From assembly GCF_000025885.1 (NCBI RefSeq), contig NC_014011.1:744001-808000 (forward strand): a stretch of 64,000 nt of DNA. Direction: 5' to 3'. The stretch is from Aminobacterium colombiense DSM 12261. GTDB lineage: Bacteria > Synergistota > Synergistia > Synergistales > Aminobacteriaceae. Within the stretch, counting starts at the first letter, position 1. Every line of letters starts with the position of its first letter. The notes beneath the pieces were generated by a model. The model made no database searches. It saw only the letters and a list, made by a program, of their open reading frames with translations, and was not told the origin of the DNA. Shown here one piece after another: positions 1 to 64,000 of this stretch. Both the position numbers and the translations under genes were made by a program.

Positions 1-1
1 G

Positions 2-238
2 GTGGCCTTCTTCTATTCCAGCATTGTTGAATCCCAGGTAAGGCTTTCCAATGCCGTGGAAGAGATGAGCAAGGAAACAGGGGAAAAGGTTGCTATCATT
101 GATGGTTACCGCAACGCACGTATGGTTGAAAAACTTGAATTGGGTGAGATGCCAGTTGTTGTGGAGCTTAAGAAAGGTGTAGTTGCTTCTAAAAAAACAG
201 TAGCTACTGCTTCTGAACTTTCCGAATTTCTTAAATAG
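2..238 (+). CDS. Thioredoxin-fold protein lacking the CxxC motif, 3' part only
   Basis: The frame is open from the left window edge and ends at TAA/TAG near 238, so the true start is upstream; the GTG at position 2 is unlikely to be the real start. The C-terminal 78 residues follow a thioredoxin layout: a hydrophobic strand at the start, a helix, then a cis-proline segment (EMPVVVELKKG) matching the usual IPT...F.NG. Where thioredoxins have WCGPC, this protein has no cysteine at all. It is therefore probably not a redox-active thioredoxin, and may be a folding or binding variant. A strong hairpin terminator follows at once. The function is unknown; family assignment is by pattern only. Confidence 0.6.
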   Translation: MAFFYSSIVESQVRLSNAVEEMSKETGEKVAIIDGYRNARMVEKLELGEMPVVVELKKGVVASKKTVATASELSEFLK

Positions 239-252
239 AGTAGGGCTCATTC

Positions 253-284
253 AGGGAAGGTGGGATAATCCTACCTTCCCTTTA
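253..284 (+). terminator. Intrinsic terminator after the thioredoxin-fold gene
   Basis: A near-perfect inverted repeat at 253-281 (AGGGAAGGT pairs with ACCTTCCCT, and the inner GGGAT with ATCCT through one G.U pair) runs into a short T tract. It separates the partial first gene from the PfkB-like gene, whose SD begins only a few bases later. Confidence 0.75.
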
Positions 285-303
285 CTCATGGAGGTGGAGA
301 TTG

Positions 304-1236
304 ATGATAGTAACGGTAACCTTGAATCCCGCTGTCGATGAGGAATTTTTAGTGCCGGAGTTCCAGCCAGGTGGGTGGTTCCGCTCAAAGAATGCGATCC
401 GTACTCCTGGCGGCAAGGGGATAAATGTCTCCATGATGTTAGCCCAGTTAGGTTATGAATCAGCTGCTATGGGATTTCTTGCAGGTTTTAATGGGGCCTA
501 TATTCGTGATGTCCTACGCAAAGATAGAATTACAACAAATTTTATCCATGTAAAGGGTGAAACGCGAACAAACGTTTATATCGTAGACGAGTCAGGACAT
601 ATTGAAACAGGGCTTTCCGAGCCTGGTCCCTATATCTCTGAAGAAGCCTATAATCGCTTCCTTCGCAATTATCAAAGAATGCTGCAACGCACCAGATTAC
701 TTATTTTAGGTGGTTCTCTCCCTCCTGGTATTCCCCAAGATATTTACGGAGAACTTATTCGAATGGCAAAGGAATATAACATTCCGACAATTGTTGACGC
801 TGCCGGACTGCCCCTTCAGTCTGCGCTTGAAGCTGGCCCTACCATCGCCAAAATAGATCATCGTTTTATGTCGCGAATATCTGGAATATCGTTAACTTCT
901 CTTGATAATATTATTGAAGTCGTTTCAAAACTCCACGACCAGGGCGTGGAATGGGCTACTACTTCATACCACATATACGGAGACGTTTTTTTCACCCCTA
1001 AAGGTATTTATTTAGCTCTCGCCGAACGGCGGTCGGTTGTTTCCTTATTCGCAGCAGCAGATGCTCTTATTACGGGTCTCATTGTTGGGGGAGAAGAGGG
1101 AATGGACGTAGAGGACCGAATCAGGTTTGCTATGGCATGTGCATGGGAAGATTCCATGCATGTTGAGAAAGGATTCTCAAGTCGCAAAGCGATAGAAGCT
1201 CTAATGCCGCGTGTGCAGCTGGAGCGTTTCGATTAA
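304..1236 (+). CDS. PfkB/ribokinase-fold protein with degenerate kinase motifs
   Basis: 310 residues, the length of 1-phosphofructokinase/tagatose-6-phosphate kinase, and clearly of that family: N-terminal VTLNPAVDEEF, the substrate-side glycine motif GGKGINVS near residue 37, and GGSLPPGIP near 137. The family's KPN..E segment reads AKIDHRF here, and the C-terminal anion-hole motif GAGD reads AAAD near residues 250-253. The catalytic-base Asp is kept but both glycines are gone. The family's ATP-side G..G segment is also missing. It may be a weak kinase or a non-catalytic sugar-phosphate sensor. Start: GGAGGTGG at 290-297 lies 6 bases before ATG 304; a TTG at 301 is also in frame. The CBS-pair gene follows after 14 bases. 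Confidence 0.75.
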   Translation: MIVTVTLNPAVDEEFLVPEFQPGGWFRSKNAIRTPGGKGINVSMMLAQLGYESAAMGFLAGFNGAYIRDVLRKDRITTNFIHVKGETRTNVYIVDESGHIETGLSEPGPYISEEAYNRFLRNYQRMLQRTRLLILGGSLPPGIPQDIYGELIRMAKEYNIPTIVDAAGLPLQSALEAGPTIAKIDHRFMSRISGISLTSLDNIIEVVSKLHDQGVEWATTSYHIYGDVFFTPKGIYLALAERRSVVSLFAAADALITGLIVGGEEGMDVEDRIRFAMACAWEDSMHVEKGFSSRKAIEALMPRVQLERFD

Positions 1237-1250
1237 AAGGGGACTCGAAA

Positions 1251-1703
1251 ATGCGAATAGGGGATTTGATGGACCGGGATTTGACGTCTGTAACGGAAAA
1301 TACGCCTTTGAAAGAAGCGATTGAAATGCTTTCTCAACATAATCTTACAGGTCTTCCAGTTGTCGATGAAATGGGTTTTCTTGTTGGCTTTATCAGCGAG
1401 AAGGATATAATAAAAGCGTCTTTACCTAGCTATTGCGAGTATCTGGAGAAGGGAGCAGCTTTTATTCCGGACTTTGATCAGCTTTCTGAAAAACTTCGTA
1501 AAAAGGGTATGGAACCTGTAGGGAAATACATGACGCGAAAGGTAATTTATTTTTCAGAAGAAGACTCCGATCTTCATGCGGCATTATCATTAATTCAGCA
1601 AGGATTAAAAATGGCACCAGTAGTGAGAGAAGATGGTGTTTTTGTGGGTATAGTGAGCCGAGCGCACCTTATCGAACACATTATGTGTGACGAAGACGAA
1701 TGA
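1251..1703 (+). CDS. CBS-domain pair protein
   Basis: 150 residues made of two CBS modules, roughly residues 5-57 (IGDLMDRDLTSV...LVGFISEKDII) and 90-146 (VGKYMTRKVIYF...FVGIVSRAHLI), joined by about 35 residues. There is no catalytic domain. Stand-alone CBS pairs usually bind adenine nucleotides such as AMP, ATP or a dinucleotide, and regulate a partner. The start ATG has the SD AAAGGGG about 9 bases upstream. It lies 14 bases after the PfkB-like gene, so the two are probably co-transcribed, but the partner cannot be told from sequence. Confidence 0.85.
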   Translation: MRIGDLMDRDLTSVTENTPLKEAIEMLSQHNLTGLPVVDEMGFLVGFISEKDIIKASLPSYCEYLEKGAAFIPDFDQLSEKLRKKGMEPVGKYMTRKVIYFSEEDSDLHAALSLIQQGLKMAPVVREDGVFVGIVSRAHLIEHIMCDEDE

Positions 1704-1771
1704 TTTTTCATGCTTGGTTATACAAAAAGCCCTATTTTCTCCCCTAAAGATTTTTGTAAGGGCGGTTTTAT

Positions 1772-2851
1772 ATGAAAAAAAGAATGAGTGTAGTAGCGCT
1801 GGTTTTGCTGTTTATTTTGTTTTCTTGCTTTTATGCCAGAGCGGAAGATGAGATGCAGCGGGAAATTAAGTTTGGCAAAGAGGTTTCAGAAGAGATAGAG
1901 CAGCATTGGGAACGAGTCTCCGACCCTGTAAAAATTGCTCATCTTTCTATGATCTGCGAAAAAATTAAGCCCCACATGACTCGCACCCTCCCCTTTGAAA
2001 TTCGGATTATCCAGGAAAAATCTCTGAATGCTTTCAGTTTGCCTGGTGGCATTATATATATGACGACGGGAATTTTAGATTTTCTTCATAGTGATGCTGA
2101 AATAGGGGCTATTATTGCCCATGAAATGATCCATGCTGATAGAAAACATGTTATGCTTCAGATGGCTCAATCCCAACGCATCTCTATTTTTGCGCTGGCT
2201 CTCATTCTGGCAAGTGGGGGGAAAGCCGCACCTGCTTTTTTGACTAGCATGGCACAAATAGCCATTACAAACGCATATAGTAAGGATTTAGAAAAGGAAG
2301 CAGATGTTGAAGGGCTTTATGCGCTGCAGAAAGCGGGATACCCGCCTGCAGCCGCGTTGACTGTCATGGAGGGGTTGGCAGAAGAGCAATTACGCCATCC
2401 TTATGTGGATCCGGGGATATTTATGGATCACCCTTACGTTAAGGAGCGAGTAGCCTACCTTTCAAAAATAATTCGTGAGAATAATTGGCCCATTGAAAGG
2501 AAAAAAGTTCTTCATATGCTGGTTGTTGATGTGGCAACAGAAGAAAGATCAACAACTCTTTTGGTGGATGGAGTTAAAGTCTGGTCTGGCCCTGATGAAA
2601 GTGATGTAAGAAAACTCTTCCTTTCTATAAAAGAGAAGCTGGATAGGGATTACCAAATGGAATTGGCTCCCTATGAAATAGAGGTTATAGAGCTTTTTGA
2701 TAATAAAAAAGGGATCCGAGTCGGGCCAACCCTTCTTGTTTCAGAACCTTTACCAGGAGGAGTAGACCCCCTTATTTTTCTCCGAACCGGTTTAGTGGAA
2801 AGATTACATCAGGCAAAAGCATCTCATCCTATGGCCGACTATCTACATTAA
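1772..2851 (+). CDS. Exported M48-family zinc metalloprotease
   Basis: 359 residues. The N-terminus is a signal peptide: positive MKKRM, a hydrophobic run, then ARA before EDE. The M48 zinc site is present as HEMIH at residues 117-121, with the third ligand Glu in KEAD near 176, as in BepA/LoiP-type periplasmic proteases. The region after the peptidase core has no tetratricopeptide repeats that I can see, unlike BepA. The likely role is quality control of envelope proteins. The start ATG follows a weak SD (AAGGGCGG). It is separated by 69 bases from the CBS gene and by 90 bases from dnaX, so it may be its own unit. Confidence 0.85.
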   Translation: MKKRMSVVALVLLFILFSCFYARAEDEMQREIKFGKEVSEEIEQHWERVSDPVKIAHLSMICEKIKPHMTRTLPFEIRIIQEKSLNAFSLPGGIIYMTTGILDFLHSDAEIGAIIAHEMIHADRKHVMLQMAQSQRISIFALALILASGGKAAPAFLTSMAQIAITNAYSKDLEKEADVEGLYALQKAGYPPAAALTVMEGLAEEQLRHPYVDPGIFMDHPYVKERVAYLSKIIRENNWPIERKKVLHMLVVDVATEERSTTLLVDGVKVWSGPDESDVRKLFLSIKEKLDRDYQMELAPYEIEVIELFDNKKGIRVGPTLLVSEPLPGGVDPLIFLRTGLVERLHQAKASHPMADYLH

Positions 2852-2941
2852 AGTAAATGAGGCTTTCTAAATTTTCATTTCTATAAAGATGATAGAATAT
2901 CATACGGAATACTTGAATGCCCTCGAAAGGGGAGCTTATAT

Positions 2942-4606
2942 ATGACAGTGTCTCTTTACCGTCGATATCGACCTGCGCAGTTTAAACAAATAGTGGCCCA
3001 GGATGCAGCTGTACAGGTTATTACGAAAGCTTTGGAAGAAAAACGGGTAAGTCATGCCTATTTATTTTCTGGTCCTCGCGGGTGTGGGAAAACTACTTTA
3101 GCCCGTCTTCTCGCCAAATCGTTGAACTGTACAGGCCAGAAACAAAGCGTAGAACCCTGCAACGATTGTCCTAATTGTCTTGCTATCAACGGAGGAGAAA
3201 GCCTTGACGTTATAGAAATAGACGGGGCATCGAATAATAGCGTAGATGAAGTACGGGAACTTAAAGCCCATGTTTCTCTGTCTGCTTTTTCATCTTTATA
3301 CAAAGTCTATATAATTGATGAAGTTCATATGCTTTCTCTTTCTGCTTTCAATGCATTACTGAAAACCCTTGAGGAGCCTCCATCCCACGTTGTCTTTATT
3401 TTGGCGACAACGGAACCTCATAAGGTGCCGGTAACCATTCGCTCTCGTTGTCAGCACATTCCTTTCAGGAAAATTGATGTTCAGAATATTGTAAAAAGCC
3501 TATCTATGGTTGCCCATAACGAGAACAGGAATGCGGAGGAAGAAGCTCTTTGGGAAATAGCCAGACAGGCTGATGGAGCAATGAGAGATGCCTTATCTCT
3601 TTTAGAACAGGTTATGGCCTTGGCGGAACAAGAACTCAGGCTGGTAGATGTTAGCCGTCTTTTAGGTGGAGGAAGTCGGCCTGAACTTGAGCGTTGGGTT
3701 TCTCGTGTGCGTTCTGGTGATATCTCTGTATTTTCAGAGTTACAGGAAATGTTCCAACGGGGAGCTTCCCCGCAAAAGGTTGTTGAAGATCTTTTTGTTA
3801 TATTTAGGGATCTTTGGATTGTGGCTTCATGGGGTGGGGGCGCTTTGCAGTTCATAGAGGGTTCCTCTAAAGAAAAAATTTTTTTAGAGCAGGAGTCTAA
3901 GGATTGGAATCCAGATCATCTATTGAAGATTATGGATTTCTGTGCCCAAATCCTTCCCCAAGTGCGCATGGGGATGAGATCAGATGTTCTCTCAGGACTC
4001 TTTCTTAATAAATTAATAGAACATGGCAGTCTGGTTACCAAAGAGCTGGAGAAAACTCGGGAACCTCACTCCCTGCCGCCAGAGGACCACCCTGCCTTTA
4101 AAGAAAAATGGGGAAAAGTGCTTGCAAGCCTCCTTTATGGAGAAATCCACATTTATTGTGCGTTGCTCCACGCCTCTGTGTTTCTCGAAAAAAACGTGCT
4201 TTCTCTGAAGTTCCCCGATTATTGCAATTATTCCATGGAGCTAGTTTCCATCGAAAGGAACTCCTTTGTATTGCAACAAAAGATCAAAGAGATTTTTGAG
4301 GGAGAACTGACGTTACGTATTATCTGTGGTGATAAAACGACGGAGTGTGATCTTTCTCAATCTCCTCTTTTAGCAGAAATTGAAGAGGCGATAGTTGAAA
4401 TACAAGATGAGCCTACATCGAGTCTCCCTTTTGATGATCTTCCTCCTACTGCGGAAATCAGACCCGAGTTTGGGAATGAACAAGAGGATGATGAAACGGT
4501 TTTTTCAGGCCTGGTTGATACTGTTCTCCGGTGGGGAGGGGGAGAAGTTCTTCTCCACAAGAAGGACAACGTAGAAGAATTAGATGGAGGAATTACAGAA
4601 GAATGA
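2942..4606 (+). CDS. dnaX: DNA polymerase III subunits gamma/tau
   Basis: 554 residues. This is the clamp-loader ATPase: Walker A GPRGCGKT at residues 44-51, a zinc site of four cysteines (C63, C73, C76, C79), Walker B in IIDEVHMLS near 124-132, and sensor 1 TTEPHKVP. The C-terminal third is acidic and poorly conserved, as expected for tau. An A6T7 homopolymer at 3873-3885 could in principle allow slippage to a short product. The start ATG follows the SD AAAGGGGAG. The stop overlaps the dnaE start as ATGA, so replication subunits tau and alpha are translationally coupled. Confidence 0.95.
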   Translation: MTVSLYRRYRPAQFKQIVAQDAAVQVITKALEEKRVSHAYLFSGPRGCGKTTLARLLAKSLNCTGQKQSVEPCNDCPNCLAINGGESLDVIEIDGASNNSVDEVRELKAHVSLSAFSSLYKVYIIDEVHMLSLSAFNALLKTLEEPPSHVVFILATTEPHKVPVTIRSRCQHIPFRKIDVQNIVKSLSMVAHNENRNAEEEALWEIARQADGAMRDALSLLEQVMALAEQELRLVDVSRLLGGGSRPELERWVSRVRSGDISVFSELQEMFQRGASPQKVVEDLFVIFRDLWIVASWGGGALQFIEGSSKEKIFLEQESKDWNPDHLLKIMDFCAQILPQVRMGMRSDVLSGLFLNKLIEHGSLVTKELEKTREPHSLPPEDHPAFKEKWGKVLASLLYGEIHIYCALLHASVFLEKNVLSLKFPDYCNYSMELVSIERNSFVLQQKIKEIFEGELTLRIICGDKTTECDLSQSPLLAEIEEAIVEIQDEPTSSLPFDDLPPTAEIRPEFGNEQEDDETVFSGLVDTVLRWGGGEVLLHKKDNVEELDGGITEE

Positions 4607-7600
4607 CCACTCGTCCTTTCGTACACTTACATGTTCATAGTGAGTATAGCCTTCTCGATGGAGCCATTCGCTGTGGAGAATTGGCTGAGAGGGTTGCTTC
4701 CTGGGGCATGCCAGCAGTGGCTCTTACCGATCATGGGGCAATGTATGGCGCTATAGAGTTTTATGATAGATGCCTTGCAGCAGGCATTAAACCTATTGTA
4801 GGTTGTGAAGTCTATGTTGATCCAGAAGGACACACATCTAGAGAAAAAAAGGGGAGAAATTTTCACCTTCTCCTTTTGGCTGAGAACCAGCAAGGATATA
4901 ACAATTTAATTAAGCTCGTTTCTATTGCCAATACAGATGGTTTTTATTATAGACCACGAATAGATTACGATCTTCTTACTCAGTATAGTCAGGGGATCAT
5001 TGCTTCGTCTGCTTGTCTTGCGGGAGAAATTCCATCGCTGATCCTTCAGGGTAAAGAGAATGATGCCTTGGCAAAGGCGCATATGTATCGGGACATTATG
5101 GGGGAAGACAATTTTTTTCTAGAGATTATGTACAATGCCATACCTGAACAGGCTGTGGTCAATAGGTCCCTCGTCCAAATGGCAAGAAAAAACAATTTTA
5201 ATCTTGTTGCCACCAATGATGCTCATTACTTGAATAAAGAAGACTACGACTGGCATGAAATACTTCTATGCGTTCAGACTGGGGCGACCATAAACGACCC
5301 CGATCGAATGTCTTTTTCAACAAATGATTTTTATCTTCGGTCTCCTGAAGAGATGGACAGTCTCTTTGGAGCTGAATTACCGGATGCTCTTGATAACACC
5401 CTCGCTATAGCAGAGCGTTGTTCTCTGAAATTTGACCTCGGTACGAGAGATTATAAACTCCCAAGCTTTGACCTTCCAGAAGGTGAAACTCTTGAGTCGA
5501 ATCTTGAAAAAGAAGCAATGGCAGGTCTTAAACAGCGTCTTCATAAGGATAATGTGCCAGAGGAATATAAAAAACGCCTTGATTACGAGCTGAAGGTTAT
5601 TAAAAAAATGGGGTTTGCGGGATACTTTCTTATCGTGGCCAGCATTATAAGAGCAGCGAAGGATCGAGATATTCCAATTGGTCCGGGAAGAGGTTCTGCC
5701 GCTGGATCTCTTGTTGCATATAGCTTAAGGATTACTGAACTGGACCCTCTGAAATACAATCTTCTTTTTGAACGTTTCCTTAATCCAGAGCGTGTCAGTA
5801 TGCCTGATATAGATACGGATGTTTCTGATAAGGGGAGGGAAGAGCTTCTTCAATACATTGCTGAAAAATATGGTGTAGATAGAGTTGCACAGATAATAAC
5901 CTTTGATCGAATGAAAAGCAAAGCAGCTATTAGAGATGTGGGAAGAGCATTGGGGATGCCCTACAGTGATGTGGATGTTGTTGCTAAGCTTATTCCAGAT
6001 GGAGCAAGGTCAATCCCGGAGGCTCTGGATCAAAGCGAGGACCTTCGCAACCTCACCCATAAAGACTTGGCGGTAAGTCGGCTTCTTGACAGCGCTTCTA
6101 AGATAGAGGGCCTTGCCCGCCACTGTTCTCAGCATGCAGCAGGCGTGGTTATTACCCCTATGCCAATTACAGATCTGGTGCCAGTGCGAAGGATTGGGGA
6201 AAACCAGATTGTGACACAGTTTCCCATGGAGCCTCTGGAGAAGCTGGGACTTGTAAAGATGGATTTCTTGGGTCTGAAGACGCTGTCTGTTTTGGAAGAG
6301 GCTATAAACAATATCAAGTTAAATGGCAAAACGCCGCCAGACCTTAATAAAATTCCCCTTAATGACAATTTGACCTATGAAATGTTACAAAGGGGAAACA
6401 CACTCGGTGTTTTCCAGCTTGAATCCACAGGAATGCGACAATTGCTTCGTAAGATAAAACCGGATTGTTTTGAGGATCTCATTGCCGTCCTTGCTCTGTA
6501 TCGGCCAGGTCCTTTGGGCAGTGGGATGGTTGATCAGTATATTGAGCGCAAACATGGACGGGCTGTAGTTGAGTATCTCCACCCTGAGCTGTCAGAAGTA
6601 TTGAAAGAAACCTATGGGGTTATCCTTTATCAGGAACAAGTAATGCAAAGTGCGGCCTGTCTAGCTGGATATTCCCTAGGAGAGGCCGATCTATTGCGTC
6701 GAGCCATGGGGAAAAAGAAAGTGGAAGTAATGCAGCAGCAGCGAAAGATGTTCGCTGATGGTTGTGCCCAACATAACGTTCCGGCTCGAAAAGCAGAAGA
6801 AATCTTTGATATCATCCAGGAATTTGCAGGGTATGGTTTTAACAAGTCCCATAGTGCAGCTTACGCTTTGATCAGTTATCAGACAGCCTATTTGAAAGCA
6901 AACTTTCAGCCAGAATTCATGGCTGCCTATCTAACAAGTCAAATAGGTTCAAAAAAAGATGTAATGGCTCGCTATATTCGCGAAGTAAGAAATTCTGGCA
7001 TAGAGGTTTTGCCCCCAGATGTCAACTCTTCCATGGAGTCTTTTGCCGCAGTAGACGAAGTAGTTCGGTTCGGATTGGGAGCCGTTGCGAAGGCAGGTCA
7101 CGGGGCAGTAGAAGCTATTATTGCGGCACGGGAATGTGGCGGTGAATTTTCTTCGCTATGGAACTTTTTATGTCGTGTTGATTTGAGGGTTGTAAACAAA
7201 TCTGTAATAGAAAATCTTATTAAAGCAGGAGCCTTTGATGGCCTTAACTCGAATAGACGCCAGCTTATTTCAGCTCTTCCTGATTTTGTGGCTTTAGCTC
7301 AGAGGAAGGGCGAGGAGAAAAACCAATGTTCCCTCCTAAGTCTTTTAGATGAAGATTCTGAGAGTGGGGATCTTGAACCGGAACTTCCTGATATAGAAGA
7401 TTATGCTATTTATGAACGTCTCGACATGGAAAAAGAAGTGGTGGGGCTATATATTAGCGGCCATCCCTTTACTCAGCATGAAACGCTGGTCAGTAGATAT
7501 AGTACATGCAGCATCTCCAATCTTAAATACTGGAGGAGCAGAAATCTTTTTCCTCAGATAGGCGGAATGATTCTTTCCGTCCATGAAAAATATACAAAAC

Positions 7601-8037
7601 GGGGAGATCCCATGGGAATCCTTGAGGTGGAAGATGCAGAGTCAAAACTGGAGGTTATATGCTTTCCTAAGATTTGGTCTTCTATAAAAGACCAGATAGA
7701 GCCAGGGGAGATCTGCATTATTCGTGGGACTCTTGATGAAAGAGGGTCAGGGAACATCATAGCAAAGGAGATTGTTTCTTTCCAGGCCATACAGGGAAAA
7801 ATGCCACCTTTTGTTAAGATAGTTCTCGATGGAACGTTATTGCAACCGAATTCAATGAAAAATTTTATACGCTCTTTGAAGGACTTTCCTGGACGTTCTC
7901 AGGTGTTGTTAGAGATTCGAAATGGAGTAGGAAGCGTAGTAATCCTTCTTTCAGGGATAAAGGTAGATGGGCCTACGATTAAATCTAAGGGTTTAGCTCC
8001 AGCGCTTCCTGAAGAAGCTTATGAGGTTTTTTGTTGA
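4603..8037 (+). CDS. dnaE: DNA polymerase III subunit alpha
   Basis: 1144 residues from ATG 4603, which overlaps the dnaX stop. This start gives the canonical N-terminus leading into the PHP domain motif HLHVHSEYSLLDG. Upstream in-frame codons would lie inside dnaX and lack homology. The polymerase-C-family catalytic aspartates are in PDIDTD (D402 and D404), followed by the fingers, the helix-hairpin-helix region and a C-terminal OB fold (IGGMILSVHEKYTKRGDPMG near residue 985). It is the bacterial DnaE1-type replicative polymerase. The SD GGAGG lies 12 bases upstream, so coupling to dnaX is likely to matter. Confidence 0.96.
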   Translation: MTTRPFVHLHVHSEYSLLDGAIRCGELAERVASWGMPAVALTDHGAMYGAIEFYDRCLAAGIKPIVGCEVYVDPEGHTSREKKGRNFHLLLLAENQQGYNNLIKLVSIANTDGFYYRPRIDYDLLTQYSQGIIASSACLAGEIPSLILQGKENDALAKAHMYRDIMGEDNFFLEIMYNAIPEQAVVNRSLVQMARKNNFNLVATNDAHYLNKEDYDWHEILLCVQTGATINDPDRMSFSTNDFYLRSPEEMDSLFGAELPDALDNTLAIAERCSLKFDLGTRDYKLPSFDLPEGETLESNLEKEAMAGLKQRLHKDNVPEEYKKRLDYELKVIKKMGFAGYFLIVASIIRAAKDRDIPIGPGRGSAAGSLVAYSLRITELDPLKYNLLFERFLNPERVSMPDIDTDVSDKGREELLQYIAEKYGVDRVAQIITFDRMKSKAAIRDVGRALGMPYSDVDVVAKLIPDGARSIPEALDQSEDLRNLTHKDLAVSRLLDSASKIEGLARHCSQHAAGVVITPMPITDLVPVRRIGENQIVTQFPMEPLEKLGLVKMDFLGLKTLSVLEEAINNIKLNGKTPPDLNKIPLNDNLTYEMLQRGNTLGVFQLESTGMRQLLRKIKPDCFEDLIAVLALYRPGPLGSGMVDQYIERKHGRAVVEYLHPELSEVLKETYGVILYQEQVMQSAACLAGYSLGEADLLRRAMGKKKVEVMQQQRKMFADGCAQHNVPARKAEEIFDIIQEFAGYGFNKSHSAAYALISYQTAYLKANFQPEFMAAYLTSQIGSKKDVMARYIREVRNSGIEVLPPDVNSSMESFAAVDEVVRFGLGAVAKAGHGAVEAIIAARECGGEFSSLWNFLCRVDLRVVNKSVIENLIKAGAFDGLNSNRRQLISALPDFVALAQRKGEEKNQCSLLSLLDEDSESGDLEPELPDIEDYAIYERLDMEKEVVGLYISGHPFTQHETLVSRYSTCSISNLKYWRSRNLFPQIGGMILSVHEKYTKRGDPMGILEVEDAESKLEVICFPKIWSSIKDQIEPGEICIIRGTLDERGSGNIIAKEIVSFQAIQGKMPPFVKIVLDGTLLQPNSMKNFIRSLKDFPGRSQVLLEIRNGVGSVVILLSGIKVDGPTIKSKGLAPALPEEAYEVFC

Positions 8038-8075
8038 GTGACCATATAGCTTATGTGATGGAAGGGGTCATAAAA

Positions 8076-9827
8076 ATGAAGAAAGTGAAAATAGTCTGTA
8101 CTATTGGCCCAGCTTGTTCTACATATGAAATGCTTTGTTCCATGGCTGAAGCTGGCATGAATGTCGCCCGCTTTAATTTTAGTCACGGAGCATACGAAGA
8201 ACACAAAGCTCGTCTTGATCTTGTCAGAAAAGCTGAAAAAGAAATAGGCAAGCCCATAGCGACCCTTCTTGATACGAAAGGACCGGAAATCCGTACCGGA
8301 ACCTTAAAAGAAGGATTTATTGTGCTGATAAAAGACCAGAAGATTATTCTAACAACAAGGGACGTAGTGGGAGATTCTAAAGAGGTATATGTTAATTACC
8401 CCAGTCTTCCTTCAGAAGTAAATGTAGGGCAGGATATATACATTGATGATGGCACCCTGCATCTCAAAGTAACTAGTGTAGAGGGACTTGATGTTTTTTG
8501 TCAGGTCGTTGTAGGCGGAGAACTGGGTGAAAGGAAGGGCGTCAATATTCCGGGAGCTTCTATCTCTCTTCCCGCACTTTCAGAAAAAGATCATAAGGAT
8601 ATTTGCTGGGGTCTTGAAAACGAAATGGATTATATAGCAGTATCCTTTGTCAAAAATCAAAAGGATATTATGGAAGTACGGAAGATAATAGAAGATGCGG
8701 GCGGCGCCATGAAGATTATCGCAAAGATTGAAACTCGCCAGGCCGTTAATGCCATATTGGAAATTCTTGAAGTGGTGGATGGGGTTATGATTGCCAGGGG
8801 CGATCTAGGTGTAGAGATCCCAACAGAAGAAGTTCCCCTTGTTCAAAAAGAGATTATTGACCTTTGCCGCTCAAAAGGCAAAGCTGTGATCGTTGCTACT
8901 CAGATGCTTGATTCCATGATTAGGAATCCTCGTCCAACGAGAGCAGAGGCCAGTGATGTGGCGAATGCAGTACTTGATGGAACTGATGCTGTAATGCTTT
9001 CTGGTGAAACAGCAAAGGGGGCATACCCCCTGCGTGCCGTTGAAACTATGCAGCGTATTGTTGCTCGAGTAGAGAAAGAACTTGAACTCTGGCAACATCC
9101 CCTTCATCGAAAACAATTAAGCACGGGCATCCCAGATGCTGTAAGCGGGGCATCCGTGGCAGTTGCTCGTGAAATGGGGGCGGCAGCTATTGTGTCATTA
9201 ACAAGGAGCGGCAGCACTGCCCAGATGGTGAGCAAACATCGTCCGCCATGTCTGATCATAGGAGCTACACCAGTTGTTCGTACTTGGAGAGAGCTTTCTC
9301 TCTATTGGGGTGTAGAACCTCTCTTAGTTGAGAATATTAAAGATCAGGATGAAGCAGTGGCAAATGCCTTTACGGCAAGCTTCAAAAAAGGACTTCTCAA
9401 GGAAGGGGATCTCGTTGTAGTAACAGCAGGGGTCCCTATGGGCATTCCTGGAACGACGAATATGCTACAGGTTCATACAGTAGGCAAAATTCTAGTGAAA
9501 GGCCTTTCCCTCTTGAAGAAAGAAGCATTTGGTGTTATTAAAACGGCTCGTACCGCAGAAGAGGCCCTTGGTAAAATGGAAGAGGGAGATATTCTAGTTG
9601 TTTCAGAAACAGACAGGGACTTCTTACCTGCTATGAGAAAGGCTGTTGCTATTATTACGGAACATGGCGGGCTAACAAGTCATGCAGCTATAGTTGCTTT
9701 AGAACTTGGAATTCCTTGTGTTGTAAGCGCTAATAACGCTCTTTCTATTTTGCATGATGGCATGTCTGTTACTGTAGATGGCTTCCGTGGAGTAATATAC
9801 GCTGGGAGTGTTCATTTAAGAGCGTGA
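8076..9827 (+). CDS. pyk: Pyruvate kinase with C-terminal PEP-utiliser domain
   Basis: 583 residues. The start ATG 8076 has the SD GAAGGGG and gives the family N-terminus KVKIVCTIGP; an earlier in-frame codon at 8031 lies inside dnaE. The core carries SHG, the substrate-binding stretch MIARGDLGVEIP and the ATQMLDSMI segment. After about residue 475 comes an extra swivelling phosphohistidine-type domain with GGLTSHAAIVALELGIPCVV, His 536, as found in Bacillus pyruvate kinases. It makes pyruvate and ATP from PEP and ADP. In this window it opposes PPDK and PEP synthase further right. Confidence 0.96.
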   Translation: MKKVKIVCTIGPACSTYEMLCSMAEAGMNVARFNFSHGAYEEHKARLDLVRKAEKEIGKPIATLLDTKGPEIRTGTLKEGFIVLIKDQKIILTTRDVVGDSKEVYVNYPSLPSEVNVGQDIYIDDGTLHLKVTSVEGLDVFCQVVVGGELGERKGVNIPGASISLPALSEKDHKDICWGLENEMDYIAVSFVKNQKDIMEVRKIIEDAGGAMKIIAKIETRQAVNAILEILEVVDGVMIARGDLGVEIPTEEVPLVQKEIIDLCRSKGKAVIVATQMLDSMIRNPRPTRAEASDVANAVLDGTDAVMLSGETAKGAYPLRAVETMQRIVARVEKELELWQHPLHRKQLSTGIPDAVSGASVAVAREMGAAAIVSLTRSGSTAQMVSKHRPPCLIIGATPVVRTWRELSLYWGVEPLLVENIKDQDEAVANAFTASFKKGLLKEGDLVVVTAGVPMGIPGTTNMLQVHTVGKILVKGLSLLKKEAFGVIKTARTAEEALGKMEEGDILVVSETDRDFLPAMRKAVAIITEHGGLTSHAAIVALELGIPCVVSANNALSILHDGMSVTVDGFRGVIYAGSVHLRA

Positions 9828-9840
9828 GGAGCTGTGTTGT

Positions 9841-10446
9841 ATGAGTATGAACAATGTAACCGTGCGAAACTGTAATATACCGTCATCCTTCCCTTCATGG
9901 GAAACAGTAGCCCCTTCGGGGAAAGGACGATTGAGTGCTGTCCTTATCCCACTTTTCAAGACAGGGAAAAAACTTGAAATTCTTTTCTTGGAGCGCCAGT
10001 TAAATTTGAAGCATCATGGTGGTGAAATGTGTTTCCCCGGCGGTGAGAGAGAACGCTATGACAAAGGGCCCCTCGAAACTGCTTTAAGAGAAACTGAAGA
10101 AGAGATAGGCCTTAAACGGGAAAACATAAGGCCTCTATATCTCTTAGATCCTCATCGAGCCATATCGAGTGGTTTTACAGTCTATCCCGTAGTAGGAATT
10201 ATTGTTGACGAGTCTTTAAGCTCCAGTTTGCTGATCGAGCCAAAGGAAGTGGCCAGTACGGCGTTTATGAGTCTGGATGATATACCTGAGGTGCCTCGTT
10301 CTTACAGGTTAGAGCATGGTGGCAATGTGACCGAAACCCCCTGTTATGATCTTCCGAACGGAAAGGTCGTCTGGGGAGTAACAGCTTATATCTTACGTTA
10401 CTTCATCACTATGGTTCGTAAAGGAGAAATTAATTTATGCCTCTGA
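9841..10446 (+). CDS. NUDIX hydrolase, CoA-pyrophosphatase-like
   Basis: 201 residues. A full NUDIX box begins at GGERERYDKGPLETALRETE and continues EEIG. The segment before it, LNLKHHGGEMCFPGG, matches the L..H.G...FPGG pattern of NudL/YeaB-type CoA diphosphatases, so CoA or a related nucleotide diphosphate is the best substrate guess. It starts 13 bases after pyk and its end overlaps endonuclease IV by 10 bases, so it belongs to the same operon. Substrate not proven by sequence. Confidence 0.85.
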   Translation: MSMNNVTVRNCNIPSSFPSWETVAPSGKGRLSAVLIPLFKTGKKLEILFLERQLNLKHHGGEMCFPGGERERYDKGPLETALRETEEEIGLKRENIRPLYLLDPHRAISSGFTVYPVVGIIVDESLSSSLLIEPKEVASTAFMSLDDIPEVPRSYRLEHGGNVTETPCYDLPNGKVVWGVTAYILRYFITMVRKGEINLCL

Positions 10447-11279
10447 TTGGCGCCCATATTTCTATTGCCGGCGGTCTGGAGAAAGCTATAGAGCGAGGAG
10501 AAGAGCTTGAATGTGAAGCTATACAGATGTTTAGCAAAAATCAGATTCAATGGCATTGTGCCCCTATTTCTATGGCTCGCGCGGAGAGGTTTCTTTACGC
10601 ATGGCGTAATAGTTCTATTCGTAAAGTTGTGGTCCATGCTTCCTATCTTATAAATCTGGCTTCTCCTGATGATATGCGAAAAAAAAGCATAGTAGCCCTT
10701 ATTGAGGAAATTGAGCGCTGTGATATGCTTGGAATTGATGACCTTGTAGTTCATCCAGGTTCTTCTCGTGGCCGTCCCAGAGAAGAAGGGGTGGAAAAGC
10801 TAATAGATAGTTTGCAGCAGGTTTTGGATAAAACTTCAAATATGAGAGTGCGTATCCTACTTGAAACTATGGCGGGACAAGGCAGTGTCCTTGGGAGTTC
10901 TCTTGTCGAAATGAAATCCATACTCCATAACTTCCCAAAGAATGAAAGGGTCGGAGTATGTCTTGATACGTGCCATCTCTTTGCTTCTGGATATGAATTA
11001 CGGTCTCTTGAGGCATATGAGCGCTTTGTAGCATCTGTTCTGGATAAGATAGGGCTTGAAAGAATCGGCTGTTGGCATTTAAATGATAGCGTCTATGGCC
11101 GCAACAGCCATCTTGATAAACACCAGCACATAGGAGAAGGAGATTTAGGATTGTTGCCTTTTTCTTTTATAGTGAATGACCAGCGGTGGAATGCAGTTCC
11201 GGCACTTTTAGAAACTCCACAGGGTGGTTGCGGGAATAAAGGCAATTTAGCTATACTTCGCAAGCTAAGAGGAGGATAA
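10437..11279 (+). CDS. nfo: Endonuclease IV (AP endonuclease)
   Basis: 280 residues, full length for the family. It cuts 5' of abasic sites in base-excision repair. Family motifs with metal ligands are visible in order: IGAHIS at the N-terminus, VVHPGS, LLETMAGQG (Glu ligand), GVCLDTCHLFASGY (Asp and His), WHLNDS, and HQHIGEGDLG near the C-terminus. The ATG lies inside the end of the NUDIX gene, with AAAGGAGA upstream as SD. Both neighbours, NUDIX and endonuclease IV, would fit nucleotide and DNA damage clean-up. Confidence 0.95.
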   Translation: MPLIGAHISIAGGLEKAIERGEELECEAIQMFSKNQIQWHCAPISMARAERFLYAWRNSSIRKVVVHASYLINLASPDDMRKKSIVALIEEIERCDMLGIDDLVVHPGSSRGRPREEGVEKLIDSLQQVLDKTSNMRVRILLETMAGQGSVLGSSLVEMKSILHNFPKNERVGVCLDTCHLFASGYELRSLEAYERFVASVLDKIGLERIGCWHLNDSVYGRNSHLDKHQHIGEGDLGLLPFSFIVNDQRWNAVPALLETPQGGCGNKGNLAILRKLRGG

Positions 11280-11286
11280 CAAAGAC

Positions 11287-12363
11287 ATGGGCATTTACCC
11301 TCGTCTTATAGTCTTCTGCGACAAAATAGCTTACAATGCAGCGCAAATTGTTTCATTATGCAGGCAGTGGAATATTGGAGTATATGGTGTGGCAAAGGGA
11401 GCCTGTGCCCAGGGAGACATTGTCCATGTGATGGTTGAAAGCGGTTGTGAAGGTATTGCTGACAGCCGAATAAAGAATTTATACCGATTAAAAAAGGAAA
11501 TGCGTCTTTCCGTTCCTGTTATGATGCTTCGCCCGCCCATGATGAGCGAAATTCCTGAAGTAGTGGAGTATGGAGATTCCTCTGTGGTGTCTATGTCCGA
11601 AACAATTCGTGCTCTTGACCATGAAAGTGTTTTTCAAAAGAAAGATCATCTCGTTTTGCTTATGATAGATCTTGGAGATTTAAGAGAAGGCATTTGGCCT
11701 GATGAGCTAGAGCAAATCGGCAAGATTCTAAAGGGATGTCAACGCGTGAGATGCATGGGAGTGGGTGTGAATTTTGGCTGCTTTGGCGGCGTCCGCCCTT
11801 CCATGGAAAAACTAGAGGAACTGGGTGTTCTCGAAAAAGAACTGGAGAGCCTTTTAGGTTACCCTTTAAAAGTCTGTTCAGGAGGGAGCACGTCCTCTCT
11901 GGCCCTTATTGAAGATGGCACTATGCCGTCTAATGTAAATGCATTGCGTATTGGCGAGGCCATATTGCTGGGAACAGATTCTTCCGGCGGAAGGCCTCTG
12001 CCTTTTTTAAAACAACAAACAGTGATTCTTGAGACAGAGATCATAGAAGTTAAAAGAAAACCAAGTTTCCCCCTGGGAGAAATAGCAGCAGATGCTTTTG
12101 GAAATATCCCCTCTTTTGTTGACCGAGGAGTGCGGTTGAGAGCTATTTCAGCTATAGGAAAACAGGATGCCAGAATAGAAGGACTTTCTCCTCTTGAAGA
12201 GGGCATCGAAATTTTAGGCGCTTCTAGCGATCATATGGTGCTGGATGCAGAGAAATATGGCAGAACATTACATGTGGGCGATAAGGTGCATTTCTCAGTC
12301 AAATATAGTGCTTTGCTTGCTTTGACAACGTCTCCGTATGTTTCTATCCATGTTATAAAGTAA
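11287..12363 (+). CDS. PLP-dependent racemase, ornithine-racemase/alanine-racemase type
   Basis: 358 residues. The whole length resembles the clostridial ornithine racemase described in amino-acid fermenters: YPRLIVFCDKIAYNA at the start, ADSRIKNL, IDLGDLREG, and the C-terminal PLGEIAADAFGN and ILGASSDH blocks. The Schiff-base lysine is probably K37 in GVAKGACA. The fold is alanine-racemase type III. Conversion of L- to D-ornithine for fermentation is the best guess; a wall-related D-amino-acid role is possible because cdaA and glmM follow. The SD AGGAGG lies 8 bases before ATG, just after nfo. Confidence 0.82.
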   Translation: MGIYPRLIVFCDKIAYNAAQIVSLCRQWNIGVYGVAKGACAQGDIVHVMVESGCEGIADSRIKNLYRLKKEMRLSVPVMMLRPPMMSEIPEVVEYGDSSVVSMSETIRALDHESVFQKKDHLVLLMIDLGDLREGIWPDELEQIGKILKGCQRVRCMGVGVNFGCFGGVRPSMEKLEELGVLEKELESLLGYPLKVCSGGSTSSLALIEDGTMPSNVNALRIGEAILLGTDSSGGRPLPFLKQQTVILETEIIEVKRKPSFPLGEIAADAFGNIPSFVDRGVRLRAISAIGKQDARIEGLSPLEEGIEILGASSDHMVLDAEKYGRTLHVGDKVHFSVKYSALLALTTSPYVSIHVIK

Positions 12364-12383
12364 AATAGCGTGGGAGGGTTGAC

Positions 12384-13193
12384 ATGCTCGATTTTTTTCG
12401 ATGGCACGATATTCTTGATATTATTATTATAACGGTGATTATCCACCGTTTGCTGCTGTTGCTGGTGGGTACAAGGGCAATGCAGCTTGTTAAAGGATTG
12501 CTTGTTCTTGGAGTAGTGGCTTCTCTCGCACGCGTTCTTGATCTTCGAACCCTTTCTTGGTTTTTGGGAAAGGTCCTCGGTGTTTTGATCATCGCTATCC
12601 CTATAGTTTTCCAACCAGAGCTTCGGCGAATGCTGGAAGAACTGGGAAGAGGAAATATCTGGAGGAGAAAAAGAGCACAAAAGAAAGCAGAAGCTCTCAG
12701 TCAGGAAATTACAAGGGCTCTTGGATATTTAAAAGGGCAGAAGATTGGAGCTCTTTTAGTATTACAGAGGGAAACAGGATTGAGAGATTTCTGGAGCACT
12801 GCGGTGAGATTAAACGCAGAAGTTTCTCAAGAACTGATCATTGCCATATTTTGGCCAGATAATCCTCTTCATGACGGAGCAGTGATCATAGATCGGGATA
12901 TGATCCTTTCTGCTGGGACCTACTTGCCTCTGACTGAAAATACAAATCTTTCAAGGTGGATTGGGACTCGCCATCGCGCAGCTCTAGGAGTAACGGAAGT
13001 ATCAGATGCTATTGCCCTTGTTGTTTCAGAAGAACGAGGAGAGATTTCCCTTGCCATTAATGGACATCTTTCAAGAAATCTGAAGGATAACCAGGTGTAT
13101 AAGCTTCTTATGCATTATTTTGGAGCGGAAGAGAATGAAAGGCGTTCTTTTCTGGACAGAATACAGGAAGAGATACGTTCTCTGTGGCAATAG
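12384..13193 (+). CDS. cdaA: Diadenylate cyclase CdaA (c-di-AMP synthase)
   Basis: 269 residues: three predicted membrane helices in the first 80 residues, then the DisA_N (DAC) domain with DGA at 164-166 (PLHDGAVII) and RHR at 196-198 (GTRHRAALG), both needed for joining two ATP into c-di-AMP. It is followed by cdaR and glmM, the arrangement known from Firmicutes, where c-di-AMP controls potassium and wall homeostasis. The start ATG has the SD GGGAGGG 7 bases upstream. Confidence 0.96.
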   Translation: MLDFFRWHDILDIIIITVIIHRLLLLLVGTRAMQLVKGLLVLGVVASLARVLDLRTLSWFLGKVLGVLIIAIPIVFQPELRRMLEELGRGNIWRRKRAQKKAEALSQEITRALGYLKGQKIGALLVLQRETGLRDFWSTAVRLNAEVSQELIIAIFWPDNPLHDGAVIIDRDMILSAGTYLPLTENTNLSRWIGTRHRAALGVTEVSDAIALVVSEERGEISLAINGHLSRNLKDNQVYKLLMHYFGAEENERRSFLDRIQEEIRSLWQ

Positions 13194-13219
13194 ACCGCGA
13201 AGAAGGGAGTTTTACTACC

Positions 13220-14446
13220 ATGTCGCCTGTAAGAAGAAAAATAGACACACTTCTTTCATCCCCTAATTTTTTAAGAATAATATCTATTGTCATTGCCGTT
13301 CTTCTCTGGTTTTATGTGTCAGGAGATCGGGCAAATGAAATAGTGAAAACATTTAAATGCCAGGTGGATTTTTTGAATGTCCCTCCTCAGACCATATTAA
13401 AGACAGAGGCGAAAACTGTAGAGATAAGTGTTTCAGGAAGTCGACGGGTATTAGACAGCCTCCAACAAGGGAGCATTATCTGTGAAGTAGACGCAAAAGG
13501 ACTTTCCCTTGGGAAGTATCGTTTGGCTGTAAGGGCCATTGTTCCAAAAGATGTCAAATTGGTAGGTATTAATCCGTCACAGATCGCAATGGAGATGGTG
13601 CGATACGTAGAACGGGTTGTTCCTGTGGAAGTAACAGTAAAAGATGGCTTGCCATCGGGGCTTTATCTTGAGTCTGTCCATGTTACCCCTAAAGATATAA
13701 CTGTAAAAGGTGTGGAGAAAGACCTGGCTCGGATCGAAAGTGTTCGCGTTTCTCCAACCTTTGACCAGCTGAAAAGCGGGGAAGAAATAACAGTTCCTGT
13801 GGAAATTATCAAGTCTCAAGGGTTTGAAGACGAAGTGACCATTGATCCCGGACAAGTAAAGCTTATGGCAGTACTAGCCCAGGGGCTTCCGAAAAAGAAA
13901 GTTCCTGTCAACGTGCAGGTAGTGGGCAAGCCGGATTCTGATTATTCTGTGAAAGCCATTGTGGTAGAGCCTTCCGAAGTGGAGGTAGAAGGTCCCTATC
14001 CTAGCTTGGGCTCTCTCTCGCGCCTTGAAACGGAAACTATCGACATTACGGGCCTTTCTCAAGAACAAAGCATGGTTGTCCCATTGAAACCTTTAGAAGA
14101 CTCGTCATTAAAATATACGGGAGCTTCTTCAGTGCGTGTTAATATTCTTCTAAAACCCTATACTGTGTCTAAACTCCTTAACAATGTTGCTGTGGAAGTT
14201 GAAGGAAATAGCATCTATCCGGGGTGGAGTGTTGAGCCCACCACTGTTAACATAACCATAGAAGGGATTCCATCTGAAGTGGAAAAAATAAACGAAACAA
14301 ATTTCCCTATCGAGCCTTACGTTAACGTGACAAATATTGTTTCAAGAAAACTAATGGTTCCAGTACAGATAAGAAACACTTCAAAAAGTATTCACGTGGT
14401 CAAAGTTGACCCCTCTCGGGTTACAGTACGTGCTGAAGTGGAATAA
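13220..14446 (+). CDS. cdaR: YbbR-domain protein, CdaA regulator
   Basis: 408 residues from ATG 13220, preceded by GAAGGGAG. A GTG at 13184, overlapping cdaA, would add 12 residues and cannot be excluded. There is one membrane helix near residues 18-33 ending in LLWFYVSGD, typical of YbbR proteins, then an extracytoplasmic chain of about four YbbR beta-repeats (for example VPVEVTVKDGLPSG, VPVNVQVVGKPDSD). In Bacillus and Listeria the counterpart modulates CdaA from the outside face. It is translated right behind cdaA. Confidence 0.9.
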   Translation: MSPVRRKIDTLLSSPNFLRIISIVIAVLLWFYVSGDRANEIVKTFKCQVDFLNVPPQTILKTEAKTVEISVSGSRRVLDSLQQGSIICEVDAKGLSLGKYRLAVRAIVPKDVKLVGINPSQIAMEMVRYVERVVPVEVTVKDGLPSGLYLESVHVTPKDITVKGVEKDLARIESVRVSPTFDQLKSGEEITVPVEIIKSQGFEDEVTIDPGQVKLMAVLAQGLPKKKVPVNVQVVGKPDSDYSVKAIVVEPSEVEVEGPYPSLGSLSRLETETIDITGLSQEQSMVVPLKPLEDSSLKYTGASSVRVNILLKPYTVSKLLNNVAVEVEGNSIYPGWSVEPTTVNITIEGIPSEVEKINETNFPIEPYVNVTNIVSRKLMVPVQIRNTSKSIHVVKVDPSRVTVRAEVE

Positions 14447-14463
14447 TTAGGGAGGCGGGGAAG

Positions 14464-15840
14464 GTGAAAGGCTTGGAGGAAAGTGAGAAGAAAGTGCGTT
14501 GTCTTTTCGGTACAGATGGTGTTAGAGATGTGGCAAACAGAGGAGTAATGACTCCAGAAATGGCGTTGCGTCTCGGGCGGTCATATGTACTGTATTTGAC
14601 GGAAAGAGGAGTTCCCCGTCCAAGGATTGTCGTGGGGAGAGATACTCGCAGATCGGGAAAAATGCTTGAAGATGCATTAGTGGCAGGCATGCTCTCGGCT
14701 GGAGCGCAGGTGTTGACTCTTGGTGTTATTCCTACGCCGGGTGTAAGTTTTGCTGTGAAGCATATAAAGGCTCAAGGCGGAGTGGTAATAAGCGCATCTC
14801 ATAACCCTGCTGAATACAATGGAATTAAATTTCTGAACAACGAAGGTCACAAGCTTAATGACGATGCAGAGGCTGCTATCGAAGACTATCTTGGCGATGA
14901 TTTAATTGATGATTGGCGCCCTACAGGGGCTTCCATCGGAGAAGTGCAGGAAAGAAAGGATATAGCTCTAGTATATGCCCAATGGCTGGCAAGTCTTATT
15001 TCGTCTTCATCCATGTCATGTGAAACTCTTGCTTTTGATTGTGCTCATGGGGCTTCTGCTCCTATTTTGCACATTATTGATGATATAGTTGGGAACCATA
15101 AATGGCAAATCTCTGGTGACGTGCCAGATGGCCTTAATATCAACGAAGGTGTAGGCGTTATGAACATGGCCTATATTGCCACCCAAGTGAAGAATAGCGG
15201 AGCCAAAGTGGGAGTTGCCTACGATGGGGACGCTGACCGCGTTCTCTTAACTGATTCTCAAGGTAGGATTCTTGACGGCGATATTATTCTATGGGTTCTT
15301 GCGCGATGGCTGGCGGGAAAAGGCAAATTAGGGAATGGTGTTGTCGCTACGGTCATGAGCAATCTCTCCCTTGAGGAACATTTAAAAAAGCATAATATCG
15401 GAGTCTTTCGCTGCCCTGTAGGTGATAGATACGTCTTAGAAATGATGAAGTATCGTGGCGCTTATCTAGGGGGGGAACAGTCCGGCCATATTATTATTCG
15501 AGAGTTCACATCTACTGGTGATGGGATTTGTACTGGTTTTGTTTTTATGAAAGCCTGCGAGGAAATGGGAGAAGATATTGACTCTCTTGTTGACCGTTTT
15601 GATAGGTACCCTCAGCTTTTGAGGAATGTGGAGGTATGTCGAAATAGTGTTATAGACCCCACATTTATAACTGACATATCCCAGGAAGCAAACCGGAAAC
15701 TTATGGGACAAGGACGAGTACTCATCCGCGCCTCAGGGACAGAACCACTTATGAGGGTTCTGGTTGAGGCAAAAGATCCTAAATTAATGGAAGACATTTC
15801 AAAAGATCTTGTTGATCAGATACAGATGAAGTGCTGTTAG
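14464..15840 (+). CDS. glmM: Phosphoglucosamine mutase
   Basis: 458 residues, converting glucosamine-6-P to glucosamine-1-P for UDP-GlcNAc. Visible motifs: LFGTDGVRDVAN, the phosphoserine loop VVISASHNPAEYNGIKF with Ser 112, the metal loop YDGDADRVLL, and the sugar-binding GGEQSGH, with RASGTEPLMRV at the C-terminal phosphate site. GTG 14464 is used with the SD GGGAGGCGGGG directly upstream. It is third in the cdaA-cdaR-glmM order; in other bacteria GlmM binds CdaA. Confidence 0.96.
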   Translation: MKGLEESEKKVRCLFGTDGVRDVANRGVMTPEMALRLGRSYVLYLTERGVPRPRIVVGRDTRRSGKMLEDALVAGMLSAGAQVLTLGVIPTPGVSFAVKHIKAQGGVVISASHNPAEYNGIKFLNNEGHKLNDDAEAAIEDYLGDDLIDDWRPTGASIGEVQERKDIALVYAQWLASLISSSSMSCETLAFDCAHGASAPILHIIDDIVGNHKWQISGDVPDGLNINEGVGVMNMAYIATQVKNSGAKVGVAYDGDADRVLLTDSQGRILDGDIILWVLARWLAGKGKLGNGVVATVMSNLSLEEHLKKHNIGVFRCPVGDRYVLEMMKYRGAYLGGEQSGHIIIREFTSTGDGICTGFVFMKACEEMGEDIDSLVDRFDRYPQLLRNVEVCRNSVIDPTFITDISQEANRKLMGQGRVLIRASGTEPLMRVLVEAKDPKLMEDISKDLVDQIQMKCC

Positions 15841-15873
15841 TTTTTTGACTTAGGTAGAAAGGGAGTGGAAAGG

Positions 15874-16758
15874 ATGCAAAAGCAGATAGTTTCTAAATGC
15901 CTTTTCCCAGTTGCAGGGTTAGGAACCCGCTTTCTTCCTGCCACGAAAGACGTTCCTAAAGAAATGCTGCCCCTCGTTAACAGGCCTATCCTTTCCTATG
16001 GGGTGGAAGAAGCAATAGATGCGGGCTGTACTGAAATGGTCATGATTTCAAGTCGATCCAAACGTTCCATCGAAGATTATTTTGATCGAACTTGGGACTT
16101 GGAAAAGACACTGGCAGAGCGAGGTAAAAAGGAACTTTTAAATCTTATTCGCCAAATTCCCCAAATGGCCCGCTTTATATTTACGCGGCAGGCCGAACCT
16201 TTGGGGCTTGGCCATGCAGTCCTCTGCGGGGAATCTCTATGCGGTGGTGACTATTTTGGCGTTATTCTTCCTGATGATGTAATGATTGCTCAGCCCTCAG
16301 TGCTGGCTCAATTAATAGAGGTACATGAAAGTTTGGGAGGTAGTGTTATTGCCTTAGAGACGGTTTCAGATGAAGACACCTCCCGGTATGGAATAGTTGA
16401 AGCTGAGAGAATTCATGCAAGGGTCTTTCAAGTTCACAATCTGGTAGAAAAACCGGTAAAGGGGTGCGCTCCCAGTAATTTGGCTATAATGGGACGATAT
16501 GTCCTCTCTCCTCGAATCTTCTCCATTCTTAAAGAGGTAAAACCAGGGGCAGGGGGAGAAATACAGCTCACCGATGGTCTTATCCAGTTAGCAAAGGAAG
16601 AGCCTTTATGGGGTGTTGTTTATAAAGGAAGGAGACTGGATTGTGGTACGCAAAAGGGATGGTTGCAGGCAAATGTTGAATTGGCCCTGAAAGATCCGTC
16701 TTTACGTGATATAGTACTGCAAGTTGTAGAAGAGTATAAAAAGGGGGAAGGTAAATAA
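15874..16758 (+). CDS. galU: UTP-glucose-1-phosphate uridylyltransferase
   Basis: 294 residues. The nucleotidyltransferase signature LFPVAGLGTRFLPATK near the N-terminus and KEMLPLVNRP directly after identify GalU. Further on, GLGHAVLC and GGEIQLTDGL are family blocks. It makes UDP-glucose from UTP and glucose-1-P for glycans. The ATG 15874 lies 8 bases after GGGAG; GTG 15865 is also in frame. Its presence between glmM and glmS is an addition to the usual cdaA-cdaR-glmM-glmS order. Confidence 0.95.
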   Translation: MQKQIVSKCLFPVAGLGTRFLPATKDVPKEMLPLVNRPILSYGVEEAIDAGCTEMVMISSRSKRSIEDYFDRTWDLEKTLAERGKKELLNLIRQIPQMARFIFTRQAEPLGLGHAVLCGESLCGGDYFGVILPDDVMIAQPSVLAQLIEVHESLGGSVIALETVSDEDTSRYGIVEAERIHARVFQVHNLVEKPVKGCAPSNLAIMGRYVLSPRIFSILKEVKPGAGGEIQLTDGLIQLAKEEPLWGVVYKGRRLDCGTQKGWLQANVELALKDPSLRDIVLQVVEEYKKGEGK

Positions 16759-16794
16759 AAATCTCCATGTGTTTTTAACCAATTGTAATATGCG

Positions 16795-16941
16795 GCTTGT
16801 CTCGTGAGCGCCAGGACTGGGATTCCAGTTGACGAGGGCGGGGGAGTATCGAAAATTCGGCGGATGCCCCTGGGGTTCAGAAGACCGAACCCAAAAATTG
16901 CTCTACAAATCCAGGAAGTGATTTCTGGGACAAAAAGAGCA
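16795..16941 (+). ncRNA. glmS ribozyme/riboswitch
   Basis: The leader of glmS contains the conserved core of the self-cleaving glmS ribozyme: GCGCC at 16808-16812 (cleavage expected between A16807 and G16808), the short P1-region hairpin ACTGG-GATT-CCAGT, GTTGACGAGG, the pseudoknot core ATCGAAAATTCGGCGGATGC, the P3 hairpin GGGTTC/GAACCC, and a P4/P4.1 arm (GCTCT/AGAGC closing CCAGG/TTTCTGG). In known examples glucosamine-6-P is the cofactor for cleavage and lowers glmS mRNA. Cleavage here would also cut any read-through transcript from galU. No strong promoter is visible in the 48 bases before the cleavage site. Confidence 0.96.
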
Positions 16942-16984
16942 ACAGGTCTTCTTTTGCCTGTTGGAAAGGCGGTGCACTGATCCT

Positions 16985-18817
16985 GTGTGCGGAATAGTTG
17001 GGTATGTAGGGTTTCGTAATGCAGCTGATATTCTTCTAGATGGTATGAAACGGTTGGAATACAGAGGATATGATTCTGCCGGTATTGCAGTGAACAACGG
17101 CAGTGAGGTTCAGATACTAAAAGAAATAGGAAAAGTTCAGCAGCTTGAGGATATTGTGTCTGCTCGTCATGTTGAAGGACACTTGGGCATTGGACATACA
17201 CGTTGGGCTACCCATGGCGGGGTTTCTGTGATTAATGCTCATCCCCACAGAGATGAGCGGGGGCAGGTTGTTCTTGTCCATAATGGAATCATAGAGAACT
17301 ACAAGGAGCTGAGAGAAGAGCTGATTGGTCAGGGAGTAGAGTTTGTTACAGAAACTGATACTGAGGTAGTGGCAAAGCTCATATCTCAAATTTACAGTGT
17401 TAAGGGCGATATGATCGCCTCTCTTGTGTCCATTTACGAAAGACTGCGAGGGTCTTTTGCCCTTGCCATTCTTTTAAAAAAAGACTCTGACACCCTGTAT
17501 TGCGTGAGAAAAGGATCTCCCCTTGTGGTGGGGAGGGGAAAGGGAGAAGCATTTTGTGCTTCCGATGTTCCGGCGTTGCTTCCTTACACTCAGGATATAT
17601 TTTATATGAATGATGGCGATATCGCTCGCCTCACTCCACAGGGTATAAACTTCTGGAGTGATAAAGGTGTTTCCCTCGAAAAAAGCTCTCAGAGAGTCGA
17701 CTGGGATCTTTCAATGGTGGATAAGGGCGGCTACCCTCACTTCATGTTGAAAGAGATCAATGAACAAGGAGCGGTTTTAAGGAACACTATGGGTGATCGT
17801 ATAAAAGGAGAGGCAGTAGATTTTTCAAAAGAACTTGGCTGGAGTCAAGAATCTTTTGCAAAGATAAAGAAGATTCATATTGTGGCGTGCGGAACATCCT
17901 ATTATGCGTCTCTTGTCGCGGAACGCCTCATGGAGGGGATGCTTCCCATAGACATAAGGGTGGAAATTGCCTCTGAATATCGTCAAAGGTCTATACACTT
18001 GGGAGAGGATGTACTAGCGATTTTTGTGTCTCAATCGGGAGAAACAGCTGATACTCTCGCCGCTGAACGATTGGCAAAGAGTAAAGGTGCCTTGTGTCTT
18101 GCTATTACAAACGGTCTAGGCTCATCTCTTGCCCGTGAAGTGGATCACGTATTGCTTTTAAAGGCCGGTCCAGAGATTGGTGTCGCCGCGACAAAGACCT
18201 TTACTGGACAGCTGGCAGTGCTTTATCTCCTTGGAATATACATGGCCAAGCTGTCGGGGGCTCTATCCTCTGAGGAAGAGGGACGGCTCGTGAAAGGTCT
18301 ATTAAAATTACCCTATCAGATAGAGGAGATACTCGAGCGGCAGGAAATGCTTAAGCCTATAGCGGAAAAGTATGCTTCATCCCGGGATTTTCTTTATCTG
18401 GGCAGAGGACGTTCTTTCCCTTTAGCTCATGAAGGAGCCCTGAAACTTAAGGAAATTTCTTATATTCATGCCGAGGCCTTCGCTGCCGGTGAATTGAAGC
18501 ATGGTCCCATTGCTATGCTTGAAAGCGATATTCCCGTAGTGATTATCGCCCCTCAGGATAGTCTTTATGAGAAACTTTTTTCTAATGTGGTGGAAGTGCG
18601 AGCCCGTAAATCTCCCGTCATTGCTATTGCTACTCAGGGTGATAGTAACATGAAAGATGTTGCCAATGACGTTTTTTATATTCCCTCAACGGACCATGAA
18701 CTATACCCTTTCCTGGCTGTTGTACCCTTGCAGATTTTTGCCTACTATATTGCTCGTGCCAGAGGCTGTGACATAGACCGGCCACGAAACTTGGCTAAAA
18801 GTGTAACGGTGGAATAA
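16985..18817 (+). CDS. glmS: Glutamine-fructose-6-phosphate aminotransferase
   Basis: 610 residues from GTG 16985. This start puts the catalytic cysteine at position 2 (CGIVGYVG), which is required once Met is removed; an in-frame start at 16961 would bury it. The SD-like AAAGGCGGT lies about 11 bases upstream. The N-terminal glutaminase domain has YRGYDSAG, GHTRWATHG and HNGIIENY. Two SIS isomerase domains follow, with CGTSYYAS, SQSGETADT and the C-terminal LAKSVTVE. It makes glucosamine-6-P, the ligand of the ribozyme in its own leader. Confidence 0.97.
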   Translation: MCGIVGYVGFRNAADILLDGMKRLEYRGYDSAGIAVNNGSEVQILKEIGKVQQLEDIVSARHVEGHLGIGHTRWATHGGVSVINAHPHRDERGQVVLVHNGIIENYKELREELIGQGVEFVTETDTEVVAKLISQIYSVKGDMIASLVSIYERLRGSFALAILLKKDSDTLYCVRKGSPLVVGRGKGEAFCASDVPALLPYTQDIFYMNDGDIARLTPQGINFWSDKGVSLEKSSQRVDWDLSMVDKGGYPHFMLKEINEQGAVLRNTMGDRIKGEAVDFSKELGWSQESFAKIKKIHIVACGTSYYASLVAERLMEGMLPIDIRVEIASEYRQRSIHLGEDVLAIFVSQSGETADTLAAERLAKSKGALCLAITNGLGSSLAREVDHVLLLKAGPEIGVAATKTFTGQLAVLYLLGIYMAKLSGALSSEEEGRLVKGLLKLPYQIEEILERQEMLKPIAEKYASSRDFLYLGRGRSFPLAHEGALKLKEISYIHAEAFAAGELKHGPIAMLESDIPVVIIAPQDSLYEKLFSNVVEVRARKSPVIAIATQGDSNMKDVANDVFYIPSTDHELYPFLAVVPLQIFAYYIARARGCDIDRPRNLAKSVTVE

Positions 18818-18821
18818 GTTG

Positions 18822-18859
18822 AAAAGGAGCCTGTGTTTCTTTCACAAGCTCCTTTTTTT
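18822..18859 (+). terminator. Terminator after glmS
   Basis: AAAAGGAGC-CTGTG pairs with CACAAGCTCCTTTT around a short loop, followed by a run of T. It lies between the glmS stop and the stop of the converging minus-strand gene and could serve both directions, though the reverse T run is shorter. Confidence 0.88.
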
Positions 18860-19922
18860 ACTTGTTTAGTTCTTTTGTAAAGGGGTAATAGAGGCGGATA
18901 TGGGTAATATTAATCAATGCCTCATCGTTTCTTCCCGTACGTTCTGGCAAAAACTGCCAGCCCCCCCCATTAATTCTGCACATAATAAGGGGACGTCGAC
19001 CGTAAGTAGACCACATATTCCATAATACATCGGAAAGCTGGCTTCCAGGTACCATCCCCCCTGAAAAAAGAGGGCCTTCCCCTACGAGTGTATCTCCATT
19101 CTCTGAAGCGATGATCATCCATTGGGTTAATTTCCAGGCCGAAGACATTTCTTTAGAGTCCGCATGGAAAAGGGGCAGAATCTGAAAACCGCCGATCTCC
19201 CCATAGGGAGAGGTGCTAACATCAATAACTCCCGTATGATTTGCCCTTATGCGGCTTCCTTTCTGGAAAAAAGTTCCTTCGAAGCGCCCTACACCGTAAA
19301 CTGGTCGAATAACCCTGGCAATAATATGTGCGCCCATGGTGTCCCATGCTATAATTCGCCCTCCAGGGCGATTCTCTATATCTATTAAGAAGGTGAGATC
19401 CTTTTCTTCCACTGGGATGACCAGCGTGTCGCCATGTCCAGGTAATTTATCAGAAGAAAGCCGTTCCTGGCTTCCCTCTGGTCTTAGGATATAGACAGGG
19501 GTTCCCACTGTGGGCGCCCATCCTCCGAAAATGCCTTTGCCGCCATCAGACTTAATAGAAAAAAAGGTTTGTTTTCCTGCTGCTGGAGCTATTGTCGTTT
19601 CTGGTAGAATACTGATGGTACGTCCTTTCCCCTCCTCAACAGAACAAAGTAAATGTATGGCATTTACAGCAGAAGCACATACGGTTCCCTCTTCTCCCCA
19701 TTGACTGGCCGTATAGCTTGGCCATCGGCTTGCCTGAGGTAGAGAGACCACTATGCCAACATCTTTGCGGGAGTTGTCAGGCAGCAAAACATAGGCGGAA
19801 GAGTCTATTTCACATGGGATGTAGATGGTGAATATAGGGGAAGCCACAGCAGGAAGTGACTGAAAGGCAAGCAAAGCGGATAATATCAGGAACAGATGCG
19901 CAGCACGTTTATGAATATACAT
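18858..19922 (-). CDS. Exported protein of unknown function
   Basis: 354 residues from the ATG at 19920-19922, which follows AGAAGGGA on the minus strand. The N-terminus is a clear signal peptide: MYIHKRAAH, a leucine-rich core and AVAS before the mature part. The frame stays open further upstream, but that part is antisense to ade and lacks a signal peptide. The mature protein is predicted rich in beta strand with no membrane anchor or motif I recognise. Only two cysteine pairs are scattered through it. It is transcribed divergently from ade. I do not recognise the family. Confidence 0.75.
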   Translation of the reverse strand: MYIHKRAAHLFLILSALLAFQSLPAVASPIFTIYIPCEIDSSAYVLLPDNSRKDVGIVVSLPQASRWPSYTASQWGEEGTVCASAVNAIHLLCSVEEGKGRTISILPETTIAPAAGKQTFFSIKSDGGKGIFGGWAPTVGTPVYILRPEGSQERLSSDKLPGHGDTLVIPVEEKDLTFLIDIENRPGGRIIAWDTMGAHIIARVIRPVYGVGRFEGTFFQKGSRIRANHTGVIDVSTSPYGEIGGFQILPLFHADSKEMSSAWKLTQWMIIASENGDTLVGEGPLFSGGMVPGSQLSDVLWNMWSTYGRRPLIMCRINGGGWQFLPERTGRNDEALINITHIRLYYPFTKELNK

Positions 19923-19948
19923 GGGAATCCCTTCTTTCTTTATCTTTG

Positions 19949-19985
19949 TAGCAACTATTATAAGTGTCTTTTGACCTAAATAGGA
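19949..19985 (-). promoter_or_regulatory. Candidate -10 element for the exported-protein gene
   Basis: On the minus strand a perfect TATAAT occurs at 19957-19962, about 35 bases before the start codon. No good -35 hexamer is seen at 16-18 bases, so this is a candidate only. The 73-base gap must also hold the ade promoter. Confidence 0.35.
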
Positions 19986-19995
19986 GGAGCGCTTC

Positions 19996-21729
19996 GTGGA
20001 TATTAAAAAAATGCTAGCAATTGCAAAAGGTGAATTTCCTGCGGATTTGGTGATTAAGAATGCAAGAGTCGCAAATGTTTTTACCCTCGAATATGAAAAA
20101 AAAGACGTAGCTTTATACGGCGGGACGATTGCCGGAATTGGAGAAGGATATTCGGGTAAAGAAGAGGTGGATGCTTCTGGGACGGTCCTTGCTCCTGGTT
20201 TTATAGAGGGACATTGCCATATTGAGAGTACAATGCTTACGCCGGCAGGTTTTGCCGAAATGGTTTTGCTTCGAGGGACAACCACCGTTATGGCTGATCC
20301 CCACGAAATAGCAAATACATGCGGAATGGATGGGCTTGAGTTTATGTATCGAGAGTCTCTCAACGTCCCCTTGGATATTTTCTTTTTAGCACCTTCCTGT
20401 GTTCCGGCCTCTCCTTTTGAAACGCCTCATGAAGAGCTAGATGCCTGGGCTATTAAAAGTTCCTATGAACAAGGGTGGTGTACCGCTCTAGGTGAAGTAA
20501 TGAACTACCCCGCTGTTATAAACGGGGATGAAGGAATGTGGAGCAAATTACTTGCTTCATGGGATGTGGTAAAGAGTGGCCATGCTCCTGGAGTTACTGG
20601 TAAGGAGCTTTGTGCCTATTTGCTGAGTGGTTGTTCTAGTGATCATGAAAGCGCAACTCGGGATGAAGGCTTGGAAAAATTGCGGCGGGGCATGTGGCTT
20701 ATGATTCGCCAAGGAGCAACAGAACACAATTTAGCGGAACTTTTGCCGTTGATCATTGAAAATGAGGCGCGTTCTTCTCGCGCCATGTTTGTAAGTGACG
20801 ATCTTACTGCTAAACATATTCACACGAAGGGGCATCTAGATGGTATTATACGGCTTGCGGTGCAAGAAGGTCTTTCCCCCCTTGCCGCCCTTAGAATGGT
20901 CACCCTTTCGCCAGCCTGTTATTTTAAACTGTTTGATAGAGGTGCAATAGCACCTGGATATAGTGCTGATCTCGTGTTGATCGACTCCCTTGAGAGGTGC
21001 AATGTTATTCATGTATGGAAGAAGGGGAAATGGACAGTACGCAATGGTGAAGTGTTGAATACTCCTTTTGAACGGGACAAGTGCTATCCTACAGCAGTCA
21101 AAGCGCTTTATATCCCCTCCAGGGAGGAACTATCTATACGATCATCAAGGGATAAGAAAATACGTGTTGTGGGCCTTATAAAAGGACAAGTAGTAACTGA
21201 GCATTGCATAGAAACGCCTACTGTTCGAAGAGCAGAGGTTATTGCCGATAGCGAAAGAGACCTAGCCAAGATAGTGGTAGTAGACAAAAATAGCGGTAGC
21301 AAACGTTTTTTTTCAGGTTTCGTGAAAGGCCTGGGGTTAAATAAAGGAGCACTGGCTTCTTCAGTAGCCCATGACGCTCATAATTTTATCGCTGCAGGTA
21401 TGGATGATAGTTCCATTGTTAGCGCTTTAAATGAACTTAGGCGTTTAGGAGGCGGACTTGTTGTCGCATTTGAAGATCAAGTTATGGCTTCTCTTTCGCT
21501 GCCTGTGGGTGGCCTTATGTGCGATGGGAATGCCCTTGATGTAATTCAGGCTATAGAAGAGGTAGAGAAGGCAGCCAGAGATCTTGGCACTCCAATGACC
21601 CATCCTTTTATGGCGATGAGCTTTCTTTCTTTGAGTGTCATTCCTGAATTGAAAATAACAGATCAAGGGTATGTGGATTTAAACAGGGGAGGACTCATGT
21701 CATTTTTTGTAGATGATGAGGATAATTAG
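19996..21729 (+). CDS. ade: Adenine deaminase
   Basis: 577 residues, usual for the Ade family, which turns adenine into hypoxanthine and ammonia. Amidohydrolase metal ligands are seen in GFIEGHCHIEST (H73, H75), with TTTVMADPHEIAN following, FVSDDL later, and GGLVVAFEDQ and the family C-terminal block ending LGTPMTHPFMAMSFLSL. GTG 19996 is preceded by TAGGAGGAGC. It lies divergent to the exported-protein gene; no purine riboswitch fits in the short gap. The last 30 bases overlap the 3' end of an opposing small gene. Confidence 0.96.
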   Translation: MDIKKMLAIAKGEFPADLVIKNARVANVFTLEYEKKDVALYGGTIAGIGEGYSGKEEVDASGTVLAPGFIEGHCHIESTMLTPAGFAEMVLLRGTTTVMADPHEIANTCGMDGLEFMYRESLNVPLDIFFLAPSCVPASPFETPHEELDAWAIKSSYEQGWCTALGEVMNYPAVINGDEGMWSKLLASWDVVKSGHAPGVTGKELCAYLLSGCSSDHESATRDEGLEKLRRGMWLMIRQGATEHNLAELLPLIIENEARSSRAMFVSDDLTAKHIHTKGHLDGIIRLAVQEGLSPLAALRMVTLSPACYFKLFDRGAIAPGYSADLVLIDSLERCNVIHVWKKGKWTVRNGEVLNTPFERDKCYPTAVKALYIPSREELSIRSSRDKKIRVVGLIKGQVVTEHCIETPTVRRAEVIADSERDLAKIVVVDKNSGSKRFFSGFVKGLGLNKGALASSVAHDAHNFIAAGMDDSSIVSALNELRRLGGGLVVAFEDQVMASLSLPVGGLMCDGNALDVIQAIEEVEKAARDLGTPMTHPFMAMSFLSLSVIPELKITDQGYVDLNRGGLMSFFVDDEDN

Positions 21730-21960
21730 CAGGACAGGTAAAAGAGGGGACCAGGCTATCCACCATCCTACATAAAGCAGAAGATACAGCGATATAACAA
21801 GAAGACCACCAACGAACAGTACCCACGTTGTAGTGATCAATCTCTTATTACCAGACCTGAAGGCTACAGCACCAAGGGGAACGGTGAGAGAAAACATGAT
21901 TAGCACTATGATAAGAAGTGTTTTTGCCTGTATCAGAGAGAAATCAAAAGGGTTTATCAT
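21700..21960 (-). CDS. Small membrane protein, unknown function
   Basis: 86 residues with two or three hydrophobic segments: roughly residues 13-34, 42-62 (LITTTWVLFVGGLLVISLYL) and 63-84, ending in the basic IYKK. There is a good SD (AAGGAG, 9 bases before ATG) on the minus strand, which supports a real gene. Its last 30 bases run antisense through the end of ade. It may be a small membrane subunit or stress protein; no family recognised. Confidence 0.62.
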   Translation of the reverse strand: MINPFDFSLIQAKTLLIIVLIMFSLTVPLGAVAFRSGNKRLITTTWVLFVGGLLVISLYLLLYVGWWIAWSPLLPVLLIILIIYKK

Positions 21961-22080
21961 AAGGCGCTTCTCCTTAAAAGGTTATAGTTTTTATTAAGTA
22001 TAGAGCTTTTTTGATGTATTGACATTCAATTGAAGTGGTGTTTTGCTTATAGGCACATTTGAAAAATTGCAACTCCCTCC

Positions 22081-22108
22081 TTGACATGATGGGAACCTCT
22101 GTTAGTAT
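22081..22108 (+). promoter_or_regulatory. Promoter of tRNA-Gln
   Basis: A perfect -35 TTGACA at 22081-22086 is followed after 16 bases by TAGTAT at 22103-22108 (four of six matches to TATAAT). The start would fall about 10 bases before the mature tRNA. Overlapping alternatives for the -10 exist (GTATAT). Confidence 0.6.
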
Positions 22109-22126
22109 ATTTACCGGCGTTCATAC

Positions 22127-22201
22127 TGGGGTGTAGCCAAGACGGCAAGGCGGCGGACTTTGGATCCGTGATCGCTGGTTCGAATCCAGCCACCCCAGCC
22201 A
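22127..22201 (+). tRNA. tRNA-Gln (anticodon TTG)
   Basis: Cloverleaf with acceptor TGGGGTG/CACCCCA, discriminator G, encoded CCA, anticodon stem GCGGA/TCCGT closing the loop CTTTGGA (anticodon TTG), and a T arm with GGTTCGAATCC. The start with T and the U1-A72 pair are typical of glutamine tRNAs. Confidence 0.95.
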
Positions 22202-22218
22202 TTTAAGACTCAAGCAAG

Positions 22219-22250
22219 GGGGGACCTACGGTTCCCCTCTTTTGTGTTTT
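22219..22250 (+). terminator. Terminator after tRNA-Gln
   Basis: GGGGGACC pairs with GGTTCCCC over a three-base loop, followed by TCTTTTGTGTTTT. It lies 18 bases after the tRNA and just before glmU, so glmU may need its own promoter or read-through. Confidence 0.75.
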
Positions 22251-22271
22251 ACCACTGATGAAAAGAAGGTG

Positions 22272-23684
22272 ATGGGGGAAGTGACGAAACGTCGAACAGT
22301 GGGTGTTTTGATTCTCGCTGCGGGAAAGGGTACGAGAATGAAAAGCAGCCTTCCTAAAGTACTCCAACCTGTTCTCGAAGAACCTCTCCTTTTTTATTCT
22401 CTCCAGACGGCTCTGGAGGCAGGATCTGACGGGAGTGCGGTCGTTGTTGGGCATGAAGGTGCGTTGGTGGAATCTTACATGGCCCTGCATTGGCCTGGTG
22501 TGCGGTCTATATGGCAACATGAACAGCTGGGGACAGGTCACGCTGTTCAAATAGCAAGGGAATGGTGGCGCTCTTTTTCAGATGTCCTTATAATTCCAGG
22601 CGATGCCCCCCTTCTCAGAAGCGACATTCTTGCTGATCTTATTAAAACACATGTTAATTCCCTAGGTGCTTGCACCTTTGCAAGTTTTACAACTCAGAAT
22701 CCTGATGGGTATGGCCGAGTGGTGAGAAGTGGAAAAGGATTGTCTATAATTGAAGAAAAGGATGCATCAGAAGAAATAAAGAAAATAAACGAAGTTAACA
22801 GTGGCATATATCTTTTCAGATCCACAGATCTTCTTTCAAACATTGATTTGCTTGCAAATGAAAATGCCCAGGGAGAATATTATTTACCTGATGTAGTGGA
22901 GCTTCTCTGCAAGCAGGAAAAGAAAGTAGATGCTGTTTGTTTTAACAACGGCGTAGACTTTCAGGGAGTCAATAGCCCCATCCACCTTTCTGAAGTAACA
23001 TCTATTTTGCGAACTAGGATTTTAAATTACTGGATGGACAAAGGAGTGAAATGCGCAGATCCCGCGAGTATCTTTGTGGGCCCCCGTGTAAAGCTTGAGG
23101 GGGACATATGGATCGATCCTTTTGTTCAGATGTATGGGGACACAAGTGTTGGCGAAGGGACCCGTGTGGGAAGTCATTCTCTTATTCGTAACTCTAAAAT
23201 TGGCAGAGATGTTAACATTATAAATTTTGTCTCTATAGCTTCAAGTGAAATAGAAGACCATGCTACAATTGGACCGTTCACCTATATAAGAGAGAACTCT
23301 CATATTGGTGAGGGCGCTTTTGTGGGTAAATTCGTGGAAATTAAAAAAAGCTCAATTGGTTCCGGCAGCAAAGTGCCCCATCTTTCCTATATAGGAGATG
23401 GCGTAATTGGCAGCAAAGTGAACATAGGCGCAGGAACAATAACATGTAATTATGACGGTGTTGCCAAAAATCCCACTCACATTGGTGATCGATGTTTTGT
23501 GGGAAGTAATACAATGTTAGTTGCACCGGTAACTCTTGGTGATGACTCTTACACAGCGGCAGGATCAGTAATTACTAAGGATGTCCCAGAAGGGGCCCTT
23601 GCTGTTGCTCGAGCTAAACAGAAAAATATCGAGGGATGGGTTTTGCGCCGTGAAGGCAGCAGAAAAGAAGGGGGTAAAGAGTGA
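22272..23684 (+). CDS. glmU: Bifunctional GlmU (uridyltransferase/acetyltransferase)
   Basis: 470 residues. The N-terminal pyrophosphorylase domain shows [30 protein letters not shown] and the metal Asp in IPGDAPLL follow. The C-terminal half is a left-handed beta helix of hexapeptide repeats ending near [20 protein letters not shown]. It makes UDP-GlcNAc from glucosamine-1-P, acetyl-CoA and UTP, completing the glmS-glmM path. The start is uncertain: ATG 22272 gives the best length but its upstream AAGAAGGTG is close; GTG 22281 is an alternative. Its end overlaps prs. Confidence 0.94.
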
Positions 23685-24652
23685 TGGGTTCCAGTTCCAG
23701 GGAACTGAAGATTTTTTCGGGAACAGCCCATCCGGAATTCGCCAGAAGAATCTGTGCGGAACTGGGTGTAGAGCTTTCTCGGGCCAAACATTACCGATTT
23801 TCTGATGGAGAGCTGGGACTTTCCATTGAAGAGAGTGTTCGGGGAGCGGATGTCTTTGTGGTTCAGCCCACATGCAATCCTGTTAATGAACACCTTATGC
23901 AGCTTTTTATAATGCTAGATGCACTGAAGCGAGCCTCTGCCTACCGAATTAATGTGGTCACGCCTTATTTTGGGTATGCCCGCCAGGATCGAAAAACAAA
24001 GGCTAGAGATCCTATTTCTGCTAAACTTGTGGCAGACCTTCTTGAGCATAGTGGCGCATCCCGCCTTATAACAGCAGATCTCCATGCTGGACAGATCCAG
24101 GGTTTTTTTGATATTCCTGTAGACCACCTGACTGGCGTTCCTCTCTTGGCGAATTACTTCAAAGAGAATTTCCCCAGTGAGATAAAGAGAGAAGAAGTAG
24201 TGGTTGTAGCTCCAGATGTAGGTGGAGTCGTTAGGGCTCGTCGTTTTGCTGTGACGTTAAATGCGGATCTCGCTATTGTCGACAAGCGTCGCTCCCATGA
24301 TGTGGCGAATCTTTGTGAGGTAATGGAAATTATTGGTGATGTTGAAGGTAAAGTAGCTATTCTTATAGACGATATCATCGATACAGCCGGCACGATTTGC
24401 AACGCTGCTGCAGCTTTGAAAGAGCGTGGAGCACAAAAAGTCTATGCTTGTGCCACCCATGGTGTTCTTTCTGGTCCAGCTCTTGAAAGATTGGAAAAAG
24501 CAGAAATTGACAGCGTTATTCTTACAGACACGATTCCATTGCCTGAAAGCAAAAACTTAGATAAAATTACACAGTTATCTATTGCTCCGCTCTTTGCAGA
24601 GGCAATAGCGCGAGTGCACAGCGATCGATCTGTAAGCAGCTTGTTCAGTTAA
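23684..24652 (+). CDS. prs: Ribose-phosphate pyrophosphokinase
   Basis: 322 residues, making PRPP from ribose-5-P and ATP for nucleotide, His and Trp synthesis. Motifs: [18 protein letters not shown], the ATP-site [10 protein letters not shown], the metal-binding [11 protein letters not shown], and the PRPP loop DDIIDTAGT. The ATG overlaps the glmU stop by one base (TGATG) with the SD AAGGGGG, as in the gcaD-prs pair of Bacillus. Confidence 0.97.
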
Positions 24653-24702
24653 AAACGTTGCTTATGTTGGCGATTTGTTTTTTAAAAGGAGGATGTTTGT
24701 AG

Positions 24703-25356
24703 ATGGCGGACATGGTTAAGATTGTTCTTGAGGAGAGAAACGAGAAGGGAAAGCAGGCTGTCAAGAAACTAAGACCTACGGGCTATGTCCCGGCAGTTTT
24801 TTATGGTCCAGAATACAGGGATGCCGTTACTGTGAAAGTAAAGGCGTCAGATATAGCTGCGGTCATTCGTTCTGGCCACTGGGAAACAGTGCGTTTTAAC
24901 GCATCCCTTCCTAATGGCAGGGAAGAGATGTGCCTGATGAGAAATATACAGAGGAATCTTCTTAATAACGAGATTATTCATATTGATTTTATCCAGCTTC
25001 TGAAAGGACATAAAATAGCGGTGAATATCCCCGTAGTCCTTGAGGGCAGAGAAGATTGTGTTGGATTAAAACATGGTGGCATTATTGAGCAGCTTCTATA
25101 TGAAGTTGAGATTGAAGTGTTGCCAACGGAAATACCAAATTCTGTTTCTATTGATGTTTCAGGGTTAAATGTGGGAGAAGGTTTTTCAGTGAAAGATCTA
25201 GCCCTTCCAAAAAGCGCCGATATCCTGGTAGATTTGGAAGAGTTGGTTGTTACTGTAGCTCAACCCAAGGCTGAAGTTGAAGAAGAGGAAGAAGAAGTAG
25301 AGGCTGGAGAAGTGGAAGTAGTGGCTAAGGGTAAGGCTAAGGAGGAAGAGGAGTAG
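24703..25356 (+). CDS. rplY: Ribosomal protein L25/Ctc family
   Basis: 217 residues: an N-terminal L25 5S-rRNA-binding domain (EERNEKGKQAVKKLRPTGYVPAVFYG), then the TL5-type beta domain (HIDFIQL, NIPVVLEGREDC). A glutamate-rich tail from about residue 188 ends in KEEEE. This is the long TL5/Ctc form. The SD AAAGGAGG sits 11 bases upstream. The position between prs and pth matches ctc of Bacillus, so ctc is an equally good name. Confidence 0.93.
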   Translation: MADMVKIVLEERNEKGKQAVKKLRPTGYVPAVFYGPEYRDAVTVKVKASDIAAVIRSGHWETVRFNASLPNGREEMCLMRNIQRNLLNNEIIHIDFIQLLKGHKIAVNIPVVLEGREDCVGLKHGGIIEQLLYEVEIEVLPTEIPNSVSIDVSGLNVGEGFSVKDLALPKSADILVDLEELVVTVAQPKAEVEEEEEEVEAGEVEVVAKGKAKEEEE

Positions 25357-25362
25357 TTTCTT

Positions 25363-25953
25363 TTGCGACTTATTGTTGGCCTTGGTAACCCTGGGGTAGA
25401 GTATGCTTTAACGCGGCATAATATAGGCTGGATGGTTCTTGACCGTTTATGCAGTCGATATTCTGCTGGGAATGCCTCATTAAGATTTGAGGGCATGGTA
25501 TGGGGGCCATTATTTATTAAAGGCGAAAAATGCCTGTTGCTTAAACCCCTTACATTTATGAATCTTAGCGGAAGATCAGTAGCTCAAGTTTGCCATTATT
25601 ACCAGATTTTACCTGAAGAGACTCTTGTCATAAGCGATGACGCGGCTCTTCCTTTCGGACAATTGCGGTTAAGAACGAAAGGTTCAGCTGGAGGCCATAA
25701 TGGTCTTGCTTCAGTTTTGGGAGCTTTAAGAACCCTCGGGGTCCCACGGCTCCGAGTAGGCGTGGGAGCTGCTCCGGCAGAACGGGATATGGTGTCGTGG
25801 GTCATAGGGACTTTTCTTCCAGAAGAACGGTCTTTGTTGCCTGATGTTATAGAGAAGGCTGCAAATGCGGTGGAGCTTTGGCTCATGGAAGAAATTCAAA
25901 CAGCCATGAGTCAGATAAATAACAGGGACAAAACCGGATCAGGCGAAAGTTGA
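25363..25953 (+). CDS. pth: Peptidyl-tRNA hydrolase
   Basis: 196 residues. It frees tRNAs from dropped-off peptidyl-tRNA. The family block LIVGLGNPGVEYALTRHNIG opens the protein, with catalytic His 19 and Asn 9. FMNLSG and the GSAGGHNGL block follow. It uses a TTG start at 25363 behind AGGAGGAAGAGG; no other start would keep LIVGLGNPG. It lies six bases after the L25 gene and is followed by a very stable hairpin before mfd. Confidence 0.96.
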   Translation: MRLIVGLGNPGVEYALTRHNIGWMVLDRLCSRYSAGNASLRFEGMVWGPLFIKGEKCLLLKPLTFMNLSGRSVAQVCHYYQILPEETLVISDDAALPFGQLRLRTKGSAGGHNGLASVLGALRTLGVPRLRVGVGAAPAERDMVSWVIGTFLPEERSLLPDVIEKAANAVELWLMEEIQTAMSQINNRDKTGSGES

Positions 25954-25955
25954 TC

Positions 25956-25990
25956 ACAATGGCGAGACTCAGTCTCGCCATTGTTGTTAT
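25956..25990 (+). terminator. 13-bp perfect hairpin between pth and mfd
   Basis: ACAATGGCGAGAC at 25956-25968 pairs perfectly with GTCTCGCCATTGT at 25972-25984, leaving a loop of only TCA. The following TGTTAT is a poor U tract, so it may be a partial terminator, an mRNA 3' stabiliser or a processing site. Confidence 0.55.
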
Positions 25991-26050
25991 AAACGAAAAT
26001 AAGGGTGGATTCTCATTTCTGTCTTTGACGCATGGAATAAAACAACAAGT

Positions 26051-29000
26051 TTGCTTTGGGATATTAGAGATGAAATGTGGAAGAGTGGGGAGCAGGTACA
26101 TCTCCCTGTCGATGGAGGAGCACGCGCGTGGATATTAGGTGGGGCTTCTGTGCCTCTTCTTGTGGTTTTTTCAGATCAACGCCAAGCTGAGGATTTTGTA
26201 TCAGACTTTGAAAATCTATGGGAAGGGGAGATAGTTCGACTTCTTTATGAACTCCCTCTCAGTGTTGAGGGGGTACGTAATAAATCTTTGCTCTTGCAAA
26301 GAGGAGAAACTCTATCTAAGTGGAAACAAGAAAAAGGCATCCTTGCTACTTCTCCAGGAGGGTTGCTTTCCCCTTTCTTAACAGGAGAAGGTGTTTTCCC
26401 ATTAAGAAGGGAAATGGGTGAGGAAAGGGGACGTCTTCTTCGTTGGCTAGAAGTCGCCGGGTATGAACGAGTCGATCTTGTGTGGACCCCAGGACAATAT
26501 GTTGTTAGAGGGTTTATTGTAGATATCTATGATCCTGCCTATGCTCTTCCGATTCGGATAGAGTTCTTTGATGAAATAGTCGAAAGCATTCGTTCCTTTC
26601 ATCCCCAAAGCCAGATGAGTGCCGCAACCCTTGATGAAATAGAGATCCATAGCATAACGGCGGCCCGCGAGAAAAAACTGGAAGAAATGATTCCAGACTC
26701 TTGCCATACAGTGCTTTTCGAGCCCTCGCAAATTGAGAATAAAGCGGAGTCATACCGATGGCTATGGGAGGATCTGCGACACAAGGCGGAAGTTTCCTCC
26801 CTCAGCACGTGGCCTGATTTTTCATTGTCTCTACTTACAAATAAACCTAAAATTCGTATTAGCGCGGCTGTTGCCCGTTCTCGACTAGCATTGCCTATCC
26901 AGGAGTGCCCCCATTTCAGGGGAGATATGGATAAATTCCGATGGAATTGTCAGTACTGGAGGCAAGAAGGTTATTCTATCCATCTTATTTCCTCGGGAAC
27001 CTCCCTTCAAAATGATAATGACCTAAAGGACAAGCTCGTTTTTCATAAGGGGTCACTTTCAAAGGGATTTATAGATGAATATCGAAAAATAGTATTAATC
27101 TCAGATTTTGAAATAGGGGGGCTCAGTCTCTCTCCACACAGCAAGCCATGGAGAGCTCTCCCTATGGACTGGAAAGAACGCCTTACCGAAAATCAGTTAG
27201 TAGTTCACGAAGATTATGGTGTAGCGGTGTACAGGGGGGTAGAAGAGGTTGCCTCAGGAGGGGAACGATTTGATTCTCTAATTCTTGAGTTTGCCAATAA
27301 ACAAAGGTTGCTTGTACCCTTTATGCAAATTTATAAGATAGATCCCCTGCCCGAAGAAGCAACTGCAGAAACAGTGCTTGACTCTTTACGGGGGACACGA
27401 TGGAAAAAGGCAGTTGAAAAAACAAGAGAACGAGTAAGAGAAGAAGTAAAGAATCTCGTTCGTCTTTATGCTCGCAGGGAACTCTTAAAAGGATATGCTT
27501 TCCCAGTGGCATCAGAGATTTATAGACACTTTGTAGAGGCTTTCCCCTACGTTGAAACGCCAGATCAGCTTCGTGCGGAGCAAGAGATATTGCAGGATAT
27601 GGAAAGCTCACATCCTATGGACAGACTATTAGTAGGAGATGTGGGGTTCGGGAAAACAGAAATTGCTATGCGTGCTGCTTTTAAGGCATCAGAAGCAGGG
27701 AAGCAGGTAGTAGTACTTGTGCCTACTACAATTCTCGCACAACAACACTATCATACTTTTCGAAGCCGTATGGCGGGTTTTCCTATTAGAGTTGAGGTTT
27801 TATCACGCTTTGTTTCAACATCGAGGCAAAAACGTATTTTAGAAGACACTAAAAAAGGGCTGGTGGATATTCTTATTGGGACACAGCGTTTGCTCCAGAA
27901 AGACATTGAATTTAAAGATCTCGGACTTCTAATTATCGATGAAGAGCATCGTTTCGGGGTTATGCATAAAGAAAAGCTTAAAGATACAAGGGAGGGACTA
28001 GACGTTTTAACGCTTTCCGCGACTCCCATTCCGCGGACCTTATCTCTTTCATTACGTGGATTGCGAAGTTTTTCTATAATTTCAACTCCTCCTTATAACA
28101 GGGTACCAGTCTTAACAATGGTGGGGCCAAGAAAAAAGAATCTTATCCACCGGGCTGTGTTGCAAGAATTAAATAGAGGGGGACAGGTTTTCTTTGTGTC
28201 TAACCGGATTAATCGCCTTAAGGGAAAATACGAAGAACTGAAAATAATGTTTCCAGAGGCTAGAATAAGTATGGCCCATGGACAGATGGCTGAAAAAGAT
28301 CTTGAAAGAACAATGTTAGATTTTTACAATGGCAACCTGGACATTCTCGTGTGTACGACTATTGTAGAAAGTGGTCTTGACATCCCTAGGGCTAATACCC
28401 TTATCGTTGATGACGCTCAAGAACTTGGTCTTGCGCAGATGTATCAGCTCAGGGGACGGGTTGGACGGAGGGAAGAAGGTGCATACGCTTATTTCCTTTA
28501 CCCTGAAACTATGCCTCTACAGAAAGAAACAATGGAACGTTTCGAGGCTATATCTGCCTTTTCAGACATAGGATCGGGTTATAGCTTAGCCCTCCAGGAT
28601 CTGCAGATAAGGGGAAGTGGCGATATTATAGGAGTGTCACAACATGGACAGGATGAGCGTGTAGGTTATCGTTTTTATTATAAAATGCTTGAGGAGGAAA
28701 TAGCCCGGATCCGGGGAGAGCTTTTTTCTGAAACGCCGGTAGATAGTGAGCTTTCAGGGACTATTCCCTCGACATATATTCCTCAGGATACCATACGTAT
28801 TACTCTTTACAGGCGGTTGCTGAAAAGCAATGACTCGAAGGAGTTGAACCAGTTAAGGAAGGAAATACGAGATCGTTTTGGCCCCCTTCCAGATTCTCTG
28901 ACATACCTTATCGATACAGTAATTGTAAGGATTTCTGGAGCTTCTGCAGGTCTAGCTTCTGTAGTATCAGGGAGTGATAAGACTATAGTCATAATAAAAA

Positions 29001-29152
29001 ATGATCGAATACACCAAAGGCTATGCAGCTTTAAAGGATGGATCAGAACAACAGATCGTATTATTGGTCCAGGGGGTTATAAAGGAATGAGCGACTTATC
29101 AGAAGCGATTTGGTCTCTTCTTTATAAAAATGCTAAAAAAAATGGGGGGTAA
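26051..29152 (+). CDS. mfd: Transcription-repair coupling factor
   Basis: About 1033 residues, shorter than the roughly 1150-1180 of Escherichia or Bacillus Mfd; the loss is in the N-terminal UvrB-like and linker part. An RNAP-interacting domain (LVVHEDYGVAVYRG) precedes a RecG-type translocase: Walker A GDVGFGKT (529-536), DEEH near 630, and SATPIPRTL, then the TRG region (RGRVGRREEGAYAYFLY) and the C-terminal D7 domain. It removes stalled RNA polymerase and recruits UvrA. The start is uncertain: TTG 26051, or ATG 26075, neither with a strong SD. Confidence 0.93.
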   Translation: MLWDIRDEMWKSGEQVHLPVDGGARAWILGGASVPLLVVFSDQRQAEDFVSDFENLWEGEIVRLLYELPLSVEGVRNKSLLLQRGETLSKWKQEKGILATSPGGLLSPFLTGEGVFPLRREMGEERGRLLRWLEVAGYERVDLVWTPGQYVVRGFIVDIYDPAYALPIRIEFFDEIVESIRSFHPQSQMSAATLDEIEIHSITAAREKKLEEMIPDSCHTVLFEPSQIENKAESYRWLWEDLRHKAEVSSLSTWPDFSLSLLTNKPKIRISAAVARSRLALPIQECPHFRGDMDKFRWNCQYWRQEGYSIHLISSGTSLQNDNDLKDKLVFHKGSLSKGFIDEYRKIVLISDFEIGGLSLSPHSKPWRALPMDWKERLTENQLVVHEDYGVAVYRGVEEVASGGERFDSLILEFANKQRLLVPFMQIYKIDPLPEEATAETVLDSLRGTRWKKAVEKTRERVREEVKNLVRLYARRELLKGYAFPVASEIYRHFVEAFPYVETPDQLRAEQEILQDMESSHPMDRLLVGDVGFGKTEIAMRAAFKASEAGKQVVVLVPTTILAQQHYHTFRSRMAGFPIRVEVLSRFVSTSRQKRILEDTKKGLVDILIGTQRLLQKDIEFKDLGLLIIDEEHRFGVMHKEKLKDTREGLDVLTLSATPIPRTLSLSLRGLRSFSIISTPPYNRVPVLTMVGPRKKNLIHRAVLQELNRGGQVFFVSNRINRLKGKYEELKIMFPEARISMAHGQMAEKDLERTMLDFYNGNLDILVCTTIVESGLDIPRANTLIVDDAQELGLAQMYQLRGRVGRREEGAYAYFLYPETMPLQKETMERFEAISAFSDIGSGYSLALQDLQIRGSGDIIGVSQHGQDERVGYRFYYKMLEEEIARIRGELFSETPVDSELSGTIPSTYIPQDTIRITLYRRLLKSNDSKELNQLRKEIRDRFGPLPDSLTYLIDTVIVRISGASAGLASVVSGSDKTIVIIKNDRIHQRLCSFKGWIRTTDRIIGPGGYKGMSDLSEAIWSLLYKNAKKNGG

Positions 29153-29154
29153 AT

Positions 29155-30000
29155 ATGGATATCACAGAGAACTTTTTACTCGGACAACTTGTGGAGATTA
29201 TGTCGCGGCTTAGGTCTCCTGAAGGTTGCCCTTGGGATAGGGAACAAACCTTTGAAAGCTTGAGAAGTCATATAATAGAAGAAGCATATGAACTGGTAGA
29301 AGCCATTACTCAGCAGGATAAAGACGAAATACGGGAAGAAGCGGGAGATGTTTTGCTTCAGATTGTTTTTGTTGCTCAGCTTGCTCAAGAAAAGGGCTTC
29401 TTTGACATTAAAGATGTAATATCTGAAATTTGTGATAAGCTCATACGAAGGCATCCTCACGTTTTTGGCGATGTTAATGTGAGAGGAAGCGCTGATGTTC
29501 TTGTGAATTGGGAGAAAATCAAGGTTCGCGAAAAATCGACCCAAAAACGTGACGATACCTCAATTTTGGCGGGAATTCCCGAGAGTTTGCCGCCTTTATT
29601 AAAAGCATACAGAATTCAATCTAAAGTTTCTCATGTTGGTTTTGATTGGGAGAAAGGTGATATTGCTCCTCTTCTTGGAAAGGTAAGTGAAGAGTTAAGG
29701 GAAGTGGAAGTGGCTACTTTGCGAGAGCAACAACAGGAGATGGAGGAAGAGATAGGCGACCTGTTCTTTGCTGTAGTTAATCTTTCCAGACATTTGGGAG
29801 TGAACCCGGATGTAGCCTTACAGCGTGCAAACAGGAAGTTCGAGTATCGTTTTCGTCAGGTAGAAATAATGATTCATAAAGAAGGAAAAGAATGGTCTGA
29901 TTATGGTTTACAAGAGCTCGAAGTTCTATGGGATAAGGCGAAGAATTTTACCGTTTCAACGAAGCGGCCAAAAAAGGCTTGCGATTCATCATTACAGTAA
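29155..30000 (+). CDS. mazG: Nucleoside triphosphate pyrophosphohydrolase MazG
   Basis: 281 residues with two MazG modules. The first has RSPEGCPWDREQTFESLR and the metal motif HIIEEAYELVEAI with EEAGDVLLQ; the second has EELREVE and EEIGDLFFAVVN. It hydrolyses NTPs to NMP and pyrophosphate and is thought to clean damaged or excess nucleotides. It starts 3 bases after mfd with the SD GGGGGG, so it is part of that operon, as the pth-mfd-mazG order in Firmicutes suggests. Confidence 0.95.
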   Translation: MDITENFLLGQLVEIMSRLRSPEGCPWDREQTFESLRSHIIEEAYELVEAITQQDKDEIREEAGDVLLQIVFVAQLAQEKGFFDIKDVISEICDKLIRRHPHVFGDVNVRGSADVLVNWEKIKVREKSTQKRDDTSILAGIPESLPPLLKAYRIQSKVSHVGFDWEKGDIAPLLGKVSEELREVEVATLREQQQEMEEEIGDLFFAVVNLSRHLGVNPDVALQRANRKFEYRFRQVEIMIHKEGKEWSDYGLQELEVLWDKAKNFTVSTKRPKKACDSSLQ

Positions 30001-30012
30001 TGGGGGCTGTGA

Positions 30013-31494
30013 ATGATAATGAATGAAGAAAAGGGTAAAAACACGGTCAAAATCGGGAAGAATGAGAGAAGCGCAAAGGTTGGAAAGGTTGAGAACTTGA
30101 ATGTTCCGAAGGTGCGCGTAACTGAAACGGCATTGAGAGATGCCCATCAATCTCTTATGGCTACAAGGATGCGTATAGAAGATATGCTCCCTGTAGCTGA
30201 GATGATGGATGAAATAGGGTACCACTCTCTTGAGGTTTGGGGTGGCGCTACTTTCGATTCATGCATGCGTTTCCTTGATGAAGATCCCTGGGAAAGGTTA
30301 AGAGGGCTTCGTAAAATGTTTAAGAAAACGAAGCTCCAGATGCTTCTGAGGGGGCAAAATATTGTAGGATATAGGCATTATGCAGATGATACTGTGCGGG
30401 AATTTGTAAAGAGAGCAGTAGGAAATGGTCTTGATATCATTCGAATATTTGATGCTCTTAATGACTTGAGAAATATGGAAGTTGCAGCAGATCAGGTGAA
30501 AAAAGAAGGGGCCCACCTGCAACTTTCAATTTCCTACACCCTCTCTCCCGTTCACACTTTAACAGCATTTGCAGACCTTTCAGTCAAGATGAAAGAGATG
30601 GGTGCAGATTCTATCTGCATAAAAGATATGGCAGGTCTCTTAAGTCCAGTAGATGCCTCTAAACTGGTAAAAGCCATTAAAAAGAATACAGGACTCCCAG
30701 TTCAGGTCCACTCTCATTACACGAGCGGCATGGCATCTATGGCTTATCTAGCTTCTATTGAAGCTGGTGCAGACGTGGTAGATTGCGCCATATCCCCATT
30801 CTCTATGGGGACAAGCCAGCCTCCTACGGAATCTCTGGTAGCAGCGTTGGCCGGCGGTCCTTATGATACAGGAATGAAACTGGAGAAGCTTGTACCAGTA
30901 GCCAATCACTTTAAACAGATTCGCGAAAAATATAAAGATATCTTTGTGAGCTTGACAGCAGTAGACGTGAATGTTCTTATATATCAGATTCCTGGAGGAA
31001 TGTACTCTAATCTCGAAAGTCAGCTGAAAGAGCAGAACGCGATGAATAGACTCGATGAGGTGTTGCAAGAAGTACCCCGTGTCCGCAAAGAGATGGGTTA
31101 CCCCCCACTCGTAACGCCGACGAGCCAGCTTGTGGGGACTCAGGCTACTCTCAACGTCTTAGTAGGGGAGCGCTGGAAAATTATACCGAAAGAAGTGCGA
31201 AGCTATCTCATGGGATACTACGGCAAACCCCCGGCAGAAGTTGATCCTGAAATTAGAAAGAAAGCCATAGGGGATGAAATGCCCATCACATGCCGTCCCG
31301 GAGAAAAAATTGAACCAGAAATGGAAGAAGCGAAAAAGGCAGTGGAAGCATGGGCTCTTCAGCCGGAAGACGCACTTTCTTACGCATTATTCCCGGCAGT
31401 AGCCAAAGATTTCCTAATGAAAAAATATGCTCAAAAAACAAAAAGGGATATCGGTCTTGAAACACTAGTTGATGGAACCGGTTATCCCGTATAG
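30013..31494 (+). CDS. Biotin-dependent carboxyltransferase subunit (OadA/PycB type)
   Basis: 493 residues. It has the carboxyltransferase TIM barrel of oxaloacetate decarboxylase alpha, pyruvate carboxylase B and transcarboxylase 5S: VTETALRDAHQSLMATRM, EVWGGATFD, LLRGQNIVGYRHYAD, the carboxylated-Lys region CIKDMAGLLSP, and the metal HSHYTSGMA, followed by the conserved PLVTPTSQLVGTQA. The chain ends at DIGLETLVDGTGYPV with no biotinyl MKM domain, so a separate carrier protein is needed. Substrate cannot be chosen. ATG 30013 follows GGGGGCTGTGA. Confidence 0.88.
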   Translation: MIMNEEKGKNTVKIGKNERSAKVGKVENLNVPKVRVTETALRDAHQSLMATRMRIEDMLPVAEMMDEIGYHSLEVWGGATFDSCMRFLDEDPWERLRGLRKMFKKTKLQMLLRGQNIVGYRHYADDTVREFVKRAVGNGLDIIRIFDALNDLRNMEVAADQVKKEGAHLQLSISYTLSPVHTLTAFADLSVKMKEMGADSICIKDMAGLLSPVDASKLVKAIKKNTGLPVQVHSHYTSGMASMAYLASIEAGADVVDCAISPFSMGTSQPPTESLVAALAGGPYDTGMKLEKLVPVANHFKQIREKYKDIFVSLTAVDVNVLIYQIPGGMYSNLESQLKEQNAMNRLDEVLQEVPRVRKEMGYPPLVTPTSQLVGTQATLNVLVGERWKIIPKEVRSYLMGYYGKPPAEVDPEIRKKAIGDEMPITCRPGEKIEPEMEEAKKAVEAWALQPEDALSYALFPAVAKDFLMKKYAQKTKRDIGLETLVDGTGYPV

Positions 31495-31510
31495 AGGATT
31501 AGAAAAATAT

Positions 31511-32509
31511 ATGAATGAAAATCATTTGAAAGAGTCGGAAATGGGCACCTATTCTCAGACAATGGTGGTTTCTGATCAGGATATTATGGAACGCCTTGCA
31601 GGAAATAACGATGAAAACTTTCGTGTTATTGAAGAACGTTTTCCCGTGCGTCTTGTAGTTCGAGGAGAGCAAATCACGGTACAAGGGCCTGATAATGACG
31701 TTGTTCAGACTGTATTTCGTTACCTTGAAGAACTTTTTAAGGTGGCAAAACAGGGGCATCAAATATTAGTTGCTGATGTTCGGTATGGTATGGATATGAT
31801 CGCTGTGGAGGGGAAGGCAGATCTTGCCCCCCTCTACAATGATGTTATTTGTACAACAGCGAGAGGCAAGCCTGTTCGCCCTAAGACGGGTGGCCAGAAA
31901 CTGTACATAGAGGCTATGCGTGCTCACGATATCGTTTTTGCTATAGGCCCGGCAGGAACAGGCAAGACATACCTGGCCGTATGTCATGGAGTGGCCATGT
32001 TAAAAGCTGGAGCCATCAGTCGCATTGTTCTTGTGCGTCCAGCAGTGGAAGCTGGTGAAAGTCTTGGATATTTGCCAGGGGATCTTAGAGAAAAAGTTGA
32101 GCCTTACGTTCGGCCTCTTTATGATGCTTTTTACGATCTTTTTTCGCCAGAGCGTTTTTTGCGATATATAGATAAAAATGTTATAGAAATAGCTCCCCTT
32201 GCTTACATGAGAGGAAGGACCTTGAATGATAGTTTTATCATTCTCGATGAGGCTCAGAATACAACGCCTGAGCAGATGAAAATGTTTTTAACCCGTCTTG
32301 GTTTCGGATCTAAGGCAGTGGTGACAGGAGATATTACCCAGATAGATCTCCCTTCTGGGAAAAAGTCAGGCTTAATTCAAGTGAGAGAAATTCTGGAGGG
32401 GATAAAAGGAATTGCCTTTCTTGAGCTTACCAACCGCGATGTGGTACGCCACGAAATAGTACAACGAGTGGTTAGGGCGTATGAAGAATATGAAAATAGG
32501 AAGCAGTAA
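31511..32509 (+). CDS. PhoH-family ATPase
   Basis: 332 residues from ATG 31511. This start avoids overlap with the preceding gene; ATG 31472 inside that gene is in frame too. An N-terminal KH-like region (FRVIEERFPVRLVVRGEQI) precedes the PhoH core: Walker A GPAGTGKTYLA, the conserved VRPAVEAGESLGYLPGDL, and Walker B FIILDEAQNTTPEQMKMFL. The role may be in RNA metabolism, inferred from the conserved placement next to ybeY and pgpH. The end overlaps possible pgpH starts. Confidence 0.92.
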   Translation: MNENHLKESEMGTYSQTMVVSDQDIMERLAGNNDENFRVIEERFPVRLVVRGEQITVQGPDNDVVQTVFRYLEELFKVAKQGHQILVADVRYGMDMIAVEGKADLAPLYNDVICTTARGKPVRPKTGGQKLYIEAMRAHDIVFAIGPAGTGKTYLAVCHGVAMLKAGAISRIVLVRPAVEAGESLGYLPGDLREKVEPYVRPLYDAFYDLFSPERFLRYIDKNVIEIAPLAYMRGRTLNDSFIILDEAQNTTPEQMKMFLTRLGFGSKAVVTGDITQIDLPSGKKSGLIQVREILEGIKGIAFLELTNRDVVRHEIVQRVVRAYEEYENRKQ

Positions 32510-32510
32510 T

Positions 32511-34601
32511 TTGAATATTTTTAAAAAAATGAATCGAATAAGCTCAAGAATATCGATGAAGGAAGATGTCTTTCGTTTGACTTCCGTGTTCTTGCTTCTT
32601 TTTTTTGCGGTCCTTCTTATTCTTGCGCGGTGGTTCTTTGATGGCGGGCGGGCCGGCTTTGTACAGGGTCATCCTGCCCCTCGTACTTATCTTGCCATAT
32701 CCCCTATGAAATATATTGATGAAGAGAAGACAAATCTTCTTCGCAGCCGTGTTGAAAGCACTATATCAGGAGTCCTTGTTAAGGATACAGAAGCCATAAA
32801 CACTATGACATCCCAGCTTAAATCTCTTGAAGCAGGAGACTTTCAGGGCGCCATGATTCCTAAGGATCTTATTGCCATTTTACAAGAGATGCCAGAACGA
32901 AGGAGACAAACAACTCTCAAAGCAGTTGCAACTATCGGTTTCCAGTTTCTTATAAAAGAAAACAATGGTGACGAATTTGCGACTCCTGCCCCAGAAAAGC
33001 TTTGGGGGAAAATTGAAGAATTGAACTTCCCGGCAGAGATGAATAATCTTATCTATCAGATTCTGGAAGCTGTCCTTCGACCTGCGGTTAAAATTGACGA
33101 AGAGCTAACACAGGGGCTTCGTAATGATCTGGCCGCAAGCCTCAAACCAATAGAGCAGTATCTCAAGGTTGGGGATGTTATCGTAGAAAAGGGAAAGATC
33201 ATAACTCCTCAGCTCTCTCGTATTCTTCTATCACAAGGATATCTTCAGCAGCAATTCCCATGGAAGATCCTTCTTTTTTCTGCTCTACTAATCCTTTGCT
33301 GGCCTTTTTGGATACAGTTGCCGGCTTTTGCTGCAGGAGGTCGACAAAAATATGAAACAAACGAAATATATATTGCTTGTATAGTAGGGGCCTATTGGTT
33401 TGCTGAATACATTTCTGGTCTGTTGGGAGCCCGGGGAGTGGCTATTATTACTTTGTCAGGTTGGGTATATCTTGTTCTGCCCTTTACTCTTGGTTTCCAG
33501 GTTGTTTTTGGGGCGTCTATTATAGCCTCTATTCTACTGACATCCTTCTCAACATCAGGAATAGTTCTTGTGAGTTTTATGGGCCTGGTGGCAGCTATGA
33601 CGGGGCCTTTTTTCTTAAAAGACGTTCACTCCAGAAGCCATTTATGGAGACAGCTTTTTATCGCAGGCTTGCTTCCTGTCTTTGCTGGAATGTTAGCGCG
33701 ATGGACCATTGCACTAGAAATGTCATGGCAGGTGTTTTTGTTTGCTTGTCTAGGAGAGGCCTTATGGGGTACGGTGGTCATTGCTTTCCTGCCCATCTGG
33801 GAAAACTTTTTTGATATAATGTCACCTCTGCGCCTTATGGAGCTTTCATATCCGACTCAGCCATTGTTGAAAAAACTCCAGATAGAGGCTCCGGGCACAT
33901 ACCATCATTCTCTAATGGTGGGGACATTGGCAGAAACTGCAGCAGATAGACTTGGCATGAATGCATACCTTGTTAGAGCAGGTGCGTATTATCACGATAT
34001 AGGCAAGCTAAGGCGTCCTCACTTTTTTGTTGAAAATCAAATGGAAGGTGAAAATGTTCATGATGAGCTAACTCCGTCTCTTTCTGCCCTTGTTATCATC
34101 GCCCATGTACGAGAGGGTTTGGAAATTGCGGAGGAATATAATTTGCCAGGAAAGCTCCGTCAGTTTATAGCGGAACATCATGGGACTACATGTCTTTCTT
34201 ATTTTTTCCGCAAATCAAGTTCTCAGGGGGAGAAATTACCTCGAGAGCAATTTTGTTATCCTGGGCCAAGACCCTCTAGCAGGGAAACGGCATTGTTAAT
34301 GCTGGCAGATTCGGTAGAAGCAGCTGTCCGAGCAGATCGGCGAAATATTTCGGGGATACAAGACCTGGAAAAGGTTATATCTGGCGTCGTTGAGTCTAAA
34401 GTAGTCGAGGGACAGCTTGACGATGTTGATTTTACTTTAAAAGATTTAGCAGAAATAAAAGAGGCCTTGATCTATGCCCTTCAATCAGTTTATCATGGCC
34501 GTAAGGTTAAAGAAATACAATCGTCAGACGAGAGTAGTCAAAGCCCAACTCCCAGCCAGGGTGAGGGCGGGGAGAATTCTCAAAGCAAACAGGAGGAGTA
34601 A
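32511..34601 (+). CDS. pgpH: 7TM-HD-domain c-di-AMP phosphodiesterase
   Basis: About 696 residues. It matches PgpH/YqfF: one N-terminal helix (LLLFFAVLLILARWFF), a large extracytoplasmic 7TMR-HDED domain, about seven membrane helices (residues 250-460), then an HD domain with HHSLMVGTLAE, YHDIGKLRRPHFF and a later AEHHGTT. It hydrolyses c-di-AMP, so the window holds both a synthase (cdaA) and a phosphodiesterase. TTG 32511 follows AGGAAG by 7 bases; ATG 32481 and ATG 32529 are alternatives. The C-terminus is a Ser/Gln/Glu-rich tail. Confidence 0.92.
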   Translation: MNIFKKMNRISSRISMKEDVFRLTSVFLLLFFAVLLILARWFFDGGRAGFVQGHPAPRTYLAISPMKYIDEEKTNLLRSRVESTISGVLVKDTEAINTMTSQLKSLEAGDFQGAMIPKDLIAILQEMPERRRQTTLKAVATIGFQFLIKENNGDEFATPAPEKLWGKIEELNFPAEMNNLIYQILEAVLRPAVKIDEELTQGLRNDLAASLKPIEQYLKVGDVIVEKGKIITPQLSRILLSQGYLQQQFPWKILLFSALLILCWPFWIQLPAFAAGGRQKYETNEIYIACIVGAYWFAEYISGLLGARGVAIITLSGWVYLVLPFTLGFQVVFGASIIASILLTSFSTSGIVLVSFMGLVAAMTGPFFLKDVHSRSHLWRQLFIAGLLPVFAGMLARWTIALEMSWQVFLFACLGEALWGTVVIAFLPIWENFFDIMSPLRLMELSYPTQPLLKKLQIEAPGTYHHSLMVGTLAETAADRLGMNAYLVRAGAYYHDIGKLRRPHFFVENQMEGENVHDELTPSLSALVIIAHVREGLEIAEEYNLPGKLRQFIAEHHGTTCLSYFFRKSSSQGEKLPREQFCYPGPRPSSRETALLMLADSVEAAVRADRRNISGIQDLEKVISGVVESKVVEGQLDDVDFTLKDLAEIKEALIYALQSVYHGRKVKEIQSSDESSQSPTPSQGEGGENSQSKQEE

Positions 34602-34604
34602 TAC

Positions 34605-35141
34605 GTGAAGGTTCATTTATGCTTAGACAGTGTGGATGATGGAGAATCCGAAAGTATTAGGGCCCTCAGAAAACTTGAGGGCTGTGAGGAAGTGTTGGAG
34701 CGGGTTGTTCAGCGTCTTTTTCAGGGGAGATACGAAAACCAGCAAGCAGAAGTATCTATTTCTATAGTTTCAACCACGGAAATGCAGGAAATTAATAGGG
34801 AATACAGAGGAATAGACCAGCCAACAGATGTCCTTTCTTTCCCCATGTGGGAAGAGGGAGAAGAGTTTTGCCCCCCCAGCGGATGGGAGATGCTTCCTTT
34901 GGGCGACATACTCATTTGTGAAGAAGTGGTCAGGGAGAATGCAAGGCAAAACAACGTTTCGTATATAGAAGAGCTGTACCTGATAGTAGCCCACGGTTTT
35001 CTTCACCTCTTAGGTATAGACCATGATACCGTCGAAAAACAGGAGATGATGTGGTCTCTCCAATCAATAATTCGTGACGAATGGCTTTTGGCTCTCAATA
35101 AGATTCAAAGTGACTCCCCCATTGAAGGAGGATTGATTTGA
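34605..35141 (+). CDS. ybeY: Endoribonuclease YbeY
   Basis: 178 residues. It is a metal-dependent RNase for 16S rRNA maturation and ribosome quality control. The zinc motif H3xH5xH is present as HGFLHLLGIDHD, and TDVLSFPM is the second family block. GTG 34605 has the SD AGGAGG 8 bases upstream. The stop overlaps the corC-like start by four bases, so translation is coupled along phoH-pgpH-ybeY-corC. Confidence 0.96.
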   Translation: MKVHLCLDSVDDGESESIRALRKLEGCEEVLERVVQRLFQGRYENQQAEVSISIVSTTEMQEINREYRGIDQPTDVLSFPMWEEGEEFCPPSGWEMLPLGDILICEEVVRENARQNNVSYIEELYLIVAHGFLHLLGIDHDTVEKQEMMWSLQSIIRDEWLLALNKIQSDSPIEGGLI

Positions 35142-36430
35142 TAGTGGATATTCCTGCATCTGCTATTAAAGCTTTGATCTTTCTCCTCTTCCTTATAATT
35201 TGTTCCGCATTCTTTAGCAGCGCAGAAACGGCTATAACCGCAGCAGGGAGAGGTAAACTGCTAGCGCTTCAAGAACGCCACCCATATCAGCGCCGTTTTT
35301 TTCAGTGGCTTGTAGGAGATGTCCAACGTGCTCTCACGATTACTCTTGTTTCAAATAATCTTGTTAATATTGCGGCCAGCGCTGTTGCCACTTCCCTGGC
35401 GATTCTTCTTTTTGGCCATAGAGGAGTGCTCTGGGCCGTTATAATAATGACCGTTGTCATTGTTATCTTCGGCGAGGTTTTACCTAAAAGCATTGCTATC
35501 ATAAAATCAGAGGCTATATTGATCTTTACTCTTCCCATCCTTAGGTTGCTTGGAGTGGTTTTCTCTCCCTTCATCTGGATTATGAACCGACTTGTGCGGG
35601 TGCTTGGTCTTCTTTTCGGTGTAGATCTCCGCATGCAGCATACCTTTGTGACAAGGGAAGAAATAGAGCAAATGGTGAATATAGGAGAAGCTTCAGGTGT
35701 CCTTGAGGCAGTGGAGCGAAAGATGATCCATGGAATCATCTCTTTTGAAGAAACTCGTGTTTACGAGATTATGGTTCCTAGAACTGATATAAACGCTATA
35801 GCAAACGATGCAAGCATCGGAGATTCAGTGGCTATTTTTCAGGAGTATGGACATTCAAGAATTCCTGTCTTCGATGAGAGCCTGGATGATATTGTAGGGA
35901 TTCTTTATGCGAAAGATGCCATCCCCTATCTCTTTTCTGGAAAGATTGACGAGCCTGTATCAAAACTGAAAAGAGATGCTCTTTTTGTTCCGGAAACTAT
36001 GAAAATCGTTGATGTTTTTAACATAATGAAAAATAGAAGGGTACATATGGCTATCGTAGTTGACGAATATGGCGGAACGGCTGGACTTGTTACTCTTGAA
36101 GACCTGCTTGAAGAGATAGTTGGAGAAATTCAAGATGAGTACGATTTTGAAACAGCGCCGGTTCTCAAAGAAACGGGTGGGAATTATCTTGTACAGGCCA
36201 ATGTGAGCCTGGAAGACTTAAGTGAAACCCTTGCCTATCCTTTTGAATCAGAAGATGCAGAAAGTGTGGGAGGTCTGGTTCTCTCATTAACAGGGGGATT
36301 CCCTGAAAAAGGGGCACTTCTTCAATATGGAAAATGGGAAATAGAAGTTCTTGATGTGGAAGATCACAGGATAAAGCTTTTGAGGTTTCACGAAGTGCTA
36401 TTAAAGGACGAAGAAAATGAAGAAGACTGA
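35138..36430 (+). CDS. CNNM/CorC-type membrane protein with CBS pair
   Basis: 430 residues: a DUF21 membrane domain with three or four helices (IFLLFLIICSAFFSSAETAI, AVIIMTVVIVIFGEVLPKSI), then a CBS pair beginning at YEIMVPRTDINAI, and a C-terminal CorC_HlyC domain (GNYLVQANVSLEDL). The family includes magnesium/cobalt efflux proteins and the so-called hemolysin TlyC; magnesium transport is the best guess. TTG 35138 has AAGGAGG 6 bases upstream. At this place Bacillus has dgkA, so the neighbour differs. Confidence 0.9.
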   Translation: MIVDIPASAIKALIFLLFLIICSAFFSSAETAITAAGRGKLLALQERHPYQRRFFQWLVGDVQRALTITLVSNNLVNIAASAVATSLAILLFGHRGVLWAVIIMTVVIVIFGEVLPKSIAIIKSEAILIFTLPILRLLGVVFSPFIWIMNRLVRVLGLLFGVDLRMQHTFVTREEIEQMVNIGEASGVLEAVERKMIHGIISFEETRVYEIMVPRTDINAIANDASIGDSVAIFQEYGHSRIPVFDESLDDIVGILYAKDAIPYLFSGKIDEPVSKLKRDALFVPETMKIVDVFNIMKNRRVHMAIVVDEYGGTAGLVTLEDLLEEIVGEIQDEYDFETAPVLKETGGNYLVQANVSLEDLSETLAYPFESEDAESVGGLVLSLTGGFPEKGALLQYGKWEIEVLDVEDHRIKLLRFHEVLLKDEENEED

Positions 36431-36860
36431 AGACAAGAGCCCTAAGTGGGCTTTCAGCGCAATTTCGCCTCTTAGACTGCTTAAAGAGGCAAGAGAGGCT
36501 CAATATTATTCATATAGCCCTTATTCCCATTTCCCTGTGGGGGCGGCTCTACTTCTTGGAAATAATGAGGTTATCAAAGGTTGCAATGTAGAAAACGCAT
36601 CTTATGGTATGGCCCTTTGTGCCGAGCGGAATGTAATAGCTCAGATGGTAGCTTTGGGGAAAAAGGATCCCCAGGCCATCGCCATTGTGGGGAAAATAGG
36701 TACCCCCTGCTATCCCTGTGGGGCGTGTTTGCAGGTTATGTGGGAATTTAATCCGGATATGATCCTTGTTTTTGAAAAGGAAAATAATAAAGCAGAGACG
36801 ATGTTGCTGCGAAATCTTCTCCCATATCCTTTTAGCAGAGAGGGCATGAAGGACGAATGA
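36417..36860 (+). CDS. cdd: Cytidine deaminase
   Basis: 147 residues, somewhat longer than the usual 130 because of an N-terminal leader. Catalytic and zinc residues are in ENASYGMALCAERN (CAE) and TPCYPCGACLQVMWEF (PCGAC), the three-cysteine zinc site of the small tetrameric enzymes. The usual CRQ is CLQ here. The ATG overlaps the corC-like end by 14 bases with AAAGGA 8 bases upstream, and its own end overlaps era as ATGA. Confidence 0.95.
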   Translation: MKKTEDKSPKWAFSAISPLRLLKEAREAQYYSYSPYSHFPVGAALLLGNNEVIKGCNVENASYGMALCAERNVIAQMVALGKKDPQAIAIVGKIGTPCYPCGACLQVMWEFNPDMILVFEKENNKAETMLLRNLLPYPFSREGMKDE

Positions 36861-37783
36861 GAGAAGCTGCAATGAACTTTAAGTTTGGAGTGGTGCCCAT
36901 TGTCGGGCGCCCCAATGTAGGGAAATCATCGTTGCTTAACAATATTCTTGCTTACAAGGTGTCTATTGTCTCGGAGAAACCGCAGACGACGAGAAATGCT
37001 ATTCATGGCATATATAATGAGCCTGAAATGCAGATAGTTTTTACAGATACTCCAGGGATCCATAGGCCTCGTCACAAGCTGGGCGAAGCCCTTGTAAAGG
37101 CTGCCGTTCGTTCCCTAGAAAATGCAGACCTTATCCTGTATGTGGTAGAAGTTGATGACATCTCAATTTCGCCGGAAGACGATAGGATCATCGAGATACT
37201 CCAAGAAGTTTCCACCCCAATTTTCCTTGTAGTTAATAAAATAGACCAGGTCCAGCAAAGTGAAAGAAGACTTATGGCCGTAGCGTCTCTTTTTAAAGAA
37301 AAGTTGCCTATAGTTGGTGCCTTAGGTGTTTCAGCTAAGAAAGGTTACAATATAGACAAACTTGTACAAATTCTTAAAGATAAACTCCCGGCCGGGTTCC
37401 CATGGTACGATGAAGAAATTCTTACTGACCGTCCGGAACGTTTTTTAGCGGGTGAGATTATACGGGAAAAGGTATTGCTGCTTACCCATGAAGAGGTCCC
37501 TCATAGTGTTGCTGTAGAAGTGGAAGAATACAAAAGTCCAGACGAATATCCAGAAAGGGACGTTCTTTATATTCGTGCCAATCTTGTTGTAGAAAGAGAA
37601 GGGCAGAAGACTATCCTTATAGGGAAAAAGGGGAGTAAAATAAAAAAAATTGGAAGCTTAGCCCGTTCTGATATAGAAACAATGACGGGTCATAGGGTTT
37701 TTCTTGACCTTTGGATAAAGGTTAGGCCAGCTTGGCGTAAATCTGAAGGTGAGCTTTGGAGAATGGGGTATATAGAAAGGTGA
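36857..37783 (+). CDS. era: GTPase Era
   Basis: 308 residues. G1 GRPNVGKSSL, the G2 threonine in KPQTTRNAIHG, G3 DTPGIH, G4 NKID and a C-terminal KH domain (ILIGKKGSKIKKIG) identify Era, which binds the 3' end of 16S rRNA during 30S assembly. The start overlaps the cdd stop as ATGA with AAGGA upstream; ATG 36872 would be the only real alternative. RecO follows after nine bases, as in many bacteria. Confidence 0.97.
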   Translation: MREAAMNFKFGVVPIVGRPNVGKSSLLNNILAYKVSIVSEKPQTTRNAIHGIYNEPEMQIVFTDTPGIHRPRHKLGEALVKAAVRSLENADLILYVVEVDDISISPEDDRIIEILQEVSTPIFLVVNKIDQVQQSERRLMAVASLFKEKLPIVGALGVSAKKGYNIDKLVQILKDKLPAGFPWYDEEILTDRPERFLAGEIIREKVLLLTHEEVPHSVAVEVEEYKSPDEYPERDVLYIRANLVVEREGQKTILIGKKGSKIKKIGSLARSDIETMTGHRVFLDLWIKVRPAWRKSEGELWRMGYIER

Positions 37784-37792
37784 TACGTTGCT

Positions 37793-38521
37793 GTGGATTT
37801 TTTAACCCAAGGACTTTTTCGCAGTTCTGGAGTGGTGCTGCGTCGTAGGATTAGCGCAGAAGGCGATATCTCCCTACACCTTTTCCTCAAAGGAGTTGGC
37901 CCCGTATGGGTCCAGGCACCAGGGTCCGCTCGTGGAAGGGGTCGGTTTGGTGGCGCGACAGAACCATTGACATGGGGGTCATTTAATCTTTATAAAGGGC
38001 CTAAACATCTTTATTTAAAGACCATAGATGTGAAAGATGACATGTGGACGTTACGCCTTGATCCTGAAAAGCTTCATTCAGCTTTGGAATGGAATAGAAT
38101 GGTTTCTCGCTACACCTGTTCCGGCGTGGCTGAAGATGATGTTTTGATTCTTTTGTATTGGACTATGCGTTCTTTGTGCGAGGGTGCCAATCCACTATTT
38201 CTTTCTTGGCGGCTGCTGTGGAGGTGGCTTTATATACGTGGAGAGGCTCCTGATCTATCAAAATGTGAACAGTGTGGAGTTGCTTTAAAAGACGCTGTTT
38301 ATTGGTCTGATTCAGGGTTTCTTTGCCAAAACTGTAGTTCAAACGGGGGCAGTTCAATGATTGCTTCGAAAGAGCTGAGACTTCTTCAGGCGGCGGCCAT
38401 GCTGCCCCGCCGAAATCTTATTTCTTTTTCTTCTCAAGGAGCTCCTTCAGATGGTACAGAGAAAGCTTTCTGGAAAACGCAGATTGGACGTTTAAAGATG
38501 ATTCTTGACAGAAGTTGTTAA
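37793..38521 (+). CDS. recO: DNA repair protein RecO
   Basis: 242 residues. The N-terminal OB fold ([20 protein letters not shown], then ARGRGRFGG) and the C-terminal zinc finger (CEQCG at about 163 and CQNC near 182) identify RecO, which loads RecA on gapped DNA with RecR. GTG 37793 has AAAGGTGAT upstream. The last seven bases overlap a possible upstream extension of glyQ, but the glyQ start is taken further downstream. Confidence 0.88.
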
Positions 38522-38574
38522 AAATAGACAATCCTACAAAGATAAAAGGTTTTATCGCGAGGGAGGTTTTTTAT

Positions 38575-39453
38575 GTGAACTTTCAAGAAATTATTTTCCG
38601 TCTCGAACGTTTTTGGGCTGAACAGGGATGTGTTATACAACAACCATATGACATAGAAGTTGGGGCTGGAACTATGAATCCCGCAACTGCTCTACGGGTA
38701 CTTGGCCCCGAACCATGGAAAGTTGCATACGTTGAGCCTTCTAGAAGACCTACAGACGGACGTTACGGTGAAAATCCCAATAGGTTGCAGCATTATTATC
38801 AGTATCAGGTTATTGTTCAACCAGCGCCTGAAAACATTCAGGAGATCTATCTTGCCAGCCTTGGTGCCCTAGGCATAGAGCCCCAAGAACATGATATCCG
38901 TTTTGTTGAAGACGATTGGGAATCTCCAACCGTAGGGGCCTGGGGGCTGGGCTGGGAAGTTTGGCTTGATGGAATGGAAGTGACTCAGTTTACCTATTTT
39001 CAGCAGGTTGGTGGTGTAGATATGGCTCTGGTTCCTGCGGAGCTGACCTATGGCATTGAGCGTATAGCCATGTTCGTACAGAAAGTGGAGAATGTATATG
39101 ATCTTGCCTGGGTTGATAATGTAACATACGGAGATATTCACCATTGGGATGAAGTGGAGTTTTCTCACTATAATTTTGAAATAGCAGACACGGATATGCT
39201 TTTTAAACTTTTTACCATGTATGAAGCGGAGGCGAATCATATCCTTGCTGAAGGGTATGTACTTCCTGCTTATGATTATGTACTGAAGTGTTCCCACACT
39301 TTCAATCTTCTGGATGCAAGGAATGCTATTAGTGTAACGGAACGAACAGGCTACATCTCCCGTATTCGGGCCCTTGCGAGTCTTTGCTGTGAAAGATATG
39401 CGGGAAGCCGCAAAGAGATGAACTATCCTTTTATGAATAAATTTTCTCGCTAG
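38575..39453 (+). CDS. glyQ: Glycyl-tRNA synthetase alpha subunit
   Basis: 292 residues from GTG 38575, which has GGGAGG 8 bases upstream and gives the family N-terminus [20 protein letters not shown]; codons upstream add 20 residues that do not match the family. The catalytic core is seen in [35 protein letters not shown] and QVGGVDM. It works as an alpha2beta2 enzyme with GlyS. The 53 bases between recO and glyQ are too short for a T-box. Confidence 0.97.
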
Positions 39454-39475
39454 ACCATGGAAGAGGTGAAGAGTC

Positions 39476-41539
39476 ATGGCATATAAAAATCTTTTACTTG
39501 AAATAGGAACTGAAGAAATTCCATCACGCTTTCTTCCTGACGCATTAGAAACCATCGTAAGTTACGCTGAAAAAGAATTTGAAACAGCCCGCATTAAGCA
39601 TGGACGGATAGGGGCATATGGAACTCCTCGCCGCATAGCTCTTACTATTAGGGATGTTCAGGAAAACCAGGAAGATAAAATAATGACCTATAAGGGGCCG
39701 ACATGGGAGTCAGCCTTTGACGCCAATGGAAACCCAACTAAAGCTGCCATAGGATTTGCTAAGAGCAAGGGGGTTAACTACGAAGAATTAACCCATAAGG
39801 AAGTAGATGGGGTGCGTTATGCCTTCGCAGTCATTTCTGAACAGGGGAACCCTGTTCAAAATTTGCTTCCTCAAATACTAACTAATATTATGGGCCAGAT
39901 TGTTTTTCCTAAGAATATGTATTGGCTTGATCCGACAATAAAATTTGCCAGACCTATTCGTTGGATCGTTGCCCTTCTCGATAAAGAAATAGTTCCCTTT
40001 ACTTATGGCGGCATAGAAAGTGGCCGAACAACTAGGGGCCATCGCTTTATGGGATCCAGGAGCATTGATGTTGCCGATGCGTCAGAATTTATGGAAAAGC
40101 TATACGATAATTATGTTATCCTCGATCAGGAAAAACGAAAACAAAAAATGATTTCGGGCATAACCGCCCTCGAGAAAGAAATTGGGGGCAAAGTAGAACT
40201 TGACCCTGAGCTCGTTGATGAAAACCTGTATCTTGTAGAGTTTCCGATTCCCTTTTATGGTTCTTTTGACAAGAAATTTCTCGATATACCAGAGGAAGTA
40301 TTGACGATAAGTATGAAAAAACATCAAAAATACTTTCCTGTACGAAGTGAAAACGGCAAACTTATGCCTTTCTTTGTAGGGGTAAGTAATAACAGGGCTA
40401 CGAATATGGGGGTAGTGCGTGAAGGAAATGAACGGGTATTGCGGGCAAGGCTCGAAGACGCCGCATTTTTCTGGGCGGAAGATCTGAAAAAACCTCTTGC
40501 GGGATGTATAGAGGGGTTAAAGAGCATTGTTTACCAGGAAAAACTAGGGTCCCTTTACGATAAAATCAAAGCAACCCAGAAACTGGCGAAATATCTTTGT
40601 GAAAAACTTGGGTTTTTAGATGAGGCTAAACTTGTAGACAGAGCTGCCTTACTCTCAAAATGCGATTTGTTGACCAATATGGTGTATGAGTTCCCAGAAC
40701 TTCAGGGAATTATGGGGCGTGAATATGCCCTTCGTAATGGGGAGCCGGAAAGAGTCGCAAAAGCTATTTATGAACAATATCTCCCAAAGTCCGCTGGCGA
40801 CACTGTCCCATCAGATATCATAGGAGCAATACTTGGCATAGCAGAACGAATTTTTGTTATTGTAAATTGCCACAAGGTAGGTCTTCAGCCCACAGGTTCC
40901 CAAGATCCCTATGCTCTCAGACGGGCAGCACGATGTATTAACGAGATTATCTGGGGAGTCGATCTGGATGTAGATATTGCGGATCTTATCTCTCAAGCAG
41001 GACAAAATTTCGAGGTGCCTGAAAAGATACTAGAGCAATCCAGGAGTTTTTTTGAACAGCGGCTTCATGTACAACTAAAAGAAAAGGGCTATGAGCACGA
41101 TCTTGTGACGTTGGCTATTTCAGTTGTTGGACGCAAACCTTTCCAGGCCCTTCACTTTTTAAATGTTGTTAATAAGGTGAAGAATGAAGAATGGTTTGTG
41201 GACCTTGTTACAGCAGCGGTACGGGTTAGAAATATCTTATCAAAGGCAGAAGAGTACTCCAAAGATATCGCCCAGGAGCTTTTTCAGAAAAATGTGGAAA
41301 ATGAGCTGTTTATAGAAATGAATGAAATGACACCATTAGTAGAGGATGCTTTGGAAAGATATGATTGGGACGAACTGATGGTTCTACTATCGAGGCTTTC
41401 TCCACGTATCACGGCTTTCTTTGACGATGTTATGATTATGGATAACGACCTTGACATCAGGCAGAATAGATTAGCCTTACTTTCTCGCTGTAATAGTATT
41501 TTCAAAGAAGTTGGAGATCTGGGTGTCCTGAAGAACTAG
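39476..41539 (+). CDS. glyS: Glycyl-tRNA synthetase beta subunit
   Basis: 687 residues, usual for the beta subunit that binds tRNA-Gly. It starts LLLEIGTEEIPSRFLPDAL, with YGTPRRIAL, the conserved WLDPTIKFARPIRWIVALL, the HD-like region, QDPYALRRAA and a C-terminal anticodon-binding (DALR-like) part with RLALL. It follows glyQ by 22 bases with the SD AAGAGGTGA. A DUF299 regulator starts ten bases after it, resembling the glyS-yqfL arrangement in Bacillus. Confidence 0.97.
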   Translation: MAYKNLLLEIGTEEIPSRFLPDALETIVSYAEKEFETARIKHGRIGAYGTPRRIALTIRDVQENQEDKIMTYKGPTWESAFDANGNPTKAAIGFAKSKGVNYEELTHKEVDGVRYAFAVISEQGNPVQNLLPQILTNIMGQIVFPKNMYWLDPTIKFARPIRWIVALLDKEIVPFTYGGIESGRTTRGHRFMGSRSIDVADASEFMEKLYDNYVILDQEKRKQKMISGITALEKEIGGKVELDPELVDENLYLVEFPIPFYGSFDKKFLDIPEEVLTISMKKHQKYFPVRSENGKLMPFFVGVSNNRATNMGVVREGNERVLRARLEDAAFFWAEDLKKPLAGCIEGLKSIVYQEKLGSLYDKIKATQKLAKYLCEKLGFLDEAKLVDRAALLSKCDLLTNMVYEFPELQGIMGREYALRNGEPERVAKAIYEQYLPKSAGDTVPSDIIGAILGIAERIFVIVNCHKVGLQPTGSQDPYALRRAARCINEIIWGVDLDVDIADLISQAGQNFEVPEKILEQSRSFFEQRLHVQLKEKGYEHDLVTLAISVVGRKPFQALHFLNVVNKVKNEEWFVDLVTAAVRVRNILSKAEEYSKDIAQELFQKNVENELFIEMNEMTPLVEDALERYDWDELMVLLSRLSPRITAFFDDVMIMDNDLDIRQNRLALLSRCNSIFKEVGDLGVLKN

Positions 41540-41549
41540 GAGGGGGAAA

Positions 41550-42353
41550 ATGAGCTCTCTGTCATTGTTTATAGTTTCAGACTCTACAGGAGAAACAGCG
41601 GAACATGTTTCTCACTCAGCTATGAGTCAGTTCGAGTCTTCCTTTAGTCAGGTTACCCGATTTCGCTATGTAGACTCAGAAGAAAAGGTGAAGGACATTT
41701 TACAACAGGCGGCGCTTGCCCGCCCTGTTGTTGTGTGTACTCTGGTGAATAGGAATTTAAGGCGGTCAATGGCCCTAAGAGCTCAGAAATTGGGGATACC
41801 TTTTGTGGATCTTCTTGGTTCCCTATTAGAACTTCTCGAGTTGAGGCTGGGGGAGGACCCCTTGGAATCGCCGGGACTGAATCGCCGTATGGATGAAGAG
41901 TATTTCAGGCGGGTTAAGGCTGTTGAATTTGCTATACAGTGTGATGATGGACGAAACCCACCGGCTCTTCCCATAGCGGATCTTGTTATATTGGGAGTTT
42001 CCCGAACGGGGAAAACGCCTCTTTCAATGTATATTGCGAATCGGGGATTCAAAGTGGCCAATATTCCGCTAATACCAGAAGTAGATCCTCCCCAAGAGGT
42101 TTTCTCCGTTCCCAAAGAGCGACTCATTGGCTTAGTTATAGATCCTTTAAAGTTAATACAAATACGAGAGGAAAGGCTGAAGCTTCTAGGGCTTGATCCG
42201 GCAGCTTCAGCCTATGCTAACAGGGAGAGAGTCAGACGAGAATTAGAGTACGCCAGTAATATAATGTCGCAGCTTGGCTGTCGCATCTATGATGTAACGG
42301 GTCGGGCAGTAGAAGAGAACGCACAGGAAATAATGGATCTTCTTCGGGGGTAG
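41550..42353 (+). CDS. Dikinase regulatory protein (DUF299), copy 1
   Basis: 267 residues. DUF299 proteins are bifunctional: they phosphorylate with ADP, and dephosphorylate with phosphate, a threonine near the catalytic histidine of PPDK or PEP synthase. Here the N-terminal SLFIVSDSTGETAEHVS, the MDEEYFRRVKAVEFAIQCDDG block and the nucleotide loop GVSRTGKTPLSMYIA (residues 149-159) are intact. It has AGGAGGGGG just before ATG. It is first in a set with a second DUF299 gene, PPDK and PEP synthase, so its target is probably one of those two. Confidence 0.92.
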   Translation: MSSLSLFIVSDSTGETAEHVSHSAMSQFESSFSQVTRFRYVDSEEKVKDILQQAALARPVVVCTLVNRNLRRSMALRAQKLGIPFVDLLGSLLELLELRLGEDPLESPGLNRRMDEEYFRRVKAVEFAIQCDDGRNPPALPIADLVILGVSRTGKTPLSMYIANRGFKVANIPLIPEVDPPQEVFSVPKERLIGLVIDPLKLIQIREERLKLLGLDPAASAYANRERVRRELEYASNIMSQLGCRIYDVTGRAVEENAQEIMDLLRG

Positions 42354-42358
42354 AATAT

Positions 42359-43174
42359 ATGCACGACATGAAAAAACAGGTTGAAGTTTTTGTGGTTTCC
42401 GATTTTACCGGAGAAACGGCGGAAAGCGTGGCACGGGCTGCATCAAGTCAATTTGACCCCCAGAGTGTAAAATTACGCCGTTTTCGCTACATTAACAATA
42501 TAGATAAGGCAAGGGAAATGCTGGAGATTGCATCTTCTAAACACGCCATTGTCATTTGTACATTTGTAGATAAGATTGTGCGCCATTGGGTCATTGAAAA
42601 TAGCGACTCCTTGAACGTTGATGTTATAGATGTTTTTGGACCGCTGCTCAACACTCTTTCTGATATTCTGGATAAAGAGCCTCTTGAGAAGCCAGGGCTT
42701 TCCCATGTTATGGACGAAGAGTATTTTAAACGGGTCAAAGCGGTTGAGTTTACCATCAGCTGTGATGATGGCAGCAACACCCATCTTCTTCCTGAAGCTG
42801 ATCTTATTATTATTGGAGTTTCAAGAACGTGTAAAACCCCTCTTTCAATGTATCTTGCCCATAAGGGCATTAAAACAGCGAACATTCCTTTGATCCCTGA
42901 TCTTGCTCCCCCTGAAGAATTATTTGAAGTGGATTCTTCTCGGATCATAGGTTTAACTATAGATCCAAAGGCTCTCATAGATATCCGTCTTAAAAGGCTC
43001 GTTATGTTAGGTCTTGATTCAGAAGGTTCCGACTACGCTCAGATAGCCAAGGTTTATGAGGAACTGGCGTATGCAGATTCAATCATGAAAGCACTCGGCG
43101 TAAGAGTTTTTGACGTTACGGATCGTGCCCTTGAAGAGACCGCACAAGAGATATTAGCTTACATCAGACATTAG
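42359..43174 (+). CDS. Dikinase regulatory protein (DUF299), copy 2
   Basis: 271 residues and a paralogue of the gene just upstream; the two share the whole fold with clear divergence. Blocks: VEVFVVSDFTGETAESVA, MDEEYFKRVKAVEFTISCDDG, and GVSRTCKTPLSMYLA (from residue 153) with Cys at the position that is Gly in copy 1. That position varies in the family (Ser, Gly, Cys), so activity is expected. It starts 6 bases after copy 1 and lies 37 bases before ppdK. One copy may serve PPDK and the other PEP synthase; sequence alone does not say which. Confidence 0.92.
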   Translation: MHDMKKQVEVFVVSDFTGETAESVARAASSQFDPQSVKLRRFRYINNIDKAREMLEIASSKHAIVICTFVDKIVRHWVIENSDSLNVDVIDVFGPLLNTLSDILDKEPLEKPGLSHVMDEEYFKRVKAVEFTISCDDGSNTHLLPEADLIIIGVSRTCKTPLSMYLAHKGIKTANIPLIPDLAPPEELFEVDSSRIIGLTIDPKALIDIRLKRLVMLGLDSEGSDYAQIAKVYEELAYADSIMKALGVRVFDVTDRALEETAQEILAYIRH

Positions 43175-43211
43175 ATCCCTCCAATATTTAGACGAGGAGG
43201 TGAGTAATGCT

Positions 43212-45878
43212 ATGAGAGATAAAGTACTCAACAAGTATGTTTATGATTTTGAAGAAGGAAACGCCACAATGAAGGACCTTCTTGGCAGTAAAGGGGCCAA
43301 TCTTTCTCAAATGGTACAGAATGGAATGCCTGTCCCTCCCGGATTCATTGTGACAACTAAAGCCTGTGTAGAATTTTTAGAAGGGGAAAGTTTTTTAGTG
43401 GACAAAATTTGGCCGGATATACAGAAAGCAATTCTCAGAATGGAGGCTAAAACGGGCAAAAAATGGGGCAGTGGCCCCACTCCCCTTCTGGTTTCGGTGA
43501 GGTCTGGTGCCCCAGTTTCTATGCCAGGCATGATGGACTCCGTACTCAACCTTGGACTCAATCGGGATACGTTGGAGTATATGGCAGAAGCCTCTCAAAA
43601 CAGAAGATTTGCTCTCGATAGCTACAGGCGACTGATTCAAATGTTCGGTGAAGTTGTTGCTGGTTTGAGTCCTGATCTTTTTGAAAAAGTTCTCGATGAA
43701 GCCAAGAAAAAAAATAATTTACTATATGATTATCAAATTCCTGCCCAGATCCTTGAAGAAATTGTTGCGGCCTACCTTCACATTTATGAATCCCACACTC
43801 ATTCTTCTTTCCCATATGACCCATGGAAGCAGTTAAAAATGGCTCTTGCCGCTGTTTTTAAGAGCTGGAACAACCCAAGAGCTATTACATATCGCAATCT
43901 TCATAGTATTCCACATAATTTAGGGACTGCTGTTAGTATAGTCTCAATGGTTTTTGGAAATCTTAACGAGCAGTGCGGCACAGGTGTATGTTTTACACGA
44001 AACCCTTCCGATGGTTCTGCAGACCTTTATGGGGAATTTCTCATTAATGCTCAGGGAGAAGATGTAGTTGCGGGAGTACGAACCCCTATCCCCATATCAG
44101 AATTGCGCTATATGATGGCTGACATGTTTAATCAGCTGGTTGATATCACAGGGTCTTTAGAAAGGTTTTATAAGGATATGCAGGATGTAGAGTTTACTAT
44201 TGAAAACCGTAAGCTCTACATTCTTCAAACAAGAAGTGGTAAACGATCAGCAGAAGCAGCAGTGAGGATTGCTCATGATATGGTTCAGGAAAACCTTATA
44301 GGTAAAAGTGAAGCTTTAACTAGAGTTACGCCAAGGGAAGCAGAACTTCTTCTTCACAAACAGATAGGCAGCCAGGTGGATGTGCCTCTTGTAGCAGAGG
44401 GGTTGCCAGCGTCACCAGGAGCATGTTCAGGCATGATAGTGTTTTCTCCAGAGGCAGCAGTACAGTGGAATGATGAGGGAAAGAATGTTATTCTTGTACG
44501 CCCTGAAACGAGTCCAGATGATATTCATGGATTGGCTGTCGCGGAAGGTGTGGTAACAAGTCGTGGCGGAATGACAAGCCATGCTGCTGTTGTTGCCAGA
44601 GGTATGGGTAAACCTTGCGTAAGCGGTTGCGAAGAGCTTTTCATTGATGTGGATGAAAAGGTTCTTTACGGAGAAAGCCTGATCCTCAAAGAGGGGGATA
44701 TTATTACAGTAGATGGAAGCAATGGTAGAGTTTATGCAGGAGAAGCCCCCCTTGTAGACGCAAAAATTACCAAAGAGCTCTCCGTTTTTCTTCAATGGGC
44801 AGACGAGGCGGCCTCTTTAGAGGTATGGGCGAATGCTGATACTCCCGAAGATGCCCGAAGAGCGAGGGAGTTTGGTGCTAAGGGAATTGGTTTGTGTCGG
44901 ACGGAGCACATGTTTATGGCCCAGGATCGACTTCCTGTTATGGAGCATATGATAATGGCTCCGGATAAAGAAAGTCGCCTTAAAGACCTTGAACTTTTAA
45001 AGGAAATGCAGAAAAATGATTTTGCTGATATTTTTAGGGAGATGAGCGGCTGCCCTGTTATCATTCGCCTGTTAGACCCGCCTCTCCATGAATTTCTCCC
45101 AAAAGAAAATGTTATACGACAGCAGTTGTTCGAGATGCAAAGGGAAAAGGAATCCCCAGCACAGAAGAAAAAAATTTTAGAAATGGAAGCAGTGCTCAAA
45201 AAAATTGAGATGCTTAAAGAAATCAATCCTATGATGGGATTCAGAGGGTGTCGGCTTGGTATCTTGCATCCTGAAATTTATGAAGCACAGATTCGCGCTA
45301 TTTTTGAAGCAGCTCTTTTAGTTCTAGGAGAAAGAAAAGCTGTTTTCCCAGAAATAATGATACCTCTTGTCGGTCTCTCTGAAGAAATGGAAATATTCCG
45401 CGAAATGGTAGACAGAATTGCCGAAGAGTACTATAAGAGTACAGGGATAATTGTTGACTACAAAGTAGGAAGCATGATAGAAGTTCCCCATTCAGTATTG
45501 GTTGCTGATAAAATAGCGAAAGTTGCAGATTTTTTTAGTTTTGGAACGAATGATTTGACACAAGCGGTTTTTGCGTATTCAAGGGATGATGCGGAGTCCA
45601 AGTTCCTACGGGCCTATTTACAGAAAGGCATATTGCAGGAGAATCCCTTTCATACCCTTGATCGAGAAGGCGTTGGAGAGATGATGCGTCTTTGCGTTAA
45701 AAAAGCGAGAGAAACACGACAAAACATGTCTTTGGGCATTTGTGGCGAACATGGCGGTAATCCAGAAAGTATTGCCTTTTGTCATATTATCGGCCTTAAC
45801 TATGTCAGCTGTTCGCCCTTCAGGATACCAGTGGCAAGACTGGCAGCTGCTCAGGCTGCGCTGGGCTTCATTAATTAA
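43212..45878 (+). CDS. ppdK: Pyruvate, phosphate dikinase
   Basis: 888 residues: N-terminal ATP-grasp (LLGSKGANLSQMVQNGMPVP, VSVRSGAPVSMPGMMDSVLN), central swivelling phosphohistidine domain GGMTSHAAVVARGMGKPC with His 457 and regulatory Thr 455, and the C-terminal PEP/pyruvate barrel (GFRGCRLGI, GTNDLTQA, CGEHGG). It interconverts pyruvate, ATP and phosphate with PEP, AMP and pyrophosphate. ATG 43212 lies 11 bases after GAGGAGG; GTG 43200 overlaps that SD. Confidence 0.97.
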   Translation: MRDKVLNKYVYDFEEGNATMKDLLGSKGANLSQMVQNGMPVPPGFIVTTKACVEFLEGESFLVDKIWPDIQKAILRMEAKTGKKWGSGPTPLLVSVRSGAPVSMPGMMDSVLNLGLNRDTLEYMAEASQNRRFALDSYRRLIQMFGEVVAGLSPDLFEKVLDEAKKKNNLLYDYQIPAQILEEIVAAYLHIYESHTHSSFPYDPWKQLKMALAAVFKSWNNPRAITYRNLHSIPHNLGTAVSIVSMVFGNLNEQCGTGVCFTRNPSDGSADLYGEFLINAQGEDVVAGVRTPIPISELRYMMADMFNQLVDITGSLERFYKDMQDVEFTIENRKLYILQTRSGKRSAEAAVRIAHDMVQENLIGKSEALTRVTPREAELLLHKQIGSQVDVPLVAEGLPASPGACSGMIVFSPEAAVQWNDEGKNVILVRPETSPDDIHGLAVAEGVVTSRGGMTSHAAVVARGMGKPCVSGCEELFIDVDEKVLYGESLILKEGDIITVDGSNGRVYAGEAPLVDAKITKELSVFLQWADEAASLEVWANADTPEDARRAREFGAKGIGLCRTEHMFMAQDRLPVMEHMIMAPDKESRLKDLELLKEMQKNDFADIFREMSGCPVIIRLLDPPLHEFLPKENVIRQQLFEMQREKESPAQKKKILEMEAVLKKIEMLKEINPMMGFRGCRLGILHPEIYEAQIRAIFEAALLVLGERKAVFPEIMIPLVGLSEEMEIFREMVDRIAEEYYKSTGIIVDYKVGSMIEVPHSVLVADKIAKVADFFSFGTNDLTQAVFAYSRDDAESKFLRAYLQKGILQENPFHTLDREGVGEMMRLCVKKARETRQNMSLGICGEHGGNPESIAFCHIIGLNYVSCSPFRIPVARLAAAQAALGFIN

Positions 45879-45893
45879 CGAGGAGGCAGTAAG

Positions 45894-48269
45894 ATGGGAA
45901 CATATAAGTATATCAGGTGGTTTTCGGAAGTTAATCGCAACGACATACCACTTGTAGGAGGAAAGGGAGCAAATCTCGGTGAATTGACTCAGAATGGGGT
46001 TGCTGTCCCTCCGGGGTTTTGTGTAATTGCTGGAGCTTACAGGGATTTTATCAGAATTTCTGGCCTCAATGCATCCATAGAGAACATAATTCGCAACATT
46101 GATTTTGAAAACACAGATGACCTTTCTGAAAAATGCGGAGAGATCAGAAAGCTTATTATGGAAGCGCCCTTTCCCAAAGAAATTGAAAAAGAAGTAAAAA
46201 AAGCCTATGCTCAGCTTGCCCAAAAAACTGGATTGGAAAATGTACAGGTTGCAGTCCGAAGTTCTGCGACAGCTGAAGATTTGCCAGATGCTTCTTTTGC
46301 GGGACAGCAGGATACCTACCTTCATATTCGAGGAGCAGAAGAAGTTTTAAAACATGTTCAGAAATGCTGGGCCTCCCTTTGGACAGCTCGAGCGACCTAT
46401 TATCGGGAAAAACAGGACTTCAATCACTTTGAAGTAGCCTTGAGCGCTGTAGTACAAAAAATGGTTAGAAGCGAGAAGTCTGGTGTTCTATTTACAGCTA
46501 ATCCTGTTTCCAATGACCTCAATCAAATTATGATCAACGCAAGTTGGGGACTCGGAGAAGCTGTTGTCTCTGGAGTTGTTACTCCAGATGAATTTATACT
46601 GGAGAAAGATCATCTCGATGTAGTGGAGAAAACAATATCTGAAAAGAACACCATGATCGTCGAAAAAGATGGAGATATAGGCACTGCAAAAGTTGCGGTT
46701 AAAGATTTTCTTGGGCCGGATAAGGTAAAGATGCAGTGCCTTACAGATATGGAAATAATAACCCTTGGCAAAGCTGGAAAAACAATAGAGTCCCTTTATA
46801 ACGCTCCTCAGGATATAGAGTGGGCTCTCGACCAAGATACAAAGGAACTATATATTCTGCAGGCCCGTCCTATTACAACTTTAGCTAAAGGAGAGAGTTC
46901 TGTGGATCAGAACACAACCCCAAAAGAAACAAAGTTGAATGTTTTGGCAAGAGGTCTGGCGGCATCTCCAGGGACCGCAGTTGGAAAAGTTATCGTTATC
47001 GAGGATATAAATGAGATAGCGAGGGTAAAAGATGGCGACATCCTTGTAACGGGGATGACTAATCCTGACATGGTTCCTGCTATGCGAAAAGCTGCAGCCG
47101 TCGTGACCGACGAAGGTGGACGAACGTGCCATGCCGCCATCGTTTCAAGAGAACTGGGCATTCCCTGTATAGTAGGTTCGAAAAACGGGACGGCAGTACT
47201 TGCAGAAGGGGTGCTTGTTACAGTTGATGCTACTCGTGGCGTTGTCTTTGAAGGTAACGTTGTACCCGAAAAGAAAGAAGCGGAAAAAGCTACTCTAGTT
47301 TCACCAGGTGCTCAAGCTCTTCCGATAGAAGAGCTCGTACATCAGTTAGCGCCTATTACAGGAACAAAAATTTACATGAATCTGGGCGAGCCTTCTATAA
47401 TTGACAGATATAAGAACCTCCCCTTTGATGGGATAGGGTTAATGCGTACGGAATTTATATTTACCAATATGGTTGGTATACATCCTATGTATCTTGTTAA
47501 GACAGGGCAGGGAAAGCTTCTTGTAGATAAAATGTCTGAGGGAATAACCACAGTGGCCCAGGCTATTTACCCCCGTCCAGTCGTAGTGCGCATGAGTGAT
47601 TTCAGAACAAATGAGTTCAGAGGGCTTAAAGGCGGGGAAGAAGTTGAGCCTGTAGAGAACAACCCAATGATTGGCTGGCGTGGTGTTTCTCGGTACATTT
47701 CCTCTGAATATGAAGCGGGGTTCAGACTTGAATGTCAGGCAATGCGCAAAGTCAGGGAAGAGTACGGCCTCATAAACGTCTGGATGATGCTTCCTTTCGT
47801 TCGAACTACATGGGAGCTTGAAAGTGTCATGAATATCCTTTGTTCCGAAGGTTTGGAGAGGAGTTCTTCGTTTAAAATCTGGATCATGGCAGAAGTTCCG
47901 TCAGTTGTGTTTGCTGCGGAGGAATTTGCCCAGATGGTTGATGGTTTCAGCATTGGAAGTAACGACCTGACACAGCTCGTAATGGGAGTTGACAGAGATT
48001 CAGGCATATTGAACAACATGGGATACTTTGATGAAAGGAACATTGCAGTGCAGCGTGCTATTCGCACATTGATCCAAGCGGCGCATAAGCATGGGAAAAC
48101 ATGCTCCATCTGTGGACAAGGGCCATCTCTCTATCCGGATTTTGCCGAGTTCCTTGTAAGAGAAGGAATAGACAGCATGAGTGTCAATCCTGATACTGTA
48201 GCCTATACGAGAAAGCTCGTAGCAGGAGTAGAGCAGCGTATTATTCTTAACAGTATTCGAAACAGATAG
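45894..48269 (+). CDS. ppsA: Phosphoenolpyruvate synthase
   Basis: 791 residues. It makes PEP from pyruvate and ATP with water. ATP-grasp VGGKGANLGELTQNGVAVP and AVRSSATAEDLPDASFAGQQ differ from PPDK in the classical PEP-synthase way. The phosphohistidine domain reads GGRTCHAAIVSRELGIPCIV with His 413 and the regulatory Thr 411. The C-terminal barrel ends with IGSNDLTQL and CGQGPS. It follows ppdK by 15 bases with AGGAGG before ATG, so both dikinases are in one transcript with both DUF299 genes. Confidence 0.96.
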   Translation: MGTYKYIRWFSEVNRNDIPLVGGKGANLGELTQNGVAVPPGFCVIAGAYRDFIRISGLNASIENIIRNIDFENTDDLSEKCGEIRKLIMEAPFPKEIEKEVKKAYAQLAQKTGLENVQVAVRSSATAEDLPDASFAGQQDTYLHIRGAEEVLKHVQKCWASLWTARATYYREKQDFNHFEVALSAVVQKMVRSEKSGVLFTANPVSNDLNQIMINASWGLGEAVVSGVVTPDEFILEKDHLDVVEKTISEKNTMIVEKDGDIGTAKVAVKDFLGPDKVKMQCLTDMEIITLGKAGKTIESLYNAPQDIEWALDQDTKELYILQARPITTLAKGESSVDQNTTPKETKLNVLARGLAASPGTAVGKVIVIEDINEIARVKDGDILVTGMTNPDMVPAMRKAAAVVTDEGGRTCHAAIVSRELGIPCIVGSKNGTAVLAEGVLVTVDATRGVVFEGNVVPEKKEAEKATLVSPGAQALPIEELVHQLAPITGTKIYMNLGEPSIIDRYKNLPFDGIGLMRTEFIFTNMVGIHPMYLVKTGQGKLLVDKMSEGITTVAQAIYPRPVVVRMSDFRTNEFRGLKGGEEVEPVENNPMIGWRGVSRYISSEYEAGFRLECQAMRKVREEYGLINVWMMLPFVRTTWELESVMNILCSEGLERSSSFKIWIMAEVPSVVFAAEEFAQMVDGFSIGSNDLTQLVMGVDRDSGILNNMGYFDERNIAVQRAIRTLIQAAHKHGKTCSICGQGPSLYPDFAEFLVREGIDSMSVNPDTVAYTRKLVAGVEQRIILNSIRNR

Positions 48270-48286
48270 AATAGACATTCATAGAA

Positions 48287-48330
48287 AAAAGGGCAGAACC
48301 GAGTTTTTCGGTTTTGCCCTTTTAATTTTT
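48287..48330. terminator. Strong bidirectional terminator between ppsA and the PBP gene
   Basis: A 16-bp stem (from AAAAGGGCAGAACCGA at 48287 to the TTTT at 48323, one G.U pair) has a five-base loop and is followed by TTTAATTTTT. The A run before it forms a T tract on the other strand. It ends ppsA and can also end the minus-strand PBP gene. Confidence 0.92.
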
Positions 48331-48352
48331 GAGTCGCATCTTTTATACGGCT

Positions 48353-50677
48353 TTAGTTTGTAATGCCGTATTGCTTTAGAAGGTCCTGGTAGCGTTCCTC
48401 GATTGTTTGGGCAGGGCTGGGATCGTCCTTGTACGGATCTTGCTCTCCAACAGGGATAACTGATTTTTGTGCTGGTTTGTGCGATAGTTGCGATTTTTCC
48501 TCAACAGTTGAAGACACCTTCACCTCTATATCGGAACCGGCGAGAGAGAAAGGAATATCTCCATCTGGGAATTTGGCATAAGTATAGTAATGTTCCTCGT
48601 CTTGAGGAAGAAGATAAAGTCTTGGAGCCAAGGAGTCATTTTGACAGGCAAAGATATCTCCTCCATGGATAGGACATGTGGTTGTAGGAGTCGATCCCGC
48701 TGGCAGAAGCAAGGTTGCGGCTGAACAGCCAGGAGCGGCTAAAAAACCAGTTTGCCTGCATACTCGAACAGCTTCTACTGCAAGACCCTGAGGGATATCA
48801 AAGGCCTGCGGAAGGTGAAGCACTTTAACAGCCTCGCTCATAAAACTCTTCCACACTGGTACTGCAATAGCACTTCCAGTTGCATTTCTACCAAGGGCTT
48901 TATGGTCGTCATTTCCTGCATAGACAATAGTGACAAGGCCAGGAACACCTCCTGCAAACCATGCGTCACTATACTCATTTGTAGTTCCAGTTTTACCGAA
49001 AGTTTCCCATCCGGGGATAAGGGCATTTCTTCCTGTACCAGCTCGAACCGCATCTTCCATGAGAGAGCGAATAACAGTTGCGGTGACAGGAGAGATCCCT
49101 TCTCGTATCTCTGGCTTATGGAATTCAAGCACGTCTCCATTCCCTGATCGAATTTCACGTATCATCAAAGGAGAAACAACATGACCTCCGTTGGCAAAAG
49201 TTGAAAAGGCCGTAGCCATTTCTAATGGTGTTACACTTGCGGTTCCAAGAGCAATCGATAAATCATGAGGCAAATGGGGAGAAGTAATTCCTGTGCTTCG
49301 TGCCATCTTTATAATATTGCTAACACCTGTAATGTCGGCCATGCGTACCGCCACTGTATTATAAGAATGAATGAGAGCGTCGAGAACGGTCACTTCCCCG
49401 TGAAATTTTTGGCCATAGTTGCCAGGCTCCCATGTTTTTTCTTCTCCCGGGACATCATATGAGAGAGGTGCATCAAGAAAATGATCAGTAGGCATAATGC
49501 CTTTTTCCAGAGCAGCAGCAAAGACGAAGGGTTTAAAGGCAGAGCCAGGCTGACGATAAGCCTGAGTAACCCTGTTAAATTTGCTTGTTGAAAAATCTTT
49601 TCCTCCCGTGAGGGCTAAAACTTCTCCTGTGAGAGGATCCAGTGCAACAAGAGCCCCTTGGCTTTTCAACATCTTGATCGCATTATCAGCTTTTTCCTGC
49701 AGATCCAGGTCAATGGTTGTGTATATCTCCATACCGCCGCTATATACAAGATCAGCTCCATAGGTAGGGAGGAGGTGATTAATGAGCAAGTGTGAAATAA
49801 AATAAGGGGCCTTGTTAAATTCCGTAACTTTATTTGGGACATGCTTTAAGTTAATTTCTTCAATATATGCTTTTTCTTTTGTTTCACTATCGATCCATCC
49901 GAGGTCTATTAAACGGCCGAGGACATACCCTTGGCGTTTTTTGGCGTTATTTATATTGTTGAGTGGGCTATACCGTTCTGGAGCAGCTATTAGACCTGCG
50001 ATAACAGCAGATTCAGAGAGGGTAAGATTTCTTGATTCCTTACCAAAATAAGTTTTAGCTGCTGTTTCTATCCCCCAGGCGCCATGTCCAAAATATATGG
50101 TATTGAGATACATTTCAAGGATCTTATCCTTCGAGAAAAGCTGTTCCATGCGAATGGCGAGCATAATCTCCTTTGCTTTCCTTTTAATGGTCTTTTCCTG
50201 GGATAAGAAGAGATTACGAGCTAATTGCTGTGTAATAGTGCTACCTCCCTGGCGGGCTCCTCGATGGAGAATATCAACCATTAATGCTCTTCCAATGGCA
50301 GTAACTCTTATCCCGCCATGCTGATAAAAAGAGGAATCCTCTGCAGCTAAAGTACATTTCAGTATCCACGGAGAAATATCTTTCAATTGCACAGGTTTTC
50401 TATTCTCCGTAAATAATCGTGCTATAATCTCGTTATCTCTGTCATAAACCGTACTTGCCACGTTTTCTTTGTGAGCAAGTATTTGCGATGTTGTCGGGAG
50501 CTCTTCAGATATTTCTTTTATATAAAGAGCTCCAAAAACAAAAACAACGGCAATGCCTGCCGCCATTACCAATAGAACTAAAAAAAGTACTTTTCGGATA
50601 AGATATAAACCGCCAGATTGTGGGGGTTGTTTCCCGTCACGCTTTGCAGCGTTTGATTCGGGTTCTTTTCTCGTCAT
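48353..50677 (-). CDS. Class A penicillin-binding protein (PBP1A type)
   Basis: 774 residues. A membrane anchor lies near 28-52. The glycosyltransferase domain has AAEDSSFYQHGG with catalytic Glu 113 and GGSTITQQLARN. The transpeptidase domain has QPGSAFKPF (the active-site SxxK), HSYNTVAV (SxN) and GKTGTTN (KTG). It polymerises and cross-links peptidoglycan from GlcNAc-MurNAc precursors. The C-terminal tail is rich in Pro, Ser and Asp. The SD on the minus strand is GGAGGAGG, 9 bases before ATG. Transcription runs away from the rRNA operon. Confidence 0.95.
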   Translation of the reverse strand: MTRKEPESNAAKRDGKQPPQSGGLYLIRKVLFLVLLVMAAGIAVVFVFGALYIKEISEELPTTSQILAHKENVASTVYDRDNEIIARLFTENRKPVQLKDISPWILKCTLAAEDSSFYQHGGIRVTAIGRALMVDILHRGARQGGSTITQQLARNLFLSQEKTIKRKAKEIMLAIRMEQLFSKDKILEMYLNTIYFGHGAWGIETAAKTYFGKESRNLTLSESAVIAGLIAAPERYSPLNNINNAKKRQGYVLGRLIDLGWIDSETKEKAYIEEINLKHVPNKVTEFNKAPYFISHLLINHLLPTYGADLVYSGGMEIYTTIDLDLQEKADNAIKMLKSQGALVALDPLTGEVLALTGGKDFSTSKFNRVTQAYRQPGSAFKPFVFAAALEKGIMPTDHFLDAPLSYDVPGEEKTWEPGNYGQKFHGEVTVLDALIHSYNTVAVRMADITGVSNIIKMARSTGITSPHLPHDLSIALGTASVTPLEMATAFSTFANGGHVVSPLMIREIRSGNGDVLEFHKPEIREGISPVTATVIRSLMEDAVRAGTGRNALIPGWETFGKTGTTNEYSDAWFAGGVPGLVTIVYAGNDDHKALGRNATGSAIAVPVWKSFMSEAVKVLHLPQAFDIPQGLAVEAVRVCRQTGFLAAPGCSAATLLLPAGSTPTTTCPIHGGDIFACQNDSLAPRLYLLPQDEEHYYTYAKFPDGDIPFSLAGSDIEVKVSSTVEEKSQLSHKPAQKSVIPVGEQDPYKDDPSPAQTIEERYQDLLKQYGITN

Positions 50678-50778
50678 ATTTAAAAACCTCCTCCAAACAA
50701 CATGTTACCTAGTATAAATGTATTTTCAGGAGACTGCATCTTGTTCATTGACGGAGAAATTATATCATCTCAAAAGAA

Positions 50779-50832
50779 TTTTTATAAAAACTTTAAAAAG
50801 GGCTTGCATTCCCTTCAAAGGCATGGTATATT
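50779..50832 (+). promoter_or_regulatory. rRNA operon promoter
   Basis: TTGCAT at 50804-50809 (-35) and TATATT at 50827-50832 (-10) are spaced exactly 17 bases apart. An A/T-rich stretch with T and A runs at about 50779-50800 looks like an UP element. The start would fall near 50840, about 80 bases before 16S. Confidence 0.75.
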
Positions 50833-50920
50833 TTTCGCCGTTGCCAGTTAGGGCAGCGATCATTACGAAGCTTGAAAAGAGAATACAGTGCGCAGATGTA
50901 AAGCGAGCCATTTAAGAAAT

Positions 50921-52461
<1,541 letters not shown>

Positions 52462-52526
52462 ATAATAGCTTTTTAGATAAAGCTATGCTATGCTTTAGTT
52501 TGCGCACTGTTTTTCCATCTTGTGAT

Positions 52527-52603
<77 letters not shown>

Positions 52604-52610
52604 TTTTTAT

Positions 52611-52685
52611 GGGGATGTAGCTCAGTGGGAGAGCGCCTGCCTTGCACGCAGGAAGTCGTCGGTTCAAATCCGATCATCTCCACCA
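52611..52685 (+). tRNA. tRNA-Ala (anticodon TGC)
   Basis: Acceptor GGGGATG/CATCTCC, encoded CCA, anticodon TGC in CTTGCACG, and T arm CGGTTCAAATCCG. It lies seven bases after tRNA-Ile in the rRNA spacer. Confidence 0.97.
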
Positions 52686-52774
52686 TTTGTAGTCACTTAT
52701 ATGTGCATGTTATATAGTTTCGCTTTTGCACCTTGACATAGGAATAGAGGGAAGTAATCGAGGGAAAGTAAGTA

Positions 52775-55750
<2,976 letters not shown>

Positions 55751-55813
55751 CTCATTTTCCCTTGAATTTCTTCCCTCATTTCTGTGTTGTTGTGCGAAAG
55801 AGTAGATTTGAGA

Positions 55814-55932
55814 TCTCTGGTGGTCACAGCGGAGGGGCCACACCCGGTTCCATGCCGAACCCGGACGTTAAGCCCTCCAGCGCCCATGGTACTGCAGAGG
55901 CTATCTGTGGGAGAGTAGGTCGCCGCCAGGGA
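55814..55932 (+). rRNA. rrf: 5S ribosomal RNA
   Basis: 119-base 5S: TCTCTGGTGG at the 5' end pairs with CCGCCAGGGA at the 3' end, with GGGGCCACACCCG, CCATGCCGAACCCGG and GAGAGTAGGTCGCCGCC inside. The terminal stem extends by AGATC/GATCT and runs into seven T, so the 5S helix may itself be part of the operon terminator. Confidence 0.95.
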
Positions 55933-56182
55933 TCTTTTTTTATGCCTTCATCTGTTTTCCTTTCTTTGAAGAACCCCTTTAAACTAATACAAACCCTCCT
56001 TTCCCCTTCTTTTCTTAGCAAATGCAAGCTTACATGACGTTAGAAGATAAAAAATAGCACTAAATGTTAACTTTTCTATCCTATTCTTTGAGATCGCTTT
56101 TTTTGCATCTGAAAGACACAAATATCTATGGTATGGTCATTGTGACATTTTTGACTATAAAATATATTTGTGGTGATGCTTA

Positions 56183-57781
56183 TTGGTTGTTCTAAATTCA
56201 GAGAATATATGGCAAAAGTTTTATGCTCTTCTTTTGCAACATAAGGAATTTAAATTTTTTATTGAGAAAAGAAGTACTTTTGAGATTAATATAAAAAAGC
56301 CTTTTCCACTTGCTCGCCTACTATTGCAACACTTTCCTGATAAAGAAGATGAAATCTTGTCTTGCATAAAAGCAGCGACGCAGATTCCGCAAGCTTATCT
56401 TCCCTTGTTTCCTATATTTATAAAAGGTACACAGTTTTTTTCTTTAAAAGAAATGAGTGCCTTAGGAATCATTCCCATTGCCTTTTCTGAGAAGGAGAAA
56501 CTTTTGGCTATCGCTCTTTTTGACCCTTTCTTCTCCAGTGACTTGAAAAAAGGATTCAAAAAAACAGGAGTAAGGATAGTTCCCTTTTTATCACCACTTA
56601 CGAGTATTCGCTCTTGCATTGACATGCTTCATCTTACCAATGCAGATGCTTATGACGCAGCCTTTCCCGCAAAGGATATTGTAGATTTTGTAGATCGTAT
56701 AATTAATGAGGCCGCAAAAAATGGCGCTTCTGACATTCATATAGAGGGGTTGTCGGCATGGAGCAGGGTAAGGTTTCGCATCGATGGATATTGTCGTGCT
56801 GTTTACTCCTTTTCATTGGATTTTCATCCTGCTATAATTTCGCGAATTAAGATAATGGCATCTATGGATATTTCTGATAAAAGGCGTCCTCAAGATGGCC
56901 AATTTAACATAAAGACTGGTTCACAAGATTTTTTAGACGTACGTGTATCATCACTTCCTACCGTAGATGGCGAAAAAATTGCTTTGCGCCTCCTCGATTC
57001 TTCCAAAATTCCCGATAACATTTACCAATTAGGATTTGAGCAAAGAGACTTGGAACTTCTTGAAAAGCTTCTTTCTCAAAAGGAAGGGCTTATATTGGTG
57101 ACTGGCCCCACAGGGAGTGGAAAGTCTACCACACTGCATGCGCTGATAAAGCAAGTAAACGCCCTTACTCTTAATGTGACGACCATTGAAGATCCGGTAG
57201 AGAGATTCCACGAAGGTATAAATCAGGTTGAGGTCGATGAAAGGGCAGGTCGAACTTTTGAAGTGGTCTTGCGCTCGTTACTTCGCCAGGATCCAGATAT
57301 TATCCTTGTTGGAGAAATTCGAGATTCTGAAACTGCCCATCTTGTAATGCGGGCAGCACTTACTGGTCACCTGGTCCTTTCAACTTTGCACACTGACGAT
57401 GCGGCTAATGCTCCTTTAAGGCTCATAGAGATGGGAGTTCCGCCTTTCTTAATTGTCTCTTCACTTAAAGCAGTTGTTTCCCAGCGACTTATTCGATTAT
57501 TATGTCCTCTCTGTAAAAAACCGGATTCAAACAGTCCTGTGGGGTGCTCTTATTGTGGGGGGAGGGGATTTCACGGAAGGGTGGGGGTGTTTGAATATCT
57601 CCCTATAACTGAGAGAGTGCAAGAGCTTTTGCTTCACAAAGCCCCAGTTCAAAAGATACGTACTCAAGCACGCAAAGAAGGGATGAGAACTCTCGTAGAA
57701 AATGGCATGCTTAAAGTTGAAAGGGGACTTACTACCTATGAAGAGATTTTAAGCATTTCTTCTGGAAGGACGGGGATTTAA
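56183..57781 (+). CDS. pilB: Type IV pilus extension ATPase PilB (GspE family)
   Basis: 532 residues. After an N-terminal GspE-like domain (about residues 60-145) comes the ATPase: DFVDRIINEAAKNGASDIH, Walker A GPTGSGKST (308-316), the Asp box TIEDPVE, Walker B DPDIILVGEIRDSETA, the His box STLHTDDA, and a zinc site with C441, C444, C455 and C458. It powers pilus assembly. TTG 56183 is used with the weak SD GTGGTGAT; no ATG is in frame nearby. It opens the cluster after about 250 bases that hold no gene and no strong promoter that I can see. Confidence 0.92.
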   Translation: MVVLNSENIWQKFYALLLQHKEFKFFIEKRSTFEINIKKPFPLARLLLQHFPDKEDEILSCIKAATQIPQAYLPLFPIFIKGTQFFSLKEMSALGIIPIAFSEKEKLLAIALFDPFFSSDLKKGFKKTGVRIVPFLSPLTSIRSCIDMLHLTNADAYDAAFPAKDIVDFVDRIINEAAKNGASDIHIEGLSAWSRVRFRIDGYCRAVYSFSLDFHPAIISRIKIMASMDISDKRRPQDGQFNIKTGSQDFLDVRVSSLPTVDGEKIALRLLDSSKIPDNIYQLGFEQRDLELLEKLLSQKEGLILVTGPTGSGKSTTLHALIKQVNALTLNVTTIEDPVERFHEGINQVEVDERAGRTFEVVLRSLLRQDPDIILVGEIRDSETAHLVMRAALTGHLVLSTLHTDDAANAPLRLIEMGVPPFLIVSSLKAVVSQRLIRLLCPLCKKPDSNSPVGCSYCGGRGFHGRVGVFEYLPITERVQELLLHKAPVQKIRTQARKEGMRTLVENGMLKVERGLTTYEEILSISSGRTGI

Positions 57782-57797
57782 CGAGGTGGTTAAATAA

Positions 57798-58988
57798 ATG
57801 CTTTATTCCTATTCTGCTCGTACAGCTAGGGGGGAAAAGATAAAAGGGAGTTTAGAGGCTGGTTCTCAATATGAGGCCCTTTCTATGCTTTTTGAAAGGG
57901 GACTTATTGTTGTATCTCTACAAGGAAAGAAAAAAAATGAAAACATGAGGTTCTTCCCATCGGGAAGAAAAAATCTTTCGCTAGAAGAGCTATGTTTATT
58001 CTTCACCCATTTATCGGCGATGATTTCCATGGGAGGAACTTTGTCTGACTCCCTTTACATAATGGAAAGTGAATTGCCCCAGGCAACTTTGCGTTCCATT
58101 TTGCAAAAAATCCAAGATGAATTGAGAGGAGGAAAATCCTTTAGCGAAAGTCTTGGGCTGAGCGGAGACTGGCCTCCGGGAGTTTTAGCTATGGTGAGCG
58201 CAGGAGAAGAAAGCGGAGAGCTCTTAAAGATGTTGCGTTATCTTTCTTCTTACTTCATGCAAAGGAGGGTTTTTAGAAAGAAACTTATTGGCGCGTTGGT
58301 TTATCCTGCTTTTGTTGCGATTGTTAGTGTGGTTGTGCTGAACATTCTGTTCTTTAAGGTTTTTCCACAAATAGAAGCGGTTTTAGCCGATTTGGGCATA
58401 GCTCTTCCTGCCTCGACTCGTTTGTTTCTTTCTTTCTCGAAGTTCTTTCTTACCGTTGGGATAGGGATCATATGCGGCGTTTTGGGAATGCTTTCTTTTA
58501 CAAATTGTTTTTTAAAAAAGTCTCTGTGGGATAAGATAATTTCTAAAAATAAGCTTTGGAAAGAAGTCTTTCTCTCAAGGAGTTTTCAAACACTCGCTGC
58601 TCTCCTGAATTCTGGCGTGCCTCTTCTTGAAGCTATAAAGCTTTCGGGATCTGTGACAGGGAATAAAAAAGTAGAAAGAAGCTTTTTTACTGTAGCAGAG
58701 AATGTTGAAAAAGGCCTGTCCTTAGGGGAATCTTTGCGTTTCCAGGAAGATTTTTTTAGTCCTCTTATAGTGCGTATTTTGTCTCTTTCTGAAAAATCAG
58801 GAACACTAAGACAAACTTTGCCACTTGTCAGTGATCGCCTTAAAGAGGAGGCGCAAGACAGAATGAAGAGAATTGAGGTACTCGCCGAGCCCATAATGAT
58901 TTTTTCCCTTGGCGGTATTGTTCTTATCTTCGTGGGTATGTTGTTTTTCCCGTTATTAAATGCTTTTCAAAGAATCTCATTATTTTAG
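57798..58988 (+). CDS. pilC: Type IV pilus inner-membrane platform protein PilC (GspF family)
   Basis: 396 residues with the two repeated GspF domains (residues 60-185 and 260-385), with the membrane helices LIGALVYPAFVAIVSVVVL, LTVGIGIICGVLGML and the C-terminal FSLGGIVLIFVGMLFF. It is the platform through which PilB moves pilin subunits. The start ATG has GAGGTGG upstream, 17 bases after pilB. Confidence 0.93.
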   Translation: MLYSYSARTARGEKIKGSLEAGSQYEALSMLFERGLIVVSLQGKKKNENMRFFPSGRKNLSLEELCLFFTHLSAMISMGGTLSDSLYIMESELPQATLRSILQKIQDELRGGKSFSESLGLSGDWPPGVLAMVSAGEESGELLKMLRYLSSYFMQRRVFRKKLIGALVYPAFVAIVSVVVLNILFFKVFPQIEAVLADLGIALPASTRLFLSFSKFFLTVGIGIICGVLGMLSFTNCFLKKSLWDKIISKNKLWKEVFLSRSFQTLAALLNSGVPLLEAIKLSGSVTGNKKVERSFFTVAENVEKGLSLGESLRFQEDFFSPLIVRILSLSEKSGTLRQTLPLVSDRLKEEAQDRMKRIEVLAEPIMIFSLGGIVLIFVGMLFFPLLNAFQRISLF

Positions 58989-59003
58989 AAAGGAGCTGTA
59001 AGA

Positions 59004-59453
59004 GTGAAATTGAGCACTCGAAAAGAAAAAGGATTTTCTTTGATTGAACTGCTTGTTGTGCTTATGGTTATCGGCCTTCTTTCTGGAGGAGTGGTTATCG
59101 CAGCCACTAGAACCATTGCTTCGGCAAAAGCTGTCCGTGTCCTTTCCGATCTAAACTCAATAAGGTTTGCTTATATTATGTATTCCGTTGATGAAGAAGA
59201 CCTAGACGGAGTCCTTTCAGATATAACTCTTCTCGATCCTTTTCTTGATTCTAGTCTCTTGAATGGGAAATATTCAATTTGTGAAGAAGAAGATTCAATT
59301 TATGTGGGGACAGGCCCCCTTGATAAAAAGGTACTCCTTCGACTTGCTAAACATTCATCAGAGAGCGGACTTTACAGTTCTCTAACAGCTGCTCCGCCAA
59401 TAACCTCTTATGACAGCGAAACTGGGAAATGGGTATGGTTAAAGGTTCAATGA
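59004..59453 (+). CDS. Type IV pilin-like protein (major pilin candidate)
   Basis: 149 residues. The leader KLSTRKEKG is followed by FSLIELLVVLMVIGLLSGG, the classical class III signal with Phe at +1 and Glu at +5. The rest is a small globular domain with an acidic loop. It is the first of four prepilin-like genes and has the best conserved N-terminus, so it may be the major pilin or a GspG-like pseudopilin. GTG 59004 has AGGAG 8 bases upstream. Its end overlaps the next gene as ATGA. Confidence 0.87.
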   Translation: MKLSTRKEKGFSLIELLVVLMVIGLLSGGVVIAATRTIASAKAVRVLSDLNSIRFAYIMYSVDEEDLDGVLSDITLLDPFLDSSLLNGKYSICEEEDSIYVGTGPLDKKVLLRLAKHSSESGLYSSLTAAPPITSYDSETGKWVWLKVQ

Positions 59454-59770
59454 TAAAAAAGTCAAAAGGTGTATCTTTGCCAGAAATCCTTACAAGCGTA
59501 ATGATCGCCTTATTTTTATTGACAGGAGTATGGCGATTTTTATATGTATTGGGAGTAACCCTCACAACAGGCAATAGATATTTCATGGCAAGTCTCGCAG
59601 CTCACTATCGAGCGGAGAGCAATTTGCCAATAGAGCTTTGTAACGGCCTAAAATTAAAAGAAGAAAGCACACTGGAAGAGAACATAAAAACAGTTCATGT
59701 CATGGCATTGGATCCGTGTCTTCCCAATGGGGATAAGCCTATCTATGAGATTACTCTTTGGCGTGAGTAA
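59450..59770 (+). CDS. Minor pilin-like protein 1
   Basis: 106 residues from ATG 59450. The leader MIKKSKG is followed by VSLPEILTSVMIALFLLTG, with Glu at +5 and Val at +1. A hydrophobic helix of about 20 residues leads into a short globular domain with two cysteines (LCNGLK, DPCLPN) that may pair. The overlap with the previous stop (ATGA) and AAAGGTTCA upstream support the start. It is short and I cannot match it to a named minor pilin. Confidence 0.72.
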   Translation: MIKKSKGVSLPEILTSVMIALFLLTGVWRFLYVLGVTLTTGNRYFMASLAAHYRAESNLPIELCNGLKLKEESTLEENIKTVHVMALDPCLPNGDKPIYEITLWRE

Positions 59771-60599
59771 CCAGAAGGGCAAGATCGTCTTCTCGCCTGG
59801 CCGAACTCTTATAGAAGTAATAATAGCCCTTTGTGTTTCGCTTATCCTTGGAGGGATTTTTTTTCAGGGGGTACAAAGGGTAGTATTGTTAAGGTCTTAC
59901 ATATCCCGTGGCCATAATATGGAAGTAAAAGTTTCTCATGTCTTTTCTATAATGATGCCTCAAATTCTCAATGCAGGGCAAGGCATTCCAGCTTCTCTCG
60001 ACTTCGAAAAGCTCTTTGAGGAAGTCACCTCTATTGCTCATTGGGGGAGGGCGTTGAATGTGGTTCCGAATTTTGATGCAGAGATCATGAATAAAGATTG
60101 GGGAAATGAATTGAGATGTGTTTATACCCTTCCATCTCTTTTAAAAGTGATATCAATTGCTCCCTCTCTACAGGAAGTAACCCTCTCAGGTGTGCCAAAG
60201 TCAAGCAAAGTGGAGCCTACGTATGGTGGTAAAGCGAGGAAGACTCTCAATTGGGTTGTTTTTCCAGGAGCAACGCGACCCTTTAGGGTGGCGTATATTT
60301 CAGGGACAAAGGTAAAACTTGCAGAGTCCGCACAAGACGTTGAATCAATTCCTATTGGCTCCTTTCTGCACTTTTTACGTGCATCGAGGTTCTATGTGAA
60401 AAGAGGTCCCCGGGAAGGAATGGATGCCCTTTATTTTCATGATGTTACTAAGCAGAGTGCACAGCCGGTGGTTAACGGAATTTCTCGTATGGAATTCACT
60501 TATCATAAGCAGGAAGGAGTTTTAGAAGTGTGCATAGAGATAGAAAGCAGAGGTAAAAGATCAAAGGTGGTAACGGCATTTCACGCTCGAAACATATAA
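59745..60599 (+). CDS. Minor pilin-like protein 2 (unusual +1 Arg)
   Basis: 284 residues from ATG 59745, inside the end of the preceding gene; GTG 59763 is another possible start. The prepilin segment is PGRTLIEVIIALCVSLILGG: Glu is at +5, but the +1 residue is Arg instead of the usual Phe/Met/Leu, which may slow peptidase cleavage. The soluble part (about 220 residues) ends in a positive HARNI. The position fits a PilW- or GspJ-like minor pilin, which are longer than the major pilin. Tentative. Confidence 0.65.
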   Translation: MRLLFGVSNQKGKIVFSPGRTLIEVIIALCVSLILGGIFFQGVQRVVLLRSYISRGHNMEVKVSHVFSIMMPQILNAGQGIPASLDFEKLFEEVTSIAHWGRALNVVPNFDAEIMNKDWGNELRCVYTLPSLLKVISIAPSLQEVTLSGVPKSSKVEPTYGGKARKTLNWVVFPGATRPFRVAYISGTKVKLAESAQDVESIPIGSFLHFLRASRFYVKRGPREGMDALYFHDVTKQSAQPVVNGISRMEFTYHKQEGVLEVCIEIESRGKRSKVVTAFHARNI

Positions 60600-60616
60600 G
60601 GACAAGAAGGGGTTTT

Positions 60617-61039
60617 GTGTTAATTTTTGTGCTTATTTTCATGTCTGTTCTACTTGCGTGTCTTCCATGTTTTTATACTTTAATGACAGAGAAAATATCA
60701 GTAATCCAAAACCTCGAAAGAACAATCAGACTTCATCACGCAGCAGTTTCTGGAATAACGGCAGTTTCCAGCTGGCTAGAAAAAAATTTTCCGGAATTAG
60801 AAGGTGTAAATGAAGCAGTTGTCAATGAGCAAATGCCATCTTATATCAAAGCATTCCAGATAAATGATGTTGATGTCATAACTAATATTTCTTTCTTAAT
60901 ATCCTCGCAAAAAGACAGAATAATATACCTTATCAGTTCAAAAGCTTCTCTAAAAAACATCAGTTACTCGGTGGGATGCGTTATTGATTGTTTTTCAAAT
61001 GCTGATAAAGAGTGGTCATTTTATTTGATCAACGAATAA
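60617..61039 (+). CDS. Minor pilin-like protein 3, probable 5' extension
   Basis: 140 residues if GTG 60617 is used (AGAAGGGG four bases upstream): LIFVLIFMSVLLACLPCFYTL is a membrane helix, then a coiled region of about 110 residues. However, the in-frame codons just upstream read HIRTRRGFVLIF, a textbook prepilin leader and cleavage site without the +5 Glu, like GspK or PilX. There is no ATG, GTG or TTG for that extension; an ATT at 60578 with AAAGGTGG 7 bases upstream could serve. See findings. Confidence 0.68.
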   Translation: MLIFVLIFMSVLLACLPCFYTLMTEKISVIQNLERTIRLHHAAVSGITAVSSWLEKNFPELEGVNEAVVNEQMPSYIKAFQINDVDVITNISFLISSQKDRIIYLISSKASLKNISYSVGCVIDCFSNADKEWSFYLINE

Positions 61040-61060
61040 TAAAGGTGGGAAAGAAAAGCA

Positions 61061-61960
61061 ATGCATAAAATTTTTTCTCAGCATTCAAAAAAGAAAATTC
61101 CCTTAGCAGGTCTGTCTGTTGAAAAATCGTGGGTCCGGTGTGTGGTTCTAGGTTGGGAGAAAGGGCATTTGAGTGTTAAAAAAAAGATAGAGTATCCGGT
61201 CCCTGAAGAAACGAGTCTATTTGAATCTTTTTTTGATTGGGTGAAGCTTTTAAAAAACCTAGTGGAAGAAGCTTCCTTTCCCAAAAATGTATTGATTAAC
61301 TGTACTCTTCCCATTACCCATATATTTCTTGAAACGCTACACTTTCCAGAATTGCCACAAAGAGAGCTGGAGAAAGCATTAGAATGGGAGGTTAAACGAC
61401 GTTTTAAAGTGGCATGGGACAAAATATGTTGTGATAGTTTCCGTTACGAAAGCAACGAGAGATCTTCTGCCCCAAAAGTAAGCCTTCTCGTTTCAGCGGC
61501 CCTAAACCTGGTTATTAAGCGCTTTTTAAGGATATTGCATCATTCTCGCATAGGTGCTGCATGTATAGAGCCTCCCCAAGTTAGTCTTTTAAGAGGTGTA
61601 GGGGGGCCCTATGGATCAGATTACAGGCCGGTTACTCTTTTTTACGCAGACGGTACAATTCTCCACAGGCTAATGGTTTCTGAGGAAGAGTATATTTTTA
61701 CAGACACAGTTTCGTCAGTTCTGAGTATGGACGATGAGAGTATTGGAATAGATAGTCTTTTACTCAAAGACAACCATTGGTTTTGGGCAGGAGGGGAGAG
61801 CGGAACTGCATTGGAAATAAGAAAAAGAATGGCTCCGGAAATGAAAGAACTGCCCCCTCTCAATCATATGTGGAATATAAAAGGCCATGCCTTGTCGCTT
61901 AAAGGGTGGGAAATCCCCTTTGGCCTGGCATTGAGAGAGTTGCAATGGACATTAAATTAG
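61061..61960 (+). CDS. pilM: PilM-like actin-fold pilus protein
   Basis: 299 residues. It sits just before PilN- and PilO-like genes. PilM-like features are the N-terminal AGLSVEKSWVRCVVLG (first strand of an actin-like fold) and the later LEKALEWEVKRRFKV, a conserved pattern in PilM (L..AI..E...). It is shorter than the usual 350, and the ATPase phosphate loops are weak, so it may not bind nucleotide. PilM binds the N-terminal peptide of PilN under the membrane. ATG 61061 follows AAAGGTGGGAAAG. Confidence 0.75.
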   Translation: MHKIFSQHSKKKIPLAGLSVEKSWVRCVVLGWEKGHLSVKKKIEYPVPEETSLFESFFDWVKLLKNLVEEASFPKNVLINCTLPITHIFLETLHFPELPQRELEKALEWEVKRRFKVAWDKICCDSFRYESNERSSAPKVSLLVSAALNLVIKRFLRILHHSRIGAACIEPPQVSLLRGVGGPYGSDYRPVTLFYADGTILHRLMVSEEEYIFTDTVSSVLSMDDESIGIDSLLLKDNHWFWAGGESGTALEIRKRMAPEMKELPPLNHMWNIKGHALSLKGWEIPFGLALRELQWTLN

Positions 61961-62481
61961 ATTTGCTACGCTCTTATTATAAAGGTGGTCATGCTTCATT
62001 ACTCTTCCGTATAAATAAATGGGGTTTTACAGCTTTATTGGCATGTTTCTTGCTGACAGGAGGGGGGGCTATTTATTGTTGCCATCAGAAGGCAATAGAA
62101 CTTGACAGTCAAATAGCGGCGAAAAGGCAAAATATAAATAAGGTTTTGTCTGTTAAAAAGAACTTGGCAATGAAACAGAAAGATCTCATTAAAACATGTT
62201 CTTTACGTCTTGAGGCATCAAGTTGCCACAAAAATAACCATTCAGAAGTGTTGCGGTTTTTGATAAATTCCATTCCAGATAGTGTTGTGTTAGACCAAAT
62301 ACAATTTAAAAGAGAAGAAATGCTCCTCAGTGGGGAAGGCGAGGGTAGGGAGATTTTTATTTGGGGAGAAGAGTTGTATAAAAATCTTTACCTTCAGGAC
62401 ATAAACTATCCGCATTTTTCTAAAAATGGAGAACGATCCAATTTTAAATTAAGATTGCTTTTCGTTAAATTGGAGGAATAG
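61945..62481 (+). CDS. pilN: PilN-like inner-membrane pilus protein
   Basis: 178 residues from ATG 61945, which overlaps the pilM end by 16 bases; starting at 61906 would run deep into pilM. It has a short cytoplasmic tail (MDIKLDLLRS, PilM-binding position), one membrane helix (WGFTALLACFLLTGGGAIYC), a coiled-coil of about 40 residues and a small ferredoxin-like domain. This is the PilN/PilO layout. Called by context and topology, not by strong motif. Confidence 0.72.
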   Translation: MDIKLDLLRSYYKGGHASLLFRINKWGFTALLACFLLTGGGAIYCCHQKAIELDSQIAAKRQNINKVLSVKKNLAMKQKDLIKTCSLRLEASSCHKNNHSEVLRFLINSIPDSVVLDQIQFKREEMLLSGEGEGREIFIWGEELYKNLYLQDINYPHFSKNGERSNFKLRLLFVKLEE

Positions 62482-62483
62482 TT

Positions 62484-62993
62484 ATGAAAAGACAGAGAAT
62501 TATTTTTCTGTCCTTCTATAGTGCAGGTATCCTAGCCGTACTTTGTATAGTTATAGGGCTATGTTTTTTGTGTAACGATCTGCGTTTCATGAAAAATAAA
62601 ATTACCAGGCTTTTAGAAAAAGAACAGCATATACAAAATGACGCTTCCCTTTTGCTTAAAGACAACAACCTTTTTAAGGAAGTTCTGGCCCGCCATGAAA
62701 AAGAAATAACACAGTCTTGTTTAGGAGAGAGAAAATCCTCTCTAGAGTGGCTATCTGATATCACCGATAAATGTAGCCTGATTCTTTTAGATCTGCGACA
62801 AGATTCTTCTGCAGGTGAAGTTGTTATTTTAAGTGCAGAAGGCCCTTATCGCGAGTGTGTTTCCTTTATAGAGGAACTTGAGGCTTCCAGTTCACCATTC
62901 CTCATTCATTCAGGAGAGCTCTCCAAAGGTGAAAACGGAGATCGTCTAAAACTTTATTTAGAGTGCAAAAAGAAGGACGAGAAGAATGTCTAA
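62484..62993 (+). CDS. pilO: PilO-like inner-membrane pilus protein
   Basis: 169 residues: a membrane helix near residues 11-31 (GILAVLCIVIGLCFLC), a coiled-coil (residues 35-75) and a compact C-terminal domain (LSAEGPYRECVSFIEELEA), the plan shared by PilN and PilO. Placed after pilN by two bases; the end overlaps the next gene by 8 bases. Together PilM, N and O form the alignment complex. Identity rests on topology and order. Confidence 0.72.
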   Translation: MKRQRIIFLSFYSAGILAVLCIVIGLCFLCNDLRFMKNKITRLLEKEQHIQNDASLLLKDNNLFKEVLARHEKEITQSCLGERKSSLEWLSDITDKCSLILLDLRQDSSAGEVVILSAEGPYRECVSFIEELEASSSPFLIHSGELSKGENGDRLKLYLECKKKDEKNV

Positions 62994-63528
62994 AAAACAT
63001 TTTTTTATAAAAATTGCCATTTCAGCTTTTTTTCTAGCAGGAATTTGTTGTTTTATTTGCTGCATAAGTGTATGGTTGCCCTCTTTATCTCTTGCTCCTT
63101 ACAGCGAAACACATACTTTATCTATGGACGAGACCACTTTAGCGCAGCATGAATATAATATAAAACTTGCCAGAAACCTGCAGGCAGCTCTTGAGGGAAC
63201 CCAGGTGCCTAAAAAAGATGAGGATTCTTCTTTGCTCTTTGCTGTCCCCCGCAGGAGTACTCCATTTTTTCATGATGCAAAAGAAACAGACGCCATAGAA
63301 GAAGACTTAGAGACACCTTTGATTCTTAAAGGGGTTATAGTAGGTCAAACGGGTAGATTTTCCCTTCTTGACGAGGAAGGCGGAGAAAAAGGACTTCTCG
63401 TGAAAGAAGGGGATGTTCTATATGACGGAAAAGTAAAAGTGATACATATTTCACTAGATGTTATGAATTTAGAAATAGAACAAAAATGTACCCAGAAATT
63501 GAAAATAGGAGGAACGTCTAATGAATAG
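62986..63528 (+). CDS. PilP/GspC-like periplasmic pilus protein
   Basis: 180 residues: a membrane helix near residues 9-31, a flexible middle, and a small beta domain near the C-terminus (LILKGVIVGQTGRFSLLDEE, then LVKEGDVLYDGKVKVIHI), which matches the GspC homology-region/PilP pattern of linking the inner membrane to the secretin. It has no lipobox. The SD AAGAAGGA lies within pilO. Its end overlaps the secretin start by eight bases. Confidence 0.74.
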   Translation: MSKKHFFIKIAISAFFLAGICCFICCISVWLPSLSLAPYSETHTLSMDETTLAQHEYNIKLARNLQAALEGTQVPKKDEDSSLLFAVPRRSTPFFHDAKETDAIEEDLETPLILKGVIVGQTGRFSLLDEEGGEKGLLVKEGDVLYDGKVKVIHISLDVMNLEIEQKCTQKLKIGGTSNE

Positions 63529-64000
63529 AAATCGCCTCCTTCTTCGTATTTGGGGAACGTTCATATTGATAGTGCTTTTGTGCGTTGTAAAGAACAGTCA
63601 GCTTTATGGAACGGAGAAGGGAACTATGACAGGTGTATCTGTAGAGCAAGCTCAGCATGATAAGGTCACCGTTTATGTTGGGGGACAAAATTTGCCTAAA
63701 CCAGAAATAGTGGAGATAAATAAACAAAAAACAATTTTGAAGTGGAGAAATGTTGTTCTTCCCTCTACCACATGGAATCGTGATTATGAAGGGCCACTTC
63801 TGTTAAGCATCAATGTCATGCAGAAAGAAGGATACATAGAAATGAGCGTCTTGCACAAAACAGGATTAAAACTTAATCTCCATAAAGCCGATGGGGAAAA
63901 GCGGTCCTCCAGTTGGTGTTTTACATTGCAAAGAGAGGGGGCAGAGGAGCAAGGCTCTTATAGGGGGAAAAGACAATATCATGAGTTGCAATCAGGGGAA
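63521..64000 (+). CDS. pilQ: Secretin (PilQ-like) N-terminal part, cut by the window
   Basis: 160 residues are visible and the frame is open to the window end. ATG 63521 has AGGAGG 7 bases before it. A signal peptide is likely (MNRNRLLLRIWGTFILIVLL and on), then a domain whose strand pattern (VTVYVGGQ, KPEIVEINKQKTILKW) looks like an AMIN domain, as found ahead of PilQ secretins. The pore-forming part lies outside the window. Named by order after PilM, N, O and P. Confidence 0.72.
   Translation, partial: MNRNRLLLRIWGTFILIVLLCVVKNSQLYGTEKGTMTGVSVEQAQHDKVTVYVGGQNLPKPEIVEINKQKTILKWRNVVLPSTTWNRDYEGPLLLSINVMQKEGYIEMSVLHKTGLKLNLHKADGEKRSSSWCFTLQREGAEEQGSYRGKRQYHELQSGE

Follow-up and report, generated by a model that had tools for sequence, protein, structure and literature searches.

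A glmS ribozyme between galU and glmS in the cdaA-cdaR-glmM gene cluster of Aminobacterium colombiense, and its distribution in the Synergistota

The window analysed here, a stretch of 64,000 nucleotides from Aminobacterium colombiense DSM 12261 (contig NC_014011.1, positions 744,001 to 808,000 of the forward strand), contains, as the 5' leader of glmS, an element that is very probably a conventional glmS ribozyme-riboswitch giving feedback on glmS (Table 1). An earlier note on this DNA had proposed a complete glmS ribozyme at this location, and a covariance search (cmscan, Rfam) bears this out, with a full-length match to RF00234 at 16796-16953 on the forward strand (model positions 1-167) that scored 97.9 bits (E value 1.3e-21) against a gathering score of 37 bits, and with the core intact. 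The match is the sole one to RF00234 in the 1,980,592-bp single-contig A. colombiense genome. Cleavage is expected between A16807 and G16808, precisely where the note had placed it, the A|G dinucleotide lying 5' of the double pseudoknot core and G1 lying 177 nt from the GTG start of glmS. Two details require amendment. The leader given previously, 16795-16941, does hold the ribozyme core, but ends too early, since the 3' arm of P3.1 (16945-16951) is cut off and the 3' end lies at about 16952; and the distance from the galU stop codon, which ends at 16758, to the cleavage site is 49 bases as opposed to 48.

Table 1. Features of the cdaA to glmS region of the window (positions are those of the window).
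Feature	Position	Strand	Basis or remarks
cdaA, diadenylate cyclase	12384..13193	+	TIGR00159, 231.6 bits
cdaR (YbbR repeats)	13184..14446	+	PF07949, 97.9 bits
glmM	14464..15840	+	TIGR01455, 459.8 bits
galU	15865..16758	+	TIGR01099, 339.6 bits
Candidate internal promoter inside 3' end of galU	16687..16715	+	CTGAAA-17 nt-TATAGT, TGn before the -10
Spacer from galU stop to cleavage site, 49 nt	16759..16807	+	Unstructured; no terminator; no promoter above chance
glmS ribozyme RNA	16808..16952	+	G1 = 16808, 3' end = P3.1; RF00234
P2.2 pseudoknot, adjoining the cleavage site	16809-16812 and 16814 with 16858-16862	+	A16813 bulged; 5/5 pairs invariant, 47/47
P1 hairpin	16815..16830	+	96% of cells paired; both-side changes at 5/6 pairs
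P2.1	C16833-G16851, G16834-C16850, A16835-U16849	+	3/3 pairs in 47/47
P2 helix	16840-16844 with 16867-16871	+	94.5% of cells paired; 5/5 pairs covary
P3	16873-16878/16887-16892	+	Window sequence, pair counts
P3.1 pseudoknot	16880-16886 (GAAGACC) with 16945-16951 (GGTCTTC)	+	Window sequence, alignment-free search in relatives, pair counts
P4 and P4.1 with GUGA tetraloop	16898..16942	+	85% and 95% of cells paired; 14/14 pairs covary
glmS, GTG start, 610 aa	16985..18817	+	TIGR01135, 790.8 bits
Intrinsic terminator 3' of glmS	18824..18855	+	-18.5 kcal/mol, z -5.25; U-run after stem

The helices were placed on the window by hand and their pairs counted in 47 aligned Synergistota ribozymes. None of the 47 has a disrupted catalytic core; 34 columns are invariant, the whole of P2.1 and P2.2 among them, and the eight core pseudoknot pairs are formed in every one of these relatives. 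Compensatory changes were found at 35 of 46 pairs, compared with 28.5 in shuffles, and cells with changes on both sides and pairing kept (P1, P2, P3.1, P4 and P4.1) numbered 377, whereas shuffles gave 126.5 and slid controls 100-186. Covariation was seen in every peripheral helix, P3.1 among them, whose pairing is kept in relatives with other sequences, and the window has both the P3/P3.1 pseudoknot and P4 with its GNRA loop (GUGA). That the element might be a degenerate or inactive relic is therefore extremely improbable, and this reading was rejected, because all core positions are intact and the helices covary; members of the genus also keep the ribozyme, and no point in support of a relic was found.

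The organism ferments amino acids, not carbohydrates (PMC3035294). Within the window, the CdaA, GlmM, GalU and GlmS proteins scored above the NCBIfam cut-offs, and CdaR was recognised by its YbbR repeats via Pfam. From dnaE through galU the genes share one orientation and are separated by small gaps, and cdaA, cdaR, glmM and glmS are found together on one strand, with galU inserted before the ribozyme; profile matches and gene order thus agree with the ribozyme being part of a cdaA-cdaR-glmM-galU-glmS run, as had been claimed. The start of glmS was set at GTG 16985, from which the protein begins M-C-G-I-V-G with the Cys nucleophile second, as opposed to TTG 16961 of the mechanical open reading frame, and a Shine-Dalgarno-like element, AGGCGGTG, is present at 16967-16974. 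Since a strong terminator, its stem scored within the folded stretch 18818-18862, ends the unit after glmS, the cut would separate only glmS from the rest of the cluster, in keeping with the note's suggestion that cleavage lowers only glmS.

Glucosamine-6-phosphate (GlcN6P) is the cleavage cofactor of the glmS ribozyme family. In A. colombiense this product of GlmS would bind a pre-folded pocket and act as cofactor for cleavage at 16807/16808, leaving a downstream piece with a 5'-OH that comprises only glmS and would then be degraded by RNase J. Read-through from cdaA-cdaR-glmM-galU would supply the RNA, as probably would a promoter within galU, with the same cut acting on either transcript, and the outcome would be a private negative feedback on glmS inside a cell-wall precursor operon. 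In B. subtilis, RNase J1 degrades the cleaved glmS mRNA, the 5'-OH product (PMC3997798), and mutation of the glmS ribozyme increases glmS mRNA more than 50-fold (PMC6171935). On the strength of this effect, and of what is known of the family, ordinary negative feedback on glmS would be expected for any transcript that reaches the ribozyme. RNase J is encoded in the A. colombiense genome (TIGR00649, 575.6 bits), and was matched in all 116 good-quality Synergistota genomes, so its presence is non-discriminating.

As to the spread of the class, on which the note expected a ribozyme at this locus to bear, the element is widespread in the Synergistota as opposed to an isolated case. It was found in 63 of 188 genomes, representing 26 of 63 genera, and nearly always with glmS in a cdaA-cdaR-glmM-galU operon; indeed, the order cdaA-cdaR-glmM-galU-ribozyme-glmS recurs across the phylum. 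Directly 5' of the ribozyme is galU, or sometimes glmM (family f6), in 38 of the 40 loci that were fetched, the other two (G011 and G015) being from family f3, in which the ribozyme and glmS have moved together and lie behind a transporter gene, separated from it by about 240 nt. The cda genes were adjacent to glmS in none of 20 fetched ribozyme-less loci. Similarly, glmS has cdaA no more than about 6 kb away in 53 ribozyme genomes, the two being unlinked in six (f3), with four left outside the count owing to contig ends or a missing match, compared with linkage in none of the 70 ribozyme-less genomes with both genes listed, these counts being of coordinates compared by eye, non-independent and with few evolutionary events behind them.

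In a tree of GlmS proteins, the ribozyme-bearing Synergistales form one well-supported Synergistota group. Genera g7, g10 and g11 have ribozyme-less GlmS proteins that are placed inside the Bacillota, which suggests replacement of glmS in these genera by a gene that was acquired through transfer and lies elsewhere, and a second ribozyme-less group (n=15) is of the Synergistota type. Ribozyme-less genomes with Bacillota-nested GlmS are G038, G046, G085 and G090 (loci L153 and L160-L162). The tree does not support a recent acquisition of the ribozyme from Bacillota, since the ribozyme-bearing GlmS proteins of the Synergistales group with Synergistota and it is the ribozyme-less ones of g7, g10 and g11 that nest in Bacillota; the ribozyme was apparently inherited vertically in the phylum. 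One ribozyme genome, G005, falls outside the Synergistales, on a long branch and with a contig that begins at the ribozyme. The deep-branching G002 (L163) has galU directly 5' of glmS with a gap of 6 nt, and has neither a ribozyme nor glmM or cdaA nearby. The phylum hence offers a natural set, in which the ribozyme is kept, moved with its gene, or lost when glmS was moved or replaced, for asking why it is used in place of the other controls found in other bacteria, and the ribozyme can be regarded as a phylum-wide regulator whose presence goes with a location of glmS downstream of cdaA-glmM.

The spacing between galU and the ribozyme in relatives bears on how the ribozyme is transcribed. In about half of the relatives with galU in this position the spacer is no longer than 35 nt (1-31 nt), or galU and the ribozyme overlap, which speaks for read-through. 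The spacer is 17 nt in genus g2, 5 nt in G023 and 1 nt in G103 (L119), the cut falls within the TAG stop codon of galU in G179 (L145), and the galU stop codon is located inside P1 in G021 and G022 (L127, L178). Layouts with an overlap or with 17 nt at most cannot accommodate a promoter in the spacer, so that the ribozyme must be either cotranscribed with galU or supplied from a promoter within it. A cut in G021, G022 or G179 would deprive the galU message of its stop codon, hence galU would not always be left intact in the way that the note expects. Four genomes (G115-G118; L134, L135, L182, L183) have an intrinsic terminator, GGGGAGGATTG...CAATCCTCCCC followed by a T-run, between glmM and the ribozyme, together with a promoter-like TGATAATAT in the same interval. 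In these genomes glmS looks uncoupled from the operon, and the predicted terminator and promoter-like TGATAATAT show that cotranscription is presumably not kept throughout the phylum.

For A. colombiense, the note had reported no clear promoter ahead of the ribozyme. This is true of the spacer 16759-16807, in which no promoter scored above chance (best score p 0.82) and no terminator was found, but it does not hold just upstream, where a candidate is present in galU. This element, at 16687-16715, has the best promoter score within 16641-16807 (p 0.02 versus shuffles), and no other stretch of galU shows as much synonymous conservation relative to A. sp. MB27-C1 (12/13 synonymous codons, permutation p 0.0175), both p values being post hoc given that the element was selected after seeing the data. 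Both of its hexamers are identical in MB27-C1 (G031, L111), and synonymous identity to that strain over the last 110 nt of galU is 17/21, compared with 91/218 for the whole gene (Fisher p 1.5e-4, likewise post hoc). The third Aminobacterium genome, G030, lacks the promoter-like element, as do other families, and among the other pairs tested no similar peak of synonymous conservation was found, apart from a weak one in a different part of galU (L136/L137). A promoter inside galU at this position is likely on these sequence data, and the conserved element therefore renders the absence of a promoter doubtful.

Read-through from cdaA-cdaR-glmM-galU into the ribozyme appears plausible too, because the spacer is free of terminators and relatives have short spacers or overlaps. 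There is thus roughly an even chance that glmS draws on two predicted transcript sources, read-through and the galU-internal promoter, both of which would be cut by the ribozyme. It could be instead that glmS is expressed solely as the final member of the cdaA operon, with no promoter of its own and with the ribozyme as sole separator from glmM and galU. The tight run of genes from dnaE to galU, the 49-nt spacer with neither promoter nor terminator, and the spacers of 1, 5, 12, 16 or 17 nt, or overlaps, in relatives are consistent with such an arrangement, but the promoter-like element, where synonymous sites are conserved in the closest species, argues against it, and it is considered somewhat unlikely. 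That same element would be explained if glmS were expressed mainly from the galU-internal promoter, with linkage to the operon incidental and the ribozyme acting on a short monocistronic glmS mRNA, and both the family f3 loci, with ribozyme and glmS outside the operon behind a transporter gene, and the terminator ahead of the ribozyme in G115-G118 point in this direction. However, retention of linkage in the 53 ribozyme genomes as opposed to none of the 70 ribozyme-less ones suggests that linkage matters, and the element is missing in G030; expression chiefly from within galU is accordingly judged improbable.

Returning to the dual supply of transcripts, a broader and rather speculative proposal is that the Synergistota ribozyme serves as an operon splitter, retained as glmS is cotranscribed with cdaA-cdaR-glmM-galU, and with the galU promoter of Aminobacterium as a backup. 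Under this proposal, which we regard as unlikely as a whole, GlcN6P would in G021, G022 and G179 also convert galU to a non-stop message, lowering UDP-glucose synthesis along with GlmS. The overlaps with the galU stop codon allow a simple test of whether one cut silences both neighbours.

A strong Shine-Dalgarno-like sequence, AAGGAGGTG, is located upstream of the ribozyme and far from gene starts in several relatives (L117, L129-L133, L122, L123), at 27-32 nt (f6, G037) or 55-57 nt (f3) from the cleavage site. This motif could belong to a leader open reading frame, or could be an mRNA-stabilising Shine-Dalgarno sequence that is removed by cleavage. The latter idea (STAB-SD) was rejected for the window, from which the element is absent, strong as it is in some relatives. 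A spacer hairpin that might protect the galU 3' terminus was also rejected for the window (-1.8 kcal/mol, z +1.6); G030 has one.

McCown and co-workers reportedly extended the glmS ribozyme class beyond the Firmicutes, for example to Deinococcus-Thermus, and Deinobacterium, in the control set, also matches RF00234. No link between the glmS ribozyme and the Synergistetes was found in the literature searched. As far as that literature goes, the phylum-wide survey, the insertion of galU, the overlaps with its stop codon in relatives and the candidate galU promoter are new. Already known from B. subtilis and S. aureus are the class of ribozyme, its location downstream of cdaA-cdaR-glmM and the occurrence of insertions between glmM and glmS (PMC6171935, PMC8537086), and so far as A. 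colombiense is concerned the finding is an ordinary one. The core shares with that of Thermoanaerobacter tengcongensis (PMC7125110) the P2.1/P2.2 double pseudoknot, the C2-G56 pair, the bulged A6 and the A-1|G1 cleavage site, whereas P1 and the loops differ in length. In Staphylococcus aureus (PMC8537086) the glmS ribozyme likewise lies downstream of cdaA-cdaR-glmM with genes inserted between glmM and glmS, although the insert there consists of mannitol (mtl) genes and fmtB as opposed to galU. B. subtilis has a cdaA-cdaR-glmM-glmS operon with a glmS ribozyme (PMC6171935), and has in common with A. colombiense the RNA family, the core, the downstream gene, the upstream cdaA-cdaR-glmM genes and RNase J; A. 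colombiense differs in having galU between glmM and the ribozyme, a short P1 and a candidate galU promoter, and in belonging to another phylum.
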